Source: Diaphorobacter caeni
Lineage (GTDB): Bacteria; Pseudomonadota; Gammaproteobacteria; Burkholderiales; Burkholderiaceae_C
NCBI RefSeq assembly: GCF_015354245.1
Contig: NZ_JADKYZ010000004.1
Location: 1 to 64,000, forward strand
DNA: 64,000 bases
Direction of reading: 5' to 3'
Shown here: piece after piece, positions 1 through 64,000 of the stretch
Position numbering within the stretch: the first letter of the stretch is position 1
How the letters are laid out: every line of letters starts with the position of its first letter
Made by a program: the position numbers and the translations under genes
Notes under the pieces: generated by a model
What the model was told of the DNA's origin: nothing
What the model saw: the letters and a program-made list of their open reading frames with translations, nothing else
Databases searched by the model: none

Positions 1-120
1 TGGTTTGCAGGCTTTGGCAAGCTGCGCATCCGGTTCGAGCGACGCCTTCAGACTCATGAAGCGCTACTGAAACTAGCTGCAGCGATTATCTGCGCGAGGT
101 TTGTTGATCGGTTGTGTTAG
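1..120 (+). CDS. C-terminal end of an IS5-like transposase (cut by window edge)
   Basis: An open frame runs from base 1 to the TAG at 118-120. It encodes 39 residues including GFGKLRIRFERR and ALLKLAAAIICARFVDR. This is the typical C-terminal tail of IS5/IS4-superfamily DDE transposases, where the basic RIRFERR block follows the catalytic Glu region. The 5' part, including the catalytic residues, lies outside the window, so it cannot be seen whether the element is intact. It sits beside two other transposase remnants, which marks this end of the window as an insertion hot spot. Assignment to the IS5 superfamily is from recalled motif similarity. Confidence 0.65.
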   Translation, partial: WFAGFGKLRIRFERRLQTHEALLKLAAAIICARFVDRLC

Positions 121-298
121 CCGCTCTTAGCGGCGGCTATTGCACTCAGGTGAGAGCGCGTCGATCAGAGCCGCCTCGACAGCAGCCAGCGAAAATTTCG
201 CGCCGTCATGCATGCCAACCCACTCAAAACTGCGATGAAGAACAAATTGAATTTTTGGGGTCGTGTTTAGGCCTGGTTGCCACTTCAATACGCAATAA

Positions 299-820
299 TC
301 AAGGCCATGCTCGTTGATCCCGTTTTGCCAAGGTTCGTTGACATCGCATGACCAAGCCAAGATGAAACGAGACCCCCTCCAGATCCGTGCACGAACCACC
401 CAGAAGAAAGTAGGGTGCAACACGCGAAAGCATCTTGGTGAGAGTCGACTCGGAAGCGAAAATGCCCCGCTCGTCAAGCAGACTCCTAAGTTCGCTGCGA
501 AGCGAGACGCTTTGCCAGCCTTCGCACTGCGTCAAAGCCAGTTTCACCAGCTTGAGCTCTTCATCCTCTTGTAGCAACGCGTTCCTTCGGCCTCCACGTT
601 GACGAGGTACTGCGGGCTGACCCTTGATAAAACGATTGCGCACGCGTGAAACCCAGTACCTGTCACGCTCGACGACTTGCGCCGCCTGCTCCAGAGAAAA
701 CCCAATCAACGGCAAAAGCACCGCTTGCGCGACACGCAACTCATCTGCGGTTTTAGCCTGAGACATGGCTACGCGTGCGCGCTCTTGCAATCCATCAACA
801 TTGCGTGGTTTTCTTGCCAT
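299..820 (-). pseudogene. HTH (IS630-like N-terminal) transposase fragment
   Basis: The likely start is the internal ATG at 820 (MARKPRNVDGLQ). The first roughly 130 residues read as a helix-turn-helix region (LLPLIGFSLEQAAQVVERDR, then a basic stretch QRGGRRNALLQ), like the N-terminal DNA-binding part of IS630-type transposases. After STLTKMLSRVAPYF the protein runs into sequence without the expected DDE core and stops. It therefore looks like a 3'-truncated or frameshifted remnant rather than a working transposase. A second minus-strand frame over 127-477 might hold further decayed sequence, but I could not recognise it. It could alternatively be a free-standing small HTH regulator. Confidence 0.45.
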
Positions 821-986
821 TTGCACCTCTAAACAATGATGAATTATTGCGTTTATTTTGCGAATATGAAGAAATTTTGGAGAATCAACGGTATTCAGCA
901 ACTGATTTGCGAAGGCAAATAGGTATCCCACCGAGGTCATGGTGCGAGCGAGGATGCTGAAGAGTCTCTGCAACTCAGATGGAATA

Positions 987-1277
987 TCAACCGCTTGACC
1001 GCATGTTCACCGGCACAGGATTCGCGGAAGTCGCAACCCGGGGCTTCATTTCTTCAAGCGTGGCGTAACCGCAGGTCCGGAAGTAAGCACGATGCGTGCT
1101 GCCCTTGTCGGGTTGAAGCATCTGCATGCGCATTTCGTCAGTGTGCAGGACAGCACTCTTGAGCCTCTGCCGCGTCGGCGCACCGACCAGCGGTTGCGGG
1201 TGCACGCCGCAGATGCCTAAACGCTCTGAATTAATCTGACAGCCAGCCCAGCAAAACGAGAGCAACTGTCTGGTCAA
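987..1277 (-). pseudogene. IS66-family transposase remnant
   Basis: The translated frame contains VLHTDEMRMQMLQPDKGSTH followed by RAYFRTCGYATLEEMKP. This matches the conserved IS66 transposase segment around the first catalytic Asp (normally VLHADETPV...L.PG.GKTHRAYLW). Only about 60 residues of this region survive, out of a normal length above 450. The frame has no sensible start, and no IS66 accessory genes (tnpA/tnpB) are seen nearby. It is an internal fragment left after deletion. Confidence 0.55.
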
Positions 1278-1519
1278 GACTGAACTTTTACATGTGATGG
1301 ATGCATGCGATGTACACCAAGCAATGAGTAGTCAGACACTCAGCTCCAACCGAGTTTTTGAAAGGGTATTGGATACCCTGCTTGGACCGAGGATGGTGTA
1401 CCAAATGCTTCGTGCAAAGTCAGCACCTAGTGGGTCATCTGCCCCTCTTTGAATTTTGGGCTTTGGGGGCGCCTCACAAAAAATGCCCCCATTAAGCCTC
1501 CCCGTCCGAGCCAATCAGA

Positions 1520-1750
1520 TCAACGAACAGGACCACCCTGTTCATCATTTCTTTTCTTTAAAATGAAGATATCCGGTCTCGACTCAAACTCTTCTTCAGA
1601 GTCACCGCTCTCCCACCGCTTCTTAACCCCCGGATGTGAATCGTCCTGAATCTGTGGGCTCATGCTCGCTCCACAGGTCCCGCAGATGCCACGAGTCACG
1701 CGCTTCTGAACATTCTTCTTCTGCTCAACCTTAGGTCGTTTCTTTGCCAT
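1520..1750 (-). CDS. Small hypothetical protein, 76 aa
   Basis: This short basic protein starts with a Lys/Arg-rich stretch (MAKKRPKVEQKK) and has one CGTCG cysteine pair at about residues 23-27 that could be half of a metal site. The rest is charged and probably disordered. The start is supported by AAGGAG about 7 bases upstream. It lies 11 bases after the recombinase stop on the same strand, so the two are probably co-transcribed. No family was recognised. It could be an accessory factor of the recombinase or an unrelated cargo gene. Confidence 0.5.
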   Translation of the reverse strand: MAKKRPKVEQKKNVQKRVTRGICGTCGASMSPQIQDDSHPGVKKRWESGDSEEEFESRPDIFILKKRNDEQGGPVR

Positions 1751-1761
1751 GGGTTTGCTCC

Positions 1762-2700
1762 TTATGCGATTGCAAGATTGCCGCGTACATAGCGGCCGAG
1801 GGTTTCAACAGATTGATGCCGGGTGACTTGGCGAATGGCGAACACGGACAGGCCGCGTCGTGCGGCATCCGTGCAGTACCCAGCCCGAAGAGAATGACCG
1901 CTAATGTCCGCTGCGGCTTCTTCCCCTAGCGCCTGAGTGGCCAGACGCTTGAGAACCAGTGCAACGGACTGAGGCGTGAGCGCTGATGCCGCGATGCGTC
2001 CCAATCGATCGATTGACCGGAACACCGATCCGGTGTGAATCTCAGCGTGGCTCAACCACGCGCGGATCGCTGCGATGGGACACAGCGCTCCGTTCTTCGC
2101 TCGTTTCACGTGCACCACTTGGCCTTGTCCAAACTGGTCTGTCTTGGATCGCCGGATATGCAGTTGCAGTCCTGCGCGCTCCCACTGCAGATCACCCACT
2201 TCCAGCGCCACCAATTCGGATCTACGCAGCGCAGCAGCAAAGCCCAGAAGCACCAACGCCACATCCCGCAGCGCCCGTGCTTTGCTTGCTTGTGGATTGG
2301 CGTCTTCCTGAGTTACCCTCGCCGCCTTGACCACCTTCGCCAAGTCCTTTGCAGTGATCGCACGAACTTGTCGTTGCCGCTGCTGCCCGCCATAGAGACG
2401 TTTGATGCCGCGCATCGCTTCCTGCACGACGGTGGTCTTCACGGGACTTGCGAATCCCCTGTTTCGATGCCAACGATCCAGTGCAGCCATGCGCCGCACG
2501 AGCGTTGCGCAGGAATGCGTTTGGCTCCACTTGGCAAGGTAGAGGGCCACTTGATTCGGTTTGGCCGGAAGTACTCCATGGTGCTTCTGGTAGTGCCGCA
2601 CGTCAGACGCGTAGGCCTTTTGCGTGGCCTCCGCGAGACTTGCGCGGCGCAGCAGCTTCAGTCGCTGCCGATTGCTTGTACGCAAAGAGGTCGTGTGCAT
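1762..2700 (-). CDS. Tyrosine recombinase / site-specific integrase
   Basis: This is a phage-type integrase of about 312 residues. The N-terminal SAM-like core-binding domain (AEATQKAYASDVRHYQ...) is followed by a catalytic domain. Catalytic positions visible are Arg in FAAALRRSELVAL, the HSLRAGYCTDAARRG motif (HxLR), and RHQSVETLGRYVR with the nucleophilic Tyr near the C terminus. The start at 2700 (MHTTSLRTSN) is preferred because GGAGG lies about 8 bases upstream and the previous gene ends at 2703. A longer in-frame start overlaps that gene heavily. It probably mobilises the 1.5-7.3 kb island. It is distinct from the tRNA-targeted integrase near 17 kb. Confidence 0.85.
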   Translation of the reverse strand: MHTTSLRTSNRQRLKLLRRASLAEATQKAYASDVRHYQKHHGVLPAKPNQVALYLAKWSQTHSCATLVRRMAALDRWHRNRGFASPVKTTVVQEAMRGIKRLYGGQQRQRQVRAITAKDLAKVVKAARVTQEDANPQASKARALRDVALVLLGFAAALRRSELVALEVGDLQWERAGLQLHIRRSKTDQFGQGQVVHVKRAKNGALCPIAAIRAWLSHAEIHTGSVFRSIDRLGRIAASALTPQSVALVLKRLATQALGEEAAADISGHSLRAGYCTDAARRGLSVFAIRQVTRHQSVETLGRYVRGNLAIA

Positions 2701-2702
2701 GG

Positions 2703-3116
2703 CTATGCCTCCTCGCCGTGGTAGTCCGCAATCAACGGTGCTACGTGATCGGCGAGCAATGTCAATGCGACCCACAGGTCCAGATGCCCACGCACCCACG
2801 ACTGCAAGCTCATGCCGTGATCGGGTGCTCCATCCCCGCGCTCGATTGCCTCAAGCAGCTGGCCCACACCGCAGGCGAGCTCCACCGCCCTCTTCTTGGC
2901 CCAGCGGTGAATCACCGCGAGCTCTTGCGGACTCGCGGCCTGCCAGTCCGCACTCAGCAGCGTCAACTCTCCGGTTTCAGGGTTCTTCTTGGTGAGTATG
3001 AATGCGTCCTGACGTGCGCCGATCCTGAGCAGTGCCGTCAACGCCTTCCATGTATCGCTGTAACGGAAAAACCCTTCGATGCTTTCGTCATTGTGAGTCG
3101 AAGTATCGCGCTCCAT
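2703..3116 (-). CDS. Hypothetical protein of the island operon
   Basis: A 137-residue protein of unknown family, mostly helical (ELAVIHRWAKKRAVELACGV, then WVALTLLADHVAPLIADY). The ATG at 3116 (MERDTSTHND) is chosen because GAGGAG lies about 8 bases upstream and it overlaps the stop of the preceding gene by about one codon distance. The stop is 2 bases before the recombinase start. The tight spacing 3553-3119, 3116-2703, 2700-1762 points to a single translationally linked unit ending in the recombinase. No catalytic motif is evident. Confidence 0.65.
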   Translation of the reverse strand: MERDTSTHNDESIEGFFRYSDTWKALTALLRIGARQDAFILTKKNPETGELTLLSADWQAASPQELAVIHRWAKKRAVELACGVGQLLEAIERGDGAPDHGMSLQSWVRGHLDLWVALTLLADHVAPLIADYHGEEA

Positions 3117-3118
3117 GA

Positions 3119-3553
3119 TCAGTACTCCTCGGGCAGCAGATAGCAGGTGCTTGAACGGGATGGGCGGGCCTTGGGCTGGCCGTCTTCGGTGACGTCGCTC
3201 ACGGCCTCCGTGAGGATCCAAAGCTTCACGCCCTGCACATCAAAGCTGGAGAGAATTCGCGCGCCGGATTGCACGGCATCGTGGTTGACGGCCTGATCCT
3301 CTTCGTCCATCTCGCTCCAGTCGCCGCACAAATGCCGGTGCAGCAGCACCTGCGGAGACGTTCCTGTGCGACGCATCAGATCCAACGCACCATGCGTCGC
3401 GACGATCTTGCCGGGCTGGAACAGCGGGTGATTGGCGAAGACGCGCTGCACGGGATTGGAGCGTCCTCGCGCATCGCGCTGGCCCGTGCGTGGCGCTGCT
3501 TCTGCAGGATCTTTGGGCTCTTGGGGATTCGAATGTTTGGGGGTTTTTGTCAT
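3119..3553 (-). CDS. Plasmid/ICE-associated conserved protein
   Basis: A roughly 144-residue protein. Its C-terminal part (residues about 45-144) has a recognisable layout: GKIVATHGALDLM, then LLHRHLCGDWSEMDEEDQA, then a GARILSSF strand, LWILTEA and a terminal YLLPEEY. Proteins with this pattern (GDW.....ED...N, ILTEADRS, LLPEEY) are common on proteobacterial plasmids and ICEs and are usually named plasmid-related protein; their function is unknown. The N-terminal 40 residues are low-complexity. The start at 3553 (MTKTPK) avoids the poorly conserved upstream extension. A Shine-Dalgarno sequence is weak here. Confidence 0.65.
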   Translation of the reverse strand: MTKTPKHSNPQEPKDPAEAAPRTGQRDARGRSNPVQRVFANHPLFQPGKIVATHGALDLMRRTGTSPQVLLHRHLCGDWSEMDEEDQAVNHDAVQSGARILSSFDVQGVKLWILTEAVSDVTEDGQPKARPSRSSTCYLLPEEY

Positions 3554-3582
3554 AAAGAACTCGTATGTGGAGCCCATAAAGC

Positions 3583-3617
3583 AAGAGCGCCAGGGCAACG
3601 AATGCACTGGCGCTCTT
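3583..3617 (-). terminator. Intergenic hairpin, probable terminator of the envelope operon
   Basis: Eleven-base perfect arms AAGAGCGCCAG / CTGGCGCTCTT with a 13-base loop lie between the DUF2628 gene stop (3731) and the next minus-strand gene. The run of T on the minus strand is short, so termination efficiency is uncertain. Confidence 0.5.
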
Positions 3618-3730
3618 GTGTGGGCGAATGAAGGGGGAACTGTCTGTCGATCAGCGAATGGGAATGTGGGTGGTGATGAGGCTCCTTGTCAGATATGGGG
3701 GTGCATGACTGTTCTGGCGCTGCGGACTGG

Positions 3731-4264
3731 TCAGAGCTTTCCGCCCAGTGCCATCACCGTTATCAGCAGGACGATGAGGATGACAAACGCGCCGATGCCC
3801 GCGAGCCAGCTGACGCCGCCCTTGCTGCGCAGATTGCTCACCCAGTGGCTCGATGGCAGAGCGGCTTTGACCTGATCGACCTGCTTGTTGGAATGCAGTG
3901 CGTATACGGTATTCCCCACCTGCCCCGCTCCAAATGCGAGGCCAAGAGAGAAGACGCTGGAGTAGCGCTCGGCATATCCGAACACCATCGATGCGATCGT
4001 CTCGCCAACGATCAACGCGATCCAGATGGCCGCAGGCACGTACATCTTGCGGTACGCAAACCAGCTGAAGGACAGGAAAAACGCGGCCCAGTTCCAGCTT
4101 TGCCTGGACTTCTTGGTCTCCGCCTTGTCCCACATGCGCTGGTACTTTTCATAGTTCTTGTCGACGTAGGCGCGCAGCAATGCACGCTGGATTTTCTGCT
4201 CCCGCAAAGGGTCTGCCGATGTGGACGTTGGCGCCGACGATGGGGTGACTTGTGATGTGGTCAT
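3731..4264 (-). CDS. DUF2628-like inner-membrane protein
   Basis: A 177-residue protein with a hydrophilic N terminus and an aromatic-rich stretch (SWNWAAFFLSFSWFAYRKMY) leading into membrane segments (AAIWIALIVGETIASMVF) and a C-terminal segment (GIGAFVILIVLLITVMAL). The WNW.AFF....W..YRKM signature is characteristic of DUF2628-type small membrane proteins of unknown function. The start at 4264 (MTTSQ) is chosen over an upstream ATG because the extra 18 residues look non-coding. It follows a lipoprotein and an exported protein on the same strand, so the three may form an envelope-associated module. Confidence 0.65.
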   Translation of the reverse strand: MTTSQVTPSSAPTSTSADPLREQKIQRALLRAYVDKNYEKYQRMWDKAETKKSRQSWNWAAFFLSFSWFAYRKMYVPAAIWIALIVGETIASMVFGYAERYSSVFSLGLAFGAGQVGNTVYALHSNKQVDQVKAALPSSHWVSNLRSKGGVSWLAGIGAFVILIVLLITVMALGGKL

Positions 4265-4341
4265 AGTGAGGAGTCTGTGGGGTGAATCTGTGGCGTGAAT
4301 TCCGCAATGGATGCGCAATGAAGCTCGCGACGGGCAAGCGT

Positions 4342-5304
4342 TCAGCTCGGCTCGGAGAGAGCCTCCGCCACGAATCGCTCATCCAGTGGCGTGAGTTCCA
4401 AACTCATGGAGCAGCGCGCGACCTCGCGGTCATCGAGCCCGCGGATGAGTCCTGCGACCTCAAGCTTGTCCCCGCGCTGACTGCCACGAAGTTGCCCCTC
4501 CCAGCGGTCCCGGGGAGTGTTCGCACCTTCCAGCCGCACGACAGGTTCGTTGCCGAACTGAACCCTGAGCTTCTCGAAACCTCCTGCACCGGTGTTTCGC
4601 TCGATCAGCATCTCGTTGCCGCTCAAATGCTGCTCATCAATGGCCAACTCGAACGGCGCATGCGCTGCCATGATTTCGGGAGCGAGATCATCGGCTCGCC
4701 CTGCCCGCTCGCAGCGGTAGCTGCCTTGCCAGCGTCCAGACCATCTCACTTTCGACATCACCACGGCGTGCCCCGTGCTCACCAGCCCGATGAAGGAATT
4801 CAGCGATGTGGACTGGACCTGGAACTGCTCCCCCTTGTCGTCCATCTGGACCTCGTAGTCGACTTTGGCTTTGAGCCCGCCATCCTGATCGGCTTGCACT
4901 CCATCGGTCTTCACACCAAACATGCTGGCTGTCATCGCGAGCAGCTTCACGTCCATCGGCACCTTCATATGCATGGTTGCCGAGCAACTGCGCACCTTGG
5001 TCTCCTTGTTGACGCCGCTGTCAAAGATGCCCGAGACCGTCAGCACAGTGTTGTTGTAGAAGTAGGCAGATCCGGGCTTGATCTGCCCGGAGCCGTCCTT
5101 GTCCGGAGCGCCGATGGTGGACTCTTTCGCGTTGTTGAAGACGACCGATTTGAGTACTTTCTGCACCTCCTCGGAATCACAACTGGGAGGCTGCTTGAAT
5201 TGGCAGGCAGAGACGCTGGCGAGCGTGAACGCGGCCAACGCGGCACTCGGCCATCTGGAGAGAAACCGCGTGCGCGGCGCGTGGCTAACTTGAATGTGGT
5301 TCAT
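4342..5304 (-). CDS. Putative lipoprotein, 320 aa
   Basis: The start at 5304 (MNHIQVSHAP) gives a signal peptide of about 34 residues ending in a lipobox-like LASVSAC, so the protein is probably lipid-anchored. The mature part is rich in beta strands (YFYNNTVLTVSGIFDSG, then KVRWSGRWQGSYRC, then RWEGQLRGSQRGDKLEVAG). It has several Cys residues that could form disulfides in the periplasm. No family was recognised. The stop of the upstream gene (5352) lies 48 bases before the start, which fits a shared operon with the exported protein and the DUF2628 protein. A longer frame beginning at 5355 would overlap the upstream stop and seems less likely. Confidence 0.6.
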   Translation of the reverse strand: MNHIQVSHAPRTRFLSRWPSAALAAFTLASVSACQFKQPPSCDSEEVQKVLKSVVFNNAKESTIGAPDKDGSGQIKPGSAYFYNNTVLTVSGIFDSGVNKETKVRSCSATMHMKVPMDVKLLAMTASMFGVKTDGVQADQDGGLKAKVDYEVQMDDKGEQFQVQSTSLNSFIGLVSTGHAVVMSKVRWSGRWQGSYRCERAGRADDLAPEIMAAHAPFELAIDEQHLSGNEMLIERNTGAGGFEKLRVQFGNEPVVRLEGANTPRDRWEGQLRGSQRGDKLEVAGLIRGLDDREVARCSMSLELTPLDERFVAEALSEPS

Positions 5305-5351
5305 ACGAGATCTGAAGGGATTGAAGGGTTTCTGGGCAATAAACGAGGCCA

Positions 5352-6074
5352 TCACTGCCCACGCTTCTTGGCGCGGATGCGCGCTGCCTGCTCGGCAATC
5401 TCTGCAGAAGCAGCGTCATGCTTGGCCTGCTCTGCCGCCCGCTGCTTGGCTGCAATGGCCTCCTGCATCCGCAGCCCTTCTTCAATGCGATCGCTCTCGC
5501 GCTTCTTCGCACCACGCATGGACGCATCGCCCACCGCACGCACCCACTGGTCCATCAGGCGCGCGCACTGATCTGTCTGGGCTCCGCAAAACTGCAGCGT
5601 GAACGGCTCCTTGAGATTGCGCACATTGCTCTCAAACGATTCGCTGCCCGCATAGCCCGTGATCGCCGAACTCGACGCGGACGTTGCCAGCTGCGTCCTC
5701 TCCCATGTCGCCACGTTGATGGCCTTCACCACAGCAAGCCACGTGCTGGAGAAGATCTGGGCCTGTGATCCGTTGGCAAAGCCGGGCATGCCCTGCTGAC
5801 CATGGAACACCGCCCAACTGCTCGCCATAAGCGCGACCCCCGCCTCGGAGTCGTTGGGACCTGCGTTGGCATAGTCCCCGCGTTCGATCGCCCGCAACAG
5901 CTCCTGCCCGGTGCGCTCCTTGGGCGCCTGGCGCATGAACGGAACGAACTGCATGCCCTGCTGGGCGAACGCTGACGTCTGCGCGGTGAACAGGACGCCA
6001 ACAGCGGTGAAGGCCATTGCCGCCCTCCTCCATGGCAAAACCCGTCTCGAAAATCGTTGTCTGTGCGATTTCAT
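5352..6074 (-). CDS. Exported protein with C-terminal coiled coil
   Basis: The start at 6074 (MKSHRQRFSRR) gives a classical signal peptide: basic N region, hydrophobic AAMAFTAVGVLFTA core and a likely cleavage after AFA (SAFAQQGM). The mature 210 residues include one Cys pair (LQFCGAQTDQCARL). They end in a highly charged Ala-rich helix (AIAAKQRAAEQAKHDAASAE...) likely to form a coiled coil. It is first in a three-gene minus-strand set. Its 5' leader (6075-6290) holds a hairpin and faces the controller-type regulator gene. No function can be assigned. Confidence 0.6.
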   Translation of the reverse strand: MKSHRQRFSRRVLPWRRAAMAFTAVGVLFTAQTSAFAQQGMQFVPFMRQAPKERTGQELLRAIERGDYANAGPNDSEAGVALMASSWAVFHGQQGMPGFANGSQAQIFSSTWLAVVKAINVATWERTQLATSASSSAITGYAGSESFESNVRNLKEPFTLQFCGAQTDQCARLMDQWVRAVGDASMRGAKKRESDRIEEGLRMQEAIAAKQRAAEQAKHDAASAEIAEQAARIRAKKRGQ

Positions 6075-6103
6075 GGATGACCTCTCTTTTTCCAATGAAT
6101 GGG

Positions 6104-6135
6104 CCAGCGCATGGACCTACCCGGAAATGCGCTGG
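6104..6135. other. Hairpin in the leader of the 6074 operon
   Basis: Perfect nine-base arms CCAGCGCAT / ATGCGCTGG with a 14-base loop lie 30-61 bases upstream of the ATG at 6074. On the plus strand it is followed by GGTTTTT, so it could act as a terminator for read-through towards the regulator gene. On the minus strand it would fold in the 5' leader. Confidence 0.4.
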
Positions 6136-6242
6136 TGGTTTTTATCGGTACTCGTGTGCTCTCTCGGTTCGTCCGCCATTGGCGTCTAGAAACATTGAAA
6201 TACACACTATACGTTTGGTTTTACGGCAAATTCTGCCATACA

Positions 6243-6273
6243 GAACTTATAGTTTGTGTACTTATAGTGTTGA
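6243..6273 (+). promoter_or_regulatory. C-box-like direct repeats before the XRE regulator
   Basis: ACTTATAGT occurs at 6245-6253 and again at 6260-6268, 15 bases apart and separated by TTGTGT. A related ACACTATAC lies at 6204-6212. The layout ACTTATAGT-nn-GTGT-n-TTATAGT closely resembles operators of restriction-modification controller (C) proteins as I recall them (for example the Esp1396I operator). The boxes end about 23 bases before the ATG at 6292, a suitable place for autoregulation. Confidence 0.55.
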
Positions 6274-6291
6274 TCCCGAAACACTAGGCCG

Positions 6292-6579
6292 ATGGCCCGA
6301 GTGACAGTCAATCAACCGCAACCCCTGGATGAAGCGCACAAGCAAGAACTGCTGGAGCTGCAGCGCCAGTTTGGGCAGCAGCTGCGAGAACTGCGTCGGG
6401 GCAAGGAAATGACGCTGGAGCAAGTCGCCGAAGCGAGCGAACTGCACGCGAACTATGTGGGCTCGGTCGAGCGTGGCGAGCGCAATATCTCGCTCTACAA
6501 CATCTGGCGCATCGCTTCGAGCCTTGGGTATCCCGCAGAGCGGTTGCTGCAGAACATGCCCGTGCGCTCCCAGCCGTGA
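6292..6579 (+). CDS. XRE-family / controller-protein-like regulator
   Basis: A 95-residue protein whose residues about 25-87 form a lambda-repressor-type HTH: FGQQLRELRRGKEMTLEQVA, then ELHANYVGSVERGERNISLY, then IWRIASSLGYPAERLL. The YVGSVERGERNISL recognition and dimer helices are like those of restriction-modification controller proteins and related XRE regulators. C-box-like repeats lie just upstream, so it probably controls its own transcription and possibly the divergent 6074 operon. No restriction enzyme or methyltransferase gene is present in the window, so it would be an orphan. The short distance from the boxes to the ATG could mean a leaderless mRNA. Confidence 0.8.
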   Translation: MARVTVNQPQPLDEAHKQELLELQRQFGQQLRELRRGKEMTLEQVAEASELHANYVGSVERGERNISLYNIWRIASSLGYPAERLLQNMPVRSQP

Positions 6580-6604
6580 GCCGTGCGCGGGACACCAAGT
6601 CCGC

Positions 6605-7279
6605 TCACGATTTGCCGGTCTTGCTAGCCGGGCCTTGGGTAAGCTCCATGAACCAGCCCGGGGCGAAGTGCATGATGCTCACGCCGGTCAGGATCTGCTG
6701 CTCAGGCTTGATCCAGTAAGCCGGGTCCATGACGAACCCCTGCCCCAGCTCCACCCGGTTGCCACGCACGAGTTGAACGGGTGCCTGTCCAGGTCGCACA
6801 GCGGCTTTCGTTGACAGCTTGACGGCATCACTTGGTGCAGGCGGGCGAAGCCACAGCACGGTCCGTCCGACATCCAGAACTTCCGAATAGTCCACATACA
6901 GAATGGCGATGGGTGGAAGCGCATCAAAGTGGGTGAAGTCCTTGTAGCTCTTGGCCACCCAGTTGCCCGCCTTCATGACGAAGGCCACAAGCATGTCGTC
7001 CGTCACGTACGCAGGCCCCACCTTGGGATAGCCAAGGCCGTGTGCCATCTCTGTCACCTTGTCGAGCGGCATGCGGCACAGCATCGCCACACAGGCCAGC
7101 GCGTCATCACACCGATCGGACTGCTCGACACGGGACACGGGTGGTGACGGCTTCGGTGGTGTCTGAGGTGAGGTCGACGCAGCAGTCTTGGCGACGGCAG
7201 CGGAAGAAGTAGTCTTTGCATCGGGGGACGTCGTCATCTTGGGCGAAGGCACATCGCCGGGTTTGGAGTCATCAGGCAT
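6605..7279 (-). CDS. Hypothetical protein, possible cysteine-peptidase-like fold
   Basis: The start at 7279 (MPDDSKPGD) has AAGGA about 9 bases upstream; longer frames are not needed. Residues 1-55 are low-complexity Ser/Thr/Pro/Lys, probably a disordered linker. The rest is a folded domain beginning SDRCDDALACVAMLCRMP. The pattern of a Cys followed by a helix with hydrophobic spacing, a central GYPKVGPAYVTDDMLVAFV and then an ILYVDYSEVLDVGRTVLW strand pair resembles papain-like or C39-like peptidase folds. No clear catalytic His was assigned, so this is weak. It lies next to the regulator gene, convergent with it, 25 bases from its stop. Confidence 0.5.
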   Translation of the reverse strand: MPDDSKPGDVPSPKMTTSPDAKTTSSAAVAKTAASTSPQTPPKPSPPVSRVEQSDRCDDALACVAMLCRMPLDKVTEMAHGLGYPKVGPAYVTDDMLVAFVMKAGNWVAKSYKDFTHFDALPPIAILYVDYSEVLDVGRTVLWLRPPAPSDAVKLSTKAAVRPGQAPVQLVRGNRVELGQGFVMDPAYWIKPEQQILTGVSIMHFAPGWFMELTQGPASKTGKS

Positions 7280-7889
7280 CTGGAAATCCTTTTTAAAGAG
7301 GCATGGCGCAGGAAAACTCGCCCCCCACCCAATCGTGAGGACCATGCGAGCGCGAACACATGGCGCAACTGAATCGGCCATGCGGCAGCGCGACCCTGAT
7401 GCCTTTGCAGCGAATTCAGGGCCGCGATGTCTTGAGAATTGAGTGAGGAAGCCGGGGGCTCAGATCGAGGCGGAAGACGTCTCGATGGATTGGCGAAGAC
7501 CTGATCTCAGAAATGTGGAATCCGGGAACTTCTGAAAGTGATCTGCGAGCTGGTTTACAGCAACAGACGTCTTCGCGACTGAGCCCGAGTTTGAGGGTGC
7601 CGCCTACAAAAGGCGCACCGAAAAACAAACTCATAGTGTTATTTTAACCCACCAACGATCGATTCTTCAGCCACGCCAAAACTGAATTACTTTGTGTATT
7701 TCACGCTTGCTCCGCTGCAGCTGACGCGCACGGACAGCTAACACACCAGCACTCCATTACGAGGCGCACGACCAGCCTTTTCTCCGACCGGAACGACCAC
7801 CTCACATGCCACGAAATATTCGATGGGGTAAAAAATGAATCAGCAAAAAATCAACAAACCTCGAATCACGTAAGTTGTTGATTTATATG
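7280..7889. other. Intergenic spacer left of the satellite
   Basis: About 600 bases with no convincing gene. Short frames at 7416-7634 and 7188-7442 lack a supported start or recognisable sequence. Near the right end there is a nine-base inverted repeat AATCAACAA / TTGTTGATT (about 7848-7884), directly next to the presumed left attachment site. Confidence 0.4.
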
Positions 7890-7907
7890 GGCTGGCGGGG
7901 ATCAAAC
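7890..7907. repeat. Left attachment site (copy of tRNA-Arg 3' core)
   Basis: GGCTGGCGGGGATC at 7890-7903 is identical to 17566-17579 in the tRNA gene. With the next four bases the match is 17 of 18 (AAAC here, GAAC in the tRNA). This is the direct repeat expected after integrase-mediated insertion into a tRNA gene. Confidence 0.65.
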
Positions 7908-7960
7908 AAATCTCCAAACCACGCGCCAGACAACGCTTTCGGCACATCAATATTCGGATG

Positions 7961-7983
7961 TACCAACAAAAATACCAACAAAA
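7961..7983 (+). repeat. Integrase arm-type repeats, left end
   Basis: TACCAACAAAA occurs at 7961-7971 and 7973-7983, 12 bases apart. The same pair with the same spacing lies at the other end of the element (17427-17449), so these are probably arm-type binding sites for the integrase. Confidence 0.55.
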
Positions 7984-7989
7984 GAAAAA

Positions 7990-8544
7990 GTGCCTCAGCC
8001 TGGGCACGAAAAATACGGTGCGGTTCGGCGTTTCAAATGCGGAAGGGCACACCCTCGAATTGGATGTCTGCACCACCGTTTCGGTGTTCTCGGCCCCCGC
8101 TTCGGGTGCCTAGGTCGATGCCCCCTCGGAAGCCGCGCCAGCATTGGTAACGCAATTTTGCGTCGAGTCTTTTACGATCAAGTCGTGAAACCTGCCGGGC
8201 GTCGTGGGTGCAACCATGTGCCAACGCAAATACGGGAATATCCCGCGTTTGCCATCACACCAACTTGCTCGGATTTGAAATCTGATTGGTTGGCCTTTAG
8301 GGACTCCGAAAACCCCACCTCGCGCGCGTACTGTTCTCTGGAGCTCGATTTGAAATCTGACTTCTGCACGAATCTGTGCAGTTGATGCTGGCTCAAAAGT
8401 GAGCCGGGGTGTCCTCGTGTTCCAGGACACGGCCTTGAAGCTCAGGCGGTCAATGTGATCAAACAGCGAATCAATAAGACTCTCACTCCATGCAACAAGA
8501 TGTATGAATAGCTAGAATTGATCTTTCCTCCTCGTCGATCAATC
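7990..8544. other. Gene-poor stretch with 14-base direct repeats
   Basis: No supported gene lies here. GATTTGAAATCTGA occurs at 8272-8285 and 8347-8360, 75 bases apart. Each contains the near-palindrome GATTT-G-AAATC, so they could be operator half-sites. A minus-strand frame from a TTG at 8396 to 8178 reads through both repeats, but its start is poorly supported. Confidence 0.35.
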
Positions 8545-8856
8545 ATGAAAAAACTAATCCCCCTTGCCTTGGCGCTTCTCTTGACCGCTTGCGCTTCGTC
8601 CGGTCACAAATTCACCATTCAACAAGCGAACCAGATTCAGAACGGTATGACACGTGAACAGGTCGTGAAGATCATGGGAGGGAAACCAAACTCCATAACC
8701 AACCAAGGCAAGACGTTCATTTGGTCATATGCCAAAGTGAACGGGTTTACTGGAGGTCATCGCAGTCGGGCTGTGAAAATTGATTTCGACGAAAACAACA
8801 TGTCATACGGAATCCCACCAGGCGGCGTTTACGGGGACACCGAAAAGTTCCAGTAA
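8545..8856 (+). CDS. SmpA/OmlA (BamE-like) lipoprotein
   Basis: A 103-residue lipoprotein with signal MKKLIPLALALLLTAC (lipobox LTAC), start at 8545. The mature part has the SmpA/OmlA pattern: IQNGMTREQVVKIMGGKPN near residues 32-50, followed by a strand-rich section (KTFIWSYAKVNG, then AVKIDFDENN). The NGMT..QV...LG.P motif defines this small domain, found in BamE and in many unrelated small lipoproteins. It is the only plus-strand gene inside the satellite and is separate from the replication operon. This is the usual arrangement for a cargo (moron) gene. Surface lipoproteins of satellites and phages can block superinfection, but nothing in the sequence proves that here. Confidence 0.75.
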   Translation: MKKLIPLALALLLTACASSGHKFTIQQANQIQNGMTREQVVKIMGGKPNSITNQGKTFIWSYAKVNGFTGGHRSRAVKIDFDENNMSYGIPPGGVYGDTEKFQ

Positions 8857-9128
8857 CTGGCCGCACAAATGAGATGGATGCGACTCCCGCTCGGTGTTAA
8901 CGCTTTAACATCGATGCAGCAAATCAAACGAATTCAAAGTGACCCTAAACCCAGCATCCATGAGGTCTGGCGGGCCGTTTTGCAGCCCATCGTTTGATTA
9001 ACAAATTCATAGGGGGGAAATTTTCTGCGCGTGCGGAACAGCGCGGTTTCCAGCCAGATCGCTCCAGCCTTTTGACCACCCCCTGCCCCCGACCGACCGA
9101 GAGCCAATCGCTCTGGTTCGCGTCAGGA

Positions 9129-9608
9129 TTACACTGGTGCTGCCATCAACAGAGATGCTGCTTCAAGCTGTCCTGCTAAAAGATCGTACCCAAGAGCCAA
9201 CGACTCTCTGGCGGCCCATGGTTCTTGATGTGAGCGCGCAGCTTCCCATGCGCGGCCAGGATCATCACCAGCAGTAACGCCGTAATAGTCTCTGACGGTC
9301 AACGCAAAAATTGGCACCTCTCGAAGACTATCAGCGGGGTCAAGACGTGAGACGAACACAATGCGAGCAATTGCAATTGACTCCATCTCCATCATCAGAA
9401 TTCGCGAACGCACGCTTCCAGCCGGGGTCTTTATGCATATCGAATCTCCATCGTCCTCAAGCATCGCTTGAAAGTCCGTACTTGATGCATATCGCTCAAC
9501 AAGCCATCGAAACATGACTTGGCAAGTTTGACGCAAATCCTTGAATTGCTGCACCTTACCAAAAACCTCGCGATGGTCAGGGTTCTTGAACGATTGCTTG
9601 TACTGCAT
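9129..9608 (-). CDS. Unknown satellite protein downstream of the capsid gene
   Basis: A 159-residue protein starting at 9608 (MQYKQSFKNPDH), supported by GGAGGA about 5 bases upstream. It combines an N-terminal helical part (FGKVQQFKDLRQTCQVMFRW) with a strand-rich middle (DSICIKTPAGSVRSRILMME) and a C-terminal Ala/Leu helix. I recognise no family. It lies after the capsid terminator, so it probably has its own promoter. In satellites this position often holds cargo such as anti-phage or helper-interference genes, so it is a candidate for such a role by position only. Confidence 0.55.
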   Translation of the reverse strand: MQYKQSFKNPDHREVFGKVQQFKDLRQTCQVMFRWLVERYASSTDFQAMLEDDGDSICIKTPAGSVRSRILMMEMESIAIARIVFVSRLDPADSLREVPIFALTVRDYYGVTAGDDPGRAWEAARSHQEPWAARESLALGYDLLAGQLEAASLLMAAPV

Positions 9609-9660
9609 GACTCCTCCGTTTGATTGAATGAGTGCATTGTTCCATGTGCGCTCCAAAAGA

Positions 9661-9690
9661 CAAAACCCCGCAGGGCGAACCATGCGGGGC
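9661..9690 (-). terminator. Terminator after the capsid gene
   Basis: On the minus strand the stem CCCCGCA / TGCGGGG with a 10-base loop is followed directly by TTTTG. It lies about 95 bases beyond the capsid stop (9783), which fits Rho-independent termination of the capsid transcript. Confidence 0.65.
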
Positions 9691-9782
9691 CTGTGCCTGC
9701 CACGTATCGAAAGGAGGGTGTTACCGCAGGCTCTCGGGGTTTACTCGCTCAGGCCCACTCACCGAGTAACGGCCAGTTCTGG

Positions 9783-11039
9783 TTAAGCCTTCACGCCGGT
9801 GATGACGGCCAGCGCCTTGGGGTAGCTGATTGCGATGTCTGCGCGGACATGGCAGATGAAGCCGACTTCACCAGTCCCGGCAAACAGTTCCTTGGCGAGC
9901 TGGATGCTGATCTGTTCGCGCATCATGAAGTTCACCTTACTGAAGTCGCACACGTAGATTTCGGAACAGTCAGTGCCAGTGCCCACCGTCAGGTCGTTGG
10001 GAATGGCCGTGGTGCTCAGCAGGTTGAGCTTTTCGATCATGTCGGGCTTGCGCAGTGGCTGGCCGGTGGTGTCCACCAGACCGCCCAGCTTTACCAGAGA
10101 GCGCGGGCTCATGATGGCAGCAGTGGGGTGAGGTGCGTTGGATTGCAGGATGCTTTGAATTGCGCTGAAGAAGTTGCCGTAACCAGCCAGCGCCGCACCG
10201 TTCGCACCGTTGGTGATCGAAGCCACTCCGGCGGTATTGGAGATGCCCAGCGGCTCGGGGTTGGTGCCGCTGCCACGCAATGCTGTGCGATCCAGTTCAA
10301 CGGCAAATGCTTGCGCAATGGCGGTGGTCAGAGCCTGCGACAGGTTCGGCGCATCGGCCAGCAGTTCGCGGCTGATCTTGAACAGGAAGGCCAGCGACTT
10401 CGGCACAGACTGAACTGCGCGGAAGGTGGGTTCGCTGTTGACGACATTTCCCGATTCCAGACGCCATGCAGCTTTTGGGATGGTGTCCATTGCCACGGTC
10501 GTGAACATCTTCGCGCCGCTGTCCAGAGGCACGATGCCAGCGCCAGCACTCAGCACGGAAGATGCAGGAACCAGAGCTTCCAAAATGCTCGGCATCACGA
10601 TCGATGGCAGTGCAAAACCACCAGCGGTATCGGTGCCAGTAGACAGGGCAGCGCGCACGGCTTCGGTGGTGTTCATGCCAGCCACGCCGCGCACAAAGTC
10701 ATCCAGCGCGAAGGGGGCCGCGCCATTGCCGTGAATGCGGTTCTTGGCGGCGTAGTGGCTGCGAATGTCAGCAGCAGAGTGCAGCGCTTTCAGGGGCGTA
10801 CCGTCGCTGTTCTTCCAGCCGCTGCCGCTCAGGGAGCCCGCCGCGTGTTCTTCGCCTGCACGTTGATTCATCTCGTGTTCGTGCTCGATCTTCCCGGCGA
10901 TGCGCTCCGCCTCAGAGATCATTTGATCGACGCGGTTTGCAATATCGACTGGCATTTTTCCAGGGTGTTGCTCCATCAGGGCATTCGCTTGTGCGACCTT
11001 TTGGTCATAGTCGTGGCGGAGTTGGGCAAGATTGGACAT
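9783..11039 (-). CDS. HK97-family phage major capsid protein
   Basis: A 418-residue protein starting at 11039 (MSNLAQLRHDYDQ). Residues about 1-75 form a charged coiled coil (the scaffold-like delta domain of HK97 capsid proteins). The capsid fold follows: STGTDTAGGFALPSIVMPSI, then SAGAGIVPLDSGAKMF, KAAWRLESGNV, the FLFKISRELLADAP spine-helix region, and ALRGSGTNPEPLGISNT near the E-loop/A-domain. The end VRADIAISYPKALAVITGV is typical. No prohead protease, portal or terminase is encoded nearby, so capsid assembly and packaging would need helper-phage proteins. It starts 97 bases after the HTH gene and may have its own promoter. No strong Shine-Dalgarno is visible. Confidence 0.9.
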   Translation of the reverse strand: MSNLAQLRHDYDQKVAQANALMEQHPGKMPVDIANRVDQMISEAERIAGKIEHEHEMNQRAGEEHAAGSLSGSGWKNSDGTPLKALHSAADIRSHYAAKNRIHGNGAAPFALDDFVRGVAGMNTTEAVRAALSTGTDTAGGFALPSIVMPSILEALVPASSVLSAGAGIVPLDSGAKMFTTVAMDTIPKAAWRLESGNVVNSEPTFRAVQSVPKSLAFLFKISRELLADAPNLSQALTTAIAQAFAVELDRTALRGSGTNPEPLGISNTAGVASITNGANGAALAGYGNFFSAIQSILQSNAPHPTAAIMSPRSLVKLGGLVDTTGQPLRKPDMIEKLNLLSTTAIPNDLTVGTGTDCSEIYVCDFSKVNFMMREQISIQLAKELFAGTGEVGFICHVRADIAISYPKALAVITGVKA

Positions 11040-11135
11040 GGGGTAATTCAATAAAAGTTGAGGTGCGTATAGCTTCTCTTGGAGCACCCCAGCGCAGCAA
11101 TGCGGCAACAGGGTGCATCCATACACAACGTGGTA

Positions 11136-11348
11136 TCAGAGTGGTGCAGGCAGTGACTTCAAGCGCTTTTCGAGAAGCCAGCGATCAAAATCAGCACGGG
11201 CGATAACAGTTATTCCGGGCGTGATCTCGAAGAAGCGCGGGAACGATGTATCGCGCTTGAGCATGCGTGTCAGCGTGTGGCGACTCACGCCCAGCTCGAA
11301 GGCAACAGCCTGCTTACGCATGAATTGAGAAATTGCTCGTTCGGTCAT
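11136..11348 (-). CDS. Small HTH DNA-binding protein of the satellite
   Basis: A 70-residue protein whose start at 11348 (MTERAISQF) overlaps the stop of the preceding gene as ATGA. It carries a helix-turn-helix (RKQAVAFELGVSRHTLTRML) followed by a wing-like segment (RFFEITPGITVIARADFDRW). The layout is that of AlpA/excisionase-like MerR-fold proteins. It sits immediately before the capsid gene and could control its transcription or take part in excision. A longer frame to 11378 is possible but would break the coupled overlap. Confidence 0.65.
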   Translation of the reverse strand: MTERAISQFMRKQAVAFELGVSRHTLTRMLKRDTSFPRFFEITPGITVIARADFDRWLLEKRLKSLPAPL

Positions 11349-11701
11349 GTCTTTGCACTTTCTTGATAGTTCACCCACAGCGCCGCACCATCAGCGCAGC
11401 GCTCGCCATACCCGGCGCCACGGCCAGCAGCGATGCAATCAGCACAGCCGAAGTGATGCAGGTAATAGGCGGTTGATCGTTCACGCCAGCGCGTCTGTTT
11501 TTTCCAGAAATCGAGACCACGCTCATGTGCGTCAATCTCGGCTTCCAGCAGCTTGGCCAGCTCGTCTTTGTGGCTGCGGATCAGCGTGCGCAGTTCGTCG
11601 TTGAGCAGCGTTGCGGGCTTGACCTTGATCGTGCGTTCCGGGGTCAAGTCCAGATGCAAGCCGACATCGCGGAGTGTTTCCAAAACGGCGGCGGCGATCA
11701 T
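11345..11701 (-). CDS. TubC N-terminal docking-domain-like protein
   Basis: A 118-residue protein. Residues 1-50 (VLETLRDVGLHLDLTPERTI, then KVKPATLLNDELRTLIRSHKDEL) match the small TubC N-terminal docking-like fold. That fold is often fused to or placed beside phage and satellite primase/helicase genes. The C-terminal part contains two Cys pairs (FGCADCIAAGRG, ERCADG), possibly a zinc site. Its start overlaps the helicase stop at 11701-11703 and its stop overlaps the HTH gene, so it is translationally coupled on both sides. A role in replication is inferred from the context. Confidence 0.6.
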   Translation of the reverse strand: MIAAAVLETLRDVGLHLDLTPERTIKVKPATLLNDELRTLIRSHKDELAKLLEAEIDAHERGLDFWKKQTRWRERSTAYYLHHFGCADCIAAGRGAGYGERCADGAALWVNYQESAKT

Positions 11702-12954
11702 CAGAACTCTTCATCGCCGTGAACGTCGGCGGCGGTTTCTGTCTTCACGTCGGTTGCGTTTTCTGCCGAAGATGCCCCGAAGGTGCCCAAGATGCCCTGT
11801 TTTAAAAGTTGGGCACCTTGGGCATCTTCGAGGGCATCTTCGGTTTCACCCACCGCCGCGAGCCATTCAGTTTTGGGAATAAATCCGTCCGGCAGTGACC
11901 AGTACCAACCATCTCCAACCCCGCCTTTGCGCGGTTTGATTCCCATCTTTTCGCGCACCGTCCGAACCTGCTTTTTGCTGTAGCCCATACCGACAATTGC
12001 CGCTTCGACTTGCTTGCTCTGGCGGCAGCCGTCCTTGAGTTCTGCCCACATGAGCATGGGCAAATCCGTCTTTCCGGCGGCGACTTCTTCAATCTCTTCG
12101 TCGGGGTCGGTGAGCAGGTCACGCGCACTGCCTTGCACCGCCTTGCCCCACGCAATGCGTGATGCCTGGATGCCGGGAAGTGGCTCTGTCTGCTCAAGGT
12201 GATATTCAAAGCCGCCATCGTCCGGGCCGATGTTGGATTTACTGCGAGCAAGAATTCGTGCGTCTTCGCCGTCCTCGGCACTCTTGACCTTCGCGGCAAC
12301 CAACACGATGCGAGCAACAGCGGTGAAGGCCACGCTACCCACCACGCGCTGAGCCGGGTCAGTACCTTGCCCACCTTTGGCGAAGTGGGTGATACCCAGC
12401 ACCGCGCAATCGCAGGCGTCGGCCAGGTCAACCAGTGGTTGCAGCGCTCGGCGCACTTCGGTGTTCTTGTGGCTGTCGCCAGTCACAGCAGACACGACAG
12501 GATCGACCACCAGCAGGCGAACGCCACCGATAGCCTCAATTGCTTCACGCAGTTGCTGCAAGTCCCGTGCAGGATCGAACGGAACCACCACGCCGTCACG
12601 CATAGCGCCTTTGACAAAGTGGCAGCGCGAGCGATCAGCCCCAGCCGCCAGCAATCGAGGTAGCAGAGTGTCGGCAGGATCGTCTTCACCGCTCCAGATC
12701 AGCACGTTGCCCTTCTCGCACCTATCGCCATCAGGCCAGCGCCCGCCCAGCGTCACTGTAGCTGCCATGGAGAGTGCAATCGTGGTCTTACCTTGACCTG
12801 GAGCGCCCGCCAGAATGTGCAGCTTCTTGAGCGCGAGCCAGTGCTTCCAAAGCCATGCAATAGGCTGAGGTGTGAGGTCTGCACCGCTCACCAGCACCAC
12901 GCGATCCATGGGCACGAGTTGAGCCATATCGATGGCTTCTGTGATGGCATTCAT
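11701..12954 (-). CDS. RepA-like AAA ATPase / replicative helicase
   Basis: A 417-residue ATPase. Walker A is LAGAPGQGKTTIA at about residues 48-60, the Walker B strand is VRLLVVDPVVSAV near residue 150, and a sensor-like GITHFAKGG follows. This is the AAA_25/RecA-type hexameric helicase arrangement seen in RepA-like proteins of plasmids, prophages and satellites. The C-terminal 130 residues contain a winged-helix-like section (SKKQVRTVREKMGIKPRKGG) that may bind DNA. It overlaps the primase gene by ATGA at 12951-12954. Together the two would prime and unwind the satellite origin. Confidence 0.85.
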   Translation of the reverse strand: MNAITEAIDMAQLVPMDRVVLVSGADLTPQPIAWLWKHWLALKKLHILAGAPGQGKTTIALSMAATVTLGGRWPDGDRCEKGNVLIWSGEDDPADTLLPRLLAAGADRSRCHFVKGAMRDGVVVPFDPARDLQQLREAIEAIGGVRLLVVDPVVSAVTGDSHKNTEVRRALQPLVDLADACDCAVLGITHFAKGGQGTDPAQRVVGSVAFTAVARIVLVAAKVKSAEDGEDARILARSKSNIGPDDGGFEYHLEQTEPLPGIQASRIAWGKAVQGSARDLLTDPDEEIEEVAAGKTDLPMLMWAELKDGCRQSKQVEAAIVGMGYSKKQVRTVREKMGIKPRKGGVGDGWYWSLPDGFIPKTEWLAAVGETEDALEDAQGAQLLKQGILGTFGASSAENATDVKTETAADVHGDEEF

Positions 12955-13787
12955 TGCGATGCCTCCTTCTCTTGAATCAGGCGCTTCAAATCGTTGAAAT
13001 CTGAGTCCTTCGGGCCACGTTGCAGGCCGTTGAAATCAGGCTTCATCAGCAGGCCACCGACAGCGCGGGCGGCTTCAGTTGCTGCGGTCATGCCGGGGTT
13101 GCCGGGCGTCTGCCAATCGTCATCAGCGGCGATGTACAGATCGATGCACGGATACTTGGAGCGCAAGGCCTTGGCGACGGGCAGCAAGTTGCCGCTGTTG
13201 TAGGCAACAGCAACGGCGTGGCCGCTGTCCTCGTGGACTGTCGCAGCCGTGGCAAAGCCTTCCGCGATCACGATGCGGCCCGATGGCCTGCCAATGCTGA
13301 AATAGCAGCCCTTCACCTTGCCGCCGCTGAGAAAGCGCTTATCGCCGTTGCGGTCGATGGTTTGCAAGCTGTGCAACACGCCATTGGCATCACGCAGGGG
13401 CACCAACAGCAGGCCACCATGCACGCGCACCCCGTGGGCCTTCACGCCCTTTTTGCTCAGGTAGGGATGTTCCAGGCACGGCTGAGACTTCAGCCATAGC
13501 TGTGCAGCTTCTGCTGCTGCCTGAGCCTGCCTCTCGCGCTGCTCGGCGTCGTGGGCCTTGCGCAGTGCATCCATGCGGCGCTTGAAGGCTTTGCGCTCGG
13601 CTTCAGTCAGTTCACGCTCATGGCGATTAGTGGCGACGAAACCGCAGCGAAAGCAATGCGCGACGCCACTCTCCGGCGACAGGATCGTGATGCCCATATC
13701 GCGCTTCTTGGGCTTGGTGCCGCACATCGGGCACATGGCGCGATGGTCACCGACAGGAAACTCATTCCAGAGAATGTGTGGTGTCAT
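12951..13787 (-). CDS. Toprim-domain primase
   Basis: A 278-residue primase-like protein. Residues 19-48 hold a zinc-ribbon (CPMCG ... CFRCG), followed by a charged helix and then a Toprim domain with GRIVIAEGFATAATVHEDSG (catalytic Glu) and LYIAADDDWQTPGN (the DxD acidic pair). A terminal SDFNDLKRL motif is typical of phage/satellite Toprim primases. It is short compared with DnaG and has no separate helicase domain; that function is supplied by the next gene. The start overlaps the DUF3102 stop by ATGA. Confidence 0.85.
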   Translation of the reverse strand: MTPHILWNEFPVGDHRAMCPMCGTKPKKRDMGITILSPESGVAHCFRCGFVATNRHERELTEAERKAFKRRMDALRKAHDAEQRERQAQAAAEAAQLWLKSQPCLEHPYLSKKGVKAHGVRVHGGLLLVPLRDANGVLHSLQTIDRNGDKRFLSGGKVKGCYFSIGRPSGRIVIAEGFATAATVHEDSGHAVAVAYNSGNLLPVAKALRSKYPCIDLYIAADDDWQTPGNPGMTAATEAARAVGGLLMKPDFNGLQRGPKDSDFNDLKRLIQEKEASQ

Positions 13788-14320
13788 CCAGCCTCCACGA
13801 TGTTGTCGGCGTCTTGCAACTTCCTGATTTCTTCGAGCGCGGCCTCCAGAGATTTGATAAGCGACGCCGCCTTCGATGGACCTATTGCCGAACCGATGCG
13901 CACGCGCTTGGCGGCATCACGCGCCACTTCCGCAGCACGTTGAAAAGTTTCACCCGCCTTGTTCCTTGTCTCCCTATTGGAGATGTAGCCAATGCGCTTT
14001 TCACGCGGCGGACTAACTGGATCAGTGGCAATCGCCTTCACAGCTTCGCGCAGGGGCAAATCGGCAACGCGTTGCCGTTCTGCATCTGGCAGTGCCGGGA
14101 ATGCCGTCGCCAACTTCATGTAGCTGCGTGCGGTGCGTGGGGCCACGGTGCAGTTCTCGCGCAGCCAGTTTTCCCACTGACCATGTGCAACTTGCTCCTT
14201 TGCCTGAACCAGCAGAGCGCCAGCTTCGAGCGCACACTCCATTGCGCCGCGTGCCTTGCTCTCAGCTTCGAGCACCTTGTCGTTGATGGCCTGGGCCAGT
14301 GTCGTTGCTACTGAACTCAT
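13784..14320 (-). CDS. DUF3102-family satellite/phage protein
   Basis: A 178-residue protein starting at 14320 (MSSVATTLAQ), where the ATG overlaps the upstream stop as ATGA. Residues about 20-75 have the DUF3102 pattern: a helix (AMECALEAGALLVQAKEQV) then GQWENWLRENCTVAPRTARS and YMKLA. This resembles the DNA-binding helices of ParB/KorB-like proteins. The C terminus is a long charged helix (AASLIKSLEAALEEIRKLQD). A role in replication control or partition is inferred from the fold and from its position just before the primase gene. Confidence 0.7.
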   Translation of the reverse strand: MSSVATTLAQAINDKVLEAESKARGAMECALEAGALLVQAKEQVAHGQWENWLRENCTVAPRTARSYMKLATAFPALPDAERQRVADLPLREAVKAIATDPVSPPREKRIGYISNRETRNKAGETFQRAAEVARDAAKRVRIGSAIGPSKAASLIKSLEAALEEIRKLQDADNIVEAG

Positions 14321-14646
14321 GCTGCACCTCCGGCCATGCGCTTGATGAGGACGTGCTGACGGCTCAGGATGCGGCTGATGTGATCGCCCATCTCGCACGC
14401 TGTCCAATCTGCGTTGGCAATCGGAATGTTTTTATCCCGGAAGAACTTGCCAATTTCAGGGTAGCTTTTCGCGGCCTCTTGGATGTCCTCCAGCAGCGTG
14501 TTGGCCGACACGATCCAATCGACGGCTAGACCGATGGACAGGGCTTCGTTCGCCATGGTTTCCATGTCCCAGTTGCGACGATCAGCAGTTTTTTGGCAAA
14601 GCTCCGCCTTCACCGCACCGTGGGCGGCGTTGTGTTGTGTGCTCAT
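14317..14646 (-). CDS. Hypothetical satellite protein, 109 aa
   Basis: A 109-residue helical protein (MANEALSIGLAVDWIVSANT, then EIGKFFRDKNIPIANADWTA, then HISRILSRQHVLIKRM). GGAGG lies about 10 bases before the ATG at 14646. It begins 4 bases after the stop of the Ash-like gene and ends in an ATGA overlap with the DUF3102 gene. No family recognised; it probably serves the replication module. Confidence 0.6.
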   Translation of the reverse strand: MSTQHNAAHGAVKAELCQKTADRRNWDMETMANEALSIGLAVDWIVSANTLLEDIQEAAKSYPEIGKFFRDKNIPIANADWTACEMGDHISRILSRQHVLIKRMAGGAA

Positions 14647-14650
14647 GGTT

Positions 14651-15154
14651 TTAAGCCTCCGTGCTCAGATCGAGACTGCGCAGGGCAGCGAGCGCCTGGA
14701 CGGCTTTGCGGCGTGCTCCGGCCACGTTGGCGTGCGGCTGGGACAGGTAGTGCACGGCCATGCTCAGCGCGTTGTGCGCATCAGCGTGATGTTGGATAGG
14801 GTCGTTGCCCTTGGTGGGCGTAGTGGCAGCGCGGCGGCTGGCCTTGTTGATGACGGTCATGGTCTGGATTCCTGCTGGAGAATCAAGGAAACCCACCGTT
14901 TGCGTTTTCATCGCATTGGGTGGACGGGATGTGAAAAACACGCCAGCAGACGTGCGGCGCAGGTTGCCCTTTTGCCCATCCCGCCCGAAACCGTGAGAGA
15001 GAGGTGCAGGCGCACCAGTCCCCAAAATTTGGACGTGACAAAAGCTCACTTTACGGTGGAGCTTGCTACCGCTGCTGGTTTGGTGTTTCTCAGGCACCGG
15101 GCCTCTCGGCTTGCCGCCATTGTAGATCGTCTCGGAGAAATCGCAAGAGATCAT
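14651..15154 (-). CDS. Ash/Icd-like protein
   Basis: A 167-residue protein. The ATG at 15154 follows GGGAGGT about 6 bases upstream and overlaps the preceding stop as ATGA. Residues about 55-100 (GFGRDGQKGNLRRTSAGVFF, then RPPNAMKTQTVGFLDSPAGI and QTMTV) match the conserved block of Ash-family proteins. These were first named in phage P4 and related to the host cell division inhibitor Icd of P1. The C-terminal 50 residues form a separate helical section (ADAHNALSMAVHYLSQPHA). The function in satellites is unclear; interference with host or helper processes is one possibility. Confidence 0.55.
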   Translation of the reverse strand: MISCDFSETIYNGGKPRGPVPEKHQTSSGSKLHRKVSFCHVQILGTGAPAPLSHGFGRDGQKGNLRRTSAGVFFTSRPPNAMKTQTVGFLDSPAGIQTMTVINKASRRAATTPTKGNDPIQHHADAHNALSMAVHYLSQPHANVAGARRKAVQALAALRSLDLSTEA

Positions 15155-15363
15155 TGCTTACCTCCCACAATGGCCAAGAAGCTAGCCAGTGCAGCCATAT
15201 CGGGGAAGTAGCGGGACATGCTCCAGCGACTGATCATGTAGCCACCGTCAGCGAGTTTGTGAGCGGCATAGCCCGCCAACGCGTATTTGGCGGCGAGGGT
15301 GGCGAAGGTCTTTTCGTCCAGGCGCGGCTGCACATCATGTGCAACTTGAATGTGTTCGCTCAT
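15151..15363 (-). CDS. Small hypothetical satellite protein, 70 aa
   Basis: A 70-residue protein (LDEKTFATLAAKYALAGYAA, then GGYMISRWSMSRYFPDMAAL). AAGGAG lies about 6 bases before the ATG at 15363. It is 10 bases after the AlpA-like gene and coupled by ATGA to the Ash-like gene. Small proteins of this type follow the first regulator in many proteobacterial prophages; no function is known. Confidence 0.6.
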   Translation of the reverse strand: MSEHIQVAHDVQPRLDEKTFATLAAKYALAGYAAHKLADGGYMISRWSMSRYFPDMAALASFLAIVGGKQ

Positions 15364-15372
15364 GGCGTCTCC

Positions 15373-15648
15373 TTACTTGGTTTCGGGAGAGAGATTGGCG
15401 ATGAGCTTGTCGATGTCTGCGCTACGCCAGCAAGTGGTGCGCGGTCCCAGTTTCACGGACTGAGGAAACTTGCCGGACTTGACGCCAGCCCACCAAGTGG
15501 CACGGCTAACCGGCACTCGCAGGAGAACATCACGCAGACGCAGAAGGGAAAGGGAATTGATTGCGGTAGTCAAATGGTGACTTTCAAGTTGCGTTGAAAA
15601 AGTCACCGGAGCCACAGAATGGGTCAGGCATACCCATACTGATCGCAC
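15373..15648 (-). CDS. AlpA-like transcriptional regulator / excisionase
   Basis: The recognisable part is SLLRLRDVLLRVPVSRATWW, then AGVKSGKFPQSVKLGPRTTC and WRSADIDKLIA. This is an AlpA-type MerR-fold HTH that activates integrase/excision functions in P4-like elements. There is no ATG: the frame opens at a GTG (15648), but GTG codons at 15615 and 15606 or a TTG at 15573 could serve, and a shorter protein of about 66-80 residues is more typical. The inverted repeat CTGATCG / CGATCAG (15639-15665) overlaps the longest start, which favours a downstream one. First gene of the leftward operon. Confidence 0.75.
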   Translation of the reverse strand: MRSVWVCLTHSVAPVTFSTQLESHHLTTAINSLSLLRLRDVLLRVPVSRATWWAGVKSGKFPQSVKLGPRTTCWRSADIDKLIANLSPETK

Positions 15649-15665
15649 ACTGTATGTACGATCAG
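15639..15665. promoter_or_regulatory. Inverted repeat upstream of the AlpA-like gene
   Basis: CTGATCG at 15639-15645 and its complement CGATCAG at 15659-15665 flank 13 bases. It is well placed to be an operator controlling the leftward satellite operon. Confidence 0.45.
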
Positions 15666-15745
15666 TTAGGCACCGCTAACACAAATGGTACGATGGCAAA
15701 ACTTAGGCCTCGGAAACTTAAGTAATGCCGGTTCTCCGGTGTTCG

Positions 15746-15785
15746 AAAACCCCCTTCGTCGGTAACCCGTCGTTGGGGGTTTTTA
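15746..15785. terminator. Strong hairpin in the control region
   Basis: Nine-base perfect arms AAAACCCCC / GGGGGTTTT enclose a 20-base loop containing a second small complementarity (CGTCGG / CCCGTCG, imperfect). On the plus strand it ends GGGGGTTTTT. On the minus strand it would also end in TTTT, so it can terminate in both directions, including transcripts leaving the integrase gene. The 16-kb side (15786-16153) shows no gene. Confidence 0.6.
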
Positions 15786-16153
15786 CTGGACAGTATTTAT
15801 CTGTCGTGTCCTTAGTGTGCCTCAATTGGCCTAGCGGACCAAGACACTACCTGTAGTGTATCCGCTGCCCTATTTATGAACTGCCTGCGAGCCGTTGCAC
15901 TCACTAGAGTTGCGTATGAAAGCTACGGTTTTATGCGGGTTGCAGCTATATTTGCCTCTATACATGCGGTGCAACCGTCATTTCCCATTGTAAGAAATGC
16001 TTAATTCGCGCTGCAGTGGTAGCGGTTGAGTTACTCCAGAGTTGCGACGAGTTTCACGAAATATTCGTCGACCTTGCCATGCGACTCAGCGACTGGATGG
16101 CTGATGATCGTGTACAAGTTCTCGTTCACCTGAGCGATCAACATGTGTTCAAC

Positions 16154-17395
16154 TTACGCGGACTTGAGTTGAACGACTTCACCGCCGCGCTTGAGTCGGT
16201 CAAGGTAGTCGGCCCATTCCCCCATCATCTTTCGGCGCTGTTCCATGAAGTCGGCGCGGTCGTAGGCCGATCCAAGCGGGCCAGATTTCCCATGCGCTAA
16301 CTGAGCTTCGATCACGTCCGCATGCATTCCTGGCAGGCGCTCAATCATCAAGGTTCTGGCCATCGCGCGGAAACCGTGAGCCGTCATCTCATCGCCTGAG
16401 TATCCAAGGCGGCGTAGAGCGGCATTGAGCGTCATATCGGACATGGGCCTACCCTCGCCCCGCGTGGATGGGAAAACGAATGTCCTATAGCCCGTGAGCG
16501 GTTGGATATATCGCAGGATTTCCACCGCCTGCGGGGCCAGCGGGACGAAGTGCGGCCTACCATTGAGCTTCTGCGCTACCGTGCGTTTCATCGAGGCCGA
16601 TGGAATGGTGAGCATCCCGGCCTCAAGATCAATCCAGCCCCATTCCATCTTCCGAATATTGGCGGGTCGCTGGAACAGCAGCGCGGACAGTTGCAGCGCG
16701 GCCTTGGTGATCGGCTGGCCGGTGTAGGTATCGAAGGCGCGCAGCAGCTCGCCCACCTTCAACGGCTCCAGCACAGCGGACATATGCTTGACCACCACAG
16801 GCTGTAATGCACCTTGCAGGTCAGGCATTGGATTTCGCTCACAGCGTCCTGTCTGGATGGCATACCGAAACACCTGCCCCGAGTTTTGACTCAGCGTGTG
16901 GGCTGCGTCTCGGTTGCCGCGATTCTCCACCTTGCGTATCGCGTTGAGCATCATGGGCGCGGTAATGTCCGTGAGCTGCATCCGGCCCACATAAGGGAAG
17001 ATGTCCTTCTCCAGCCCCCGAAGCCACTTAGCCGCGTACTTCTCACTCCAGCCGCTATTTTTCACATTGTGATATTCGCGGGCTACCGCCTCGAAAGTGT
17101 TTTCGCCCGCGACGGCCTTGGCGGCTTTTTCCGCCTGCTTCACGACGCCGGGGTCGATACCCTCCGCCAGTCGTGCTTTGGCGTCATCGCGCTTTCTTCG
17201 GGCCTGCGCCAGCGTCACCGCCGGGTAGACGCCAAGCGCCAGCGTCTTTTGCTTAGTATTGAACCGGTAGTTCAGGCGCCAGTATTTGCCCACCGCCGTG
17301 ATAAGCAAATACAAGCCACCGCCGTCGCTGTGCTTGTCCCCGGCAGGCTTGCCGGAATGCTTCGCCTGCTTGATGAATGTGTCTGATAGCGGCAT
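16154..17395 (-). CDS. P4-type tyrosine integrase
   Basis: A 413-residue integrase. Residues 1-90 form the DUF4102-type arm-binding domain (GGGLYLLITAVGKYWRLNYR, then TLALGVYPAVTLAQARRKRD). The catalytic domain shows Arg in LFQRPANIRKMEW, HGFRAMART (HxxR) and QLAHGKSGPLGSAYDRADF with the nucleophilic Tyr. Integrases of this class insert in tRNA 3' ends, and here tRNA-Arg lies 165 bases upstream of the start. TGTTGGTA at 17396-17403 abuts the ATG, and more copies follow in the promoter, so binding of the integrase or a regulator there could repress it. Confidence 0.9.
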   Translation of the reverse strand: MPLSDTFIKQAKHSGKPAGDKHSDGGGLYLLITAVGKYWRLNYRFNTKQKTLALGVYPAVTLAQARRKRDDAKARLAEGIDPGVVKQAEKAAKAVAGENTFEAVAREYHNVKNSGWSEKYAAKWLRGLEKDIFPYVGRMQLTDITAPMMLNAIRKVENRGNRDAAHTLSQNSGQVFRYAIQTGRCERNPMPDLQGALQPVVVKHMSAVLEPLKVGELLRAFDTYTGQPITKAALQLSALLFQRPANIRKMEWGWIDLEAGMLTIPSASMKRTVAQKLNGRPHFVPLAPQAVEILRYIQPLTGYRTFVFPSTRGEGRPMSDMTLNAALRRLGYSGDEMTAHGFRAMARTLMIERLPGMHADVIEAQLAHGKSGPLGSAYDRADFMEQRRKMMGEWADYLDRLKRGGEVVQLKSA

Positions 17396-17457
17396 TGTTG
17401 GTATGTGCCCATGTTGGTATGCGAGATACCAGCAAAACTACCAACAAAATGTTGGTA
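17396..17457. repeat. Integrase arm-type repeats and palindrome, right end
   Basis: TACCAGCAAAA (17427-17437) and TACCAACAAAA (17439-17449) repeat the pair found at 7961-7983 with the same 12-base period. TGTTGGTA occurs at 17396-17403, 17412-17419 and 17450-17457; the last forms an 8-3-8 palindrome with TACCAACA at 17439-17446. These are probably integrase arm sites that overlap the integrase promoter. Confidence 0.55.
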
Positions 17458-17559
17458 TGTCTATAGACGTTCTCAGACTATCTCAGACAACAAAAAGCCC
17501 GCAATGCAAGGAAACATGCGGGCTTTGGAGACTTTATTAGACTGCTTCAGATGGTGATC

Positions 17560-17635
17560 TGGCGCGGCTGGCGGGGATCGAACCCACGACCCTTGGCTTC
17601 GGAGGCCAATACTCTATCCACTGAGCTACAGCCGC
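17560..17635 (-). tRNA. tRNA-Arg (anticodon CCG)
   Basis: A complete cloverleaf can be read on the minus strand. The acceptor arms GCGGCTG / CAGCCGC are followed by discriminator G and an encoded CCA. The anticodon stem TTGGC / GCCAA holds the loop CTCCGAA with anticodon CCG, and the T-arm loop is GGTTCGATCCC. Length is 76 bases. The 3' half is the integration site of the satellite, and the insertion restores an intact gene. Confidence 0.95.
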
Positions 17636-17717
17636 GTGCTGTATGTTGTAACGAGCAAAAAAGCGCGATTGCAAGCAACCGGATCGCCGATTATGGCATG
17701 GGTCCGGGGTGTTCTTC

Positions 17718-18368
17718 TCAGGATGGAGGGCCGGAGGTGCTCACTCGCGACAGGTGGGGCGCAAAGCCCAAGCCTGACAAATAGGCATCCACTGACATAC
17801 AACCTGCATCTGTCAGAGGGAAACTCCCCTCATTCAAGACCCAGCCGTGTATGAGCCCGACAAACAACGCATGCAAACCCTGCGCCGCGATATCTGCAGG
17901 CATGGGCAGCGTCACGTTCAGTTGCAGGGCCGCCGCTCTCAGGTCGTCGGTGAACTTGGCGCGCGAGACCTCCTCGGCCTCGACGTGGCGCTCGCGAACG
18001 GCGGCGAGTTCGCCGACGTACTCCATCTTGAAGACGGCGGTGTCGAAGATCTTTCGACGGCGGTCGTCGAGCGCGACGTTCTCGAAGACATTGCGGATGG
18101 ACTTGCGGATGCGGTCCAGTGGCTCGAGGTCGCCGTACATGTCGTCGCAGATTTCGTCGAAGGGCATGCAGACGCGGTTCAGCACGGAGTTGAACACGTC
18201 CACCTTGTCCTTGAAGTGCCAGTACACCGCGCCACGCGTGGCTCCGGCACGCTGGGCGATGTCGCCCAGCGACGTGCGGGACACGCCCTTTTCGAAGAAA
18301 ACCTCTTCGGCCGCATCCAGAAGTCTGGTGCGGGTTTCATCTGCTTCTGCTTTGGTTCGCCTTGCCAT
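17718..18368 (-). CDS. TetR/AcrR-family repressor of the efflux operon
   Basis: A 216-residue regulator. The N-terminal HTH (LLDAAEEVFFEKGVSRTSLG, then DIAQRAGATRGAVYWHFKDK) is a textbook AcrR/MexR-type TetR domain. The ligand-binding part (DEICDDMYGDLEPLDRIRKS and onward) is like that of AcrR/TtgR. It is divergent from the RND pump genes and shares a 240-base promoter region with a 30-base palindromic operator. It probably represses both itself and the pump until an antibiotic, solvent or phenolic inducer binds. Confidence 0.9.
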   Translation of the reverse strand: MARRTKAEADETRTRLLDAAEEVFFEKGVSRTSLGDIAQRAGATRGAVYWHFKDKVDVFNSVLNRVCMPFDEICDDMYGDLEPLDRIRKSIRNVFENVALDDRRRKIFDTAVFKMEYVGELAAVRERHVEAEEVSRAKFTDDLRAAALQLNVTLPMPADIAAQGLHALFVGLIHGWVLNEGSFPLTDAGCMSVDAYLSGLGFAPHLSRVSTSGPPS

Positions 18369-18463
18369 GTATCGGGCCCTCTGTGAGCCAGGTCCATCTG
18401 TCTCTGTATCTGCCGGCCTTGAAAAAGCCGTTCTTTTTCGCGGGGGAAATCCCGGATGCCCTT

Positions 18464-18493
18464 AATTATACATTTATGCATGTATGTATAATT
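18464..18493. promoter_or_regulatory. TetR operator between repressor and RND operon
   Basis: Arms AATTATACAT (18464-18473) and ATGTATAATT (18484-18493) form a perfect 10-10-10 palindrome with further TACAT/ATGTA symmetry inside. AcrR/TtgR-type repressors bind such TACATnnnnnATGTA-like sites. It lies between the divergent starts at 18368 and 18612. Confidence 0.75.
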
Positions 18494-18611
18494 GCTGCAT
18501 CAAATTCGTGGGATATGGGCGACCGTGTCCGTATCCAAGGCGCCGACAGGACTCGAGAGCGCGCGCGTCGATTGATCAATCCATTAAAAAATGTCTACCG
18601 GAAGGACTTTC

Positions 18612-19916
18612 ATGCATCCCGTGTATGAAGCAAACCAGGCGGCTCCAGGCCACTCATCTCCTGTTTTTCGCCACTCCAAATCTGCAGCGATCGCGCTGAC
18701 GCTGGTTGCCGCGCTGGGCCTTTCTGCCTGCGGTGACAAGAACGCTGAACAACAACAGGCGCCTCAGGGCCAGGCCAAGCCACCGGAAGTGGGCGTGGTG
18801 ACTGCCGAGCTGCAGAACGTGCCCATCGTCTCCGACCTGCCCGGCCGCCTTGAGGCCTCGCGCGTAGCGCAAGTGCGTGCGCGTGCCGCAGGCATTGTGC
18901 AGAAGCGCACCTTCCAGGAAGGCTCGAACGTGAAGGCCGGTCAGGTGCTGTTCCAGATCGACAGCACGCCGTACAAGGCCAATCTGCAGAGCGCGCAAGC
19001 GACACTCGCGCAGGCCGAAGCCAATCTGGCGCAGGCCGCCTCCACCGCCCGCCGTTACAAGCCGCTGGTGGAGGCCAATGCCATCAGCAAGCAGGAATAC
19101 GACGTTGCGGTTGCCAACGAAAAGGCCGCCCAGGCACAGGTGGCTGCGGGCAAGGCTGCGGTGACCACGGCCAACGTGAGCCTCGGCTATGCGACGGTGA
19201 CGGCTCCGATTTCCGGGCGCATCGGCCGCGCGCTGGTGACCGAGGGTGCGCTGGTCGGCCAGGGTGACGCGACGCAGCTCGCGGTGATCCAGCAGATCAA
19301 CCCCATGTACGTGAACATCACGCAGTCGTCGTCCGAAATCCTGCGTCTGCGCGAGGCGCTCGCTCAGGGCAAGCTGTCGAGCGACGGCGCATCGGGCGCG
19401 CGGGTGAGCGTGTACACCGACGATGGCCGCAAGATGCCGCAGGAAGGCCGTCTGCTGTTCACGGACCTGACCGTGGACGAGACCACCGGCCAGGTGCAGG
19501 TGCGCGCCGAGATTCCGAACCCCGATGGCATGCTGCTGCCGGGCATGTACGTGCGCGTGAAGCTGGAGCAGGCTCAGATCGACAATGCGATGCTGATCCC
19601 GCAGCAGTCCGTCACCCGCAACGAGAAGGGCAACTTCGTGATGGTGGTGGCCGAGGACGGCTCCGTCAGCCCGCGCCCCGTGCAGATCAGCCAGTCGCAG
19701 GGCACGAACTGGATCGTGACGTCGGGCCTGAAGGCCGGCGAAAAGGTCATGGTCGATGGTCTGGTGAAGGTCGGCATGGGCGCCAAGAAGGTGACGCCGG
19801 TGCCATGGACCGGCTCATCGCAGCCTGCCGCGCAGCCACAACAGCCCGCAAGCGCCGCGGCGGCACCCGCCTCCGCAGCGTCGGGCCCTGCCGCAGCCGC
19901 TTCTTCCGGCAAGTAA
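18612..19916 (+). CDS. RND efflux periplasmic adaptor (AcrA/MexA type)
   Basis: A 434-residue membrane-fusion lipoprotein starting at 18612 (MHPVYEANQA), with GGAAGGA about 5 bases upstream. The signal ends in lipobox LGLSAC. The lipoyl half-motif VRARAAGIVQKRTFQEGSNV, the coiled-coil hairpin (LAQAEANLAQAASTARRYKP), the second lipoyl half SLGYATVTAPISGRIGRALV and the beta-barrel section (RAEIPNPDGMLLPGMYVRVK) all appear in the right order. The C terminus is an Ala/Pro-rich tail. It bridges the inner-membrane pump and the outer-membrane channel encoded next. Confidence 0.93.
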   Translation: MHPVYEANQAAPGHSSPVFRHSKSAAIALTLVAALGLSACGDKNAEQQQAPQGQAKPPEVGVVTAELQNVPIVSDLPGRLEASRVAQVRARAAGIVQKRTFQEGSNVKAGQVLFQIDSTPYKANLQSAQATLAQAEANLAQAASTARRYKPLVEANAISKQEYDVAVANEKAAQAQVAAGKAAVTTANVSLGYATVTAPISGRIGRALVTEGALVGQGDATQLAVIQQINPMYVNITQSSSEILRLREALAQGKLSSDGASGARVSVYTDDGRKMPQEGRLLFTDLTVDETTGQVQVRAEIPNPDGMLLPGMYVRVKLEQAQIDNAMLIPQQSVTRNEKGNFVMVVAEDGSVSPRPVQISQSQGTNWIVTSGLKAGEKVMVDGLVKVGMGAKKVTPVPWTGSSQPAAQPQQPASAAAAPASAASGPAAAASSGK

Positions 19917-19931
19917 TCGGAACGACCTCAC

Positions 19932-22900
19932 ATGTCGAAGTTTTTTATCCACAGACCCATCTTTGCATGGGTGATCGCCATTTTTGTGGTGCTGTTCGGT
20001 ATTGTGTCGATCACACAGTTGCCGGTGGCACAGTTCCCGTCCGTGGCGCCGCCGACCATCACGGTGACGGCCACCTATCCGGGAGCCACGTCCGAGACCA
20101 TGACCGACTCGGTGCTTCAGCTCATCGAGCGTGAAATCAACGGCGCCACCGGTCTCATGTACATGGAGACCAAGGCGCCCGCCGGCGGCCAGGGCACTCT
20201 GACCGTGACCTTCCAGCCGGGCACCGACCCCGATCTGGCTCAGGTGGACGTGCAGAACCGTCTGTCGCGCGCGTTGCCGCGTCTGCCCTCCGTGGTGCAG
20301 TCGCTGGGCGTGCGCGTCGACAAGGCGATGAGCAACTTCCTGATGATTCTGGCGTTCCAGTCCACCGATGGCTCCACCGCGCGTGACGACATCGCCGACT
20401 ACGTGAACCGCAACGTGCTGCCTGAAATCCAGCGTCTGGAAGGCGTCGGCAAGGCGCAGCTCTTCGCTTCCGGCCGCGCGATGCGCATCTGGGTCGATCC
20501 CGCCAAACTACAGGGCTACGGCCTGTCGATCGCTTCGGTGAACGCGGCCATCGCGGCGCAGAACCAGCAGATCTCCGGCGGTGCGCTGGGCGATGCACCT
20601 TCGATTCCCGGCACCACCATGAGCGCCACGATCGTGGTGCCAGGCCAGCTCACGACGCCCGAAGAATTCGGCAACGTGGTGCTGCGCTCCAACGCCAATG
20701 GCTCGACCGTGCGCATCAAGGATGTGGCGCGCGTGGAGCTGGGCATCGAGAACTACAGCTTCAACTCGCGTCTGGATGGCAAGCCTGCGATCGCCATGGC
20801 CGTGCAGCTCACCTCGACCGCCAACGCCATGGCCACCGCCAAGCTGGTCACCACCAAGATGGACGAGCTCGCCCCCTTCCTGCCTGCGGGCGTGAAGTGG
20901 TCGGCCCCGTACGACACCTCCAAATTCGTGAAGATCTCCATCGAGAAGGTGGTTCACACGCTGCTTGAAGCCATCGTGCTGGTGTTCATCGTGATGCTGA
21001 TCTTCCTGCAGAACATCCGCTACACGCTGATCCCGACCATCGTGGTGCCCATCGCGTTGCTCGGCACTTTCGCAGTGATGCTGCTCGCGGGGCTGACCAT
21101 CAACATTCTGGCGATGTTCGCCATGGTGCTGGTGATCGGTATCGTGGTGGACGATGCCATCGTGGTGGTGGAAAACGTCGAGCGGATCATGTCCGAAGAA
21201 GGCATTCCGCCCAAGGAAGCCACGATCAAGGCCATGGGCCAGATTCAGGGCGCCGTCGTCGGCATCACCGTGATTCTGGTGACCGTGTTCATTCCGCTGG
21301 CGCTGTTCAGCGGCGCGACCGGCAACATCTACCGCCAGTTCTCGCTGGTGATGGCGATCTCGATCTTCTTCTCGGGCTTCTTCGCGCTCACGCTGACACC
21401 GGCGCTTTGCGCGACCATGCTCAAGCCGATCGCCAAGGGCCATGCGCACGACAAGAAGACCGGCCTGCTCGGCCCCTTCTACAACTGGTTCAACCGCAAC
21501 TTCGACAAGGGCGCCAAGCAATACCACCGCGCGGTGGGTGGCGTGCTGCGCCGTTCGCTGCAGTCGCTGGCGGTGTTCGCGCTGGTGGTCGTGGGCGTGG
21601 TGTTCCTGTTCATGCGCATGCCAACCTCCTTCCTGCCCACGGAAGATCAGGGTTACGTGATCTCGCTGGTGCAACTGCCGCCGGGTGCGACGCAGGAGCG
21701 GACCAGCAAGACGATGGCCGAGCTGGAAGACTACGTGCTCCAGCAGCCTGAAACCGATCACATCGTGAGCATTCTGGGCTTCAGCTTCTCGGGCACCGGC
21801 CAGAACATGGGTCTGGCGTTCACCACCCTCAAGGACTGGTCCGAGCGCTCCGGCCCCGGCCAGGACGCCAACACGTTCGCGGGCAAGTCCATGGGCGCGC
21901 TGTCCAAGGTGCGTGACGGTTTCATCTACACGCTGGTGCCGCCCTCCATCCCTGAACTGGGAACCAGCGACGGCTTCACCTTCCGTCTGCAGGACCGTGG
22001 AAACAAGGGCCATGCGGCGCTTGTGGCCGCCCGCAACGAACTGATGGCCAAGGCCAATCAAAGCCCGATCCTCACGGGCGTGCGCTTTGACGGCGTGGAC
22101 GACGCTCCCCAGTGGCAGGTCGACATCAACCGCGACGCGGTTGCCGCACAGCGCGTGAGCATGGGCGACCTGTCCAGCACGCTGGCGACGGCGCTGGGTT
22201 CCTCGAACTCCACCGACTTCCCCAACAAGGGCTACATGCAGCGCGTGACGATCCAGGCCGATGCGGGTCGCCGCATGCTGCCCGAGGACGTGATGCGCCT
22301 GACCGTGCCCAACGCGGAAGGCAAGCTCGTGGAACTCTCGACGATGGTGACCGCCAAGTGGATCACCGGCCCGATGCAGGTGACACGCTACAACGGCTAT
22401 ACGTCGATGAGCATCACCGGCTCCGCCAAGAAGCCCTACACCAGCGGTCAGGCCATGGAAGAGATGCAGAAGCTGGCTTCCGAGCTGCCCGAAGGCTTCG
22501 GCTTCGAGTGGACTGGTCAGTCGCTGGATGAACGCAAGGCGGGCTCCTCGGCCATGTACCTGTACGCGTTCTCGATCCTCGCCGTGTTCCTGTGTCTGGC
22601 GGCGCTGTACGAAAGCTGGTCGATCCCGCTGTCCGTGCTGCTGGTGGTGCCGCTCGGCGTGTTCGGCGCGCTGGTCGGCATGCTGCTGCGCAACATGCCC
22701 AACGACATCTATTTCCAGGTGGCGCTGATCACGGTGATCGGCCTGTCGGCGAAGAACGCGATTCTGATCATCGAGTTCGCGAAGGACCTGCATGCGCAGG
22801 GCATGAGCGCGTTCGATGCCGCGCTCGAAGCCGCGCACCTGCGATTCCGACCGATTCTGATGACCTCGCTCGCGTTCATTCTGGGCGTGGTGCCGCTGTA

Positions 22901-23114
22901 CATCGCCTCGGGCGCCAGCGCCGCTAGCCAGCAGGCCATCGGCACCGGCGTGTTCTGGGGCATGATGATCGGCACGCCGCTCTCCGTGTTTCTGGTTCCG
23001 GTGTTCTTCGTGGTGGTCTTCAAGCTGTTCGGCAAGAAAGAAAAGCAGGATCTGCCAGCGCAAAATAATGGCAACAACACCATTGCCGCCCCGGGAGGCT
23101 CACACCATGAATAA
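19932..23114 (+). CDS. RND multidrug efflux permease (AcrB/MexB, HAE1 family)
   Basis: A 1,060-residue inner-membrane transporter, full length for the family. It starts MSKFFIHRPIFAWVIAIFVV. The TM4 proton-relay pair is in VIGIVVDDAIVVVENVERIM. Large periplasmic porter loops follow TM1 and TM7. It works as a trimer exporting drugs and other amphiphiles with proton import. It lies 15 bases after the adaptor and its stop overlaps the start of the outer-membrane factor gene by 8 bases, so the three are one operon. Substrates cannot be predicted from sequence; the phenolic-rich lifestyle suggested by the neighbouring catabolic genes may be relevant. Confidence 0.95.
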   Translation: MSKFFIHRPIFAWVIAIFVVLFGIVSITQLPVAQFPSVAPPTITVTATYPGATSETMTDSVLQLIEREINGATGLMYMETKAPAGGQGTLTVTFQPGTDPDLAQVDVQNRLSRALPRLPSVVQSLGVRVDKAMSNFLMILAFQSTDGSTARDDIADYVNRNVLPEIQRLEGVGKAQLFASGRAMRIWVDPAKLQGYGLSIASVNAAIAAQNQQISGGALGDAPSIPGTTMSATIVVPGQLTTPEEFGNVVLRSNANGSTVRIKDVARVELGIENYSFNSRLDGKPAIAMAVQLTSTANAMATAKLVTTKMDELAPFLPAGVKWSAPYDTSKFVKISIEKVVHTLLEAIVLVFIVMLIFLQNIRYTLIPTIVVPIALLGTFAVMLLAGLTINILAMFAMVLVIGIVVDDAIVVVENVERIMSEEGIPPKEATIKAMGQIQGAVVGITVILVTVFIPLALFSGATGNIYRQFSLVMAISIFFSGFFALTLTPALCATMLKPIAKGHAHDKKTGLLGPFYNWFNRNFDKGAKQYHRAVGGVLRRSLQSLAVFALVVVGVVFLFMRMPTSFLPTEDQGYVISLVQLPPGATQERTSKTMAELEDYVLQQPETDHIVSILGFSFSGTGQNMGLAFTTLKDWSERSGPGQDANTFAGKSMGALSKVRDGFIYTLVPPSIPELGTSDGFTFRLQDRGNKGHAALVAARNELMAKANQSPILTGVRFDGVDDAPQWQVDINRDAVAAQRVSMGDLSSTLATALGSSNSTDFPNKGYMQRVTIQADAGRRMLPEDVMRLTVPNAEGKLVELSTMVTAKWITGPMQVTRYNGYTSMSITGSAKKPYTSGQAMEEMQKLASELPEGFGFEWTGQSLDERKAGSSAMYLYAFSILAVFLCLAALYESWSIPLSVLLVVPLGVFGALVGMLLRNMPNDIYFQVALITVIGLSAKNAILIIEFAKDLHAQGMSAFDAALEAAHLRFRPILMTSLAFILGVVPLYIASGASAASQQAIGTGVFWGMMIGTPLSVFLVPVFFVVVFKLFGKKEKQDLPAQNNGNNTIAAPGGSHHE

Positions 23115-24564
23115 CAAAAGACTCGTTCCCACGCTGCTGGCCGTCGCGCTGATGGCGACGGGCTGCTCGTTCATTCCAACAATGGGCAAGTCCGACCTGC
23201 CCGTGGCCGATCAATACCCGATCGCCACGGCGGCGACCAACACGCCTGCCGCCGACATTCCGTGGAAGAGCTTCTACACCGACACGCGCCTGCAGCAGAT
23301 TATCGATCTCGCGCTCGAGAACAACCGCGACCTGCGGGTGGCGGTGCTCAACATCGACAAGGCCCGCGCGGCCTACGACATCCAGGGCGCCGCCCTGTAT
23401 CCGGAAGTCGGCGTGAGCGCCTCCGCCACGCGTGCGCCCAGCCAGTTGACCGGTCAGTACACGAACAGCTACACCGTGGGCCTCGCCACCGCCAGCTGGG
23501 AGATTGATTTCTGGGGCCGCATCCGCAGCCTCAAGGATCAGGCACTGGCCCAGTACCTCGCCACCGAGGAAGGCCGCAAGGCCACGCAGATCACGCTGAT
23601 CGCCTCGGTCGCCAACACCTGGCTCGGCCTGCAGGCCGACGAGGAGCTGCTCGAGATCTCGCGCAGCACGCTGAAGACGCGCGAGGAGTCGATCAAGCTG
23701 GCCAAGCTCCGCTTTGACGCGGGCGCCGCCTCCGAGCTCGACTTCCGTCAGGCACAGACGCTGACGGAGACCGCCCGCGCCACGCTCGCGGCCCAGACGC
23801 GCCAGCGCGATCTGGACATCAACGCGCTGACGCTGCTGGTCGGTGGCCAGGTGCCGCAGGAACTGCTCACCAGCCTCAAGGGCAGGAAGCTGACCGACCT
23901 GCCCGCGCTCGCGGACGTGCCGGCGGGTCTTCCGTCCGACCTGCTGCTGCGCCGCCCCGACATCCGCTCGGCCGAGCAGCAGATGATCGCCGCCAACGCC
24001 AACATCGGCGCGGCGCGCGCACTGTTCTTCCCGAACATCTCGCTGACCGCCTCGGCCGGTTTCGCCAACACCGAAATCTCGGACCTGTTCCAGTCGGGCT
24101 CCAAGTACTTCAGCATCGGTCCCTCGCTGTACCTGCCGATCTTCACGGCGGGCCGCAACCAGGCCAACCTCGAAGTGGCCGAGGTCAGCAAGAAGATTGC
24201 TGCGGCGCAATATGAAAAGTCGATCCAGACTGCCTTCCGCGAGGTCTCGGACTCGTTGGTCAGCCGCCGCACGCTGGTCGATCAGCTCAAGGCGCAGCAG
24301 GCCCAGGTCGACGCCGTGAGCGCCCAGTTCAAGCTGTCCGACCTGCGCTACCGCAACGGCGTGTCCAGCTATCTGGACCTGCTCGACGCCCAGCGCACCC
24401 TGTTCACCGCCGAGCAGGCCGTGGTGCAGGTGCGGCTGGCACTGGTGCAGAACCAGGTCAACCTCTACAAGGTCCTCGGCGGCGGCTGGAGCCCGGAGGA
24501 CGACCGCGCGGCAGCGCAATCCGCCCGTGCGACGGGCAAAGAAGCCGACAAGACTGTTCAGTAA
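23107..24564 (+). CDS. Outer-membrane efflux lipoprotein (OprM/NodT type)
   Basis: A 485-residue TolC-family protein starting at 23107 (MNNKRLVPTL); the GGGAGG upstream lies inside the end of the permease gene. The signal ends in lipobox MATGC. Two repeats of the TolC fold are visible: ALENNRDLRVAVLNIDKARA (first) and RPDIRSAEQQMIAANANIGA (second), with the equatorial SYTVGLATASWEIDFWGRIR and the IGPSLYLPIFTAGRNQANLE strands. It forms the trimeric exit duct of the pump. Confidence 0.93.
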   Translation: MNNKRLVPTLLAVALMATGCSFIPTMGKSDLPVADQYPIATAATNTPAADIPWKSFYTDTRLQQIIDLALENNRDLRVAVLNIDKARAAYDIQGAALYPEVGVSASATRAPSQLTGQYTNSYTVGLATASWEIDFWGRIRSLKDQALAQYLATEEGRKATQITLIASVANTWLGLQADEELLEISRSTLKTREESIKLAKLRFDAGAASELDFRQAQTLTETARATLAAQTRQRDLDINALTLLVGGQVPQELLTSLKGRKLTDLPALADVPAGLPSDLLLRRPDIRSAEQQMIAANANIGAARALFFPNISLTASAGFANTEISDLFQSGSKYFSIGPSLYLPIFTAGRNQANLEVAEVSKKIAAAQYEKSIQTAFREVSDSLVSRRTLVDQLKAQQAQVDAVSAQFKLSDLRYRNGVSSYLDLLDAQRTLFTAEQAVVQVRLALVQNQVNLYKVLGGGWSPEDDRAAAQSARATGKEADKTVQ

Positions 24565-24597
24565 TTCGCACTGAATATTGCGGCTTCAATTGATTAA

Positions 24598-24620
24598 GGG
24601 CGCCTCGGCGCCCTTTTCTT
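24598..24620 (+). terminator. Terminator of the RND operon
   Basis: GGGCGCC-TC-GGCGCCC stem followed by TTTTCTTT, 33 bases after the stop of the outer-membrane factor gene. Confidence 0.8.
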
Positions 24621-24766
24621 TGGCATTTAAGTGTTGCTGAATTGACTCAACGCAAGCCAATTCCGCGCCCAACGTCAACCCGGAACTTCGCCCGGTGGCC
24701 TTCGAAAGTCCCGTCTATATAATCATTGGATAACTTTAGTTCGATAACGCTGAGACTGAGGACCCC

Positions 24767-25642
24767 ATGAGCGACACCCACGAAGAAGCGCACACCGGCC
24801 CAATCAAGAATCCAAAACAATTGCTGGTGACCGTCATCGCGGCATTCGTGATTCCGGTGTTCATCATTATTGGTCTGGTCTACTTTGTCACCTCGCATGA
24901 CAAGCCAGCATCCGGCAATGGCAACCCCGAAAAGGCATTGGCCGAACGCATCCAGAAAGTCGGCAGCGTGGAAATCCGCGACGCCAACCGTCCGTTGCGC
25001 AATGGCGACGAAGTCTACAAAGTCCAGTGCGCGGCCTGCCACGCCACCGGCGCCGCAGGAGCCCCCAAGTTCGAAGACGCTGCCGCCTGGGCTCCCCGCC
25101 TGAAGCAAGGCTTCGAAGCTCTGGTGCACTCGTCCCTCGCGGGCAAGGGCGCCATGGCGCCTCAGGGCGGTGGCGACTTCAACGACATCGAAATCGCCCG
25201 CGGCGTGGCCTACATGGCCAACGCAGCCGGTGGCAAATTCCCGATTCCCGACAAGCCAGCCGCCGACGGCGCTGCAGCTCCTGCCTCTGCAGCTGAGGCA
25301 GCCCCAGCAGCGGCTGCTCCCGCCGCAGCCGCTCCGGCATCAGCCGCCGAAGTGGCCGCACCTGCAGCCGCTGCAGCCCCCGCCCCTGCCGCAGCGGTGA
25401 GTGCCGACGCCGGCAAGGCGCTGTACGACAAGGCCTGCTTCGTCTGCCACGCAGCTGGCGTGGCCGGAGCGCCCAAGTTCGGCGACAAGAACGCCTGGGC
25501 TCCTTTTGTCGCTACAGGCATCGACGCGATGGTGAAGGTAGCCATCACCGGCAAGGGAGCCATGCCGCCCAAGGGTGGATCCACCGCTTCGGACGACGAG
25601 ATTCGCGCGGCCGTGCAATACATGGTGGATCACGCGAAGTAA
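24767..25642 (+). CDS. Membrane-anchored diheme cytochrome c (c5-like)
   Basis: A 291-residue cytochrome. A single membrane anchor (LLVTVIAAFVIPVFIIIGLV) at about residues 19-43 is followed by two heme c domains with CAACH (88-92) and CFVCH (224-228). Each has a downstream GxxAMAPQGG / GAMPPKGGS methionine ligand loop. The two domains are separated by a roughly 50-residue Ala/Pro linker (166-210) that is repetitive at the DNA level. Such proteins shuttle electrons from the bc1 complex to terminal oxidases in Burkholderiales. It stands alone with its own terminator. Confidence 0.9.
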   Translation: MSDTHEEAHTGPIKNPKQLLVTVIAAFVIPVFIIIGLVYFVTSHDKPASGNGNPEKALAERIQKVGSVEIRDANRPLRNGDEVYKVQCAACHATGAAGAPKFEDAAAWAPRLKQGFEALVHSSLAGKGAMAPQGGGDFNDIEIARGVAYMANAAGGKFPIPDKPAADGAAAPASAAEAAPAAAAPAAAAPASAAEVAAPAAAAAPAPAAAVSADAGKALYDKACFVCHAAGVAGAPKFGDKNAWAPFVATGIDAMVKVAITGKGAMPPKGGSTASDDEIRAAVQYMVDHAK

Positions 25643-25667
25643 TCTTCTTCTTTGTATGATTTTGGGG

Positions 25668-25696
25668 AACCGGCTTTTTGGCCGGTTTTCTTTTTT
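25668..25696 (+). terminator. Terminator of the cytochrome c gene
   Basis: AACCGGC / GCCGGTT stem with loop TTTTTG followed by a T-rich run (TTCTTTTTT), about 25 bases after the stop. Confidence 0.75.
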
Positions 25697-26245
25697 GGCT
25701 TTTGCTGTTTTGTTGCGGGCGGAGGCCGGGAGTTCCGCCCGGCGGCGGAGTCACCTTTTGCTTGCGCGCAAAAGATAACCCAAAACGCGCTTTCAAATAC
25801 CCGCGGCAGAACTCGCTTTGCGCTGCGCGCGCCGCTCGGGCAACCGCCGCGAGCTAGATGTTTTATAAGAGGTATGTTCGGCACTTTGCTTCGCTCGTGC
25901 CGGGCATCTCGCGACTTCGCGAGATGTGGGTGTGCCAGTGCTGCGCGATTTTCCGACACCACGAGATCAACCTCGCAAGAAAAGTGCAGTGGGCATGTGT
26001 GCCCCAACCCAACTCAATAAACGCCCCAGCACGAGCGAAGCAAAGTGCCGCAAACACCTCTTAGTTAATCACCGACTCGCGGCGGTTGCCCGAACGGAGC
26101 GACGCAGTCGCGCAGTGAGTTCTGCCGCGTGACCCAGTATCCCAAAACGCATTTTTGGTGACTTTTTGGGCAAGACCAAAAAGTTACTCGCCCGCCGGGG
26201 CGAAACCCGGCCTCCGCCCTCAAAAAAATCACAAAAGCAAAAATT
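25690..26245. repeat. Large imperfect intergenic inverted repeat
   Basis: The 600-base gap between the cytochrome gene and mtnN is nearly all one inverted repeat. Arms of about 210 bases (25690-25900 and 26029-26245) pair with mismatches. The inner ends are a perfect 22-base match (25879-25900 with 26029-26050), and the outer ends share GGGCGGAGGCCGGG (25717-25730 with 26206-26219). No frame through it looks coding. The spacer (25901-26028) includes a small extra hairpin CATCTCGCG / CGCGAGATG. It could be a dispersed extragenic repeat or a non-autonomous mobile element. Confidence 0.7.
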
Positions 26246-27039
26246 CAAAGAGACTTCAAGAACGCATGCACCACATGATCCGCATACCGCGCCGCCACGG
26301 TCTCCACAAACTGCAGGAAGTCCAGATGCGCCCCATCGTCCGCCCGGTCGGACACCGTCCGCACCGCAGCGAACGCGACACCATAGTCCGCGCAGACCTG
26401 CGCCACCGCCGCCCCCTCCATCTCCACCGCCAGCACGGCATGCCCCGCTGACTCGAGCGCGGAGCGCAGCGCGGTGGACTCCGCCAGCGTGCTCACGAAT
26501 CGGTCTCCGCTGGCGATCAGTCCCGCATGCACCTGCGGCACATGGTGCGCCGCCATGCCAAGGGAAGGCCAGTCGATCTGGTGGCTGTCGCGCTCGACGG
26601 TTGCGCGCGTGGCGGCAAGCAGCGCCTCGGTCAGCGAAGGATCGCAGGCCATGCGGATCTGTGGATAACCGGGCACGAGCCAGCGATCGACGATGGGCGA
26701 GGCGTCCATGTCGTGCTGGAGATAGTCCTGCGCGACCACCACGTCGCCCACCTGCACGTGGGCGCCCAGGCCGCCCGCGACGCCGGTGAATACGATGCGC
26801 CCGGCTCCGAAGCGCTCGATCAGCGCCGTGGTAGTGGTGGCTGCCGCGACCTTGCCGATGCCCGACAGGGCCAGCACGACCGCATGGCCGTGCAGCGTTC
26901 CGCGCCAGAACGTGCGGCCCGCATGCGTGATTTTTTCTGACTGCTGAAGTGCGGCAACAAGGCTGCCCTGTTCCTGCGGCAGCGCGCTCAAGATGGCGAT
27001 GGTCGACACGTCAAAGTTCCCCGGACAAACAACTGGCAA
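26245..27039 (-). CDS. mtnN: 5'-methylthioadenosine/S-adenosylhomocysteine nucleosidase
   Basis: The enzyme cleaves the N-glycosidic bond of MTA and SAH, feeding adenine and methionine salvage and S-ribosylhomocysteine formation. Sequence marks are the start TIAILSALPQEQ, the purine-binding VFTGVAGGL, VLAVEMEGAAVAQVC (Glu contacting ribose) and VRTVSDRADDGAHLDF with the catalytic Asp. The length of 264 is slightly long. A GTG at 27009 (giving MSTIAILSALPQ) would match the usual family start better than the ATG at 27039. The stop lies at the edge of the large inverted repeat. Confidence 0.88.
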   Translation of the reverse strand: MPVVCPGNFDVSTIAILSALPQEQGSLVAALQQSEKITHAGRTFWRGTLHGHAVVLALSGIGKVAAATTTTALIERFGAGRIVFTGVAGGLGAHVQVGDVVVAQDYLQHDMDASPIVDRWLVPGYPQIRMACDPSLTEALLAATRATVERDSHQIDWPSLGMAAHHVPQVHAGLIASGDRFVSTLAESTALRSALESAGHAVLAVEMEGAAVAQVCADYGVAFAAVRTVSDRADDGAHLDFLQFVETVAARYADHVVHAFLKSL

Positions 27040-27088
27040 AGCCGGGGATTATCGCGGCAAGTCACGCTGCGGGCCGCGCCGGGTCATG

Positions 27089-28768
27089 TCATTTCTTGTC
27101 GCGCAGTTCGCGGCGCAGGATCTTGCCGACCGGTGTCTTGGGCAGGCTGTCGCGGAACTCGATGACGCGCGGGCGCTTGTAGCCGGTGAGGTTGTTCTGG
27201 CAGAACTCCTTGACCTGCGCCTCGGTGAGGCTCGGGTCCTTCTTCACGATCACCAGTTTCACCGCCTCGCCGGTCTTCTCGTCGGGCACGCCGACCACGG
27301 CGCACTCGAGCACGCCCGGCATCATCGCGATGACTTCCTCGACCTCGTTCGGATAGACGTTGAAGCCGCTCACCAGCACCATGTCCTTCTTGCGGTCGAC
27401 GATCTTGAAGAACCCGCGGTCATCGATGATGCCGATGTCGCCGGTCTTGAAGTAACCGTCCTCGGTCATGACCTTGGCGGTTTCATCGGGACGCTGCCAG
27501 TAGCCGGCCATGACCTGCGGCCCCTTGATCGCGATCTCGCCGGGAGTGCTCTTGAGGATCACGTCGCGACCCTCGTCGTCGATCAGCTTCATGTAGGTGC
27601 CTGGAATCGGCACGCCGATGGTGCCCGAGAACTCCTTGGACGTGACCGGATTGCAGCTTGCCGACGGACTGGTTTCGGACAGGCCGTAGCCCTCGACGAT
27701 GGGGCAGCCGGTCTTCTCGAGCCAGAGCTTGGCGACCGCGCCCTGCACCGCCATGCCGCCGCCCACCGAGCACTTGAGGTTCTTCCAGTTGACGGTGTCG
27801 AAGTCGGGATGGTTGGCCAGCCCGTTGAACAGCGTGTTCACCGCCGGGAAGCTGTGGAAGGTCTGCTTGGACAGTTCCTTGAGCACCGCCGCCAGATCGC
27901 GCGGATTGGGGATCAGAATGCTTTTGCCGCCGGTGCGCATCGACAGCATCATGTTCACCGTGAACGCGAAGATGTGATAGAGCGGCAATGCGCAGATGTG
28001 GGTCGGCTGCTCGCCTTGCGGCACCTTGCTCATGACCGGCGCGTTCCACGCCTCGGACTGCAGCACGTTGGCGATGATGTTGCGGTGCAGCAGCACCGCG
28101 CCCTTGGAGACGCCGGTCGTGCCGCCGGTGTACTGCAGCAACGCGATGTCTTCGGGATGGATCTCGGGCTTGCTGAAACTGGCCTTGGCTCCGCGCGCCA
28201 GCGCATCGTTGAAGCGCACCGCGCCCGGCAGCGAAAACTGCGGCACCAGCTTCTTCACGTTGCGCACGACGTAGTTGATCACCATGCCCTTGAGAAACCC
28301 CATGCGGTCACCCATCGTCGCCAGCACCACGTGTTTGACGGGCGTGCTTGCCATGCAGGCCTGCAGCGTCGCAGCGAAGTTCTCGATGATGATGATGGCC
28401 TTGGAGCCCGAATCCTTGAGTTGATGCTCCAGCTCGCGCGGGGTGTACAGCGGGTTGACGTTCACCACCACGAACCCCGCACGCAAAATTGCCGCCACCG
28501 CCACCGGATACTGCGGCACGTTCGGCATCATGATCGCCACGCGATCCCCCTTCACCAGCCCCAGCGACTGCAGGTAGGCCGCAAGCTGACGACTTTCGGC
28601 ATCGGTATCGGCATAGGAGATCTCCTTGCCCATGAAGCTGTACGCCGAACGGCCCGCGTAGTCTCTGAACGCCTGCTCCATGAGCTCGACCAGTGACTCA
28701 TACTGGGACGGGTCGATATCGGATGGCACGCCAGGCGGATAAGCGCTGAGCCAGGGGCGATCTGTCAT
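27089..28768 (-). CDS. fadD: Long-chain fatty-acid--CoA ligase
   Basis: A 559-residue acyl-CoA synthetase. AMP-binding motifs are LLQYTGGTTGVSKGAVLLHR (P-loop), VEGYGLSETSPSASC, TGDIGIIDDRGFFKIVDRKK and DMVLVSGFNVYPNEVEEVIA, and the C-terminal lysine region is GYKRPRVIEFRDSLPKTPVG. It activates fatty acids with ATP and CoA for beta-oxidation or lipid synthesis, normally at the inner membrane. Length and motif order match FadD. It is a single gene between mtnN and the pnt cluster. Confidence 0.9.
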   Translation of the reverse strand: MTDRPWLSAYPPGVPSDIDPSQYESLVELMEQAFRDYAGRSAYSFMGKEISYADTDAESRQLAAYLQSLGLVKGDRVAIMMPNVPQYPVAVAAILRAGFVVVNVNPLYTPRELEHQLKDSGSKAIIIIENFAATLQACMASTPVKHVVLATMGDRMGFLKGMVINYVVRNVKKLVPQFSLPGAVRFNDALARGAKASFSKPEIHPEDIALLQYTGGTTGVSKGAVLLHRNIIANVLQSEAWNAPVMSKVPQGEQPTHICALPLYHIFAFTVNMMLSMRTGGKSILIPNPRDLAAVLKELSKQTFHSFPAVNTLFNGLANHPDFDTVNWKNLKCSVGGGMAVQGAVAKLWLEKTGCPIVEGYGLSETSPSASCNPVTSKEFSGTIGVPIPGTYMKLIDDEGRDVILKSTPGEIAIKGPQVMAGYWQRPDETAKVMTEDGYFKTGDIGIIDDRGFFKIVDRKKDMVLVSGFNVYPNEVEEVIAMMPGVLECAVVGVPDEKTGEAVKLVIVKKDPSLTEAQVKEFCQNNLTGYKRPRVIEFRDSLPKTPVGKILRRELRDKK

Positions 28769-28966
28769 GCTGGGGTCTCCTGAATAGTCGAAGTCTGATG
28801 CAAAAAAATGTGTAAATCTTGGGCATTGTCCAGCGCCCGAGACGATTCTGGAGTCTGGATTACCCTAGAAAAACGCAAATTTCTGCACGATCGTTCGCTT
28901 TTTCTCAAGGAAGCACCAAATGCGAACCCGTCGCATCCACAACGACACCTCCACGGCAGCAAAAAC

Positions 28967-29001
28967 AAAAAGGCCGCGCGGCACCAAAGCACCGCACGGC
29001 C
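28967..29001 (-). terminator. Terminator of the pnt operon
   Basis: On the minus strand AGGCCGTGCGG and CCGCGCGGCCT pair (one mismatch) with a 9-base loop, then TTTTTG. It lies 23 bases past the pntB stop. Confidence 0.8.
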
Positions 29002-29023
29002 TGTTCCAACGCAATGGAAAGAG

Positions 29024-30454
29024 CTATTCGACAGCCTTGCCGATATCCTCCACCACCTTCTTGGCATCCCCGAACACCATCATCGTCTTGTCCATGTAGA
29101 ACAGTTCGTTGTCGAGCCCCGCATACCCCGCGGCCATCGACCGCTTGTTCACGATGACCGTCTTGGCCTTGTAGGCTTCCAGAATCGGCATGCCATAAAT
29201 GGGACTGCCCTTGGTGTGCGCAGCAGGATTCACCACGTCGTTGGCGCCCAGAATGATCGCCACGTCGGCCTGACCGAACTCGCCGTTGATGTCCTCCATC
29301 TCGAAGACCTGGTCGTAAGGCACCTCGGCCTCGGCCAGCAGCACGTTCATGTGACCGGGCATGCGACCTGCCACCGGGTGGATCGCGTACTTCACGTTGA
29401 TGCCCTTTTCCGTGAGCTTGGCGGCCAGTTCCTTGACCGCGTGCTGCGCGCGGGCGACGGCCAGACCATAGCCTGGAACGATGACCACGGTTTCGGCCTG
29501 GCTCAGCACGAAGGCCGCGTCGTCGGCGCTGCCGCTCTTGACCGGACGCTGCTCGGCCTTGCCGCCGGTGGCCGCTGCCGCGTCACCGCCGAAGCCGCCC
29601 AGAATCACGTTGAAGAACGAACGGTTCATCGCCTTGCACATGATGTAGCTCAGGATCGCGCCCGAGCTGCCCACGAGCGAGCCCGCGATGATCAGCATGC
29701 TGTTGTTGAGCGAGAAGCCGATGCCGGCGGCCGCCCAGCCGGAGTAGCTGTTGAGCATCGAGACCACGACCGGCATGTCCGCACCGCCGATCGGGATGAT
29801 GATCAGCACGCCCAGAACGAACGCCAGCGCGATCAGCAGCCACATGTCGATGCGCGCCTCGCTGACGGTGTAGCCCACGATGAAGAACACCAGCGCCAGA
29901 GCGAGCGCCAGATTCAGCATGTGCTGGCCCTTGAACTGCACGGGAGCGCCCTGGAACAGGCGGAACTTGTACTTGCCCGAGAGCTTGCCGAACGCGATGA
30001 CCGAGCCGCTGAAGGTGATCGCGCCGATGGCCGCGCCGAGCGCGAGCTCCAGACGGTTGCCGTGCGGGATCGGCGAGTTGTGGCCGGTGATGCCGAAGGC
30101 CCAGGGCTCGACCGCCGCCGCGACCGCGATGAACACTGCGGCGAGGCCGATCATGCTGTGCATGAAGGCGACGAGTTCGGGCATCTTGGTCATCTCGACG
30201 CGGTTGGCCATGTAGGCACCGATGCCGCCGCCGACGACCAGGCCGCCGAGCACGTAGACCAGCCCTTGCGCACTCTCGCCCGCGAGCTTGTAGATCAGCG
30301 CGGCCGTGGTGACGACCGCGATCGCCATGCCGACCATGCCGAAGACATTGCCGCGGATCGAGGTGGTGGGGTGGGAGAGGCCCTTCAAGGCCTGGATGAA
30401 GCAGATGCTGGCGATGAGGTACAGCAGCGTGACCAGATTCATGCTCATGCTCAT
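29024..30454 (-). CDS. pntB: NAD(P) transhydrogenase subunit beta
   Basis: A 476-residue protein with about nine membrane segments (VTLLYLIASICFIQALKGLS at the start, IGAITFSGSVIAFGKLSGKY in the proton channel). It ends in a C-terminal NADP(H)-binding Rossmann domain (VVIVPGYGLAVARAQHAVKE, then VAIILGANDVVNPAA and GMPILEAYKAKTVIVNKRSM). It couples proton influx to hydride transfer from NADH to NADP+. The start overlaps the pntAB stop by ATGA. Length matches E. coli PntB (about 460). Confidence 0.95.
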   Translation of the reverse strand: MSMSMNLVTLLYLIASICFIQALKGLSHPTTSIRGNVFGMVGMAIAVVTTAALIYKLAGESAQGLVYVLGGLVVGGGIGAYMANRVEMTKMPELVAFMHSMIGLAAVFIAVAAAVEPWAFGITGHNSPIPHGNRLELALGAAIGAITFSGSVIAFGKLSGKYKFRLFQGAPVQFKGQHMLNLALALALVFFIVGYTVSEARIDMWLLIALAFVLGVLIIIPIGGADMPVVVSMLNSYSGWAAAGIGFSLNNSMLIIAGSLVGSSGAILSYIMCKAMNRSFFNVILGGFGGDAAAATGGKAEQRPVKSGSADDAAFVLSQAETVVIVPGYGLAVARAQHAVKELAAKLTEKGINVKYAIHPVAGRMPGHMNVLLAEAEVPYDQVFEMEDINGEFGQADVAIILGANDVVNPAAHTKGSPIYGMPILEAYKAKTVIVNKRSMAAGYAGLDNELFYMDKTMMVFGDAKKVVEDIGKAVE

Positions 30455-30783
30455 GCCTCCTTCTTCGCGTCAGCCGAAGCGGGAGCGGCCTTGCGCTCCT
30501 TCTTCTTGAACATCTCCAGCATGCGCCGGGTGACGAGGAAGCCGCCGAACACGTTGACCGCGGCCAGCGCCACGGCGAGCACGCCCATGGTCTTGCCAAG
30601 GGTGGTCTCGGTGAGCGCGGCCGCGAGCATCGCGCCCACGATCACGATCGCCGAGATGGCATTGGTCACCGCCATGAGCGGGGTGTGCAGGGCGGGCGTG
30701 ACCGTCCAGACGACGTGATAGCCCACATAGATGGCGAGCACGAAAATGATCAGATTGATCAGGGTTGGGGAAACGGACTCCAT
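30451..30783 (-). CDS. pntAB: NAD(P) transhydrogenase subunit alpha part 2
   Basis: A 110-residue membrane protein starting at 30783 (MESVSPTLIN). The segments INLIIFVLAIYVGYHVVWTV, PLMAVTNAISAIVIVGAMLA and KTMGVLAVALAAVNVFGGFL match the C-terminal membrane domain of PntA. In this lineage that domain is encoded by a separate gene. The HTPLMAVTNAIS motif is invariant in the family. It is coupled to pntB by an ATGA overlap but separated from pntAA by a lipoprotein gene. Confidence 0.93.
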   Translation of the reverse strand: MESVSPTLINLIIFVLAIYVGYHVVWTVTPALHTPLMAVTNAISAIVIVGAMLAAALTETTLGKTMGVLAVALAAVNVFGGFLVTRRMLEMFKKKERKAAPASADAKKEA

Positions 30784-30877
30784 GAGCGTTCTCCTTGATT
30801 CTTGTATCAGGTGCTCCCCCACACCTTCTGCGGGATCGCGCGCCTTGTTTCTTGTTCAGCGCGCGTCCCGCATGCGG

Positions 30878-31609
30878 TCATTGAGGAAGCGGTACGGGAA
30901 ATGGCGGTACGACGAATCGGCCATCCAGCATGGCAACACTGTTCTTGGCGGCTTGCACAAAGTTGTCGAGCCATTCCTGCGCGGGCTTGCCCGCTGAAAG
31001 GAATTGGTCCGTGCCCACGGTTTTTGGCCGCAGCAGGCGTTGGTCAACAAGGGCTTCCACCAGCAGGTAGCCGCCTTCCGCAGTCGCGTACCGGTAGGAC
31101 ACGTGCGAATATGGCGCAAGGGGTTCAGCGTTGTGTTGCTTGACCCACTTTTCCAGAACTGGACGATTCTTCGTCAGGAACTCTTCGTTGTCCGCGCGTC
31201 GCTTGAAGCGCAGACAGTCAATGCGGATCGGGCTGCCCTTTGCGAAGTCGTCGACCTGCACGCCCTTTTGAACGGGACAGGTGTGGCTCCACAAAGTGGT
31301 GTCGCGAGGATCATTGGTGGCGTTGGTCTGCACGACGATCACGGCCAGCATTTCGCTTTGCGGGCCACGCAGGCCGACGGCCTGGGTGCGCATGGGCAGA
31401 TCGTGCGAGACGTCGTCCGGCAACACGTTGAAGAGTGCGTCCGCGCCCTGATCGATGCGCTCCCAGTCGCCCGGGGGCAACTGCAGATCGGAGCGCCCCA
31501 CCTTCACCAGGTTGGGCTCCATCGGCGCGCAGGCGGTCAGAAACATCGCGGAAGCCGCGACGGCCGCAAGGGCCAGCGCGGAGCGTGTACGCACAGAAAT
31601 CTTCAACAT
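30878..31609 (-). CDS. Putative lipoprotein inside the pnt operon
   Basis: A 243-residue protein with a signal peptide ending in lipobox MFLTAC. The mature part has strand-rich sequence (MLAVIVVQTNATNDPRDTTL, then SHVSYRYATAEGGYLLVEAL) and no recognised domain. It lies 49 bases after pntAA and 94 bases before pntAB, on the same strand, so it is probably transcribed with them. PntA and PntB are inner-membrane subunits with no known lipoprotein partner, so the position is odd. It may be a chance insertion or a lineage-specific accessory. Confidence 0.65.
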   Translation of the reverse strand: MLKISVRTRSALALAAVAASAMFLTACAPMEPNLVKVGRSDLQLPPGDWERIDQGADALFNVLPDDVSHDLPMRTQAVGLRGPQSEMLAVIVVQTNATNDPRDTTLWSHTCPVQKGVQVDDFAKGSPIRIDCLRFKRRADNEEFLTKNRPVLEKWVKQHNAEPLAPYSHVSYRYATAEGGYLLVEALVDQRLLRPKTVGTDQFLSAGKPAQEWLDNFVQAAKNSVAMLDGRFVVPPFPVPLPQ

Positions 31610-31658
31610 GAAAAACCAAAATCCTTGCTATCCCGAACAGGCGGCAGGCAGCATCAGC

Positions 31659-32774
31659 CTATTGGCGGGTGACGGCACCTTCGTGGGCCACCAGACAGGC
31701 GACCACGATGTCGTCCTCGCGGTTGATGTGCAGCTTGCCGTCCTTGTCGATGATGAGTTTGAGAAAGTCCAGAACGTTGCGAGCGTACAGTGCCGACGCG
31801 TCCGCCGCGACCAGCGCGGGCAAATTGGTCTCTCCCACAAGGGTCACTCCATGCTTGACGACGGTCCGGTCCGCCTCGGTCAGGGGGCAGTTGCCGCCCT
31901 GTGCCGCCGCCAGATCGATGATGACCGATCCGGCTTTCATGGATTTGACCATTTCTTCAGTCACCAGCACCGGGGCGGCACGTCCGGGAATGAGCGCCGT
32001 CGTGATCACCACGTCGGCCTGCGCCACGCGCTTGGCCACCTCGGCACGCTGGCGCGCCAGCCAGCTCTCGGGCATGGGACGGGCATAACCGCCGACACCT
32101 TCGGCTGCTTCTTTTTCTTCCTGTGTCTCGAACGGCACGTCGATGAACTTGCCGCCCAGCGACTCGACCTGCTCCTTGACGCTCGGGCGCACGTCGCTCG
32201 CCTCGATCACGGCGCCCAGGCGCTTGGCGGTCGCAATCGCCTGCAGGCCCGCCACGCCGACGCCAAGAATCACCACGCGCGCCGCCTTGACGGTGCCCGC
32301 TGCGGTCATCAGCATGGGGAAAAAGCGCTGGTAACGGTCCGCCGCCATGATGACGGCCTTGTAGCCCGCCACGTTGGCCTGCGACGAGAGCACGTCCATG
32401 CTCTGGGCGCGCGTGGTGCGCGGCGCTGCTTCGAGCGCATAGGCGGTCACGTTGCCGGCCGCCATGCGCTGCAGCCCTGCGGCATCGAACGGGTTGAGCA
32501 TGCCCACCACCGTCGTGCCGACCTTGAGCAGCGGCATTTCAGCCTCGCCCGGCGCACGCACCTTGAGAACCAGATCCGCGCCCCAAGCGGCGTTCAGATC
32601 CACGATTTCCGCCCCCGCAGCCGCGTAGGCCTCGTCGGTCACGCTGGCGGCAACGCCTGCACCGCTCTGCACCCGGATCTGATGACCCTGGGCCTTGAGC
32701 TTCTTGACCGTCTCCGGGGTCACTGCGACCCGCGCTTCCCTCGCCACCGTCTCGGCTGGCACACCTATCAACAT
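31659..32774 (-). CDS. pntAA: NAD(P) transhydrogenase subunit alpha part 1
   Basis: A 371-residue soluble NAD(H)-binding subunit starting at 32774 (MLIGVPAETV). It has the alanine-dehydrogenase-like N domain (EARVAVTPETVKKLKAQGHQ), a dinucleotide-binding GVGVAGLQAIATAKRLGA, the DVRPSVKEQVESLGGKF turn, and the mobile-loop region PMPESWLARQ. The C-terminal membrane domain is supplied by pntAB. A longer frame to 32855 lacks the usual start. The 340 bases upstream, to the fba terminator, hold no gene and should contain the operon promoter. Confidence 0.93.
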   Translation of the reverse strand: MLIGVPAETVAREARVAVTPETVKKLKAQGHQIRVQSGAGVAASVTDEAYAAAGAEIVDLNAAWGADLVLKVRAPGEAEMPLLKVGTTVVGMLNPFDAAGLQRMAAGNVTAYALEAAPRTTRAQSMDVLSSQANVAGYKAVIMAADRYQRFFPMLMTAAGTVKAARVVILGVGVAGLQAIATAKRLGAVIEASDVRPSVKEQVESLGGKFIDVPFETQEEKEAAEGVGGYARPMPESWLARQRAEVAKRVAQADVVITTALIPGRAAPVLVTEEMVKSMKAGSVIIDLAAAQGGNCPLTEADRTVVKHGVTLVGETNLPALVAADASALYARNVLDFLKLIIDKDGKLHINREDDIVVACLVAHEGAVTRQ

Positions 32775-33115
32775 GGTATCTCCTGGAGTTTTGAATTCTT
32801 TTACCTGGAGTGCCCTGCAGCGTCCGGGCGCGCCCGAGTCACTCAGGGCACGCAAACATGCTCAGGGTCATCCCCCTCGTGCCAGGATCAAGCTGGCAAT
32901 TGTCCAAACGATGGCGGCTGCAGTCAGTCTCCAACCGGACGGTAATCCGGCGAGATGGCAGCGGCAGAAACTGCCGTGCATTCTGCTCGACTCTTCCTCG
33001 ACTGCAGTGAAAGTGGGCAAAAAGCTGACAAAAACTGTGCCAAAAAACCCAAAAACCAAGGGGTAACCCTAATCAATATCGTTGAAACGACATTGGATTG
33101 CGCGCTCAAAAAGCA
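32775..33115. other. Gene-free spacer upstream of pntAA
   Basis: About 340 bases with no supported frame. It must hold the pnt promoter on the minus strand, but I could not pick -35/-10 boxes with confidence. Confidence 0.4.
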
Positions 33116-33147
33116 AAACCCGGCGCCTTTTTCAAGACGCCGGGTTT
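33116..33147 (-). terminator. Terminator after fba
   Basis: AAACCCGGCG / CGCCGGGTTT perfect ten-base stem with a 12-base loop, followed on the minus strand by TGCTTTTT. It lies 38 bases past the fba stop. Confidence 0.75.
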
Positions 33148-33185
33148 CGGCACTTTCCACTGGAGCAGAAAAGGTAGATTCGATA

Positions 33186-34250
33186 TCAGTTCACGACTTG
33201 CTTGAGCGAGCCGGCAGCGTATTTTGCAGCCATTTCGGTCAGCGGCACGCCCTTGATCGTGGAAGCTTGACCAGAACAGCCGAATTCCACATAGCGCTGC
33301 TTGCAGATCTGCTTGGCGGCTTCACGGGCAGGCTTCATCCACTCGCGCATGTCGAACTTGTCCGGATTCTCGGCCTGGAACTTGCGCACCGCGCCGGTCA
33401 TGGCCAGACGGATGTCGGTGTCGATGTTGATCTTGCGCACGCCGAACTTGATGGCTTCCTGGATTTCCTCGACGGGCACGCCGTAGGTTTCCTTCATCTT
33501 GCCGCCGAACTGGTTGATGATCGCCAGCAGGTCCTGAGGCACCGACGACGAGCCGTGCATCACCAGGTGGGTGTTGGGCAGGCGGGCGTGGATTTCCTTG
33601 ACGCGCTGGATCGACAGGATGTCGCCTGTGGGCTTGCGCGAGAACTTGTAGGCGCCGTGGCTGGTGCCGATGGCGATCGCCAGCGCGTCCAGCTGGGTGG
33701 CCTTGACGAACTGGGCGGCTTCTTCGGGGTCGGTCAGCAGCGCGGAGTGGTCCAGCACGCCTTCGGCGCCCACGCCGTCTTCCTCGCCGGCCAGACCGGT
33801 TTCCAGCGAACCAAGGCAGCCAAGCTCGCCCTCGACGGTCGCGCCGATCTTGTGCGCCATTTCCACGACCTTGCGGGTCACTTCCACGTTGTAGTCGAAG
33901 TCCGCGGGCGTCTTGCCGTCTTCACGCAGCGAGCCGTCCATCATCACCGAGCCGAAACCCAGGTTCAGCGCGCCCTGGCAGATGGCGGGCGACGTGCCGT
34001 GATCCTGGTGCATCACCAGCGGGATGTGGGGGTAGGCTTCAACGGCCGCCTGGATCAGGTGCTTGATGAAGGATTCACCGGCGTACTTGCGGGCACCGGC
34101 GCTGGCCTGCAGGATGACGGGAGCACCCACTTCGTCCGCAGCCGCCATCACGGCCTGCACCTGTTCCAGGTTGTTCACGTTGAAAGCTGGGATGCCATAG
34201 CCGTTTTCAGCAGCATGGTCGAGCAGTTCGCGCATCGAGACGAGAGGCAT
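33186..34250 (-). CDS. fba: Fructose-1,6-bisphosphate aldolase, class II
   Basis: A 354-residue zinc-dependent aldolase of glycolysis, gluconeogenesis and the Calvin cycle, cleaving FBP to DHAP and GAP. The marks are the start [20 protein letters not shown], the zinc ligand in [42 protein letters not shown] and [13 protein letters not shown]. It belongs to the type common in Burkholderiales (Cbb-type class II). Its neighbour pyk and the downstream tkt/gap show that central carbon genes are spread across this region. Confidence 0.95.
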
Positions 34251-34514
34251 GGGGTTGTTCCGTTGAAGAGTTTATGGATCGACTTCAACCGGCCTGCGGG
34301 GCATTCCGACGGTCGTCGCAGCGCGGGCGACCGTTGGTAACCGGTTGGTAACTCTTCATTTTAGCGCCATGCGCCAAGTTGAGCCGAATGCAGGTGTTTC
34401 CTGAGGCGAATCCGCGTACTTATAAGTTTCACGGCTCGTTCAGACTGTCTTCATATTGAAGGAATAGATTCGCCAGCAGTTTTCATCCGTGACGATATCC
34501 ACCGTCCATCCGCC

Positions 34515-35102
34515 ATGCTGCCGCTCGATCATTCGCTTTTCCTGTTTCTGAACGCCGACGCGTCGACGCCCGCCGCGATCGTGGGCCTCGCCAAATGGCT
34601 GACGCTGGTTCTGCCCATGGTGCTGGGGGGCACGATCATCGGCGCGCTGATGTTTGCGCCAGCACCCGTGCAACGCGACCTGCTGGTGACCGTGCTCGGC
34701 ATCGGGGCGGCGGCGCTCATTGCCTACGCCATCCGCCAGCACTGGCCCATGCCGCGTCCTTCGCAGCTTGACTGGGGCATCCAGTGGATCGCGCATGCCG
34801 AGCGCGCGTCCTTTCCGAGCATGCACGCGACGCAGGCATTTGCGCTGGCTCAGGGCCTTCTGCTGTCCACGCTCATCCGTGCGACCCCGCGCGGGCGCAC
34901 AGCCATCGCCCTCGTCTGGGTCTGCGCGCTGGCCATCGGCTGGAGCCGCGTGTGCCTCGGTCTGCACTCGCCCTCCGACATCCTCAGCGGCGCGATTCTG
35001 GGAATCGCCACCGCCAGCATCACGGCCCTCGCGGCCCGTCGCCTCGCGCTTACTGCGCGCGGCAGATCTTCAGCATATTCGTCCCGCCCGGCGCACCCAT
35101 AG
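34515..35102 (+). CDS. PAP2-family phosphatase (undecaprenyl-PP or lipid phosphatase)
   Basis: A 195-residue membrane phosphatase. The three PAP2 motifs are visible: the Arg-Pro motif RQHWPMPRP (about 74-82), PSMH (101-104) and SRVCLGLHSPSD (144-155, with catalytic His151 and Asp155). Hydrophobic segments surround them (LVLPMVLGGTIIGALMF, LVTVLGIGAAALIAYAI). Bacterial members recycle undecaprenyl pyrophosphate or trim lipid A, at the outer face of the inner membrane. Its 3' end overlaps the convergent pyk gene by 53 bases, so the C-terminal 17 residues are encoded on both strands. Confidence 0.85.
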   Translation: MLPLDHSLFLFLNADASTPAAIVGLAKWLTLVLPMVLGGTIIGALMFAPAPVQRDLLVTVLGIGAAALIAYAIRQHWPMPRPSQLDWGIQWIAHAERASFPSMHATQAFALAQGLLLSTLIRATPRGRTAIALVWVCALAIGWSRVCLGLHSPSDILSGAILGIATASITALAARRLALTARGRSSAYSSRPAHP

Positions 35103-36492
35103 GCTCGCCGCAGGTGATCACATAGAGATCACCCTGCTGGACGATGTTGCGCATCTTGAGGTGGTTTTCCGCCTGCTCGAGCGCGGTGTCGCGGTCGGCG
35201 CTGGTGTCCATGAGGAGTGGGCGCACGTTGCGGTACATCGCCATCTTGCGCTGCGTCGCCACCTTGGGCGTGAGCGCGTAGATCGGAATGTGGATGCGGT
35301 GACGGCTCATCCACAGCGCGGTGGAGCCCGAGTCCGTCATGGCCACGATCGCCTTGGCGCCCAGATGGTGGGCGGTGAACAGGGCACCCATGGCGATCGA
35401 CTGGTCGATGCGGCCCAGCGTCTGGCCGTCGAAATCATCGTCGCGGTCCGGATCCTCGGCCGCCTCGGCGGCGGCGCAGATCGTCGCCATCTCCCGCACG
35501 GTCTCCAGCGGATAGCGGCCAGCGGCGGTTTCGGCGCTCAGCATCACCGCGTCGGTACCGTCGAGCACGGCGTTGGCCACGTCGCTCACCTCGGCGCGGG
35601 TCGGCACCGGGTTGGTGATCATGCTCTCCATCATCTGGGTCGCGGTGATCACGAACTTGTCCATGTCACGCGCCATCTTGATCATCTTCTTCTGCAGCGC
35701 CGGCACGGCGGCGTTGCCCACCTCGACCGCCAGATCGCCACGGGCGACCATGATGCCGTCGGAGGCGCGCAGGATTTCCTCGAGCAGCGGCACCGCCTCG
35801 GCGCGCTCGATCTTGGCGACGAGCCCCGGGCGATGGCCGGTGCCGGCCGCCGCCACGTAGCAGAGCTGGCGCGCCATCTCCATGTCAGTCGCGTTCTTGG
35901 GAAAGCTCACGGCCACGTAGTCGGCCTGGAAGCTCATCGCGGTCTTGATGTCCTCCATGTCCTTGGCGGTCAGGGCGGGCGCCGTGAGGCCGCCGCCCTG
36001 CTTGTTGATGCCCTTGTTGTTGGAGAGCTCGCCGCCGATCTTCACCACCGTGTGCACCGCATCGCCGCGCACCGCCGTCACTTCGAGCACGATCAGGCCG
36101 TCATTGAGCAGCAGCGTGTCGCCGGGACGCACGTCACGCGGCAGCTCCTTGTAGTCAAGGCCCACGCCGTTGATGTCGCCCAGCTCGGCGCGCGAAGCGT
36201 CCAGCACGAAGGCCGCGCCGTCCTCCAGCATCACCTTGCCTTCGGCGAACTTGCCGACGCGGATCTTCGGGCCCTGCAGGTCGGCCATGATGGCCACCTC
36301 GCGACCGGCACGCTGCGCGGCGGCACGCACCATCTCGGCACGATCGATGTGGTCCTGCGCCTTGCCGTGGCTGAAGTTCAGCCGCACCACGTTCAGGCCC
36401 GAGGCAATCATCTTCTCCAACAGAGCCGGATCGCTGGAAGCGGGGCCCAGGGTGGCAACAATCTTGGTAGCGCGGCGGATATGGTTGACCAT
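35050..36492 (-). CDS. pyk: Pyruvate kinase
   Basis: A 480-residue enzyme transferring phosphate from PEP to ADP. The N terminus RRATKIVATLGPASSDPALL, KMIASGLNVVRLNFSHG, the catalytic IMVARGDLAVEVG, TQMMESMITNPVPTRAEVSD and the effector domain TDSGSTALWMSRHRIHIPIY are all present. Length is normal. It overlaps the PAP2 gene tail to tail. A roughly 140-base gap separates it from prfH on the same strand. Confidence 0.95.
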   Translation of the reverse strand: MVNHIRRATKIVATLGPASSDPALLEKMIASGLNVVRLNFSHGKAQDHIDRAEMVRAAAQRAGREVAIMADLQGPKIRVGKFAEGKVMLEDGAAFVLDASRAELGDINGVGLDYKELPRDVRPGDTLLLNDGLIVLEVTAVRGDAVHTVVKIGGELSNNKGINKQGGGLTAPALTAKDMEDIKTAMSFQADYVAVSFPKNATDMEMARQLCYVAAAGTGHRPGLVAKIERAEAVPLLEEILRASDGIMVARGDLAVEVGNAAVPALQKKMIKMARDMDKFVITATQMMESMITNPVPTRAEVSDVANAVLDGTDAVMLSAETAAGRYPLETVREMATICAAAEAAEDPDRDDDFDGQTLGRIDQSIAMGALFTAHHLGAKAIVAMTDSGSTALWMSRHRIHIPIYALTPKVATQRKMAMYRNVRPLLMDTSADRDTALEQAENHLKMRNIVQQGDLYVITCGEPMGAPGGTNMLKICRAQ

Positions 36493-36631
36493 CAGTCTCT
36501 CATTGGTTTGTGTAATCGAGTTTCAATTTTTGCACAAAACGAGTTACATCGCGGGTACGAATTCCACCCGTTTCAGGCAAAAGCGACATTACCTTATCAG
36601 CACCGCGCATCGAGCGCCGCCGCCACGGCCA

Positions 36632-37234
36632 TCACCGCAGCACCCGCACCGGATTGCCCCGCTCCAGCGACCAGTGCTGCTGGTTGCGGTCGTGCCGCGC
36701 GGCATCGGCGCTCTGCTCGGCCATTTGCTGCAGCTTCATCGCGATCAGCGCACGCGCCAGTCGCTTGTTGGCATGCTGACTGCGCTCGGTCATCACCTTG
36801 ACGGCAATGCCGCTCGGCAGATGCGTCGCGTGCACGGCGGAGTCCGTGGTGTTCACGTGCTGCCCGCCCTTGCCCGACGCGCGGCAGGCCTGAAAGCGCA
36901 GATCGCGCTCGTCCAGCGTCGCGTCGAGCTCCGGCACCTCGCAGCGCCGCACGCCCACGAACCAGTTCTTGCGCCGGTGCCCCGGCCGGAACGGGCTCTC
37001 GAACACGCACTGCACGCTGCCCTCCCACTGCGCAAGCCACGCGCTCGCCGGCTCGCCGCGCACCTGCAGCAGCACCGACTTGTATCCGCAAGCCGTGGCG
37101 TTCTCCTCCACAAGCTGCAGTTCGACATGGTGTTTCGGCGCATCCCGCAGCATCGCGCGCAACGTCATGTCCACCGCGCGCTCACATTCGGCCGGTCCTT
37201 GTGCGGCCGTGATCTGTACCAACGTCAGCAGCAT
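36632..37234 (-). CDS. prfH: Peptide chain release factor H
   Basis: A 200-residue class I release-factor relative that lacks the codon-recognition domain. GGQ is at residues 123-125 within ASGKGGQHVNTTDSAV, and the basic tail HANKRLARALIAMKLQ follows. The N-terminal third (VQITAAQGPAECERAVDMTL) is specific to PrfH. Known PrfH proteins recognise ribosomes with a nicked 16S decoding centre (for example after colicin E3) and free the stalled peptide so that the paired RtcB can religate the rRNA. The start overlaps the rtcB stop by 10 bases, with AAGGAG inside rtcB, so the two are translationally coupled. Confidence 0.9.
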   Translation of the reverse strand: MLLTLVQITAAQGPAECERAVDMTLRAMLRDAPKHHVELQLVEENATACGYKSVLLQVRGEPASAWLAQWEGSVQCVFESPFRPGHRRKNWFVGVRRCEVPELDATLDERDLRFQACRASGKGGQHVNTTDSAVHATHLPSGIAVKVMTERSQHANKRLARALIAMKLQQMAEQSADAARHDRNQQHWSLERGNPVRVLR

Positions 37235-38397
37235 GCGGCCATCGCTCCTTTCTTGTAGGTGAGCAGCGGCCTGAAGCGCGCGACGAGGCGCACCAGTCCC
37301 GCATCCACCAACGCCGCGACGACCGAATCCACATCCTTGTAGGCCTGAGGGGCCTCCTCGTAGAGCAGTTCCTTGTCATTGCAGATCACCGTGCTGCCGA
37401 ACTTGGTCTTGCGCAGTTCGTCCGACTTGAACTTGTGCGCCAGTCGCCCCATGCAGTCGGTGCGCGCCCATTTGCGACCCGCGCCGTGCGCGAGCGAATC
37501 CAGCGCCTCGTGACGGTCCACAGCCGGCTCCACCAGATAGCTGTAGTCGCCGCGCGAGCCCGGAATCATCACCAGCCCCTGATCGGCGGGCGTCGCGCCC
37601 TTGCGATGCAGAAAGCCGTCCACGCCATCGATCCTCGCGGGCAGCACATGGTTGTGGCTCACGTCGAGCAGCAGCTCGGCCTCCGCACGAATGGCCTGCA
37701 GAATGCGCCGCGCGATCCAGATGCGGTTCAGGCACGCGAAATCGAGCGCCGCGTCATGCTCGGCGAGGTACTCGCGCGCCGCGCCGGAATCGGCGGACAG
37801 CCCGGCGTGACCAAAGCGCTCCACATGCTGGCGCAGAATCGCCCCGCCGAGCCCGCGCGAGCCGCTGTGCACCAGCAGATGCACGCGCTTTCTGTCGATG
37901 CGCTCGTCGTCCTTTGCGTAGACCTCATCGACCACCTGCAGCTCCGCAAAATGGTTGCCGCCACCGATCGTGCCAAGGCTCTTGGCGAGCATCTCGCGCG
38001 TGGCCGGCAGGTGATCGATGGCGATGCCGTCAAGCTGCCGCAGCGCATCGTCCATCAGCGCGTCCGGCAGCGGGCCGTCGATGTTGCCAAGCTGCTTTTC
38101 GAACTTGCTGGCCGATGCGGAATGCGCGCGAAGATCGGTACGCCACAGCCCCATGCCGCAGCCGATGTCTCCACCCACCAGAGCGGGATAGAAATGGTTG
38201 GCGGAAAAGAACGCCGCCCCCACGGGATAGCCGCGACCCGGATGCAGATCCGGCAGGCCCACGGCCGCGCGGATGTGCGCGAGCCGTGCCGTGGTGCGAA
38301 GTTGTTCGAGCGCGGCGTCTTCAAGCCACACACGCTCGCCGGCGAAGACGCGAACCTGCGCATCGCCTTGCTGATTTTGAAATTGGGTAGTGCCCAT
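37225..38397 (-). CDS. RtcB-family RNA ligase (RtcB2, paired with prfH)
   Basis: A 390-residue RtcB ligase, joining 2',3'-cyclic phosphate and 5'-OH ends with GTP and Mn2+. Visible sites are VGGDIGCGMGLW (metal Asp and Cys), GTIGGGNHFAELQ, LVHSGSRGLGGAILRQH, a DVSHNHVLP metal-His motif and SLAHGAGRKWAR with the guanylated His. It is shorter than the housekeeping RtcB (about 400-480). Its fusion-like spacing to prfH marks it as the RtcB2 type dedicated to ribosome repair. A strong hairpin lies 29 bases before the start. Confidence 0.9.
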   Translation of the reverse strand: MGTTQFQNQQGDAQVRVFAGERVWLEDAALEQLRTTARLAHIRAAVGLPDLHPGRGYPVGAAFFSANHFYPALVGGDIGCGMGLWRTDLRAHSASASKFEKQLGNIDGPLPDALMDDALRQLDGIAIDHLPATREMLAKSLGTIGGGNHFAELQVVDEVYAKDDERIDRKRVHLLVHSGSRGLGGAILRQHVERFGHAGLSADSGAAREYLAEHDAALDFACLNRIWIARRILQAIRAEAELLLDVSHNHVLPARIDGVDGFLHRKGATPADQGLVMIPGSRGDYSYLVEPAVDRHEALDSLAHGAGRKWARTDCMGRLAHKFKSDELRKTKFGSTVICNDKELLYEEAPQAYKDVDSVVAALVDAGLVRLVARFRPLLTYKKGAMAACC

Positions 38398-38425
38398 AGG
38401 AATGAAATCTGAACAGGAGAAATCC

Positions 38426-38466
38426 TTCGCGCGGCCCCACCCTTTTCAAAGGGCGGGCGGCGCGAA
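38426..38466 (-). other. Leader hairpin of rtcB-prfH
   Basis: TTCGCGC and GCGCGAA form the outer stem and CCCTTT / AAAGGG the inner stem, with near pairing between. The 41-base structure lies just upstream of rtcB and is not followed by a T-run, so it is more likely a regulatory or stabilising 5' structure than a terminator. Confidence 0.5.
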
Positions 38467-38644
38467 AACATGCGTGCGCGTGTCGCGATGAACGCGAGCG
38501 GCGGGCAGTCCGGAAGTGCTCTGTCAGTCAGACCCGGGCGCGATTCGACGGATGCGAATCAGCGCCCAACGGGCTCATCCATGCGCAAACGCCCAAAGCG
38601 TTCGGCAAGCGATGAAGAAGACGAAGAAAGAGAAAAGGAAAAAC

Positions 38645-38716
38645 TCAGGCCTGCGCGGCCACCTCGTTCACGCGGCAAACGATGCGGTCTTTTTGTTGTT
38701 CTGCAGTCTTGTTCAT
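38645..38716 (-). CDS. Possible 23-aa leader ORF upstream of rtcB-prfH
   Basis: MNKTAEQQKDRIVCRVNEVA and three more residues, with AAGGAG about 7 bases before the ATG. It lies 250 bases upstream of rtcB on the same strand. No family is known for so short a peptide. It might be a translated leader or a chance frame; only the ribosome-binding site supports it. Confidence 0.3.
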   Translation of the reverse strand: MNKTAEQQKDRIVCRVNEVAAQA

Positions 38717-38979
38717 GATGCTGCTCCTTGCGTTTGAGGTGACGGGAAAAAGAAAGAAGTCCGGTGCATTGCGCACGGAACAGGAGGGAAAGTCTAACGA
38801 CGCATATCCACGATAGCAAGAATTTTGCTGCATCCTTCGCTCCGGGCGTTGCGCAGGCGCACCAATCCCCCACGCGAAGCCGCGCCGCCCGACTACAAAT
38901 CAAAACGTGACAAATAACAATAAAACTATCATTATTGGGACATTAATTAATCGAAACACAAGCAATCGCAGGGGAGAGA

Positions 38980-40071
38980 ATGCTGTCCACCATGATGACG
39001 GTGCTGGTCACCGTACTGCTGTGTCTTCTGGCATTGGCGTTGTTCCTCAAATACGGCCTCAGGGCGTATTTCAAGCGCCATCTGAACGGCATGGTGAAAG
39101 CCGCCGCCGCCAACATGAAGGCAGGCGTCGCGCCCATCGCGCCGCGCATCACCATGGAGCTGGAACAGGTCGAGTTCCGTGATCCGCTGGTCAAGGAGTA
39201 CATGCACGAATTCAAGGCGCTCTCGTACCGCTCGACCGGCCGCTACGTCATTCCCGAGATGCCCTATCTGCATCTGTGGAGCGGAGCGCACCACAAGGAC
39301 GGCACGCTCGCGCTGATCCTGGAATGCGGCGACCAGTTCACCAGCATCGACGTGATCCGTTTCTATGAAGACGGCAGCGTGCTCGGCGCAGGCACGAACC
39401 CGTACTACCGCCCCGACAACTATCCTCCGCAAATGCGCTACCAGCAGTTCCCGCTCGGCGCATCGGCACGCGAGATCGTGACATGGATGCGCGAGCAGCC
39501 CGTGGCGTCGGGCGTCATCCACGTCACGCCCAAAAACCTCAAGGCGCTCAACACCCGCTTCTACGCCGAGTGCACCGACTTCCAGCTCGCGCGCCCCCTG
39601 CCCACCTTCGACGAATACCGCACGCGCGCGCTGAAGGACGCCGAGCGCATCGGCCAGAAGCCCCCCGAACTCAGTGAAACCCAATGGCGCATGGGCTACG
39701 AAGACCACCGCACGTCGCTGCTCGACGCGCTCGACGGCGCGCTCAAGGACCATCTGCTGCAGGGCGGCTCGATCACCGCACGCGAATGGGACTTGGTGCA
39801 GCACGACCTCGTCTTCATCCACAGTCGCCTGATGGACGAAGACATCGCCCTCCGCGCCCTGGCGCGCAGTGACTGGACCACCGACGAGCCCCAGGTCGAG
39901 CGGCTGCTCAGCAAGGGCATGGCCCCGGCGAAGCTGTTCGACGCGATCCAGGAACTGCTCCCGCCCAGCCAGCAATTCAGCCTGCTCGCGACCGTCACCA
40001 AGCCCGTCGTCAGCCGCGTCTACGCACCCGCTGTGGAGCGGGATTCGGAGATGGAGACGCGGATGCCGTGA
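38980..40071 (+). CDS. Membrane-anchored protein of unknown function
   Basis: A 363-residue protein with one N-terminal membrane anchor (VTVLLCLLALALFLKYGLRA) followed by a soluble region. The soluble part has strand-rich sequence (MEQ-like MELEQVEFRDPLVKEYMHEF, then GDQFTSIDVIRFYEDGSVLG) and a C-terminal helical section rich in Leu/Asp (HRTSLLDALDGALKDHLLQG). The start at 38980 follows an A-rich GGGGAGAG region. I recognise no domain. Its 3' end faces a convergent Bug-type receptor gene 10 bases away. Confidence 0.7.
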   Translation: MLSTMMTVLVTVLLCLLALALFLKYGLRAYFKRHLNGMVKAAAANMKAGVAPIAPRITMELEQVEFRDPLVKEYMHEFKALSYRSTGRYVIPEMPYLHLWSGAHHKDGTLALILECGDQFTSIDVIRFYEDGSVLGAGTNPYYRPDNYPPQMRYQQFPLGASAREIVTWMREQPVASGVIHVTPKNLKALNTRFYAECTDFQLARPLPTFDEYRTRALKDAERIGQKPPELSETQWRMGYEDHRTSLLDALDGALKDHLLQGGSITAREWDLVQHDLVFIHSRLMDEDIALRALARSDWTTDEPQVERLLSKGMAPAKLFDAIQELLPPSQQFSLLATVTKPVVSRVYAPAVERDSEMETRMP

Positions 40072-40080
40072 CGCGTCGAA

Positions 40081-41082
40081 TCAGGATTCGGGCGTGAAAT
40101 TCAGCGCCTGAACCGCCTTCTTCCAACTCGCGCGCTCCTGCACGATGACGGCATTGAGCGCCTCCGGCTCGCCCCATTGCGCCTTCTGCAGCTGACGACC
40201 CATCGTCGCCTGAACGGCAGGATCGGTCAGCGCCTGCTTCAACGTCCTGCGCAGATTCGCCACCACCGCATCCGGCGTGCCTGCGGGAGCGAACACGGCA
40301 ATCCACACGCTGCGCGCGTACTCGCCAAAGCCCTGCTCCTTGAACGTCGGCACGTTCGGCACGAAACGGCTGCGCTCCTCACCCGTCGTGCCGAGAATGC
40401 GTATCTTGCCCGCCGCCGCGAACTCGCTCACGTCTTCCAGCGGCACGACCACGGCGGACACCAGTCCGCCCTGCAGATCGATCACCGCAGGCCCCGGCCC
40501 GCGGTACGGCACATGGTTCACTTCCGCACCTGCCGTGCGCGCCGTCATGCTGCCCACGAAGTGCGGCATGGAGCCCGCACCCGGCGACCCGAAGTTGGCC
40601 TGGGCGCGGTTCTGCTTGCACCATTCGAAATAGCCCTTCAGGTCCTTCACGCTGGCGGGCACCAGCGGCCCCACGGCCAGCGCGAGGTCGAACGCGCCCA
40701 GGCTGCCGACCGTGATCAGATCCTTGTCGGGGTCGTAGGCCAGCTTCTTGTAGGTGACCGGATAGACGGTGATCGGCGAGGACACGCCCACGTAGATGTT
40801 GCTGCCGTCCTTGGCAAGCGACTTCATGTAGCTCACCGCGATCATGCCGCCCGCGCCGGTCTTGTTCTCGACCATGCTGTTGACGGCGTAGCCGGGCTTG
40901 ATGACCTCGGCCACCTGACGCGCGACGTTGTCGACCAGCGAGCCCGCAGGCACCCCGATGACGATGCGCGCCATGCCGATTTTTTCTTCGGTGGCAAAGG
41001 CAGTATGCGGTGCGGCGATGGACGCCACGGCGGCGGCCACGAGTCCGCCGAAACGGCGGCGATGGATGGTGTGGTGATGCAT
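40081..41082 (-). CDS. Bug/TctC-family tricarboxylate-type binding receptor
   Basis: A 333-residue periplasmic receptor with a signal peptide (GGLVAAAVASIAAPHTAFAT). The Bug fold marks are GVPAGSLVDNVARQVAEVIK, VENKTGAGGMIAVSYMKSLA and FGSPGAGSMPHFVGSMTART. These proteins capture carboxylated organic acids for tripartite tricarboxylate transporters or for sensing. No TctA/TctB membrane genes occur nearby, so it must use subunits encoded elsewhere. It ends the catabolic cluster, 30 bases after the amidohydrolase gene. Confidence 0.85.
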   Translation of the reverse strand: MHHHTIHRRRFGGLVAAAVASIAAPHTAFATEEKIGMARIVIGVPAGSLVDNVARQVAEVIKPGYAVNSMVENKTGAGGMIAVSYMKSLAKDGSNIYVGVSSPITVYPVTYKKLAYDPDKDLITVGSLGAFDLALAVGPLVPASVKDLKGYFEWCKQNRAQANFGSPGAGSMPHFVGSMTARTAGAEVNHVPYRGPGPAVIDLQGGLVSAVVVPLEDVSEFAAAGKIRILGTTGEERSRFVPNVPTFKEQGFGEYARSVWIAVFAPAGTPDAVVANLRRTLKQALTDPAVQATMGRQLQKAQWGEPEALNAVIVQERASWKKAVQALNFTPES

Positions 41083-41112
41083 GTCTGTCTCCTTGTTTTG
41101 TCGTTGTCCGGA

Positions 41113-41922
41113 TCACTGCCAGTTCAGCAGGTCCAGCAGGTTCTGCCCCATTGCGCGATCGACGTCGCCATCTTTCAGAAACGGCAGCTGTTCACGGAAA
41201 TGGGTCACGCATTGCGCGTAGGGATGGTGCAACCTGCTCAGATCGCTGCCCCACAGCACACGCTCCGCACCGAACGCGTTGAACACCTGCGCGAGCGGTG
41301 CTTCAAGCGAACGGAAGGGATAGGGATCGAGCGCATAGTCGCCCACGCCCACCGCCTTCACGCGCACATTGGGGTGACGCGCCAGCTCCAGCAACTGCGG
41401 CAGATGCTTGAACGCGACCGGCCCCACCGACGCGCGCGGCACGCCGAGATGGTCGACGATGAGCGAGAGGCGCGGATGGCGGGACGCCACCTCATGCGCG
41501 ATCTCCAGATGTCCGGGAATCAGCAGCGCCACCGGCACGCCGGCCTCCTCGGCCACCGACCACAGCGGATCGAGCAGACCATCGAGATACGGCTGCAGCC
41601 GCTCCGGCGTATTCAGCAGAAAGCGCACGCCGCGCATGTGCGGCTGGCCGTGCCACTCGCTGAGGGCGCGTGCCGCATCGGCGCGTGCGGGATCGAGCAG
41701 GCCCATGACGGAGAACTTCTCGGGATGCCGCGCGGCCATCTGCAGCGCGTATTCATTTCCGTTCGGATCCCACAGCGGGGGCACCAGCACCACGCGGTCG
41801 ACATGCGCCGTCGCCATTTCGTGAAGCAATACGGATTCGTCGATCGGCTCGCGTCGATGGTGTCCAGTCGACTCCCCCGCCGACCACGGATGGACCTGTG
41901 CGTCCACAATTTTCATACTCAA
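41113..41922 (-). CDS. LigI-like amidohydrolase (possible lactonase)
   Basis: A 269-residue TIM-barrel hydrolase of the amidohydrolase-2 family (KIVDAQVHPWSAGES with the HxH-like metal start reduced to QVH, VALLIPGHLEIAHEV, LSLIVDHLGVPRASVGP and RVLWGSDLSRLHHPY with the active-site Asp). Relatives include 2-pyrone-4,6-dicarboxylate lactonase (LigI) and related lactonases. With a LigJ-like hydratase in the same cluster, hydrolysis of a cyclic ring-cleavage product is plausible but unproven. It is preceded by the Asp-box/LysR region and followed by the Bug receptor. Confidence 0.75.
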   Translation of the reverse strand: MSMKIVDAQVHPWSAGESTGHHRREPIDESVLLHEMATAHVDRVVLVPPLWDPNGNEYALQMAARHPEKFSVMGLLDPARADAARALSEWHGQPHMRGVRFLLNTPERLQPYLDGLLDPLWSVAEEAGVPVALLIPGHLEIAHEVASRHPRLSLIVDHLGVPRASVGPVAFKHLPQLLELARHPNVRVKAVGVGDYALDPYPFRSLEAPLAQVFNAFGAERVLWGSDLSRLHHPYAQCVTHFREQLPFLKDGDVDRAMGQNLLDLLNWQ

Positions 41923-41969
41923 CCTTGCGGTAATAAAAAGATGACCCAGGCAATGCTAGTCATCACCTG

Positions 41970-41982
41970 ATCAACAGTTGAT
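41970..41982. promoter_or_regulatory. Palindrome upstream of the amidohydrolase gene
   Basis: ATCAAC-A-GTTGAT, 48 bases before the ATG at 41922 and 52 bases past the LysR gene stop. It is a candidate operator for the LysR protein or another regulator; support is only its symmetry and position. Confidence 0.35.
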
Positions 41983-42033
41983 AAGAACTCGGCGGGCAGC
42001 CATAAATAATCGCTGCACGGCATGCGGCCGGGT

Positions 42034-43242
42034 TCAGGCGCGGCGCAGAACGGCCGCATTCTTCGCGAACGCGTCGATGAAATACTGCTGGGATTCGTTG
42101 AGCAGCTTGCCCTGCACCTTGCTGATGCCGACGGCCGGCTCCTCGCATTCAAAGTCGAACGACAGGGGAGCGAGCAGGCCGAAGTGCCGCTCGCTCAAGA
42201 CCTCGACCCAGCTGAGCACGGTGAGCATGTCCGAGTCCGCAAGCGTGATGCGCATGGTGGACAGCGAGTAGGTCTCGATCTGCGCGGGCGGCAGCGTGGT
42301 CTCGGAGAACAGGTGCTCGTAGGCCAGCCGCCTTGGAGAGCCGGCCGGTGGAATGATCCACGGATACCGCTGCAGATCCGCTACCGTGATCTGCGCCTGC
42401 TTGTGCAGAGGATGGCCGCGCCGCGCCACGATGCAGTAGGACTCGTTGTAGAGCGGCTGCTGCGCGAGGCCAAGGCCCGCGCTCTGCTTCTTGATCAGGC
42501 CGACGATGAAGTCCAGTTCCTCGCGCAGCAGCTTGTTCACGAGCTGCTCGTAGGTGCCGCTGATCACCGAGATGCGCACGTCGGGATAGCGCTCGCGCGT
42601 CTCCTTCATCGCGTTCACCAGCAGCATCGACGGATCGAGCAGCATCACGCCCAGGGTGATGCTCTTGTTGCGCGGGTAGTGAAAGCCGCGAATCGCATCG
42701 GCCAGCGCGCCGATCTGCGCCTCCGCGTGCTTGAGGCGCGCGGCCAGTTCGTCCGCGAGTTCGGTGGTGCGAATGCCGGACGCGGTGTTGCGATACAGCG
42801 TGCACCCAAGGTTCGCCTCGAGCGTGCGTGCGGAGCGCTGCAGCGACGCATCGGTCACGCCCAGCTTGACGGCAGCGCCGCGAAACGAATGGCACTCGTG
42901 TATGGAGATCAGCGCCTGCACCTGCGAGCGCGTCATGCGCGCCGCAATCGCGAGCGGCGCGATGTTGCGCTCGCCCGGCAGCAGCGCCATGGTCTCCTCG
43001 AGCCACTCCAGAATCTTCTTGGTGCGGATGTGCGCGGCCACGCCCACTTCCGTCAGATAGATGCCGGTCTTGTGCCGCTCGAACAGCGTTGCGCCCAGCG
43101 CCTTCTCAAGCGCCAGGATGCAGGTGGTGATCGCGGGCTGGGTGCGCAGCAGCTCCTGCGCCGCGCGCGTGACGTTCTCCAGCGTCGCGACGCAATCAAA
43201 GACTCTGAGCTGCCAGAAGTTGGGAAGGTGGTGGTTCATCAT
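42034..43242 (-). CDS. LysR-type regulator with two HTH domains
   Basis: About 402 residues from the ATG at 43242 (MMNHHLPNFW), roughly 100 longer than a normal LysR protein. The first winged HTH is FDCVATLENVTRAAQELLRT ... LFERHKTGIYLTEVG (residues about 5-67). A second one follows at about 102-165: RSQVQALISIHECHSFRGAA ... CTLYRNTASGIRTTELADEL. The effector domain starts near 190 (SITLGVMLLDPSMLLVNAMK). It lies 60 bases after the FAH gene on the same strand and should control the catabolic genes. A double DNA-binding unit could recognise a longer or asymmetric operator. Confidence 0.85.
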   Translation of the reverse strand: MMNHHLPNFWQLRVFDCVATLENVTRAAQELLRTQPAITTCILALEKALGATLFERHKTGIYLTEVGVAAHIRTKKILEWLEETMALLPGERNIAPLAIAARMTRSQVQALISIHECHSFRGAAVKLGVTDASLQRSARTLEANLGCTLYRNTASGIRTTELADELAARLKHAEAQIGALADAIRGFHYPRNKSITLGVMLLDPSMLLVNAMKETRERYPDVRISVISGTYEQLVNKLLREELDFIVGLIKKQSAGLGLAQQPLYNESYCIVARRGHPLHKQAQITVADLQRYPWIIPPAGSPRRLAYEHLFSETTLPPAQIETYSLSTMRITLADSDMLTVLSWVEVLSERHFGLLAPLSFDFECEEPAVGISKVQGKLLNESQQYFIDAFAKNAAVLRRA

Positions 43243-43301
43243 GGACACATAGCCCGCAGTGAAAATCCATGCTCCATGATTTTCCCAAGCGACCGTTTCG
43301 A

Positions 43302-44162
43302 CTACGAGGCGATCACCGCATTGGTGAGTTTGCCGATCCTGTCGATTGTGATCTCGCAAACGTCGCCCGGCTTCATCCAGATGGGCGGTTTACGCGAAAA
43401 CCCTACGCCGCTCGGCGTGCCGGTGGCCAAGATGTCCCCCGCCTGCAGCGGCGCCACGGTCGATGCGTATTCGATGAACGCCGCGATCTTGTGCAGCATG
43501 AGATCCGTCAGATCCGACTGCAGCACCTCGCCGTTCAAGCGGGTTTCGATGCGCAGCTGGTAGGGATCACCCACTTCGTCCGCCGTCACGATCCACGGAC
43601 CGATCGAGCCGCTGCGGTAGAAGTTCTTGCCCGGCGTGATCTGGCGCGTGTGGAACTGCCAGTCGCGCACGCTGCCGTCGTTCAGGATGGTGTAGCCCAT
43701 CACATGATCGAACGCGTTTTCGGCGGCGATGCGATGGCCCGGCTTGCCGATCACCACCGCCAGCTCGCCCTCGTAGTCGAACTGCTCGCTCACGCCGGGG
43801 TGCCACAGCGCCTCGCCCTCGGCCACGAAGCTGTCGTTGAAGCGCGCGAACATCGCGGGCTTCTTGGGCAGGTCCTGCACGCGCCCTGCGGACTCGACTT
43901 CTTTGTGGTGCTCCAGATAGTTCACCGCGAGGCACCAGATGTGCTCCGGATGGGTGATGGGCTTGAGCAGCTTCACGTCGGCCAGCCGCAGACCTGGCGA
44001 GTATTGCGCGAGATCGCCGATCTGCTCGAGGCCCGCGGCGATCAGGTCGCGCAGCGTGGGATGGCGGTCCGCAAAAAACGACCCCAGGTCCACCACCTGC
44101 GAGTCTCCCACCACCGCGCCGTAGCTCGCGCGGCCTGCATGTTCAAAGCTGATGAGTTTCAT
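43302..44162 (-). CDS. Fumarylacetoacetate-hydrolase-family protein
   Basis: A 286-residue FAH-family enzyme starting at 44162 (MKLISFEHAG). The family marks are WCLAVNYLEHHKEV, FDYEGELAVVIGKPGHRI (two metal Glu), GYTILNDGSVRDWQFHTRQI (metal Asp) and ILATGTPSGVGFSRKPP. FAH proteins hydrolyse or decarboxylate acylpyruvates and 2-hydroxymuconate-type products of ring cleavage. It follows the SDR gene by 23 bases, so it is in the catabolic operon. The exact substrate cannot be read from sequence. Confidence 0.88.
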   Translation of the reverse strand: MKLISFEHAGRASYGAVVGDSQVVDLGSFFADRHPTLRDLIAAGLEQIGDLAQYSPGLRLADVKLLKPITHPEHIWCLAVNYLEHHKEVESAGRVQDLPKKPAMFARFNDSFVAEGEALWHPGVSEQFDYEGELAVVIGKPGHRIAAENAFDHVMGYTILNDGSVRDWQFHTRQITPGKNFYRSGSIGPWIVTADEVGDPYQLRIETRLNGEVLQSDLTDLMLHKIAAFIEYASTVAPLQAGDILATGTPSGVGFSRKPPIWMKPGDVCEITIDRIGKLTNAVIAS

Positions 44163-44185
44163 GAAGTGAATGCTTTCGTGAAGGT

Positions 44186-44965
44186 TCAAATCAACGCGGC
44201 GTAGGAGCCGCCGTCGAGTTGCAGGTTCTGACCGGAGATGAAGCTGGCCTGCGCGCTGCACAGGTAGGCACAGGCGTCGCCAAACTCTTCGGGCCTGCCA
44301 AGACGCTTGGCCGCGATCGTGTTGGCGATGCGCTTGCGGGCTTCTTCCACCGTGATGTTCTCGCGCGTGGACATGCGCTCGGCCATGAAGCGCTGGCGGT
44401 CGGTGTCAAAGCGCTCGGGCAGCATGTTGTTGATGGTGACGTTGTCGATCACCGAGTCCTTCTGCACCGACTTGGACAGCGCGGTCAGACCCGCGCGCAC
44501 CGCCGCCGACAGTCCCATCGTCGCGCTCGGCGACTTCACCATCGCCGAGGTGATGTTGATGATGCGACCGAACTTGCGCGCACGCATGCCTGGCACGCAG
44601 GCCTTGATCAGCATGATGGGCGCGAGCATGTTGCCCTCCACCGCCTCACGCCAGTCTTCGTCGGACCAGTCCGCGATCTTGCCGGGTTCGGGGCCTGCGT
44701 TGTTGTTGACCAGAATGTCCGCGTCGGGGCATGCCGCGAGCAGCGCGGCGCGGCCCGACTCCTGCGTGATGTCCGCCACCACGATGTGCGGGCGGTTGCC
44801 CGTCTGTGCCTCGATCTGCGCTGCCGCCTCGACCAGCTTGGCCTCGGTGCGGCCATTGATCCACACCTCGCAGCCCTCGCGCGCCAGCGACGTGGCGCAG
44901 GCCAGGCCCAGCCCTTGCGAGGAGGCGCAGACGAGCGCCTTCCGGCCCTTGATTCCCAAGTCCAT
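44186..44965 (-). CDS. Atypical short-chain dehydrogenase/reductase
   Basis: A 259-residue SDR fold protein. The coenzyme region is degenerate: ALVCASSQGLGLACATSLAR in place of TGxxxGxG, and ADILVNNNAGPEPG in place of NNAG. The canonical YxxxK is replaced: after IINITSAMVKSPSATMGLS comes AAVRAGLTALSKSV, with no Tyr-x3-Lys. Such SDR relatives are known; they may use another catalytic group or have lost redox activity. It lies between the LigJ-like and FAH genes. A role in the pathway is inferred from position only. Confidence 0.8.
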   Translation of the reverse strand: MDLGIKGRKALVCASSQGLGLACATSLAREGCEVWINGRTEAKLVEAAAQIEAQTGNRPHIVVADITQESGRAALLAACPDADILVNNNAGPEPGKIADWSDEDWREAVEGNMLAPIMLIKACVPGMRARKFGRIINITSAMVKSPSATMGLSAAVRAGLTALSKSVQKDSVIDNVTINNMLPERFDTDRQRFMAERMSTRENITVEEARKRIANTIAAKRLGRPEEFGDACAYLCSAQASFISGQNLQLDGGSYAALI

Positions 44966-44991
44966 TTCGTTTCTCCTGAAATTGAAATTGC

Positions 44992-46023
44992 TTATGCCAG
45001 AGCGGCGGCGGCGGCCAGATGGCTCTTGAGTCGCGGATACACGCGCAGCACGTTGTCCTTGAACACCGCCTCGCGCTGTGCGGGCGAGAGGTGCGGCGTG
45101 CCGTCGATGTAGCGCCGCGTGTCGTCATAGTTGTGGCCCGTTTCCGGATCGATGCCCTTGACGGCGCCGACCATTTCCGAGCCGAACAGAATGTTCTCGG
45201 TGGGCACGACTTTCGTGAGCACGTCGATGCCCGCCTGGTGGTAGACGCAGGTGTCGAAGTAGACGTTCTTGAGGACGCCGTCGACCAGCTTCTTGAGCCC
45301 CATGTCCTGCGCGAGTCCACGGTAGCGCCCCCAGTGGTAGGGCACCGCGCCGCCGCCGTGCGGGATCACGAAGCGCAGCGTCGGAAAGTCCTCGAACAGC
45401 TGCGGCGCAAGCAGAAACTGCATGAACGCCGAGGTGTCGCCGTTCAGATAGTGCGCGCCCACATGGTGATGACAGGGGTTGCACGAGCTGCTTACGTGCA
45501 CCATCGCCGGCACGTCGAGTTCCACCATCTTTTCGTACAGCGGGTAGTAGGCCTTGTCGGTGAGCGGCGGCACCTGCCAGAAGCCGCCCGACGGATCGGG
45601 GTTCAGATTGCAGGCAACAAAACCCAGCTGCGTCACGCAGCGCTCGAGCTCCTGCACGCTGGCCGCGATGCCGAAGTCCGCCGCGCTCGAGGATTGCGGC
45701 AGCTGGCACACGCCCACGAAATTCTGCGGATACAGGCCGCAGACGCGGTGGATCAGGTTGTTGGCCACTTCGGACCACTCCACGCTCTGCTCGGGCGTTC
45801 CGAGGTGGTGGCCCATCTGCCCCGCGATCGGCGAGAACAGCGTGAGATCCAGCCCGCGCTCGCGCTGGAACTGGACCTGCTTTCCTTCAAGCCCCGCGCG
45901 CAGTTCGTCGTCGGAGATGACGAGCGGCTCACCCAGCACACCCGTGCCTTCAAGCTGCTTCTTGCGCCACGCGTGCATGGCGGGGGGAACGGTCGTGAAG
46001 TGACCGTGGCAATCGATGATCAT
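44992..46023 (-). CDS. LigJ-like 4-oxalomesaconate hydratase
   Basis: A 343-residue amidohydrolase-fold enzyme very similar along its whole length to what I recall of LigJ of Sphingobium. The shared marks are MIIDCHGHFTT (zinc HxH), LVISDDELRAGLEGKQ, LTLFSPIAGQMGHH, VACNLNPDPSGGFWQVPPLT, YPLYEKMVELDVPAMVHVSS, RFVIPHGGGAVPYHWGRYRG and GSEMVGAVKGIDPETGHNYD. LigJ adds water to 4-oxalomesaconate in the protocatechuate 4,5-cleavage and gallate routes, giving 4-carboxy-4-hydroxy-2-oxoadipate. Here the dioxygenase beside it is a different type, so the substrate may be a relative of that compound. Confidence 0.85.
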   Translation of the reverse strand: MIIDCHGHFTTVPPAMHAWRKKQLEGTGVLGEPLVISDDELRAGLEGKQVQFQRERGLDLTLFSPIAGQMGHHLGTPEQSVEWSEVANNLIHRVCGLYPQNFVGVCQLPQSSSAADFGIAASVQELERCVTQLGFVACNLNPDPSGGFWQVPPLTDKAYYPLYEKMVELDVPAMVHVSSSCNPCHHHVGAHYLNGDTSAFMQFLLAPQLFEDFPTLRFVIPHGGGAVPYHWGRYRGLAQDMGLKKLVDGVLKNVYFDTCVYHQAGIDVLTKVVPTENILFGSEMVGAVKGIDPETGHNYDDTRRYIDGTPHLSPAQREAVFKDNVLRVYPRLKSHLAAAAALA

Positions 46024-46050
46024 GTGTTGTGCCTCCTGCGCACCGCCCGC

Positions 46051-46983
46051 TTATCGCGTGCCGCCTGAAAGAATCGGGGACGCCTGCTTCACGAAGCGCT
46101 CCGGCGGCGCCTCGCCGCTGTCGTGCACCATGCCGGAGCCGATCTTGACTTCGTTGAAGCTGCTGTGCACGTTCATCTTCTCGGTCGATGACCAGTGCTC
46201 GTGCATGACGTTGAACGGCGACATCCAGTAGTCGAAGATCTGGCTGCCCAGCGCATGACGGCCGATGCCGCGCACATGGTCGTATTTCAGCTCGTGCAGG
46301 TGGTCGCCGCCGGTGAAGATCTCGTCGACCCGCTCCACTTCGAAAGACGCATGGTGCAGGCCGTTCTTCTCGCCACGGAAGATGAACAGCACATGGTGAT
46401 AGACCGGGTCCTCGCCGCAGTCGGTGCGCACGAAGCGGCCCAGCGTGTTGCCAGGCTCGCCCAAGTACAGCTCGTCGGTCGGCAGAAAGCCGAAGTTCTC
46501 CTGATACCAGGCGATGGTGTCCGCCAGCCGCGTGGTCATGTAGGCCGTGTGCACCAGCTTCTCGATGCGCGAAGGCCCGCGGTCCTTGCTGATGCCGTCG
46601 CTGCCGCGCAAAGGATTGCGGCGCGACAGCTCGTCCAACCGGCTCTGGCCCTGCACCAGCTCCACGCGCAGGCCATTGGGATCGTGCAGCACCAGGCGCT
46701 TGCCGCCACCCGGCTCGTCGATGGGCTCGACCTTGACGCCAAAGCGCTGCTCAAGCGACTCGATCGGCACATCCGGGTTCACGTGGTAGCCCACCGCGAT
46801 CACGCCGCTCTCGCCCAGTTCGGTCACATGAATGAATGGCGCTTCGGAAATGCCGCGCATGTACAAGCGCCTGTCGTCGCGCTGCGCCCGCACCAGACCG
46901 AAGTTCTGCAGGAACTGCTCCTGCACATCGAGGTCCGGCGCGCCAAGGCGCACATACGCCACTGAAGATACGATTCCGGGCAT
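46051..46983 (-). CDS. Type I (VOC-fold) extradiol ring-cleavage dioxygenase
   Basis: A 310-residue two-domain vicinal-oxygen-chelate protein. The predicted Fe(II) ligands are His145 (EKLVHTAYMT), His211 (NGLHHASFEV) and Glu262 (NVMHEHWSST), spaced like those of BphC-type enzymes. The N-terminal domain (SVAYVRLGAPDLDVQEQFLQ) is the degenerate half. It should cleave a catecholic ring next to the two hydroxyls using O2. It begins the block that ends with the FAH gene and lies 5 bases after a decarboxylase-family gene. This differs from the LigAB type that normally feeds LigJ. Confidence 0.85.
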   Translation of the reverse strand: MPGIVSSVAYVRLGAPDLDVQEQFLQNFGLVRAQRDDRRLYMRGISEAPFIHVTELGESGVIAVGYHVNPDVPIESLEQRFGVKVEPIDEPGGGKRLVLHDPNGLRVELVQGQSRLDELSRRNPLRGSDGISKDRGPSRIEKLVHTAYMTTRLADTIAWYQENFGFLPTDELYLGEPGNTLGRFVRTDCGEDPVYHHVLFIFRGEKNGLHHASFEVERVDEIFTGGDHLHELKYDHVRGIGRHALGSQIFDYWMSPFNVMHEHWSSTEKMNVHSSFNEVKIGSGMVHDSGEAPPERFVKQASPILSGGTR

Positions 46984-46987
46984 CTGA

Positions 46988-47896
46988 CTAGTCTCCTTGA
47001 TTCTTTTCCAAAATGGCGCGCACGTCGCCGTACAACTCTTCGGGCGCGTAGCGCTTCTTGATCATCTGCTGGTCGTAGGCATAGTCGATCACCTTGCGCA
47101 GCGATGGGTCAAGCGCGTCAAAGCCGAACGGCTGCAGATCACGGCTCGATGGTGCAGGCATTTCACCCGCCTGCGTGCGACTGTCGATGAGCATGCGATA
47201 CGTTTCCGCAACCGCCTCGGGATGGGACTTCACCAGCGATTCTTTGACCACCACCACATGGTTGATCGGAACGACGCCCGTGCGCGCGCTCCAGTCCTTG
47301 GCCGCATCCTGCGGCGCATCGATGATGTGCCGCAGTCTGTCCTTGTTCTCGATGGCGCCACCGGCGATGATGGCGTCCACATGCCCCGCGAGCAGCGCCT
47401 CTTCGAGGCTCAGCGCCTTGTCCATGCTGCGCACCCATTCGGGGTCCTTGTACTCGGCGACATGCGCGCCCTGCTGGCTCCACCATTCCACGTCGGCGCT
47501 CTTCACGCCGTACTCATCGTTCAGAATGCCGCGCACCCAGGTGGGCGTCGTCTGCGAATACGAACGCATCGCCACGCGCTTGCCCTTGAGCTGTGCGGGG
47601 CCGAACACATCGTCGGCGCGCGCGTAGATGCTCTTGTGGTGGAAGGCCCCATTCATCACGAACGGCAGCAGGAGATAGCGATGCCCCGCGTCGAAGGCGA
47701 GCAGATAGGTGACCACGGCCAGCTCGGCCACGTCGAACAGGTGACCACGCACCACGTCCTTGAACGCGGTCTGCGCGGTGTCCACCGGCGCGATGTCGAG
47801 CTGCACGATGTCGGATTTCACCTGCCCCGCCTTGAGCGGCGCGGTCTTGGGATAGGTCCCGAACATCGCCTTGAGTTGGATTTTCTCGTTCTGCAT
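46988..47896 (-). CDS. 4,5-dihydroxyphthalate decarboxylase-family protein (copy 1)
   Basis: A 302-residue protein with the periplasmic-binding-protein type II fold, but with no signal peptide (start MQNEKIQLKAMF). The family pattern is clear: FDVAELAVVTYLLAFDAGHR, LLPFVMNGAFHHKSIYARAD, LKGKRVAMRSYSQTTPTWVR, GILNDEYGV and RTGVVPINHVVVVKES. Relatives include the cytoplasmic 4,5-dihydroxyphthalate decarboxylase (Pht5/OphC) of phthalate degradation, although many are labelled substrate-binding proteins. The gene next to it is a paralogue. A cytoplasmic decarboxylase role fits the lack of a signal and the dioxygenase next door. Confidence 0.75.
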   Translation of the reverse strand: MQNEKIQLKAMFGTYPKTAPLKAGQVKSDIVQLDIAPVDTAQTAFKDVVRGHLFDVAELAVVTYLLAFDAGHRYLLLPFVMNGAFHHKSIYARADDVFGPAQLKGKRVAMRSYSQTTPTWVRGILNDEYGVKSADVEWWSQQGAHVAEYKDPEWVRSMDKALSLEEALLAGHVDAIIAGGAIENKDRLRHIIDAPQDAAKDWSARTGVVPINHVVVVKESLVKSHPEAVAETYRMLIDSRTQAGEMPAPSSRDLQPFGFDALDPSLRKVIDYAYDQQMIKKRYAPEELYGDVRAILEKNQGD

Positions 47897-47911
47897 GTTT
47901 TTTTCTTCCGC

Positions 47912-48877
47912 TCATTCCCATCGAGCCAATGCCCCTGCCGTTGCCGTGCGCGGGTCGATGAAGACGTCCTCGGCGCGCAGCTCCCGCCCCACCAGACCCT
48001 GCTGATGCGCATAGCGGATCAGCGCCTGCAGCGAGGTGCGGTTCTCCTCGAAACCATAGGGCAGCGGATCGCCCGTGTACTGGCGCAGCTTGCGGTAGCG
48101 CTTGTCGTCACCGCTCGGCTCCACCACCGCGTCGAGCGCCTGCAGATAGGCGTCCTTGGACCGAACGCAGTGCTCATACAGGGCCAGCCCGATGCCGGGA
48201 TGGCGCGCGAGCACCTCGTTCTTCACCACGATCACGCCGTGGATCGGATAGATGCCGGTGCGCTCGAACCAGCGACGCTCGACCTCGCCCGCATCGGCCA
48301 CCAGCTCCTCCATCTCGACCTCCGCGTCGCCCGCTCCGGCCAGACCATCGAACGCCACGTCGATCTCGCCCGCGTTGATCGCGTCGGCGATCTTGCGGCC
48401 CTCGGGCAGGCGCGTCACGTTCGCGGGGAGCACCATGTCCTCCAGGTTCTCGGCCTCTTCCGTCACCCACTGCACCTTGCTCGCGTCGAGTCCGTAGTCG
48501 TCGGCGAACACGCCGCGCGTCCATACCGCTGCCGTCACCGAATAGTTGCGCACGCCGACCTTGCGGCCTTCAAGCTGTTTGGGACTGTCGATCACGAGGC
48601 CCTTGCGCTTCTTGATGCCCGAATGGCGAAAGCGCCGCGTCATCGGCAGCGGCAGCGCGGTGATCCGTGCGCCACGTTCCAGTGCCATGAGGTACATGGT
48701 CGGCGCCATCTCGCAGATGTCGTAGGGCTGCGTGCGCGCCATGTCGCGATAGGCGTCGGGCATGCGCTTGACGTCCACGAAATCGAACGCCACACCCGGC
48801 ATGATGTCCTCGAGCTGGCGCACGCCTGCCAGTTGCCCGTGCTTTCCGAGCACGGTCTTGAGTCGTTCCGCCATCAC
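47912..48877 (-). CDS. 4,5-dihydroxyphthalate decarboxylase-family protein (copy 2)
   Basis: A 321-residue paralogue of the next gene downstream. It has the same landmarks (YDICEMAPTMYLMALERGAR, LPLPMTRRFRHSGIKKRKGL, LEGRKVGVRNYSVTAAVWTR, GVFADDYGLDASKVQWVTEE, RTGIYPIHGVIVVKNEVLAR). No signal peptide is present. Its start overlaps the aldolase stop by ATGA, so the genes are coupled. Two paralogues side by side may form a hetero-oligomer or remove two carboxyl groups in sequence. Confidence 0.75.
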   Translation of the reverse strand: MMAERLKTVLGKHGQLAGVRQLEDIMPGVAFDFVDVKRMPDAYRDMARTQPYDICEMAPTMYLMALERGARITALPLPMTRRFRHSGIKKRKGLVIDSPKQLEGRKVGVRNYSVTAAVWTRGVFADDYGLDASKVQWVTEEAENLEDMVLPANVTRLPEGRKIADAINAGEIDVAFDGLAGAGDAEVEMEELVADAGEVERRWFERTGIYPIHGVIVVKNEVLARHPGIGLALYEHCVRSKDAYLQALDAVVEPSGDDKRYRKLRQYTGDPLPYGFEENRTSLQALIRYAHQQGLVGRELRAEDVFIDPRTATAGALARWE

Positions 48878-49734
48878 TGCTCCTTGGCCTTGAGCGCGTT
48901 GCGGCCCGCTTCCAGCGCCGAGAAATCGCGACGCGGGTAGCTCATCAGAAAACGGAAGCCCTGGTCGATGATGCTCTGCGCGTTCTGCTTGGTCATGTGC
49001 GGGTGGCCCACCGGCACGTTGAACGCCTTGCCCACCTCCAGCACATGCGCCATGTGGCGCAGCAGCTCGGGATTCTCATAGTCGCGCGGGCACCCCAGCT
49101 CCTGCGTGAGGTCTCCCTCGCCGATCAGCAGCACGCCGATGCCTTCAACCTCCTTGAGCATCGTCTCGATGTTGTTGACGCCCTGCACGTCCTCGATCAT
49201 CAGCGCGACCAGAATCTCGCCCTCGGGCACCAGCGGCCACACATCGGCGCGCTTGTAGTACTCCTGCTGCGACAGCCCCCAGTAGCGCGCGGCGGCCATC
49301 GGCGCGTCGCCGCGAAGTCCGCCGGGCTCGTAGTGATCTCGGCTCGGCAGGCGCGGATAGCGGCAGGCCGCCACCGCGTTGTAGGCCTCGGCACTGTTGC
49401 TGATGCGCGGCCAGACGATGCCGTAAGCGCCCAGATCCAGCGCCTGCTTGGCGAACCACTGGTTCATCTCGCTGCCGCTCGCCGGGATGCGCACCATCGG
49501 CGTCATCGGATTGGCGAGCGAGCCCATCTTCACGATCTGCTCGCGCTGCAGCAGAAACTGCATGGCGTTGCGCAGCGCCGTGATGTCCCATGGGTTGTGT
49601 TCGAGCTCGAACACCAGTCCGTCATTGCTCGACTGACCGAAATTGACCGCATTTTCGATCTCGGCCTGCACGAACGATGTGAATGCGATGCCGGGACCCG
49701 ACTCCAGCGCGCGAATAATGCCGTTGAGGCGCAT
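48874..49734 (-). CDS. HpcH/HpaI-family aldolase
   Basis: A 286-residue class II aldolase. The metal and catalytic region ILVALMIEDVQGVNNIETML, then GIGVLLIGEGDLTQELGC carries the Glu and Asp ligands, and FELEHNPWDITALRNAMQFL and PMVRIPASGSEMNQWFAKQA are typical of the barrel. Such enzymes split 4-hydroxy-2-oxo acids into pyruvate and an aldehyde or oxaloacetate, the last step of meta-cleavage pathways. A LigJ-like hydratase product (4-carboxy-4-hydroxy-2-oxoadipate type) would be a suitable substrate. Confidence 0.85.
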   Translation of the reverse strand: MRLNGIIRALESGPGIAFTSFVQAEIENAVNFGQSSNDGLVFELEHNPWDITALRNAMQFLLQREQIVKMGSLANPMTPMVRIPASGSEMNQWFAKQALDLGAYGIVWPRISNSAEAYNAVAACRYPRLPSRDHYEPGGLRGDAPMAAARYWGLSQQEYYKRADVWPLVPEGEILVALMIEDVQGVNNIETMLKEVEGIGVLLIGEGDLTQELGCPRDYENPELLRHMAHVLEVGKAFNVPVGHPHMTKQNAQSIIDQGFRFLMSYPRRDFSALEAGRNALKAKEQ

Positions 49735-49764
49735 AGTTTTATGACTCCACTCGAATCCTGAAAA

Positions 49765-50802
49765 TCAGATCATCGCCACGCAAAATGCATCACCGGCATT
49801 TTCAGGCAATGGCTTTTCAAACCAGCTGTCCGCACCGTCAAAGGTATAGAACACCTGTCCTCCGCGCGTCACGGAAATCACGCCATTGCCGTCCTTGATA
49901 TGGGCATTGATGCCCATGATCGTGCTTTGCGGATTCACCTGAGAATCGGCGCGGCGCCAGTTCTTTCCCAGATCGTCGCTGGTATAGACAGCCCCGGCTT
50001 CGCTGCGCGATGAAATGCTGAAGCAGGCATAAAGCTTTTCAGGCTTCCCCGCCACCACGCGCAGATCACGGCAATAACTGAAAGGTGCAAATTTGCGCAC
50101 CTGCAAATCCTCAAGCGATTTTCCCCGGTCGTTGCTTTCAAAAACGCCCATGCGGCAGAGATAGAAAAGTGCATCGGGCTTGGCCGGGGAGGTGGTAATG
50201 GCATGCGCGTCGAACATGCCCTCGGCCTCATCGTCCGTCTCGATCTTGCTCTTGAGCGCCGGGTCCTTGGCCAGTTCCACCAGAGCGCCGGTGCGCGCAT
50301 TCCATGTCTTCCCGCCGTCCTCGCTGAGCATGAAGCCGTTGATTTCGGCAATGCCGTAGAGCACCTGGTCGTTCGTCGGATGAAATGCCAGACGCATCAC
50401 GCGCGAGGCGCCAAAGCGGATATTGAAACGCTCCGTATGATTCACCTCGCAGGCGGCCCAGGTTTCTCCACCATCCCGACTTTCAAACACGCCAATCGGA
50501 GCCGTACCCGCAAAGAGGTGATTTGCATCACGCGGATCAAATTCAATCGACCAGAACTGGATTCCGTCCGGAGAAAATACATTTCTCCATGAAACTCCTT
50601 TGTCCCTCGACTGAAAAATGCCTTTTCTGGTGGCTGCGAAAATGATATTCACATCGACCGGATGCTGAACGATCGCCTGAACCGCCGCATTGTCCGGAAT
50701 ATCACCCGCCTTTACCCATTCCTTGCCGTGCTCCATTCTGTAGAGCGAACCAATGGCATTTTCCCGGGTGACCGCCGTTCCTGCAAAAAGCACCTTGTCC
50801 AT
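49765..50802 (-). CDS. Asp-box (BNR) beta-propeller protein
   Basis: A 345-residue cytoplasmic (no signal peptide) protein made of repeated Asp-boxes (S/T-x-D-x-G-x-T/S-W): SRDKGVSWRNVF, SRDGGETWAACE, SEDGGKTWNART, SNDRGKSLEDLQ, TSDDLGKNWRRA and TFDGADSWFEKP, six blades in all. The propeller family includes sialidases, VPS10 and photosystem assembly factors, but there is no sialidase catalytic set. It is first in the operon, 31 bases before the aldolase. Codon use is AT-richer than its neighbours, suggesting a separate origin. A lactonase, isomerase or scaffold role is only a guess. Confidence 0.75.
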   Translation of the reverse strand: MDKVLFAGTAVTRENAIGSLYRMEHGKEWVKAGDIPDNAAVQAIVQHPVDVNIIFAATRKGIFQSRDKGVSWRNVFSPDGIQFWSIEFDPRDANHLFAGTAPIGVFESRDGGETWAACEVNHTERFNIRFGASRVMRLAFHPTNDQVLYGIAEINGFMLSEDGGKTWNARTGALVELAKDPALKSKIETDDEAEGMFDAHAITTSPAKPDALFYLCRMGVFESNDRGKSLEDLQVRKFAPFSYCRDLRVVAGKPEKLYACFSISSRSEAGAVYTSDDLGKNWRRADSQVNPQSTIMGINAHIKDGNGVISVTRGGQVFYTFDGADSWFEKPLPENAGDAFCVAMI

Positions 50803-50980
50803 TCATATCTCCTGAATTTGATGAATCAATTCTAGGAACGGACGATTTCAGCGGCCAATCAATTCAAACGGTCATCCATAAATTTTTGCTGAATGAAAAA
50901 GCAGTGCCCCCTGAGTCACGGCGCAGCATGCAATGCAACGCGCTGCAGGAGGTGCCCCGGAAGACGCTCAAACCATGAAA

Positions 50981-51007
50981 AAAGGGACCCGCAGGTCCCT
51001 CAAAAAA
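50981..51007 (-). terminator. Terminator of the racemase-like gene
   Basis: GGGACC-CGCA-GGTCCC stem (50984-50999) with A-runs before it and after it, so on the minus strand it is flanked by T-runs (TCCCTTTTTTC). It separates the Bug/racemase unit from the Asp-box operon. Confidence 0.7.
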
Positions 51008-51046
51008 GCACTCGCACTTCCTCTGTCTATGTACTCAGAGTGTGGT

Positions 51047-51189
51047 GACGATCTCATCGCGAGGCTTGCAGGATGCGGATCGGGAAGGGCTGCAAGGCGC
51101 AAACCGCAGCAATAGCTCGTGCTATTGCGAGGATTTGCAACGCAGCAGACCGCCCGAGGCCGCGCCTGCAAGACCGTGTGGAGATCGTC
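51047..51189. repeat. Dispersed intergenic repeat, copy 1
   Basis: The outer arms GACGATCTC (51047-51055) / GAGATCGTC (51181-51189) and CTTGCAGG (51065-51072) / CCTGCAAG (51165-51172) form an inverted repeat. Inside is the hairpin GCAATAGC-TCGT-GCTATTGC (51109-51128). The central about 100 bases (from GGATCGGGA to AGACCGCCCGAG) match 62548-62630 with scattered differences. Confidence 0.7.
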
Positions 51190-51198
51190 AACACGCTC

Positions 51199-51945
51199 TC
51201 ACTCAAACAATCGCCCCGCATGCGGCACGCAGTCGCCCCGGCCCACCTGCCGGAGCACGTCCCACAGCACGGCCTGATTGCTCGTCACCACCGGCACGCC
51301 GAGTCGATCCTCCAGCTCCTCCACGGCCTCGAAGGCCCGCACGTTGGCGCACGACAGCAAGATCGCGTCCATGCCCGGCACGGCGTATTGCAGCGCGTGC
51401 TCGACCAGTTGCGCGGGCGGCATCAGCGCGGCCTGTCTCGCGTCGACGAAGTTGAGTCCCACGGACTGCAGGATCTCGAAGCCCTCGGCCTCCAGCGAAG
51501 CCCGCTCGTCGTTCGAAAACTTGTCGGCAAACGGACAGACATGCACGATCTTCTTCGCGCCCACCGCCTTGAGCGCGCGCTTGATGGCGACCATGGTGTT
51601 GGACGACGGGGTGCCCAGCTCCTTCTCCATGCGCTCCGCCAGGGCCCAGTCGCCCCGCGTGCCGTTGGAGACGCTCGCGCCCGTACAGTTGAAGGTGATC
51701 ACATCCGCGCCCAGATCCTTCAGATAGCCGGCCTCGTCGATCGCCTCCAGGTGCGCGCGCAGCAGGCTGTCGCGGGTGACGACGCCTCCTTCTTTGCGCA
51801 GACGGATGCGGTGCAGGTGATAGGCCACGTCCTCGGGGCAATAGCGGCGGAAGTCGTCTTCGCCGATGGTGTTGAGCGACGGCACGATCATGCCTATGCG
51901 CAGCTTCTTGCCGGTCACTGGGGTACTCGCTTGCATGGAGGTCAT
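51199..51945 (-). CDS. Asp/Glu racemase-family protein (maleate isomerase/AMDase-like)
   Basis: A 248-residue protein of the Asp/Glu racemase superfamily starting at 51945 (MTSMQASTPV), 11 bases after the Bug stop. The two catalytic Cys regions are VITFNCTGASVSNG and AILLSCANVRAFEAVEEL, as in maleate cis-trans isomerases and arylmalonate decarboxylases. The start region LRIGMIVPSLNTIGEDDFRR is typical of the maleate isomerase branch. In this cluster an isomerase acting on an unsaturated dicarboxylate from ring cleavage would make sense. Confidence 0.8.
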   Translation of the reverse strand: MTSMQASTPVTGKKLRIGMIVPSLNTIGEDDFRRYCPEDVAYHLHRIRLRKEGGVVTRDSLLRAHLEAIDEAGYLKDLGADVITFNCTGASVSNGTRGDWALAERMEKELGTPSSNTMVAIKRALKAVGAKKIVHVCPFADKFSNDERASLEAEGFEILQSVGLNFVDARQAALMPPAQLVEHALQYAVPGMDAILLSCANVRAFEAVEELEDRLGVPVVTSNQAVLWDVLRQVGRGDCVPHAGRLFE

Positions 51946-51955
51946 CTTCACTGCT

Positions 51956-52948
51956 TCACTTCTGCTTGGCCGCGCCGGTTTCCTGGATGATTTTTCCATA
52001 GCGCTGGATGTCGGTGACGATCAGCTTGCGGAACTCCTCGGGCGTGCTGTGAAAGCGCTCGTTCTTCTGCACCTCGAAGAATTTCTCCGATTCCGCGTCG
52101 TCCAGAATCACCTTGATCTCGCGGTTCAGGCGCTCGACGATGGGCGCGGGCGTATTCGCCGGGGCCAGAATGCCCATCCAGTTGACCACCTCGAAGCCCG
52201 GCAGATGCGCCGCCTCGGCGATCGTCGGAACGCCCGGCGCCATGGCGCTCGGCTTGGCCGTGGAGATCGCCAGCATCTTGAGACGCCCTGTCTTGGCGAA
52301 GGTGTCGGACGAGGCATAGCCGCTCGAGACCATGTCGATCTCACCCGCCACCGCCGCCTGCACCGAGGCGGGCGTGCCCGCGTAGGGGATGAAGCGCACG
52401 GGCAGCCCCGCTTCCTTCACGAACATCGCCATGCCGAGGTACATGGTGGTCGATCCGCTGATCGCGCCATAGGTCAGCTGGTCCGGATGGGCCTTGGCGT
52501 AGGTCATCATTTCGGAAAGCGTATTGAACGGCGCATCGGCGCGCGCCGCAATGCCGTTGGGCGCGGTCGCCACGGCGCCGACCGGCGTGAAATCCTTGAC
52601 CGCATCGAACGGCAGATTGGGATAGAACCCGGGGTTGATGGCGTGCGCCACGCTGGTGAACAGCAGCGTCTGTCCGTCCGGCCTGGCGCGTGCCACCGCC
52701 CCCGTTCCGACCGCAGCGCCCGCGCCGGGCTTGTTCTCCACGATCACCGGTTGGCCCAGTCGGCCTTCGAGCCGCTTGCTGATGTAGCGCGCCATCAGAT
52801 CCACACCGCCACCGGGTGCGAACGGCACCACGAGGCTCACGGGACGGCTCGGATAGGCCGCCCCGTCGGCGCTCATCGCGCTGGTTCCGGACAACGCTGC
52901 GCCCACGGCCATGGCACTCGCGAGTGCCGCCTTCTTCAAATTCAACAT
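51956..52948 (-). CDS. Bug/TctC-family receptor
   Basis: A 330-residue periplasmic binding protein with a signal peptide (LKKAALASAMAVGAALSGTS, AMS cleavage). The Bug marks are SLVVPFAPGGGVDLMARYIS, IVENKPGAGAAVGTGAVARA, GAISGSTTMYLGMAMFVKEA and PVRFIPYAGTPASVQAAVAG. It would bind the aromatic or aliphatic carboxylate used by the cluster. The gene is the first after the porin gene. No cognate TctAB genes are nearby. It is distinct in sequence from the receptor at 40.1 kb. Confidence 0.88.
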   Translation of the reverse strand: MLNLKKAALASAMAVGAALSGTSAMSADGAAYPSRPVSLVVPFAPGGGVDLMARYISKRLEGRLGQPVIVENKPGAGAAVGTGAVARARPDGQTLLFTSVAHAINPGFYPNLPFDAVKDFTPVGAVATAPNGIAARADAPFNTLSEMMTYAKAHPDQLTYGAISGSTTMYLGMAMFVKEAGLPVRFIPYAGTPASVQAAVAGEIDMVSSGYASSDTFAKTGRLKMLAISTAKPSAMAPGVPTIAEAAHLPGFEVVNWMGILAPANTPAPIVERLNREIKVILDDAESEKFFEVQKNERFHSTPEEFRKLIVTDIQRYGKIIQETGAAKQK

Positions 52949-53003
52949 GCTTTGTCTCCAAGGGCCTGTCGCCGGTCAATGCAGCGACAGGCCCGGCACT
53001 CAC

Positions 53004-54137
53004 TCAGAAATAGTGCTTCATGCCCACCGTGATCGAGCGGGTGTCATTCTTGTAGATGGCGGGATTGCCATCGCTGCCCTTCAGATCGGTCACGAAATCG
53101 GCATAGAACGAGGTGCGCTTGGACAGCGCGTACTGCGTGCCCAGATTCACCACGAACGCATCCGTTCCGTTGACGATGCCGTAGGCGCCTGTGCCATTGG
53201 TGCGGTGCTGGCCGAGTTTCAGATAGGGCTCGAACGCGCCCATGCGGTAGGCGCTGGTCAGAGCCCAGGACTTGGCGCGCGTCCATTTGGCGGAGGTGCC
53301 GGATGCGGTTTCGTACTGGTAGATCGCACCGACGCGCAGCGCACCGAACCTGTAGGTGCCGCCCAGGCTGGTCAGTGCGCCCTTGGCCGCCCACAGCGGA
53401 TCGGGACGCACCTGCGCATATCCGAGACCGACGAAAAGATTTTGATTCTGATAGGTCAACGTCGCGTCAACATGATCGGCAGAGCCATTCTTGGGATTTT
53501 TCCCCAACTCGCCCATGGCATACATGAGCTTGCCCTGAAAACCGGAAATACGGGGACTCACATATTGAATGGCATTATTCTTGCGATTCGACTCCGCACT
53601 CCCCGCAGTTCCATTGCCGCCTGAATATACGGAAATGCCCTCATTATTGTTTCCGCCGCGCCCCGGGCTTCCGGAAATCCAGCGCCCGACCGTCGCCAGA
53701 TCGCCGTTGTACATGATGCCGGTTCCGTTGAAACCGCTGCCGCACCAGTGCAGATCGACCTGGCACAGCAGATTGGCCGAACCCGTCAGATACCGCCCGA
53801 GTCGCACCTCACCCCATTGCTTGCCCGACAGGCCAAGCCAGGCATTGCGGTTGAAGAAGCCAAAACGGCTGGTGTCGCCCGTGTCCACGGTGGGCGCCAG
53901 TTCCAGCATGAAATTGACCTTGGTGCCCTCGCCCAGATCCTCCGAACCCGAGATGATCATGCGCGAAGTTTCAAATGCGCCATTCTGCAGACGATTCACC
54001 GTATTGCCATTGGCGCTCTTGTAATTCTGAATACCCGCATCGAGCACACCGGAAATCTTCAATTCCGATTGCGCATGCGCGGAAAACCCCACCGCCCCGA
54101 GAATCCCCAAAACCGCCCATTGATATTTCAATCGCAT
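53004..54137 (-). CDS. Omp32-like general porin
   Basis: A 377-residue outer-membrane beta-barrel with a signal peptide (MRLKYQWAVLGILGAVGFSA). It begins SELKISGVLDAGIQNYKSAN, has a constriction loop around LHWCGSGFNGTGIMYNGDLA, and ends in the C-terminal strand RSITVGMKHYF with the terminal Phe required for BAM insertion. This is the anion-selective porin family of Burkholderiales. It is 56 bases upstream of the Bug receptor gene, so it probably supplies substrate entry. Its promoter holds the palindrome at 54225-54241. Confidence 0.9.
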   Translation of the reverse strand: MRLKYQWAVLGILGAVGFSAHAQSELKISGVLDAGIQNYKSANGNTVNRLQNGAFETSRMIISGSEDLGEGTKVNFMLELAPTVDTGDTSRFGFFNRNAWLGLSGKQWGEVRLGRYLTGSANLLCQVDLHWCGSGFNGTGIMYNGDLATVGRWISGSPGRGGNNNEGISVYSGGNGTAGSAESNRKNNAIQYVSPRISGFQGKLMYAMGELGKNPKNGSADHVDATLTYQNQNLFVGLGYAQVRPDPLWAAKGALTSLGGTYRFGALRVGAIYQYETASGTSAKWTRAKSWALTSAYRMGAFEPYLKLGQHRTNGTGAYGIVNGTDAFVVNLGTQYALSKRTSFYADFVTDLKGSDGNPAIYKNDTRSITVGMKHYF

Positions 54138-54224
54138 ATTTGTCCCCGTAAATATTATTTATCCCGCATTCACATAACCAAAGCTTCGGCGCTGGGGCAA
54201 TTCTGATCAATAAGACTTGAGAAG

Positions 54225-54241
54225 TCCCATACAAAATGGGA
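54225..54241. promoter_or_regulatory. Palindrome upstream of the porin gene
   Basis: TCCCAT-ACAAA-ATGGGA, a perfect 6-5-6 palindrome of the T-N11-A type used by LysR regulators, 88 bases before the porin ATG. It is a candidate site for the LysR protein of this cluster. Confidence 0.4.
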
Positions 54242-54345
54242 TGCATCTATAAATTTGTCCTGAACAGGTTTTTTCTCAGGGTTTTCCAGAAAGATGACGA
54301 CAGATGGGCACATGGGCGCATTGGCACATTCGCGCTCCAAAGCAA

Positions 54346-54379
54346 AGAGCCGGGTCCGCTGTTCGCGGCACCCGGCTCT
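54346..54379 (-). terminator. Terminator of pepP
   Basis: AGAGCCGGG / CCCGGCTCT stem with a loop of about 16 bases, followed on the minus strand by TTTGCTTTGG. It lies 25 bases past the pepP stop. Confidence 0.65.
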
Positions 54380-54403
54380 CTGGCGGCGAGTCGACTGGCG
54401 GAC

Positions 54404-55795
54404 TCACCCCTTCATCAACGCCTCGATCTCCTCGGCCTTCACCGGCACGCCGCGCGTGAGCAGCTCGCAGCCGGTGTCGGTGACCACCGCGTCGTCCTCG
54501 ATGCGGATGCCGATGTGGTGGAACTGTTCGGGCACGCCGGGCGCGGGGCGCACGTAGATGCCCGGCTCGATGGTCGTGACCATGCCGGGGCGCAGGATGC
54601 GGCTCGGGCGGTTCAGGATGGTCTCGCCCGAGAGCGGGTCACGGCGTTCGCTCACGGTGCCGATCTCGCTGGGCTCGACATAGCTGCCGCAGTCGTGCAC
54701 GTCCATGCCCAGCCAGTGGCCGGTGCGGTGCATGTAGAACTGGAAGTAGGCGCGCGACTCGATCACGTCCTGCGCGGTGGCGTGCTTGTTGCGGTCGATC
54801 AGCCCGAGGTCAAGCATGCCCTGCGCGAGCACGGCGACGGTGGCGTCGTGCGGGTCGTTGAAGCGGTTGCCGGCCTTGGTCACGGCGATCGCGGCCTCCT
54901 GGCTGGCGTGGACCAGATCGTAGAGCGCGCGCTGCGGGCCGGTGAATTGGCCGTCGGCGGGGAAGGTGCGGGTGATGTCGCTCGCGTAGCCGTCGAGCTC
55001 GCAGCCCGCGTCGATCAGCACCAGCTCGCCCTTCTTCACCGGTGCCTTGTCCGCGCGGTAGTGCAGCACGCAGGCGTTGTGGCCCGCCGCGACGATGGAG
55101 TCGTACGCCACGTACTGCGCGCCGCTTTGGCGGAACTCGTGCAGCAGTTCGGCATCGAGGTGGTACTCGCGCACGTCCTCGCCCGCACGCAGCATGGCGG
55201 CCGAGCGCTGCATGGCGCGCACATGGGCGCGCGCGCTGATGACGCCCGCGCGGCGCATGATGTCCAGCTCGTGCGCATCCTTCACCAAGCGCATGTCGTC
55301 GAGCAGCGCGCACAGGTCACGCTGCTCGGTCGGGCACATCGCGCCGTAGCGCACGCGGGCGCGCACCTTGTTGAGCCAGCCATCGACCTGCGCGGCAAGA
55401 CCCTCGTGCGTGGCGAACGGATACCAGGCGCAGTCGGTGTTCTCCAGCAGCCGCGCGATGCGCGCGGGCAGCTCGGTGATCGAGTGGGCCGCGTCCATGC
55501 CGAGCGTGGCGACCGCCGCCTCCGGCCCGAGACGGTAGCCGTCCCAGATTTCGCGCTCCAGATCCTTGGGCTGGCAGAACAGCGTGCTCGTGCCGTCCGC
55601 CGCCAGCACCAGGCAGGCGTTGGGCTCGGTGAACCCGGTCAAGTAATAGAAATAGCTGTCGTGTCGATACAGAAAGCTGTTGTCACGATTGCGTTGGCGC
55701 TCGGGAGCCGTGGGAATGACGGCGATTCCACCTTTGCCAAGTTGCGAAGCCAGGCGGGCACGACGTTGGGCGTAGACAGATGCGGAGGAGTTCAT
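54404..55795 (-). CDS. pepP: Xaa-Pro aminopeptidase (aminopeptidase P)
   Basis: A 463-residue metalloprotease that removes an N-terminal residue before proline. The metal ligands are Asp in LVLIDAGCELDGYASDITRT, His in MHRTGHWLGMDVHDCG, and Glu in GMVTTIEPGIYVRPAPGVPE, with the final Glu in HHIGIRIEDDAVVTDTG. The N-terminal creatinase-like domain (SFLYRHDSYFYYLTGFTEPN) is complete. Length and motif order match E. coli PepP (441). Confidence 0.92.
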   Translation of the reverse strand: MNSSASVYAQRRARLASQLGKGGIAVIPTAPERQRNRDNSFLYRHDSYFYYLTGFTEPNACLVLAADGTSTLFCQPKDLEREIWDGYRLGPEAAVATLGMDAAHSITELPARIARLLENTDCAWYPFATHEGLAAQVDGWLNKVRARVRYGAMCPTEQRDLCALLDDMRLVKDAHELDIMRRAGVISARAHVRAMQRSAAMLRAGEDVREYHLDAELLHEFRQSGAQYVAYDSIVAAGHNACVLHYRADKAPVKKGELVLIDAGCELDGYASDITRTFPADGQFTGPQRALYDLVHASQEAAIAVTKAGNRFNDPHDATVAVLAQGMLDLGLIDRNKHATAQDVIESRAYFQFYMHRTGHWLGMDVHDCGSYVEPSEIGTVSERRDPLSGETILNRPSRILRPGMVTTIEPGIYVRPAPGVPEQFHHIGIRIEDDAVVTDTGCELLTRGVPVKAEEIEALMKG

Positions 55796-55883
55796 TCGCC
55801 CATCGTACTGCGGCGGAGATATCCACGCCGGGAGGCGGCGCGGAAAATCCTCTTCAATCGAGCTTCAATCCGGCCCCGGCAGA

Positions 55884-56636
55884 TCACAACGCCGACACCA
55901 GCATGCTCACGCCCGCAAGCAGCAGCAGCGTGCAGACCAGCCACTGCAGCACGCGCACCGGCAATGGCGGCGGGTATTTGGCGAGCAGCCAGGTGACGCC
56001 CGCGACCACCGGCACGGCGAAGGCGGCGACGATCACGGACGACTTGGTCAGCTCGCCCATCGAGATCACGATGCCCAGACGCAGCACCGTGTTGGCGAGA
56101 AACAGCACCAGCAAACACTGGCGGATCAGCGCGGCGGGCAGCGGCTCGCGGTAGAGGTGATAGACGATGGGCGGGCCCGACGTGGAGAACAGCCCTCCGA
56201 GCAGCCCCGAGAGGCCACCCGCGACATACATGGAGCGCGCGCCGGAAGGCGTCTCGCGGCGGCCCTTCTGCGAGAGCAGCAAAAACGCGCAGGCGATGAT
56301 GGTCACGCCGAGCAGCATGCGCAGGATGTTGACCAGATCGCCGCTCAGCAGCTGCAGCAGCCCGAGCCCGATCAGCACACCGATCTGGCTGCTGATGAGC
56401 ATGGGCTTGAGCAGATCCCAGCGCGGCTTGAAGGGGTGGCTGCGCAGGAACACCACACCGTTGACGAGCGAGAGCAGGCCCGCGACGTTGGCGGCGTCGG
56501 CGATCGGCAGAAGATGCAGCGCTCCGGCCAGCCCCACGAAAATCAGCGCAAACGCGAACCCGGTCAGATTCTGGCAGGCCGATGCCAATGCCACCACGAC
56601 CAGCAGCATTCCAAAGCTGCCCCAACCCATACCCAT
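55884..56636 (-). CDS. TauE/SafE-family sulfite/organic anion exporter
   Basis: A 250-residue permease with about eight hydrophobic segments (GSFGMLLVVVALASACQNLT, FALIFVGLAGALHLLPIADA, GVLIGLGLLQLLSGDLVNIL and the C-terminal VLQWLVCTLLLLAGVSMLVS). The GGLSGLLGGLFSTSGPPIVY motif is the hallmark of the TauE/SafE family. It likely exports sulfite or a small organic anion. It is a monocistronic gene between pepP and the nucleotidyltransferase. Confidence 0.8.
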   Translation of the reverse strand: MGMGWGSFGMLLVVVALASACQNLTGFAFALIFVGLAGALHLLPIADAANVAGLLSLVNGVVFLRSHPFKPRWDLLKPMLISSQIGVLIGLGLLQLLSGDLVNILRMLLGVTIIACAFLLLSQKGRRETPSGARSMYVAGGLSGLLGGLFSTSGPPIVYHLYREPLPAALIRQCLLVLFLANTVLRLGIVISMGELTKSSVIVAAFAVPVVAGVTWLLAKYPPPLPVRVLQWLVCTLLLLAGVSMLVSAL

Positions 56637-56735
56637 TTTTAGCCCAATCTTCGAAACAGTTCGCCGCCGAAGCCGGGATTTTGACGCAACTGCCGCAGGT
56701 CAGTGACGGGCTCGGCTATTCGCTGCGGGAGGTCG

Positions 56736-57518
56736 TCAGGCGTTGAGCTGCGCCAGGCGCTCGGGCGTTCCCACGTCCGTCCAGCGGCCCGTGTAGACGC
56801 TGGCGCCCACCCGTCCCGCATCCATCGCGCGGCGCAGCAGGGCCGCGAGCGGTGCGGCGACGCCGTCCGGGTTGCCTTGGGCGATGTCGCACCAAGGCGC
56901 GCGAAACAGCCCGGCCTTGAGCAGCGCGATCGTGCTGTAGGTGTAGCGCGGCAGCGGGCTCGGTTGGTCCTTGGGAAGATTCAGAGCGCGCGAGCCATCG
57001 AGCGCGAAATCACCGAGCGGGTTGTGTGCGGGATTGGGCACCAGCCACAGATGCGCGAGATCGTCGGACGCCGCGAATTGCCGTGCGATGGCCGCATCGA
57101 ACACGAAATCGGGCGCAAACACGTCGCCCGCGGCAAGCCAGAAAGCCTCGCCAAGCAGCGGCAGCGCTCGCGCAATGCCGCCCGCCGTCTCAAGCGCATG
57201 ACCAAAATCGCGCCCCTCGTGTGAATAGCGCAGGCGCTGCCCAGCGGCGAGCTCGGACCATACGGCGTCGAGATGCGCGGGGATCTGCTCGCCCAGCCAG
57301 GCGGTGTTCACCACCAGCGCGTTCACGCCGCCCTGCTGCAGCGCGGCGATGTGCCAATCAAGCAGCGCCCGGCCCTGCACCTGCAGCAGCGGCTTGGGCG
57401 TCACATCGGTGAGTGGCCGCATGCGCTCGCCGCGCCCGGCCGCAAGCAGCATGGCGTTCAGGGACCGGTTTTCTGGCGGACGGGCTGGAGATTCAGAGAG
57501 GTGCGAAGCGGTCTGCAT
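56736..57518 (-). CDS. MurU-like nucleotidyltransferase
   Basis: A 260-residue sugar-phosphate nucleotidyltransferase starting at 57518 (MQTASHLSES); an ATG at 57560 gives 14 more residues. The marks are NAMLLAAGRGERMRPLTDVT and PKPLLQVQGRALLDWHIAAL (nucleotide binding), then FWLAAGDVFAPDFVFD and TGRWTDVGTPERLAQLN. It resembles MurU, which charges N-acetylmuramate 1-phosphate with UTP in cell-wall recycling; other sugar substrates are possible. The partner kinase AmgK is not in the window. Confidence 0.75.
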   Translation of the reverse strand: MQTASHLSESPARPPENRSLNAMLLAAGRGERMRPLTDVTPKPLLQVQGRALLDWHIAALQQGGVNALVVNTAWLGEQIPAHLDAVWSELAAGQRLRYSHEGRDFGHALETAGGIARALPLLGEAFWLAAGDVFAPDFVFDAAIARQFAASDDLAHLWLVPNPAHNPLGDFALDGSRALNLPKDQPSPLPRYTYSTIALLKAGLFRAPWCDIAQGNPDGVAAPLAALLRRAMDAGRVGASVYTGRWTDVGTPERLAQLNA

Positions 57519-57656
57519 GGACGCACACTGTAGTGCATCGCCGGTCGATTGACGGTGCATCGCAGTCCGGTTTGATGCCCCTTCCGGACCCCGGCCTCGG
57601 GCACTTAGTAAAATAGGGGGTTTTCTCTACCCCAGTCCCTCCGGAGCCCGCCTCTC

Positions 57657-59714
57657 ATGGCCAATTCACAACAAATGGCGAATGCGATCCGCGCACTCGC
57701 AATGGATGCCGTTCAACAAGCCAATTCCGGCCACCCCGGTGCGCCCATGGGCATGGCCGACATGGCCGTGGCTTTGTGGGGACGCCATCTGCGCCACAAC
57801 CCGACCAACCCGAACTGGGCTGATCGCGACCGCTTCGTGCTGTCCAATGGCCACGCTTCGATGCTGCTGTACTCGGTGCTGCACCTGTCGGGCTACGACC
57901 TGCCGATGGAAGAGCTCAAGAACTTCCGCAAGCTGCACAGCAAGACCGCCGGTCACCCGGAGCACGGCATCACCCCAGGCGTGGAAACCACCACAGGCCC
58001 GCTGGGTCAAGGCATCACCAACGCCGTCGGTTTCGCGCTGGCTGAAAAGCTGCTGGCCAAGGAATTCAACCGCGACGGCCACGCCATCGTCGATCACCAC
58101 ACCTACGTGTTCCTCGGTGACGGCTGCCTGATGGAAGGCATCAGCCAGGAAGCGATTTCGCTGGCCGGCGCATGGAAGCTGGGCAAGCTGATCGCGCTGT
58201 ACGACGACAACGGCATCAGCATCGACGGCAAGGTCGCCCCCTGGTTCATCGACAACACGCCCGAGCGCCTGCGCGCCTGCGGCTGGAACGTGATCGACGC
58301 GGTGGACGGCCATGACGCCGACGCCATCGACGCTGCCATCGCCAAGGCCAAGCAAAGCTCCGACAAGCCCACGATGATCGTCTGCAAGACCAGCATCGGC
58401 AAGGGCTCGCCCAACCGCGCGAACACCTCCAAGGCCCACGGCGAGCCACTGGGCGCCGAAGAAATCACGCTGACACGCGAAGCGCTGGGCTGGACGGCCG
58501 AGCCGTTCGTGATTCCCGCCGACGTGTACGGCGACTGGGATGCCAAGGACAAGGGCACAGCCACCGAAGGCGAATGGAACCAGCGCTTTGACGCGTACTC
58601 CGCCGCCTTCCCCGAGCTGGCAGCCGAGTTCTCGCGCCGCATGGCGGGCGACCTGCCCCGCCACTTCGCGCAGACCGCCGTGGACGCCGTGATCGAAGCC
58701 CACACCAAGGCCGAGACCGTCGCCAGCCGCAAGGCCAGCCAGATCGCTCTGGAAACCTTCACCGCCCAACTGCCCGAACTGCTGGGCGGCAGCGCCGACC
58801 TGACCGGCTCCAACCTCACCAACACCAAGGCCACACCGGCCCTGCGCTTTGACGCCAACGGCGACGTGGTGCAGACCGAAGTGCAAACGGGCGAGAAGAC
58901 AGAACTCGTCGGCGGCCGCCACATCAATTACGGCGTGCGCGAATTCGGCATGGCTGCGGTGATGAACGGCATCGCGCTGCACGGCGGTTTCATCCCCTAC
59001 GGCGGCACGTTCCTCACGTTCAGCGACTACAGCCGCAACGCGATCCGCATGGCTTCGCTGATGAAGCAGCGCGTGATCCACGTGTTCACGCACGACTCCA
59101 TCGGCCTCGGCGAAGACGGCCCGACCCACCAGTCGATCGAGCATGCCGCCAGCCTGCGCCTGATTCCCGGCCTCGACGTGTGGCGTCCTGCCGACACGGC
59201 CGAAACCGCCGTGGCCTGGAGCGTCGCGCTGTCCAACCGCAACAAGCCGACCGCCCTGCTGCTGTCGCGCCAGAACCTGCCCTACCTCGCCAAGACCGAT
59301 CTGGGCGACATCTCGCGCGGCGCCTACGTGCTGTCCGAGCCCAAGGACATCGGCCTGAACAAGAAGGCCAAGGCGGTGATCATCGCCACCGGCTCCGAAG
59401 TGCAACTGGCCGTGGCCGCGCAAAAGCTGCTGGCCGAGAAGAAGATCCCCGTGCGCGTGGTCTCCATGCCCAGCACGACGACCTTCGACCGCGAAGACAC
59501 CAAGTACAAGAAGCTCGTTCTGCCGGAAGGCCTGCCGCGCGTCGCCGTGGAAATGGGCGTGACGGACGGCTGGTGGAAGTACGGCTGTGCGGCCGTCGTC
59601 GGCATCGACACCTTCGGCGAATCGGCTCCGGCCGGCGTGCTGTTCAAGCATTTCGGCTTCACCCCCGAGAACGTGGCCGAGACCGTGCAGGCCGCTTTGC
59701 AGCGCGCGCGCTGA
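57657..59714 (+). CDS. tkt: Transketolase
   Basis: A 685-residue TPP enzyme of the pentose phosphate and Calvin routes. The start [20 protein letters not shown], the TPP motif [20 protein letters not shown] through [34 protein letters not shown] and [20 protein letters not shown] are all typical. It is followed 93 bases later by gap, a common pairing in Burkholderiales. Confidence 0.95.
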
Positions 59715-59723
59715 ATCCGGTGA

Positions 59724-60809
<1,086 letters not shown>

Positions 60810-60842
60810 GCCACCCGACAGCGGATTCAATCCACGTCAACG

Positions 60843-60868
60843 AAAAGCGCCTTCGGGCGCTTTTTTTT
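60843..60868 (+). terminator. Terminator of gap
   Basis: AAAGCGCC-TTCG-GGCGCTTT stem followed by a further run of T (eight in a row), about 34 bases past the gap stop. Confidence 0.85.
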
Positions 60869-61107
60869 CGTCGATTGATAGACGTTAACAATTGATGCTC
60901 AATGTAAGACAAGAGCTTATCTATTATCCGTGCCACTCTGACATTGATAGCAATGCAGTACCTACGCGGCGTGCGCCGGGCGGTTTCGATAATCGTCCCA
61001 CACGGACAACAACGCCGTTTCTGACCATCCATCCAGGTTCGCGGAACCGGGACAGCCCCACCGGGGCCTCCCCCGAACGAGCCCACTCACCAGAGGAGTC
61101 CAACACC

Positions 61108-61461
61108 ATGCAAAGCAAACTGATCGGCACCGCGCTCGCCGCCGTCGCCCTCGCTGCACTGACAGCCTGCTCGTCCATTCCCGCACCGCAGGGCGAGATG
61201 GCCGTGGCGCAGAGCACCGTCGAGCGCGTCTCCACCGTGCCTCAGGTGACCGCCTACGCCCCCGTCGAGCTGCAGAACGCCCGCGACCTGTGGTCCAAGG
61301 CACAGCGCGCCATGGAGAACAAGGATTACACCGATGCGCGCCGCTATGCCGAGGCCGCCGAGGCTCAGGCACGTCTGGCGGAAACCAAGGCCCAGGTGGC
61401 CGAGAACCAGGCGCGTCTGCAGGCCGTGCAGCGCGGCTATCAGGCACAGCCCGCGCGCTGA
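61108..61461 (+). CDS. DUF4398-type lipoprotein
   Basis: A 117-residue lipoprotein starting at 61108 (MQSKLIGTAL), with GAGGAG about 10 bases upstream. The signal ends in lipobox LTAC. The mature part is one long Ala/Glu/Gln-rich helix (YAPVELQNARDLWSKAQRAM, then YAEAAEAQARLAETKAQVAE), the DUF4398 pattern. The longer upstream frame overlaps the terminator region. It lies 61 bases before a second, larger lipoprotein with the same domain; the two probably act together at the cell envelope. Confidence 0.8.
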   Translation: MQSKLIGTALAAVALAALTACSSIPAPQGEMAVAQSTVERVSTVPQVTAYAPVELQNARDLWSKAQRAMENKDYTDARRYAEAAEAQARLAETKAQVAENQARLQAVQRGYQAQPAR

Positions 61462-61522
61462 TCACTGAGCCGCCCTCGAGCTCGCCCACAAGACACCGCC
61501 TCTTCGGATGCAAGGAATTTCC

Positions 61523-62437
61523 ATGACACAAGCCACCCGCACCCACCACCCTCTGCGCCGCGCCGGCATGCTGGCCACCAGCATCGCGGCCATCTCCTTT
61601 CTCGCCGCCTGCGCCACGCGTGATGCGCCGCTCGAGCCGCTGCAGAAGGCCCGCGCCGCCGTCAGCACGGCCATGAACAACGCACAGGTCGTTCAGCTCG
61701 CGCCGCTGGAGCTCAAGAACGCGACCGACACGCTCTCGCAGGCCGACAGCGCCTGGACCAAGGACGCCGACACGGCCGAGGCCACTCACCTCTCCAACCT
61801 CGCCTTGCAGCGTGCGCAGATCGCCGAGAACGTGGCGCGCACCCGCCAGCTCGATGTGGACATCCGCCAGGCCGGTGTCGATGCGGAACGCAAGCGCCTG
61901 CAGGGCGACGCCGCCCGCGCCAACGCACAGGCCGACCAGGCCCGCGCAGCCGCGGCCGCCAGTGCCACCGCAGCGCAGCAGGCACAGCAGCGCGCCGCCG
62001 ACAGCGACGCCAAGGTGCAGGCGCTGCAAAAGCAGTTGAATGACCTGCAGGCGCAGCAGACCGAACGTGGTCTGCTGGTGACGCTGGGTGACGTGCTGTT
62101 CGAGTTCGGCAAGGCCGACCTCACCTCGCAGGCCGCACCGCGTCTGGACAAGCTCGCCGACTTTCTGCGCGAATTCCCCAAGCGCAAGCTGCTGATCGAA
62201 GGCTACACCGACAGCGTCGGCACCGACGCGATCAATCAGACGCTGTCGCAGCGCCGCGCCGAATCGGTGCAGCAGGCGCTGGTATCGCGCGGCATCACCG
62301 CCGACCGCATCACCACACAGGGTTACGGCAAGGCCTTCCCGGTGGCTGACAACGCGTCGCCGGAAGGCCGCGCGATGAACCGCCGCGTGGAAATCGTGAT
62401 CGCCGACGAGAACGGCAACCTGCGTTCGCGCCGCTGA
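61523..62437 (+). CDS. OmpA-family lipoprotein with DUF4398 domain
   Basis: A 304-residue lipoprotein starting at 61523 (MTQATRTHHP), with AAGGAA just upstream. The lipobox is SFLAAC. A DUF4398-like N-terminal helix (LAPLELKNATDTLSQADSAW) precedes a long coiled coil and a C-terminal OmpA domain: VLFEFGKADLTSQAAPRLDK, LIEGYTDSVGTDAINQTLSQ (peptidoglycan-binding Asp/Arg set) and RGITADRITTQGYGKAFPVA. It likely anchors the outer membrane to peptidoglycan. Confidence 0.88.
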   Translation: MTQATRTHHPLRRAGMLATSIAAISFLAACATRDAPLEPLQKARAAVSTAMNNAQVVQLAPLELKNATDTLSQADSAWTKDADTAEATHLSNLALQRAQIAENVARTRQLDVDIRQAGVDAERKRLQGDAARANAQADQARAAAAASATAAQQAQQRAADSDAKVQALQKQLNDLQAQQTERGLLVTLGDVLFEFGKADLTSQAAPRLDKLADFLREFPKRKLLIEGYTDSVGTDAINQTLSQRRAESVQQALVSRGITADRITTQGYGKAFPVADNASPEGRAMNRRVEIVIADENGNLRSRR

Positions 62438-62463
62438 TCGGGCGAATTTTCGGTTCTCCTGCC

Positions 62464-62498
62464 GGGCATGACGGGATGGGCGTCCCATCATGCCCTTT
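62464..62498 (+). terminator. Terminator after the OmpA-family gene
   Basis: GGGCATGA / TCATGCCC outer stem with a second inner stem (ATGGG / CCCAT), followed by TTTTT. It lies 26 bases past the stop. Confidence 0.7.
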
Positions 62499-62504
62499 TT
62501 CGTT

Positions 62505-62672
62505 TTAGGGATCCTTTGCACGAATCGATCGACAAGCAGTTTGTGTGGATCGGGATGGTATACAAGGCGAAAACCGCAGCGATAGCCGTAGCTATCGCGA
62601 GGATTTTCAACGCCGTAGACCGCCCGAGTCCGCGCAAGCATGCGTCGATCTGATTTGTGCAGAGGGTCCCTA
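62505..62672. repeat. Dispersed intergenic repeat, copy 2
   Basis: The central 100 bases match 51075-51160 in the same orientation. The inner hairpin is GCGATAGC-CGTA-GCTATCGC (62579-62598); compared with copy 1 both arms differ at the same paired position (A-T there, G-C here), which keeps the stem. Outer arms (TTAGGGATCCTTTGCACGA and GTGCAGAGGGTCCCTAGG) are partly complementary. Confidence 0.65.
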
Positions 62673-62688
62673 GGCTACATTGGACGCC

Positions 62689-63246
62689 ATGACCACACCC
62701 CAAGCCCCTTTCGCACAGGACGTGATCCGCTTCTGGTTCGACGAATCGACACCCCAGCAGTGGTTCGCCAAGGACAGCGCCTTCGATCAGGCGATCTCGA
62801 CGCGCTTCGGCCAGACGCTCGCGCAGGCCGCGCGTGGCGAACTCTGGCGCTGGCGCGGCGACGCGCTCGGCCGGCTCGCCGAAATCATCGTGCTCGACCA
62901 GTTCTCGCGCAACGTCTGGCGCGACACGCCCAAGGCCTTCGCCCAGGACGGCATGGCGCTCGTGCTCACGCAGGAGATCATCGCGCTCGGACTGGACAAG
63001 AACCTCTCGCAGGCACAGCGCGCCTTCGCCTACATGCCGCTGATGCACAGCGAGTCGCTCGTCGTGCAGGACGAATCGATCCGCCAGTTCACCGCGCTCG
63101 GCAATCCCGTGAACCTCGACTTCGCTCACCGCCACCGCGACATCGTCGAGCGCTTTGGCCGTTACCCGCATCGCAACGCCATCCTCGGGCGCGAATGCAA
63201 CGCCGAAGAAACCGCATTCCTGCAGACACCGGGCAGCTCGTTCTGA
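62689..63246 (+). CDS. DUF924-family protein
   Basis: A 185-residue all-helical protein starting at 62689 (MTTPQAPFAQ). The motif DVIRFWFDESTPQQWFAKDS is followed by LGRLAEIIVLDQFSRNVWRD and QRAFAYMPLMHSESLVVQDE, the signature of the DUF924/YbbJ-like family. The fold is related to TPR/DUF924 proteins; function is unknown. The ATG at 62680 is only three codons earlier. The gene starts just after repeat copy 2. Confidence 0.85.
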   Translation: MTTPQAPFAQDVIRFWFDESTPQQWFAKDSAFDQAISTRFGQTLAQAARGELWRWRGDALGRLAEIIVLDQFSRNVWRDTPKAFAQDGMALVLTQEIIALGLDKNLSQAQRAFAYMPLMHSESLVVQDESIRQFTALGNPVNLDFAHRHRDIVERFGRYPHRNAILGRECNAEETAFLQTPGSSF

Positions 63247-63269
63247 TTGAACCCGATTCATGCACCATG

Positions 63270-63306
63270 AAAAAACGCCCGGGGCGCAAGCCACCGGGCG
63301 TTTTTT
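63270..63306. terminator. Bidirectional terminator between the DUF924 and HPF genes
   Basis: AAAAAACGCCCGG / CCGGGCGTTTTTT, a 13-base perfect stem with T-runs on both strands, placed between two convergent genes. Confidence 0.85.
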
Positions 63307-63330
63307 CATGGATTCCCTTGGGAGGAAAAA

Positions 63331-63684
63331 TCAGGGCTGTTCGGCGTCGCGGATCGACTCGCGGTTGTTCTTGTCGCGGGCACGCCCCTGATCGGCTTCC
63401 AGACCACGCAGCAGCTTGTCGAGCGCCGCCGCCAGCGCATCGGCCACCTTGGGGGCTTCGGCATTCGCGGCCACCGGTTGGCGGCCCGCCGGACGGGCTT
63501 CGATCACGCAGCGCTTGTCGGGCGAACCCGCCTTGGCCGGAGCATCGGAATCGGAGAAGAACACTTCCACACGCGTGACGCTTTCCTTGAATCGAGCGAG
63601 ACGGGAGGAGACTTCTTGCTGCACCCATTGAGCCAGGGTTTCTCCACCTTGGATCTTGTCGTTGGTATGAACTTGCACTTGCAT
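63331..63684 (-). CDS. HPF/RaiA-like ribosome-associated factor
   Basis: A 117-residue protein starting at 63684 (MQVQVHTNDK), with AGGAGAT about 7 bases upstream. The HPF/YfiA fold pattern is present: QVQVHTNDKIQGGETLAQWV, then RLARFKESVTRVEVFFSDSD and CVIEARPAGRQPVAANAEAP, followed by VADALAAALDKLLRGLEADQ. Family members bind the 30S A/P sites and silence ribosomes in stationary phase. The longer frame to 63783 adds unlikely residues. It is a divergent type of HPF, so the biochemical role is inferred. Confidence 0.75.
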   Translation of the reverse strand: MQVQVHTNDKIQGGETLAQWVQQEVSSRLARFKESVTRVEVFFSDSDAPAKAGSPDKRCVIEARPAGRQPVAANAEAPKVADALAAALDKLLRGLEADQGRARDKNNRESIRDAEQP

Positions 63685-63948
63685 CAACATCTCCTGTATC
63701 GAAAAACAATCCATCAATATCAATAAATAGATGGATGACTGCATCTTGCCAGCATGGACAGGATAGCGCTTGATGGGAATCAAATTGCAGCCGGATCACC
63801 GCTCGCTTTCCCTACCGACAGACTTTGTCAAACCCCGCCTACAGTGCGCGGGTGCAGCGCAAACACGCACGTCACATGCCGGATTCCAGCCGTGCTACAA
63901 AGACAGCGGGGACTCGCTCCAGCCCATTCGAGGAAAGACCAGCCCACA

Positions 63949-64000
63949 TGACCAGCTCCGCCAATCGCCTGAAAATCGGACTCTCCGCCTGCTTCTCGCA
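63949..64000 (+). CDS. Start of a gene cut by the window edge
   Basis: ATG at 63949 with GAGGAAAG about 11 bases upstream, then TSSANRLKIGLSACFS before the window ends. The KIGLSACF start is reminiscent of small cytoplasmic proteins such as class I glutamine-amidotransferase-like or DUF523-type proteins, but 17 residues are too few to decide. The 260 bases between the HPF start and this ATG hold no other gene. Confidence 0.45.

What the first reader, a model, noticed from the sequence alone, without database searches (positions are those of the whole stretch)
7890..17579. Satellite with a lone capsid gene
The element carries a P4-type integrase, AlpA-like regulator, primase and helicase, plus one HK97 major capsid protein, but no portal, protease, terminase or tail. 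P4 and classical PICIs hijack helper capsids and do not encode the major capsid protein; capsid-forming PICIs encode a whole packaging module. A satellite with only the capsid protein suggests capsid replacement: building particles of its own size or specificity with helper proteins.
Basis: partly seen in the sequence, partly recalled or inferred. Interest (0 to 1): 0.8.

Follow-up and report, generated by a model that had tools for sequence, protein, structure and literature searches.

The report
Phage satellite with its own capsid gene
This is a small phage parasite, integrated in a bacterial tRNA gene, that carries a single capsid-shell gene and would have to borrow the rest of its particle from a helper phage; parasites of this kind are known, but here the scaffold end of the capsid protein resembles that of certain phages much more than the shell part does.

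Summary
Window 7890-17579 is a 9.7-kb element in a tRNA-Arg gene of a genome from the family of Comamonas: integrase, AlpA, primase, helicase, an HTH protein, one HK97-type major capsid protein (MCP) and cargo; no portal, protease, terminase or tail gene was found. It is not a deletion remnant: a second species carries the same core at another tRNA gene with a 94% identical MCP, the most constrained of five genes compared (dN/dS 0.05). I class 10 of 16 hit genomes (299 searched, own included) as satellite-like.

So this is a variant of a known kind.

What looks new is mosaicism. The N-terminal scaffold (delta) domain matches three prophages of the family whose shells are among the least similar. 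On one viral contig a satellite-type MCP is closer to the neighbouring prophage's in delta (43%) than in shell (28%). I propose that delta is a helper-matching cassette on a satellite-owned shell. Controls are mixed and function is untested.

The parts
7890..7903 (.). attL: 14-base copy of the tRNA-Arg segment
   Evidence: exact repeat of 17566-17579; the only 14-mer of 17251-17750 found elsewhere in the window, plus strand only
17560..17635 (-). tRNA-Arg (CCG), integration target
   Evidence: ARAGORN, Rfam tRNA
16154..17395 (-). tyrosine integrase, P4 type
   Evidence: Arm-DNA-bind_3, Phage_int_M, Phage_integrase
15373..15648 (-). AlpA-like activator/excisionase
   Evidence: Phage_AlpA 3.3e-9; 87% over 60 aa in L022
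15844..15859 (.). palindrome ACACTACCTGTAGTGT, identical to a box upstream of a host gene that I read as nrdA (candidate NrdR box, name recalled)
   Evidence: 29-bp exact match; box in 5 of 6 genus genomes besides the satellite copy
14317..15363 (-). three small genes of unknown function (15151-15363, 70 aa; 14651-15154, 167 aa; 14317-14646, 109 aa)
   Evidence: no Pfam, PHROG or PADLOC match at E<=0.01
13784..14407 (-). DUF3102 protein
   Evidence: PF11300 4.1e-9
12951..13787 (-). Toprim primase
   Evidence: Toprim_3 4.3e-9; phrog_2249 primase 4e-68
11701..12954 (-). helicase-type AAA protein
   Evidence: AAA_25 2.3e-40, DnaB_C 1.4e-4 below cut-off
11766..11843 (.). 78-bp inverted repeat of aagatgccc/aaggtgccc units, candidate origin
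   Evidence: self-match on the opposite strand, 84%; sequence read
11345..11701 (-). 118-aa protein, unknown
   Evidence: no family; partial homologue in L023 (62% over 47 aa)
11136..11378 (-). HTH (AlpA-like) protein directly upstream of the MCP gene
   Evidence: HTH_17 below cut-off; 96% in L022, 71% in L023, same place
9783..11039 (-). HK97-type major capsid protein; delta domain 130 aa, shell 288 aa
   Evidence: PF05065 9.5e-29; split; AlphaFold2 pLDDT 86.3; Foldseek to phage D3 capsid E 1.7e-14
9129..9683 (-). 184-aa protein, unknown cargo
   Evidence: no family
8518..8856 (+). small BamE-like lipoprotein, cargo
   Evidence: BamE 7.2e-6; phrog_3135 2.4e-13 and weakly phrog_1119 Cor superinfection exclusion

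Best explanation
A Gram-negative PICI-type satellite. On helper infection or induction, AlpA drives excision and the primase and helicase replicate the element (inferred from families). Its own capsid protein has an HK97 shell of the satellite's lineage and an N-terminal delta (scaffold) domain resembling that of one lineage of HK97-type phages (shown). Delta lets the satellite subunit enter the helper's assembly around the helper portal and be trimmed by the helper protease; the shell part then fixes a head suited to a genome of about 10 kb, and helper TerL and tail complete the particle (inferred from SaPIbov5 Ccm). Helper yield falls as a result (inferred).
Confidence: 0.47

Rival explanations
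1. Full shell replacement: the head shell is made of the satellite MCP alone, with only portal, protease, TerL and tail from the helper.
For: Shell is full length (288 aa) with an HK97 fold. Relative L003 fuses a protease domain to the MCP and carries TerS (PHROGs); L033 looks alike (fusion by ORF reading; TerS), as if building their own shell.
Against: Ccm could not form capsids alone (PMC8569155, passages). The window has no protease.
Confidence: 0.25
2. Interference only: the MCP poisons helper head assembly and packaging uses full-size helper heads.
For: Ccm expression alone cuts phi12 titre 1000-10000 fold (PMC5052747, passages); EcCICFT073 is packaged in phage-size heads although it encodes a putative capsid protein (PMC6092414, passages).
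Against: Does not by itself explain TerS and a fused protease beside the MCP in relatives.
Confidence: 0.16
3. Captured late gene with little function, or remnant of a prophage.
For: PICIs capture late genes from prophages (PMC10111431, passages). A decayed copy exists in Comamonas testosteroni: MCP fragment with two stops beside genes that I read as transposases.
Against: dN/dS 0.053; elements of 8.7-10.5 kb with one MCP at several tRNA genes; a clade of 10 MCPs holding 8 satellites, 2 unassigned and no phage.
Confidence: 0.08
4. The delta similarity is shared ancestry or helix composition bias, not helper matching.
Confidence: 0.35

Closest known systems
Gram-negative PICIs (EcCICFT073, PmCI172)
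   Same: int, AlpA, variable zone, primase and replication zone, late zone with one MCP gene; core genes co-oriented; small genome
   Different: found here in the family of Comamonas; HK97 MCP with a phage-like delta on a satellite-lineage shell; no C4 or isrK RNA match
cos SaPI SaPIbov5 and its Ccm
   Same: satellite-encoded HK97-fold MCP homologue with a delta domain and no protease gene
   Different: Ccm delta is 87 residues against 128 in phi12, and Ccm lacks the long N-arm (PMC8569155, passages); here delta is 130 aa, about as long as in the matching phages (123)
capsid-forming PICIs (cf-PICIs)
   Same: satellite-owned shell protein
   Different: cf-PICIs encode portal, protease, connectors and both terminase subunits (described in PMC10690885, passage); none was found here
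P4-like satellites
   Same: P4-type integrase, AlpA, own replication
   Different: P4 resizes heads with Sid (PMC6893505, passages) and has no MCP (recalled)

Membership tests
Gram-negative PICI | integrase and AlpA in an integration zone | tested here: met
Gram-negative PICI | unidirectional core genes | tested here: met
   all core genes on the minus strand; only the terminal lipoprotein is on plus
Gram-negative PICI | primase/replication zone with iteron-type origin downstream | tested here: inconclusive
   primase and helicase found; iteron-like inverted repeat in the helicase 3' end, function untested
Gram-negative PICI | att site never used by prophages | not tested
   site is tRNA-Arg; prophage use of it was not surveyed
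Gram-negative PICI | genes exclusive to PICIs (KEGG-based in PMC6092414, section 6) | not tested
   no such analysis was run
Gram-negative PICI | no complete phage head or tail module | tested here: met
Gram-negative PICI | induction and packaging by a helper, with interference | not testable with these tools
   needs experiment
cf-PICI | portal, protease, TerS and TerL encoded | tested here: not met
   none found in the window
SaPIbov5 Ccm-type redirection | HK97-fold MCP homologue with delta, no protease | tested here: met
SaPIbov5 Ccm-type redirection | shortened delta domain | tested here: not met
   130 aa against 123 in the matching phages
SaPIbov5 Ccm-type redirection | incorporation into helper capsids | not testable with these tools
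   needs mass spectrometry or cryo-EM
P4-like satellite | Sid-type size redirector | not tested
   no Sid-specific search was run

The most novel reading that the evidence does not exclude
Satellite capsid proteins are modular: a satellite-owned shell carries an exchangeable scaffold (delta) cassette copied from, or matched to, the current helper. Interface parts (delta, and TerS where present) follow the helper while the shell stays with the satellite, so delta identity could predict the helper from sequence.
Probability: 0.33. Interest if true: 0.75.

Novelty: new variant of a known kind. Interest (0 to 1): 0.52.

Why it matters
What the capsid genes of Gram-negative PICIs do is open: a 2019 review calls a Ccm-like role for the PmCI172 capsid protein tempting speculation and the mechanism still undetermined (PMC6893505, passages). 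If delta is a helper-matching cassette, it offers a mechanism, a way to predict helpers from sequence, and a clean test in any satellite-prophage pair. It would also explain how satellites can keep one shell yet change helpers.

Tried and rejected
Deletion remnant: rejected on dN/dS, conserved order and defined borders. Resident C32 prophage as helper on capsid grounds: not supported; its TerS and TerL were read as ORFs, its portal and MCP are family hits. The prophage loci on C1, C33 and C34 rest on one or two family hits each and ORF reading. The HTH protein before the MCP as TerS: not supported; L023 has a homologue at the same place and a separate TerS. First AlphaFold run with 6 sequences failed (pLDDT 51.4); 54 sequences gave 86.3. 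PHROG family 2 as terminase probe was insensitive: it gave nothing in G111, where I read a TerL ORF beside the portal, so absence of TerL in the relatives rests on reading ORFs. The labels satellite and phage are provisional: several short contigs were labelled satellite, and L058 was labelled phage without gene evidence. A satellite-only MCP clade holds for the inner 10 rows only; phage-type MCPs L051 and L052 (not in that tree) reach 36% shell identity to the window and 45-47% to L046. Whole element against plasmids: no match. NrdR-like box as a satellite feature: in 10 other satellite-type loci no box scored the window's 13 of 16 (best 12); no promoter-like site was found beside it. PADLOC: no hit for 8 window proteins. 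Paper searches: phage satellite with NrdR, 0 papers; delta domain in satellite or island papers, 3 and 5 papers, with no report of delta exchange in the passages I saw of three of them; satellites in Comamonas or Acidovorax, 87 papers of which 20 were listed, none on satellites by title. No delta or shell comparison was run on Ccm or on other PICI capsids.

Full report
WHAT IS THERE. The window lies in a 5.99-Mb genome. The element runs from a 14-base repeat at 7890 to the matching segment of tRNA-Arg(CCG). All core genes are on the minus strand: integrase, AlpA, three small unknowns, DUF3102, Toprim primase, AAA_25 helicase-type protein, a 118-aa unknown, an HTH protein, the MCP, a 184-aa unknown; a BamE-like lipoprotein on plus closes it. 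Pfam and PHROGs scans of these proteins gave no portal, protease, terminase or tail family.

IT IS A KEPT GENE. A second species of the genus (G147, locus L022) has integrase, AlpA, primase, helicase, HTH protein and MCP in the same order between att repeats of at least 42 bp, beside tRNA-Arg(TCT). MCP identity is 94% and dN/dS 0.053, against 0.059 (HTH), 0.079 (helicase), 0.10 (integrase, dS above 2) and 0.25 (primase). The MCP is the most constrained of these five genes.

RELATIVES. Of 299 family genomes, 16 including the own one matched the MCP at E<=1e-10. From ORF reading, HK97-type portal and lambda-type portal searches I class 10 as satellite-like (G000, G147, G023, G171, G049, G192, G074, G106, G165, G270; G074 is limited by a short contig without a seen integrase), 4 as prophages with portal and tail-type genes beside the MCP (G156, G174, G076, G111), and 2 as undetermined (G128, a fragment with stops; G234, a 3.7-kb contig). 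In order-level and class-level draws, 4 of 399 (E<=1e-15) and 4 of 369 (alignment, E<=1e-30) genomes matched, each count including the own genome and G128. Repeats bound elements of 9.6 (L022), 9.2 (L024), 8.7 (L034) and about 10.5 kb (L026, repeat of 15 bp only). Late-zone content varies: TerS-family matches in L023, L034, L003, L040, L033 and L048; an MCP fused to a protease domain in L003; tape-measure proteins in L044, L126 and L127 (PHROGs) and L043 (Pfam).

MCP TREE. In a tree of 32 MCPs (18 labelled satellite, 9 phage, 5 unassigned) the window sits in a well-supported set of 10 rows, 8 satellite and 2 unassigned, no phage. Phage-type MCPs found later (L051, L052) come closer than the phages in that tree (36% shell identity), so exclusivity holds for the inner set only.

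Third case: L048 has two tandem MCP-TerS units. Inside the MCP gene, DNA identity is 0.49-0.68 over most of delta and 0.80-1.0 over the shell; the stretch just upstream is 0.72-0.85. Further low stretches (0.55-0.65) lie 400-520 bp upstream and two (0.58) downstream of the gene, so such dips are not unique to delta.

STRUCTURE. The 54-sequence AlphaFold2 model (pLDDT 86.3) has two delta helices (2-25, 32-69) and an HK97-type shell; best PDB hits are phages D3 and Adephagia (E about 2e-14), a gene transfer agent (7e-14) and HK97 prohead (1e-13).

MECHANISM. Shown: intact selected MCP; delta resembling one phage lineage; shell of another lineage. Inferred: that these phages or kin are helpers; that delta recruits the protein to helper assembly and protease; that heads are small. 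The precedent is Ccm, which occupies pentamers, is trimmed of its delta, cannot assemble alone, and whose delta is suspected to matter (PMC8569155, passages).

NOVELTY. A lone MCP in a PICI is not new (PMC10111431, PMC6092414, passages). The satellite-lineage shell with a phage-matched delta I did not find described (searches; passages only). I file it as a new variant of a known kind.

Noticed in passing
window 15840-15868: 29-bp exact copy of a host promoter palindrome between int and alpA. The host gene I read as nrdA, so the box may be an NrdR operator (both names by reading and recall); 5 of 6 genus genomes hold the box (one with 2 mismatches), the four others beside homologues of that gene at 93-98%. 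It could tie the satellite to nucleotide stress, but 10 other satellite-type loci lack it and no promoter-like site was found nearby.
   Followed up: partly
window 11766-11843: 78-bp inverted repeat with iteron-like units inside the 3' end of the helicase gene; candidate origin.
   Followed up: partly
L044 5759-9484, L126 10994-13150, L127 7853-9097, L043 11445-13883: Satellite-type elements that encode an MCP plus a tail tape-measure protein, the genes that set head and tail dimensions; no portal or terminase seen among the neighbouring ORFs. The L043 record has a portal hit far away at 2168-2842.
   Followed up: partly
L003 6070-7986, L033 9051-11027, L042 5553-7319: Prohead protease apparently fused to the MCP in satellite-type elements with TerS-like genes; the fusion was checked by PHROGs only for L003.
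   Followed up: partly
L042 1-8718: Viral contig whose first and last ORFs share sequence, suggesting a circle; by ORF reading a ParA-like gene, two TerS-like genes and a protease-MCP: perhaps a plasmid-form satellite.
   Followed up: no
L135 (pCD630) 555-1886: Small Clostridioides difficile plasmids carry a lone MCP and a helicase, a distant parallel.
   Followed up: no
L004 10001-10660: Decayed copy of the MCP in Comamonas testosteroni, with stops, beside genes that read as transposases.
   Followed up: no
G000 C1:845105, C32:4165, C33:88873, C34:248757: Own genome holds at least four prophage loci of different types, by portal, terminase and capsid hits and ORF reading; the delta query hit none of them at E<=0.001.
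   Followed up: partly
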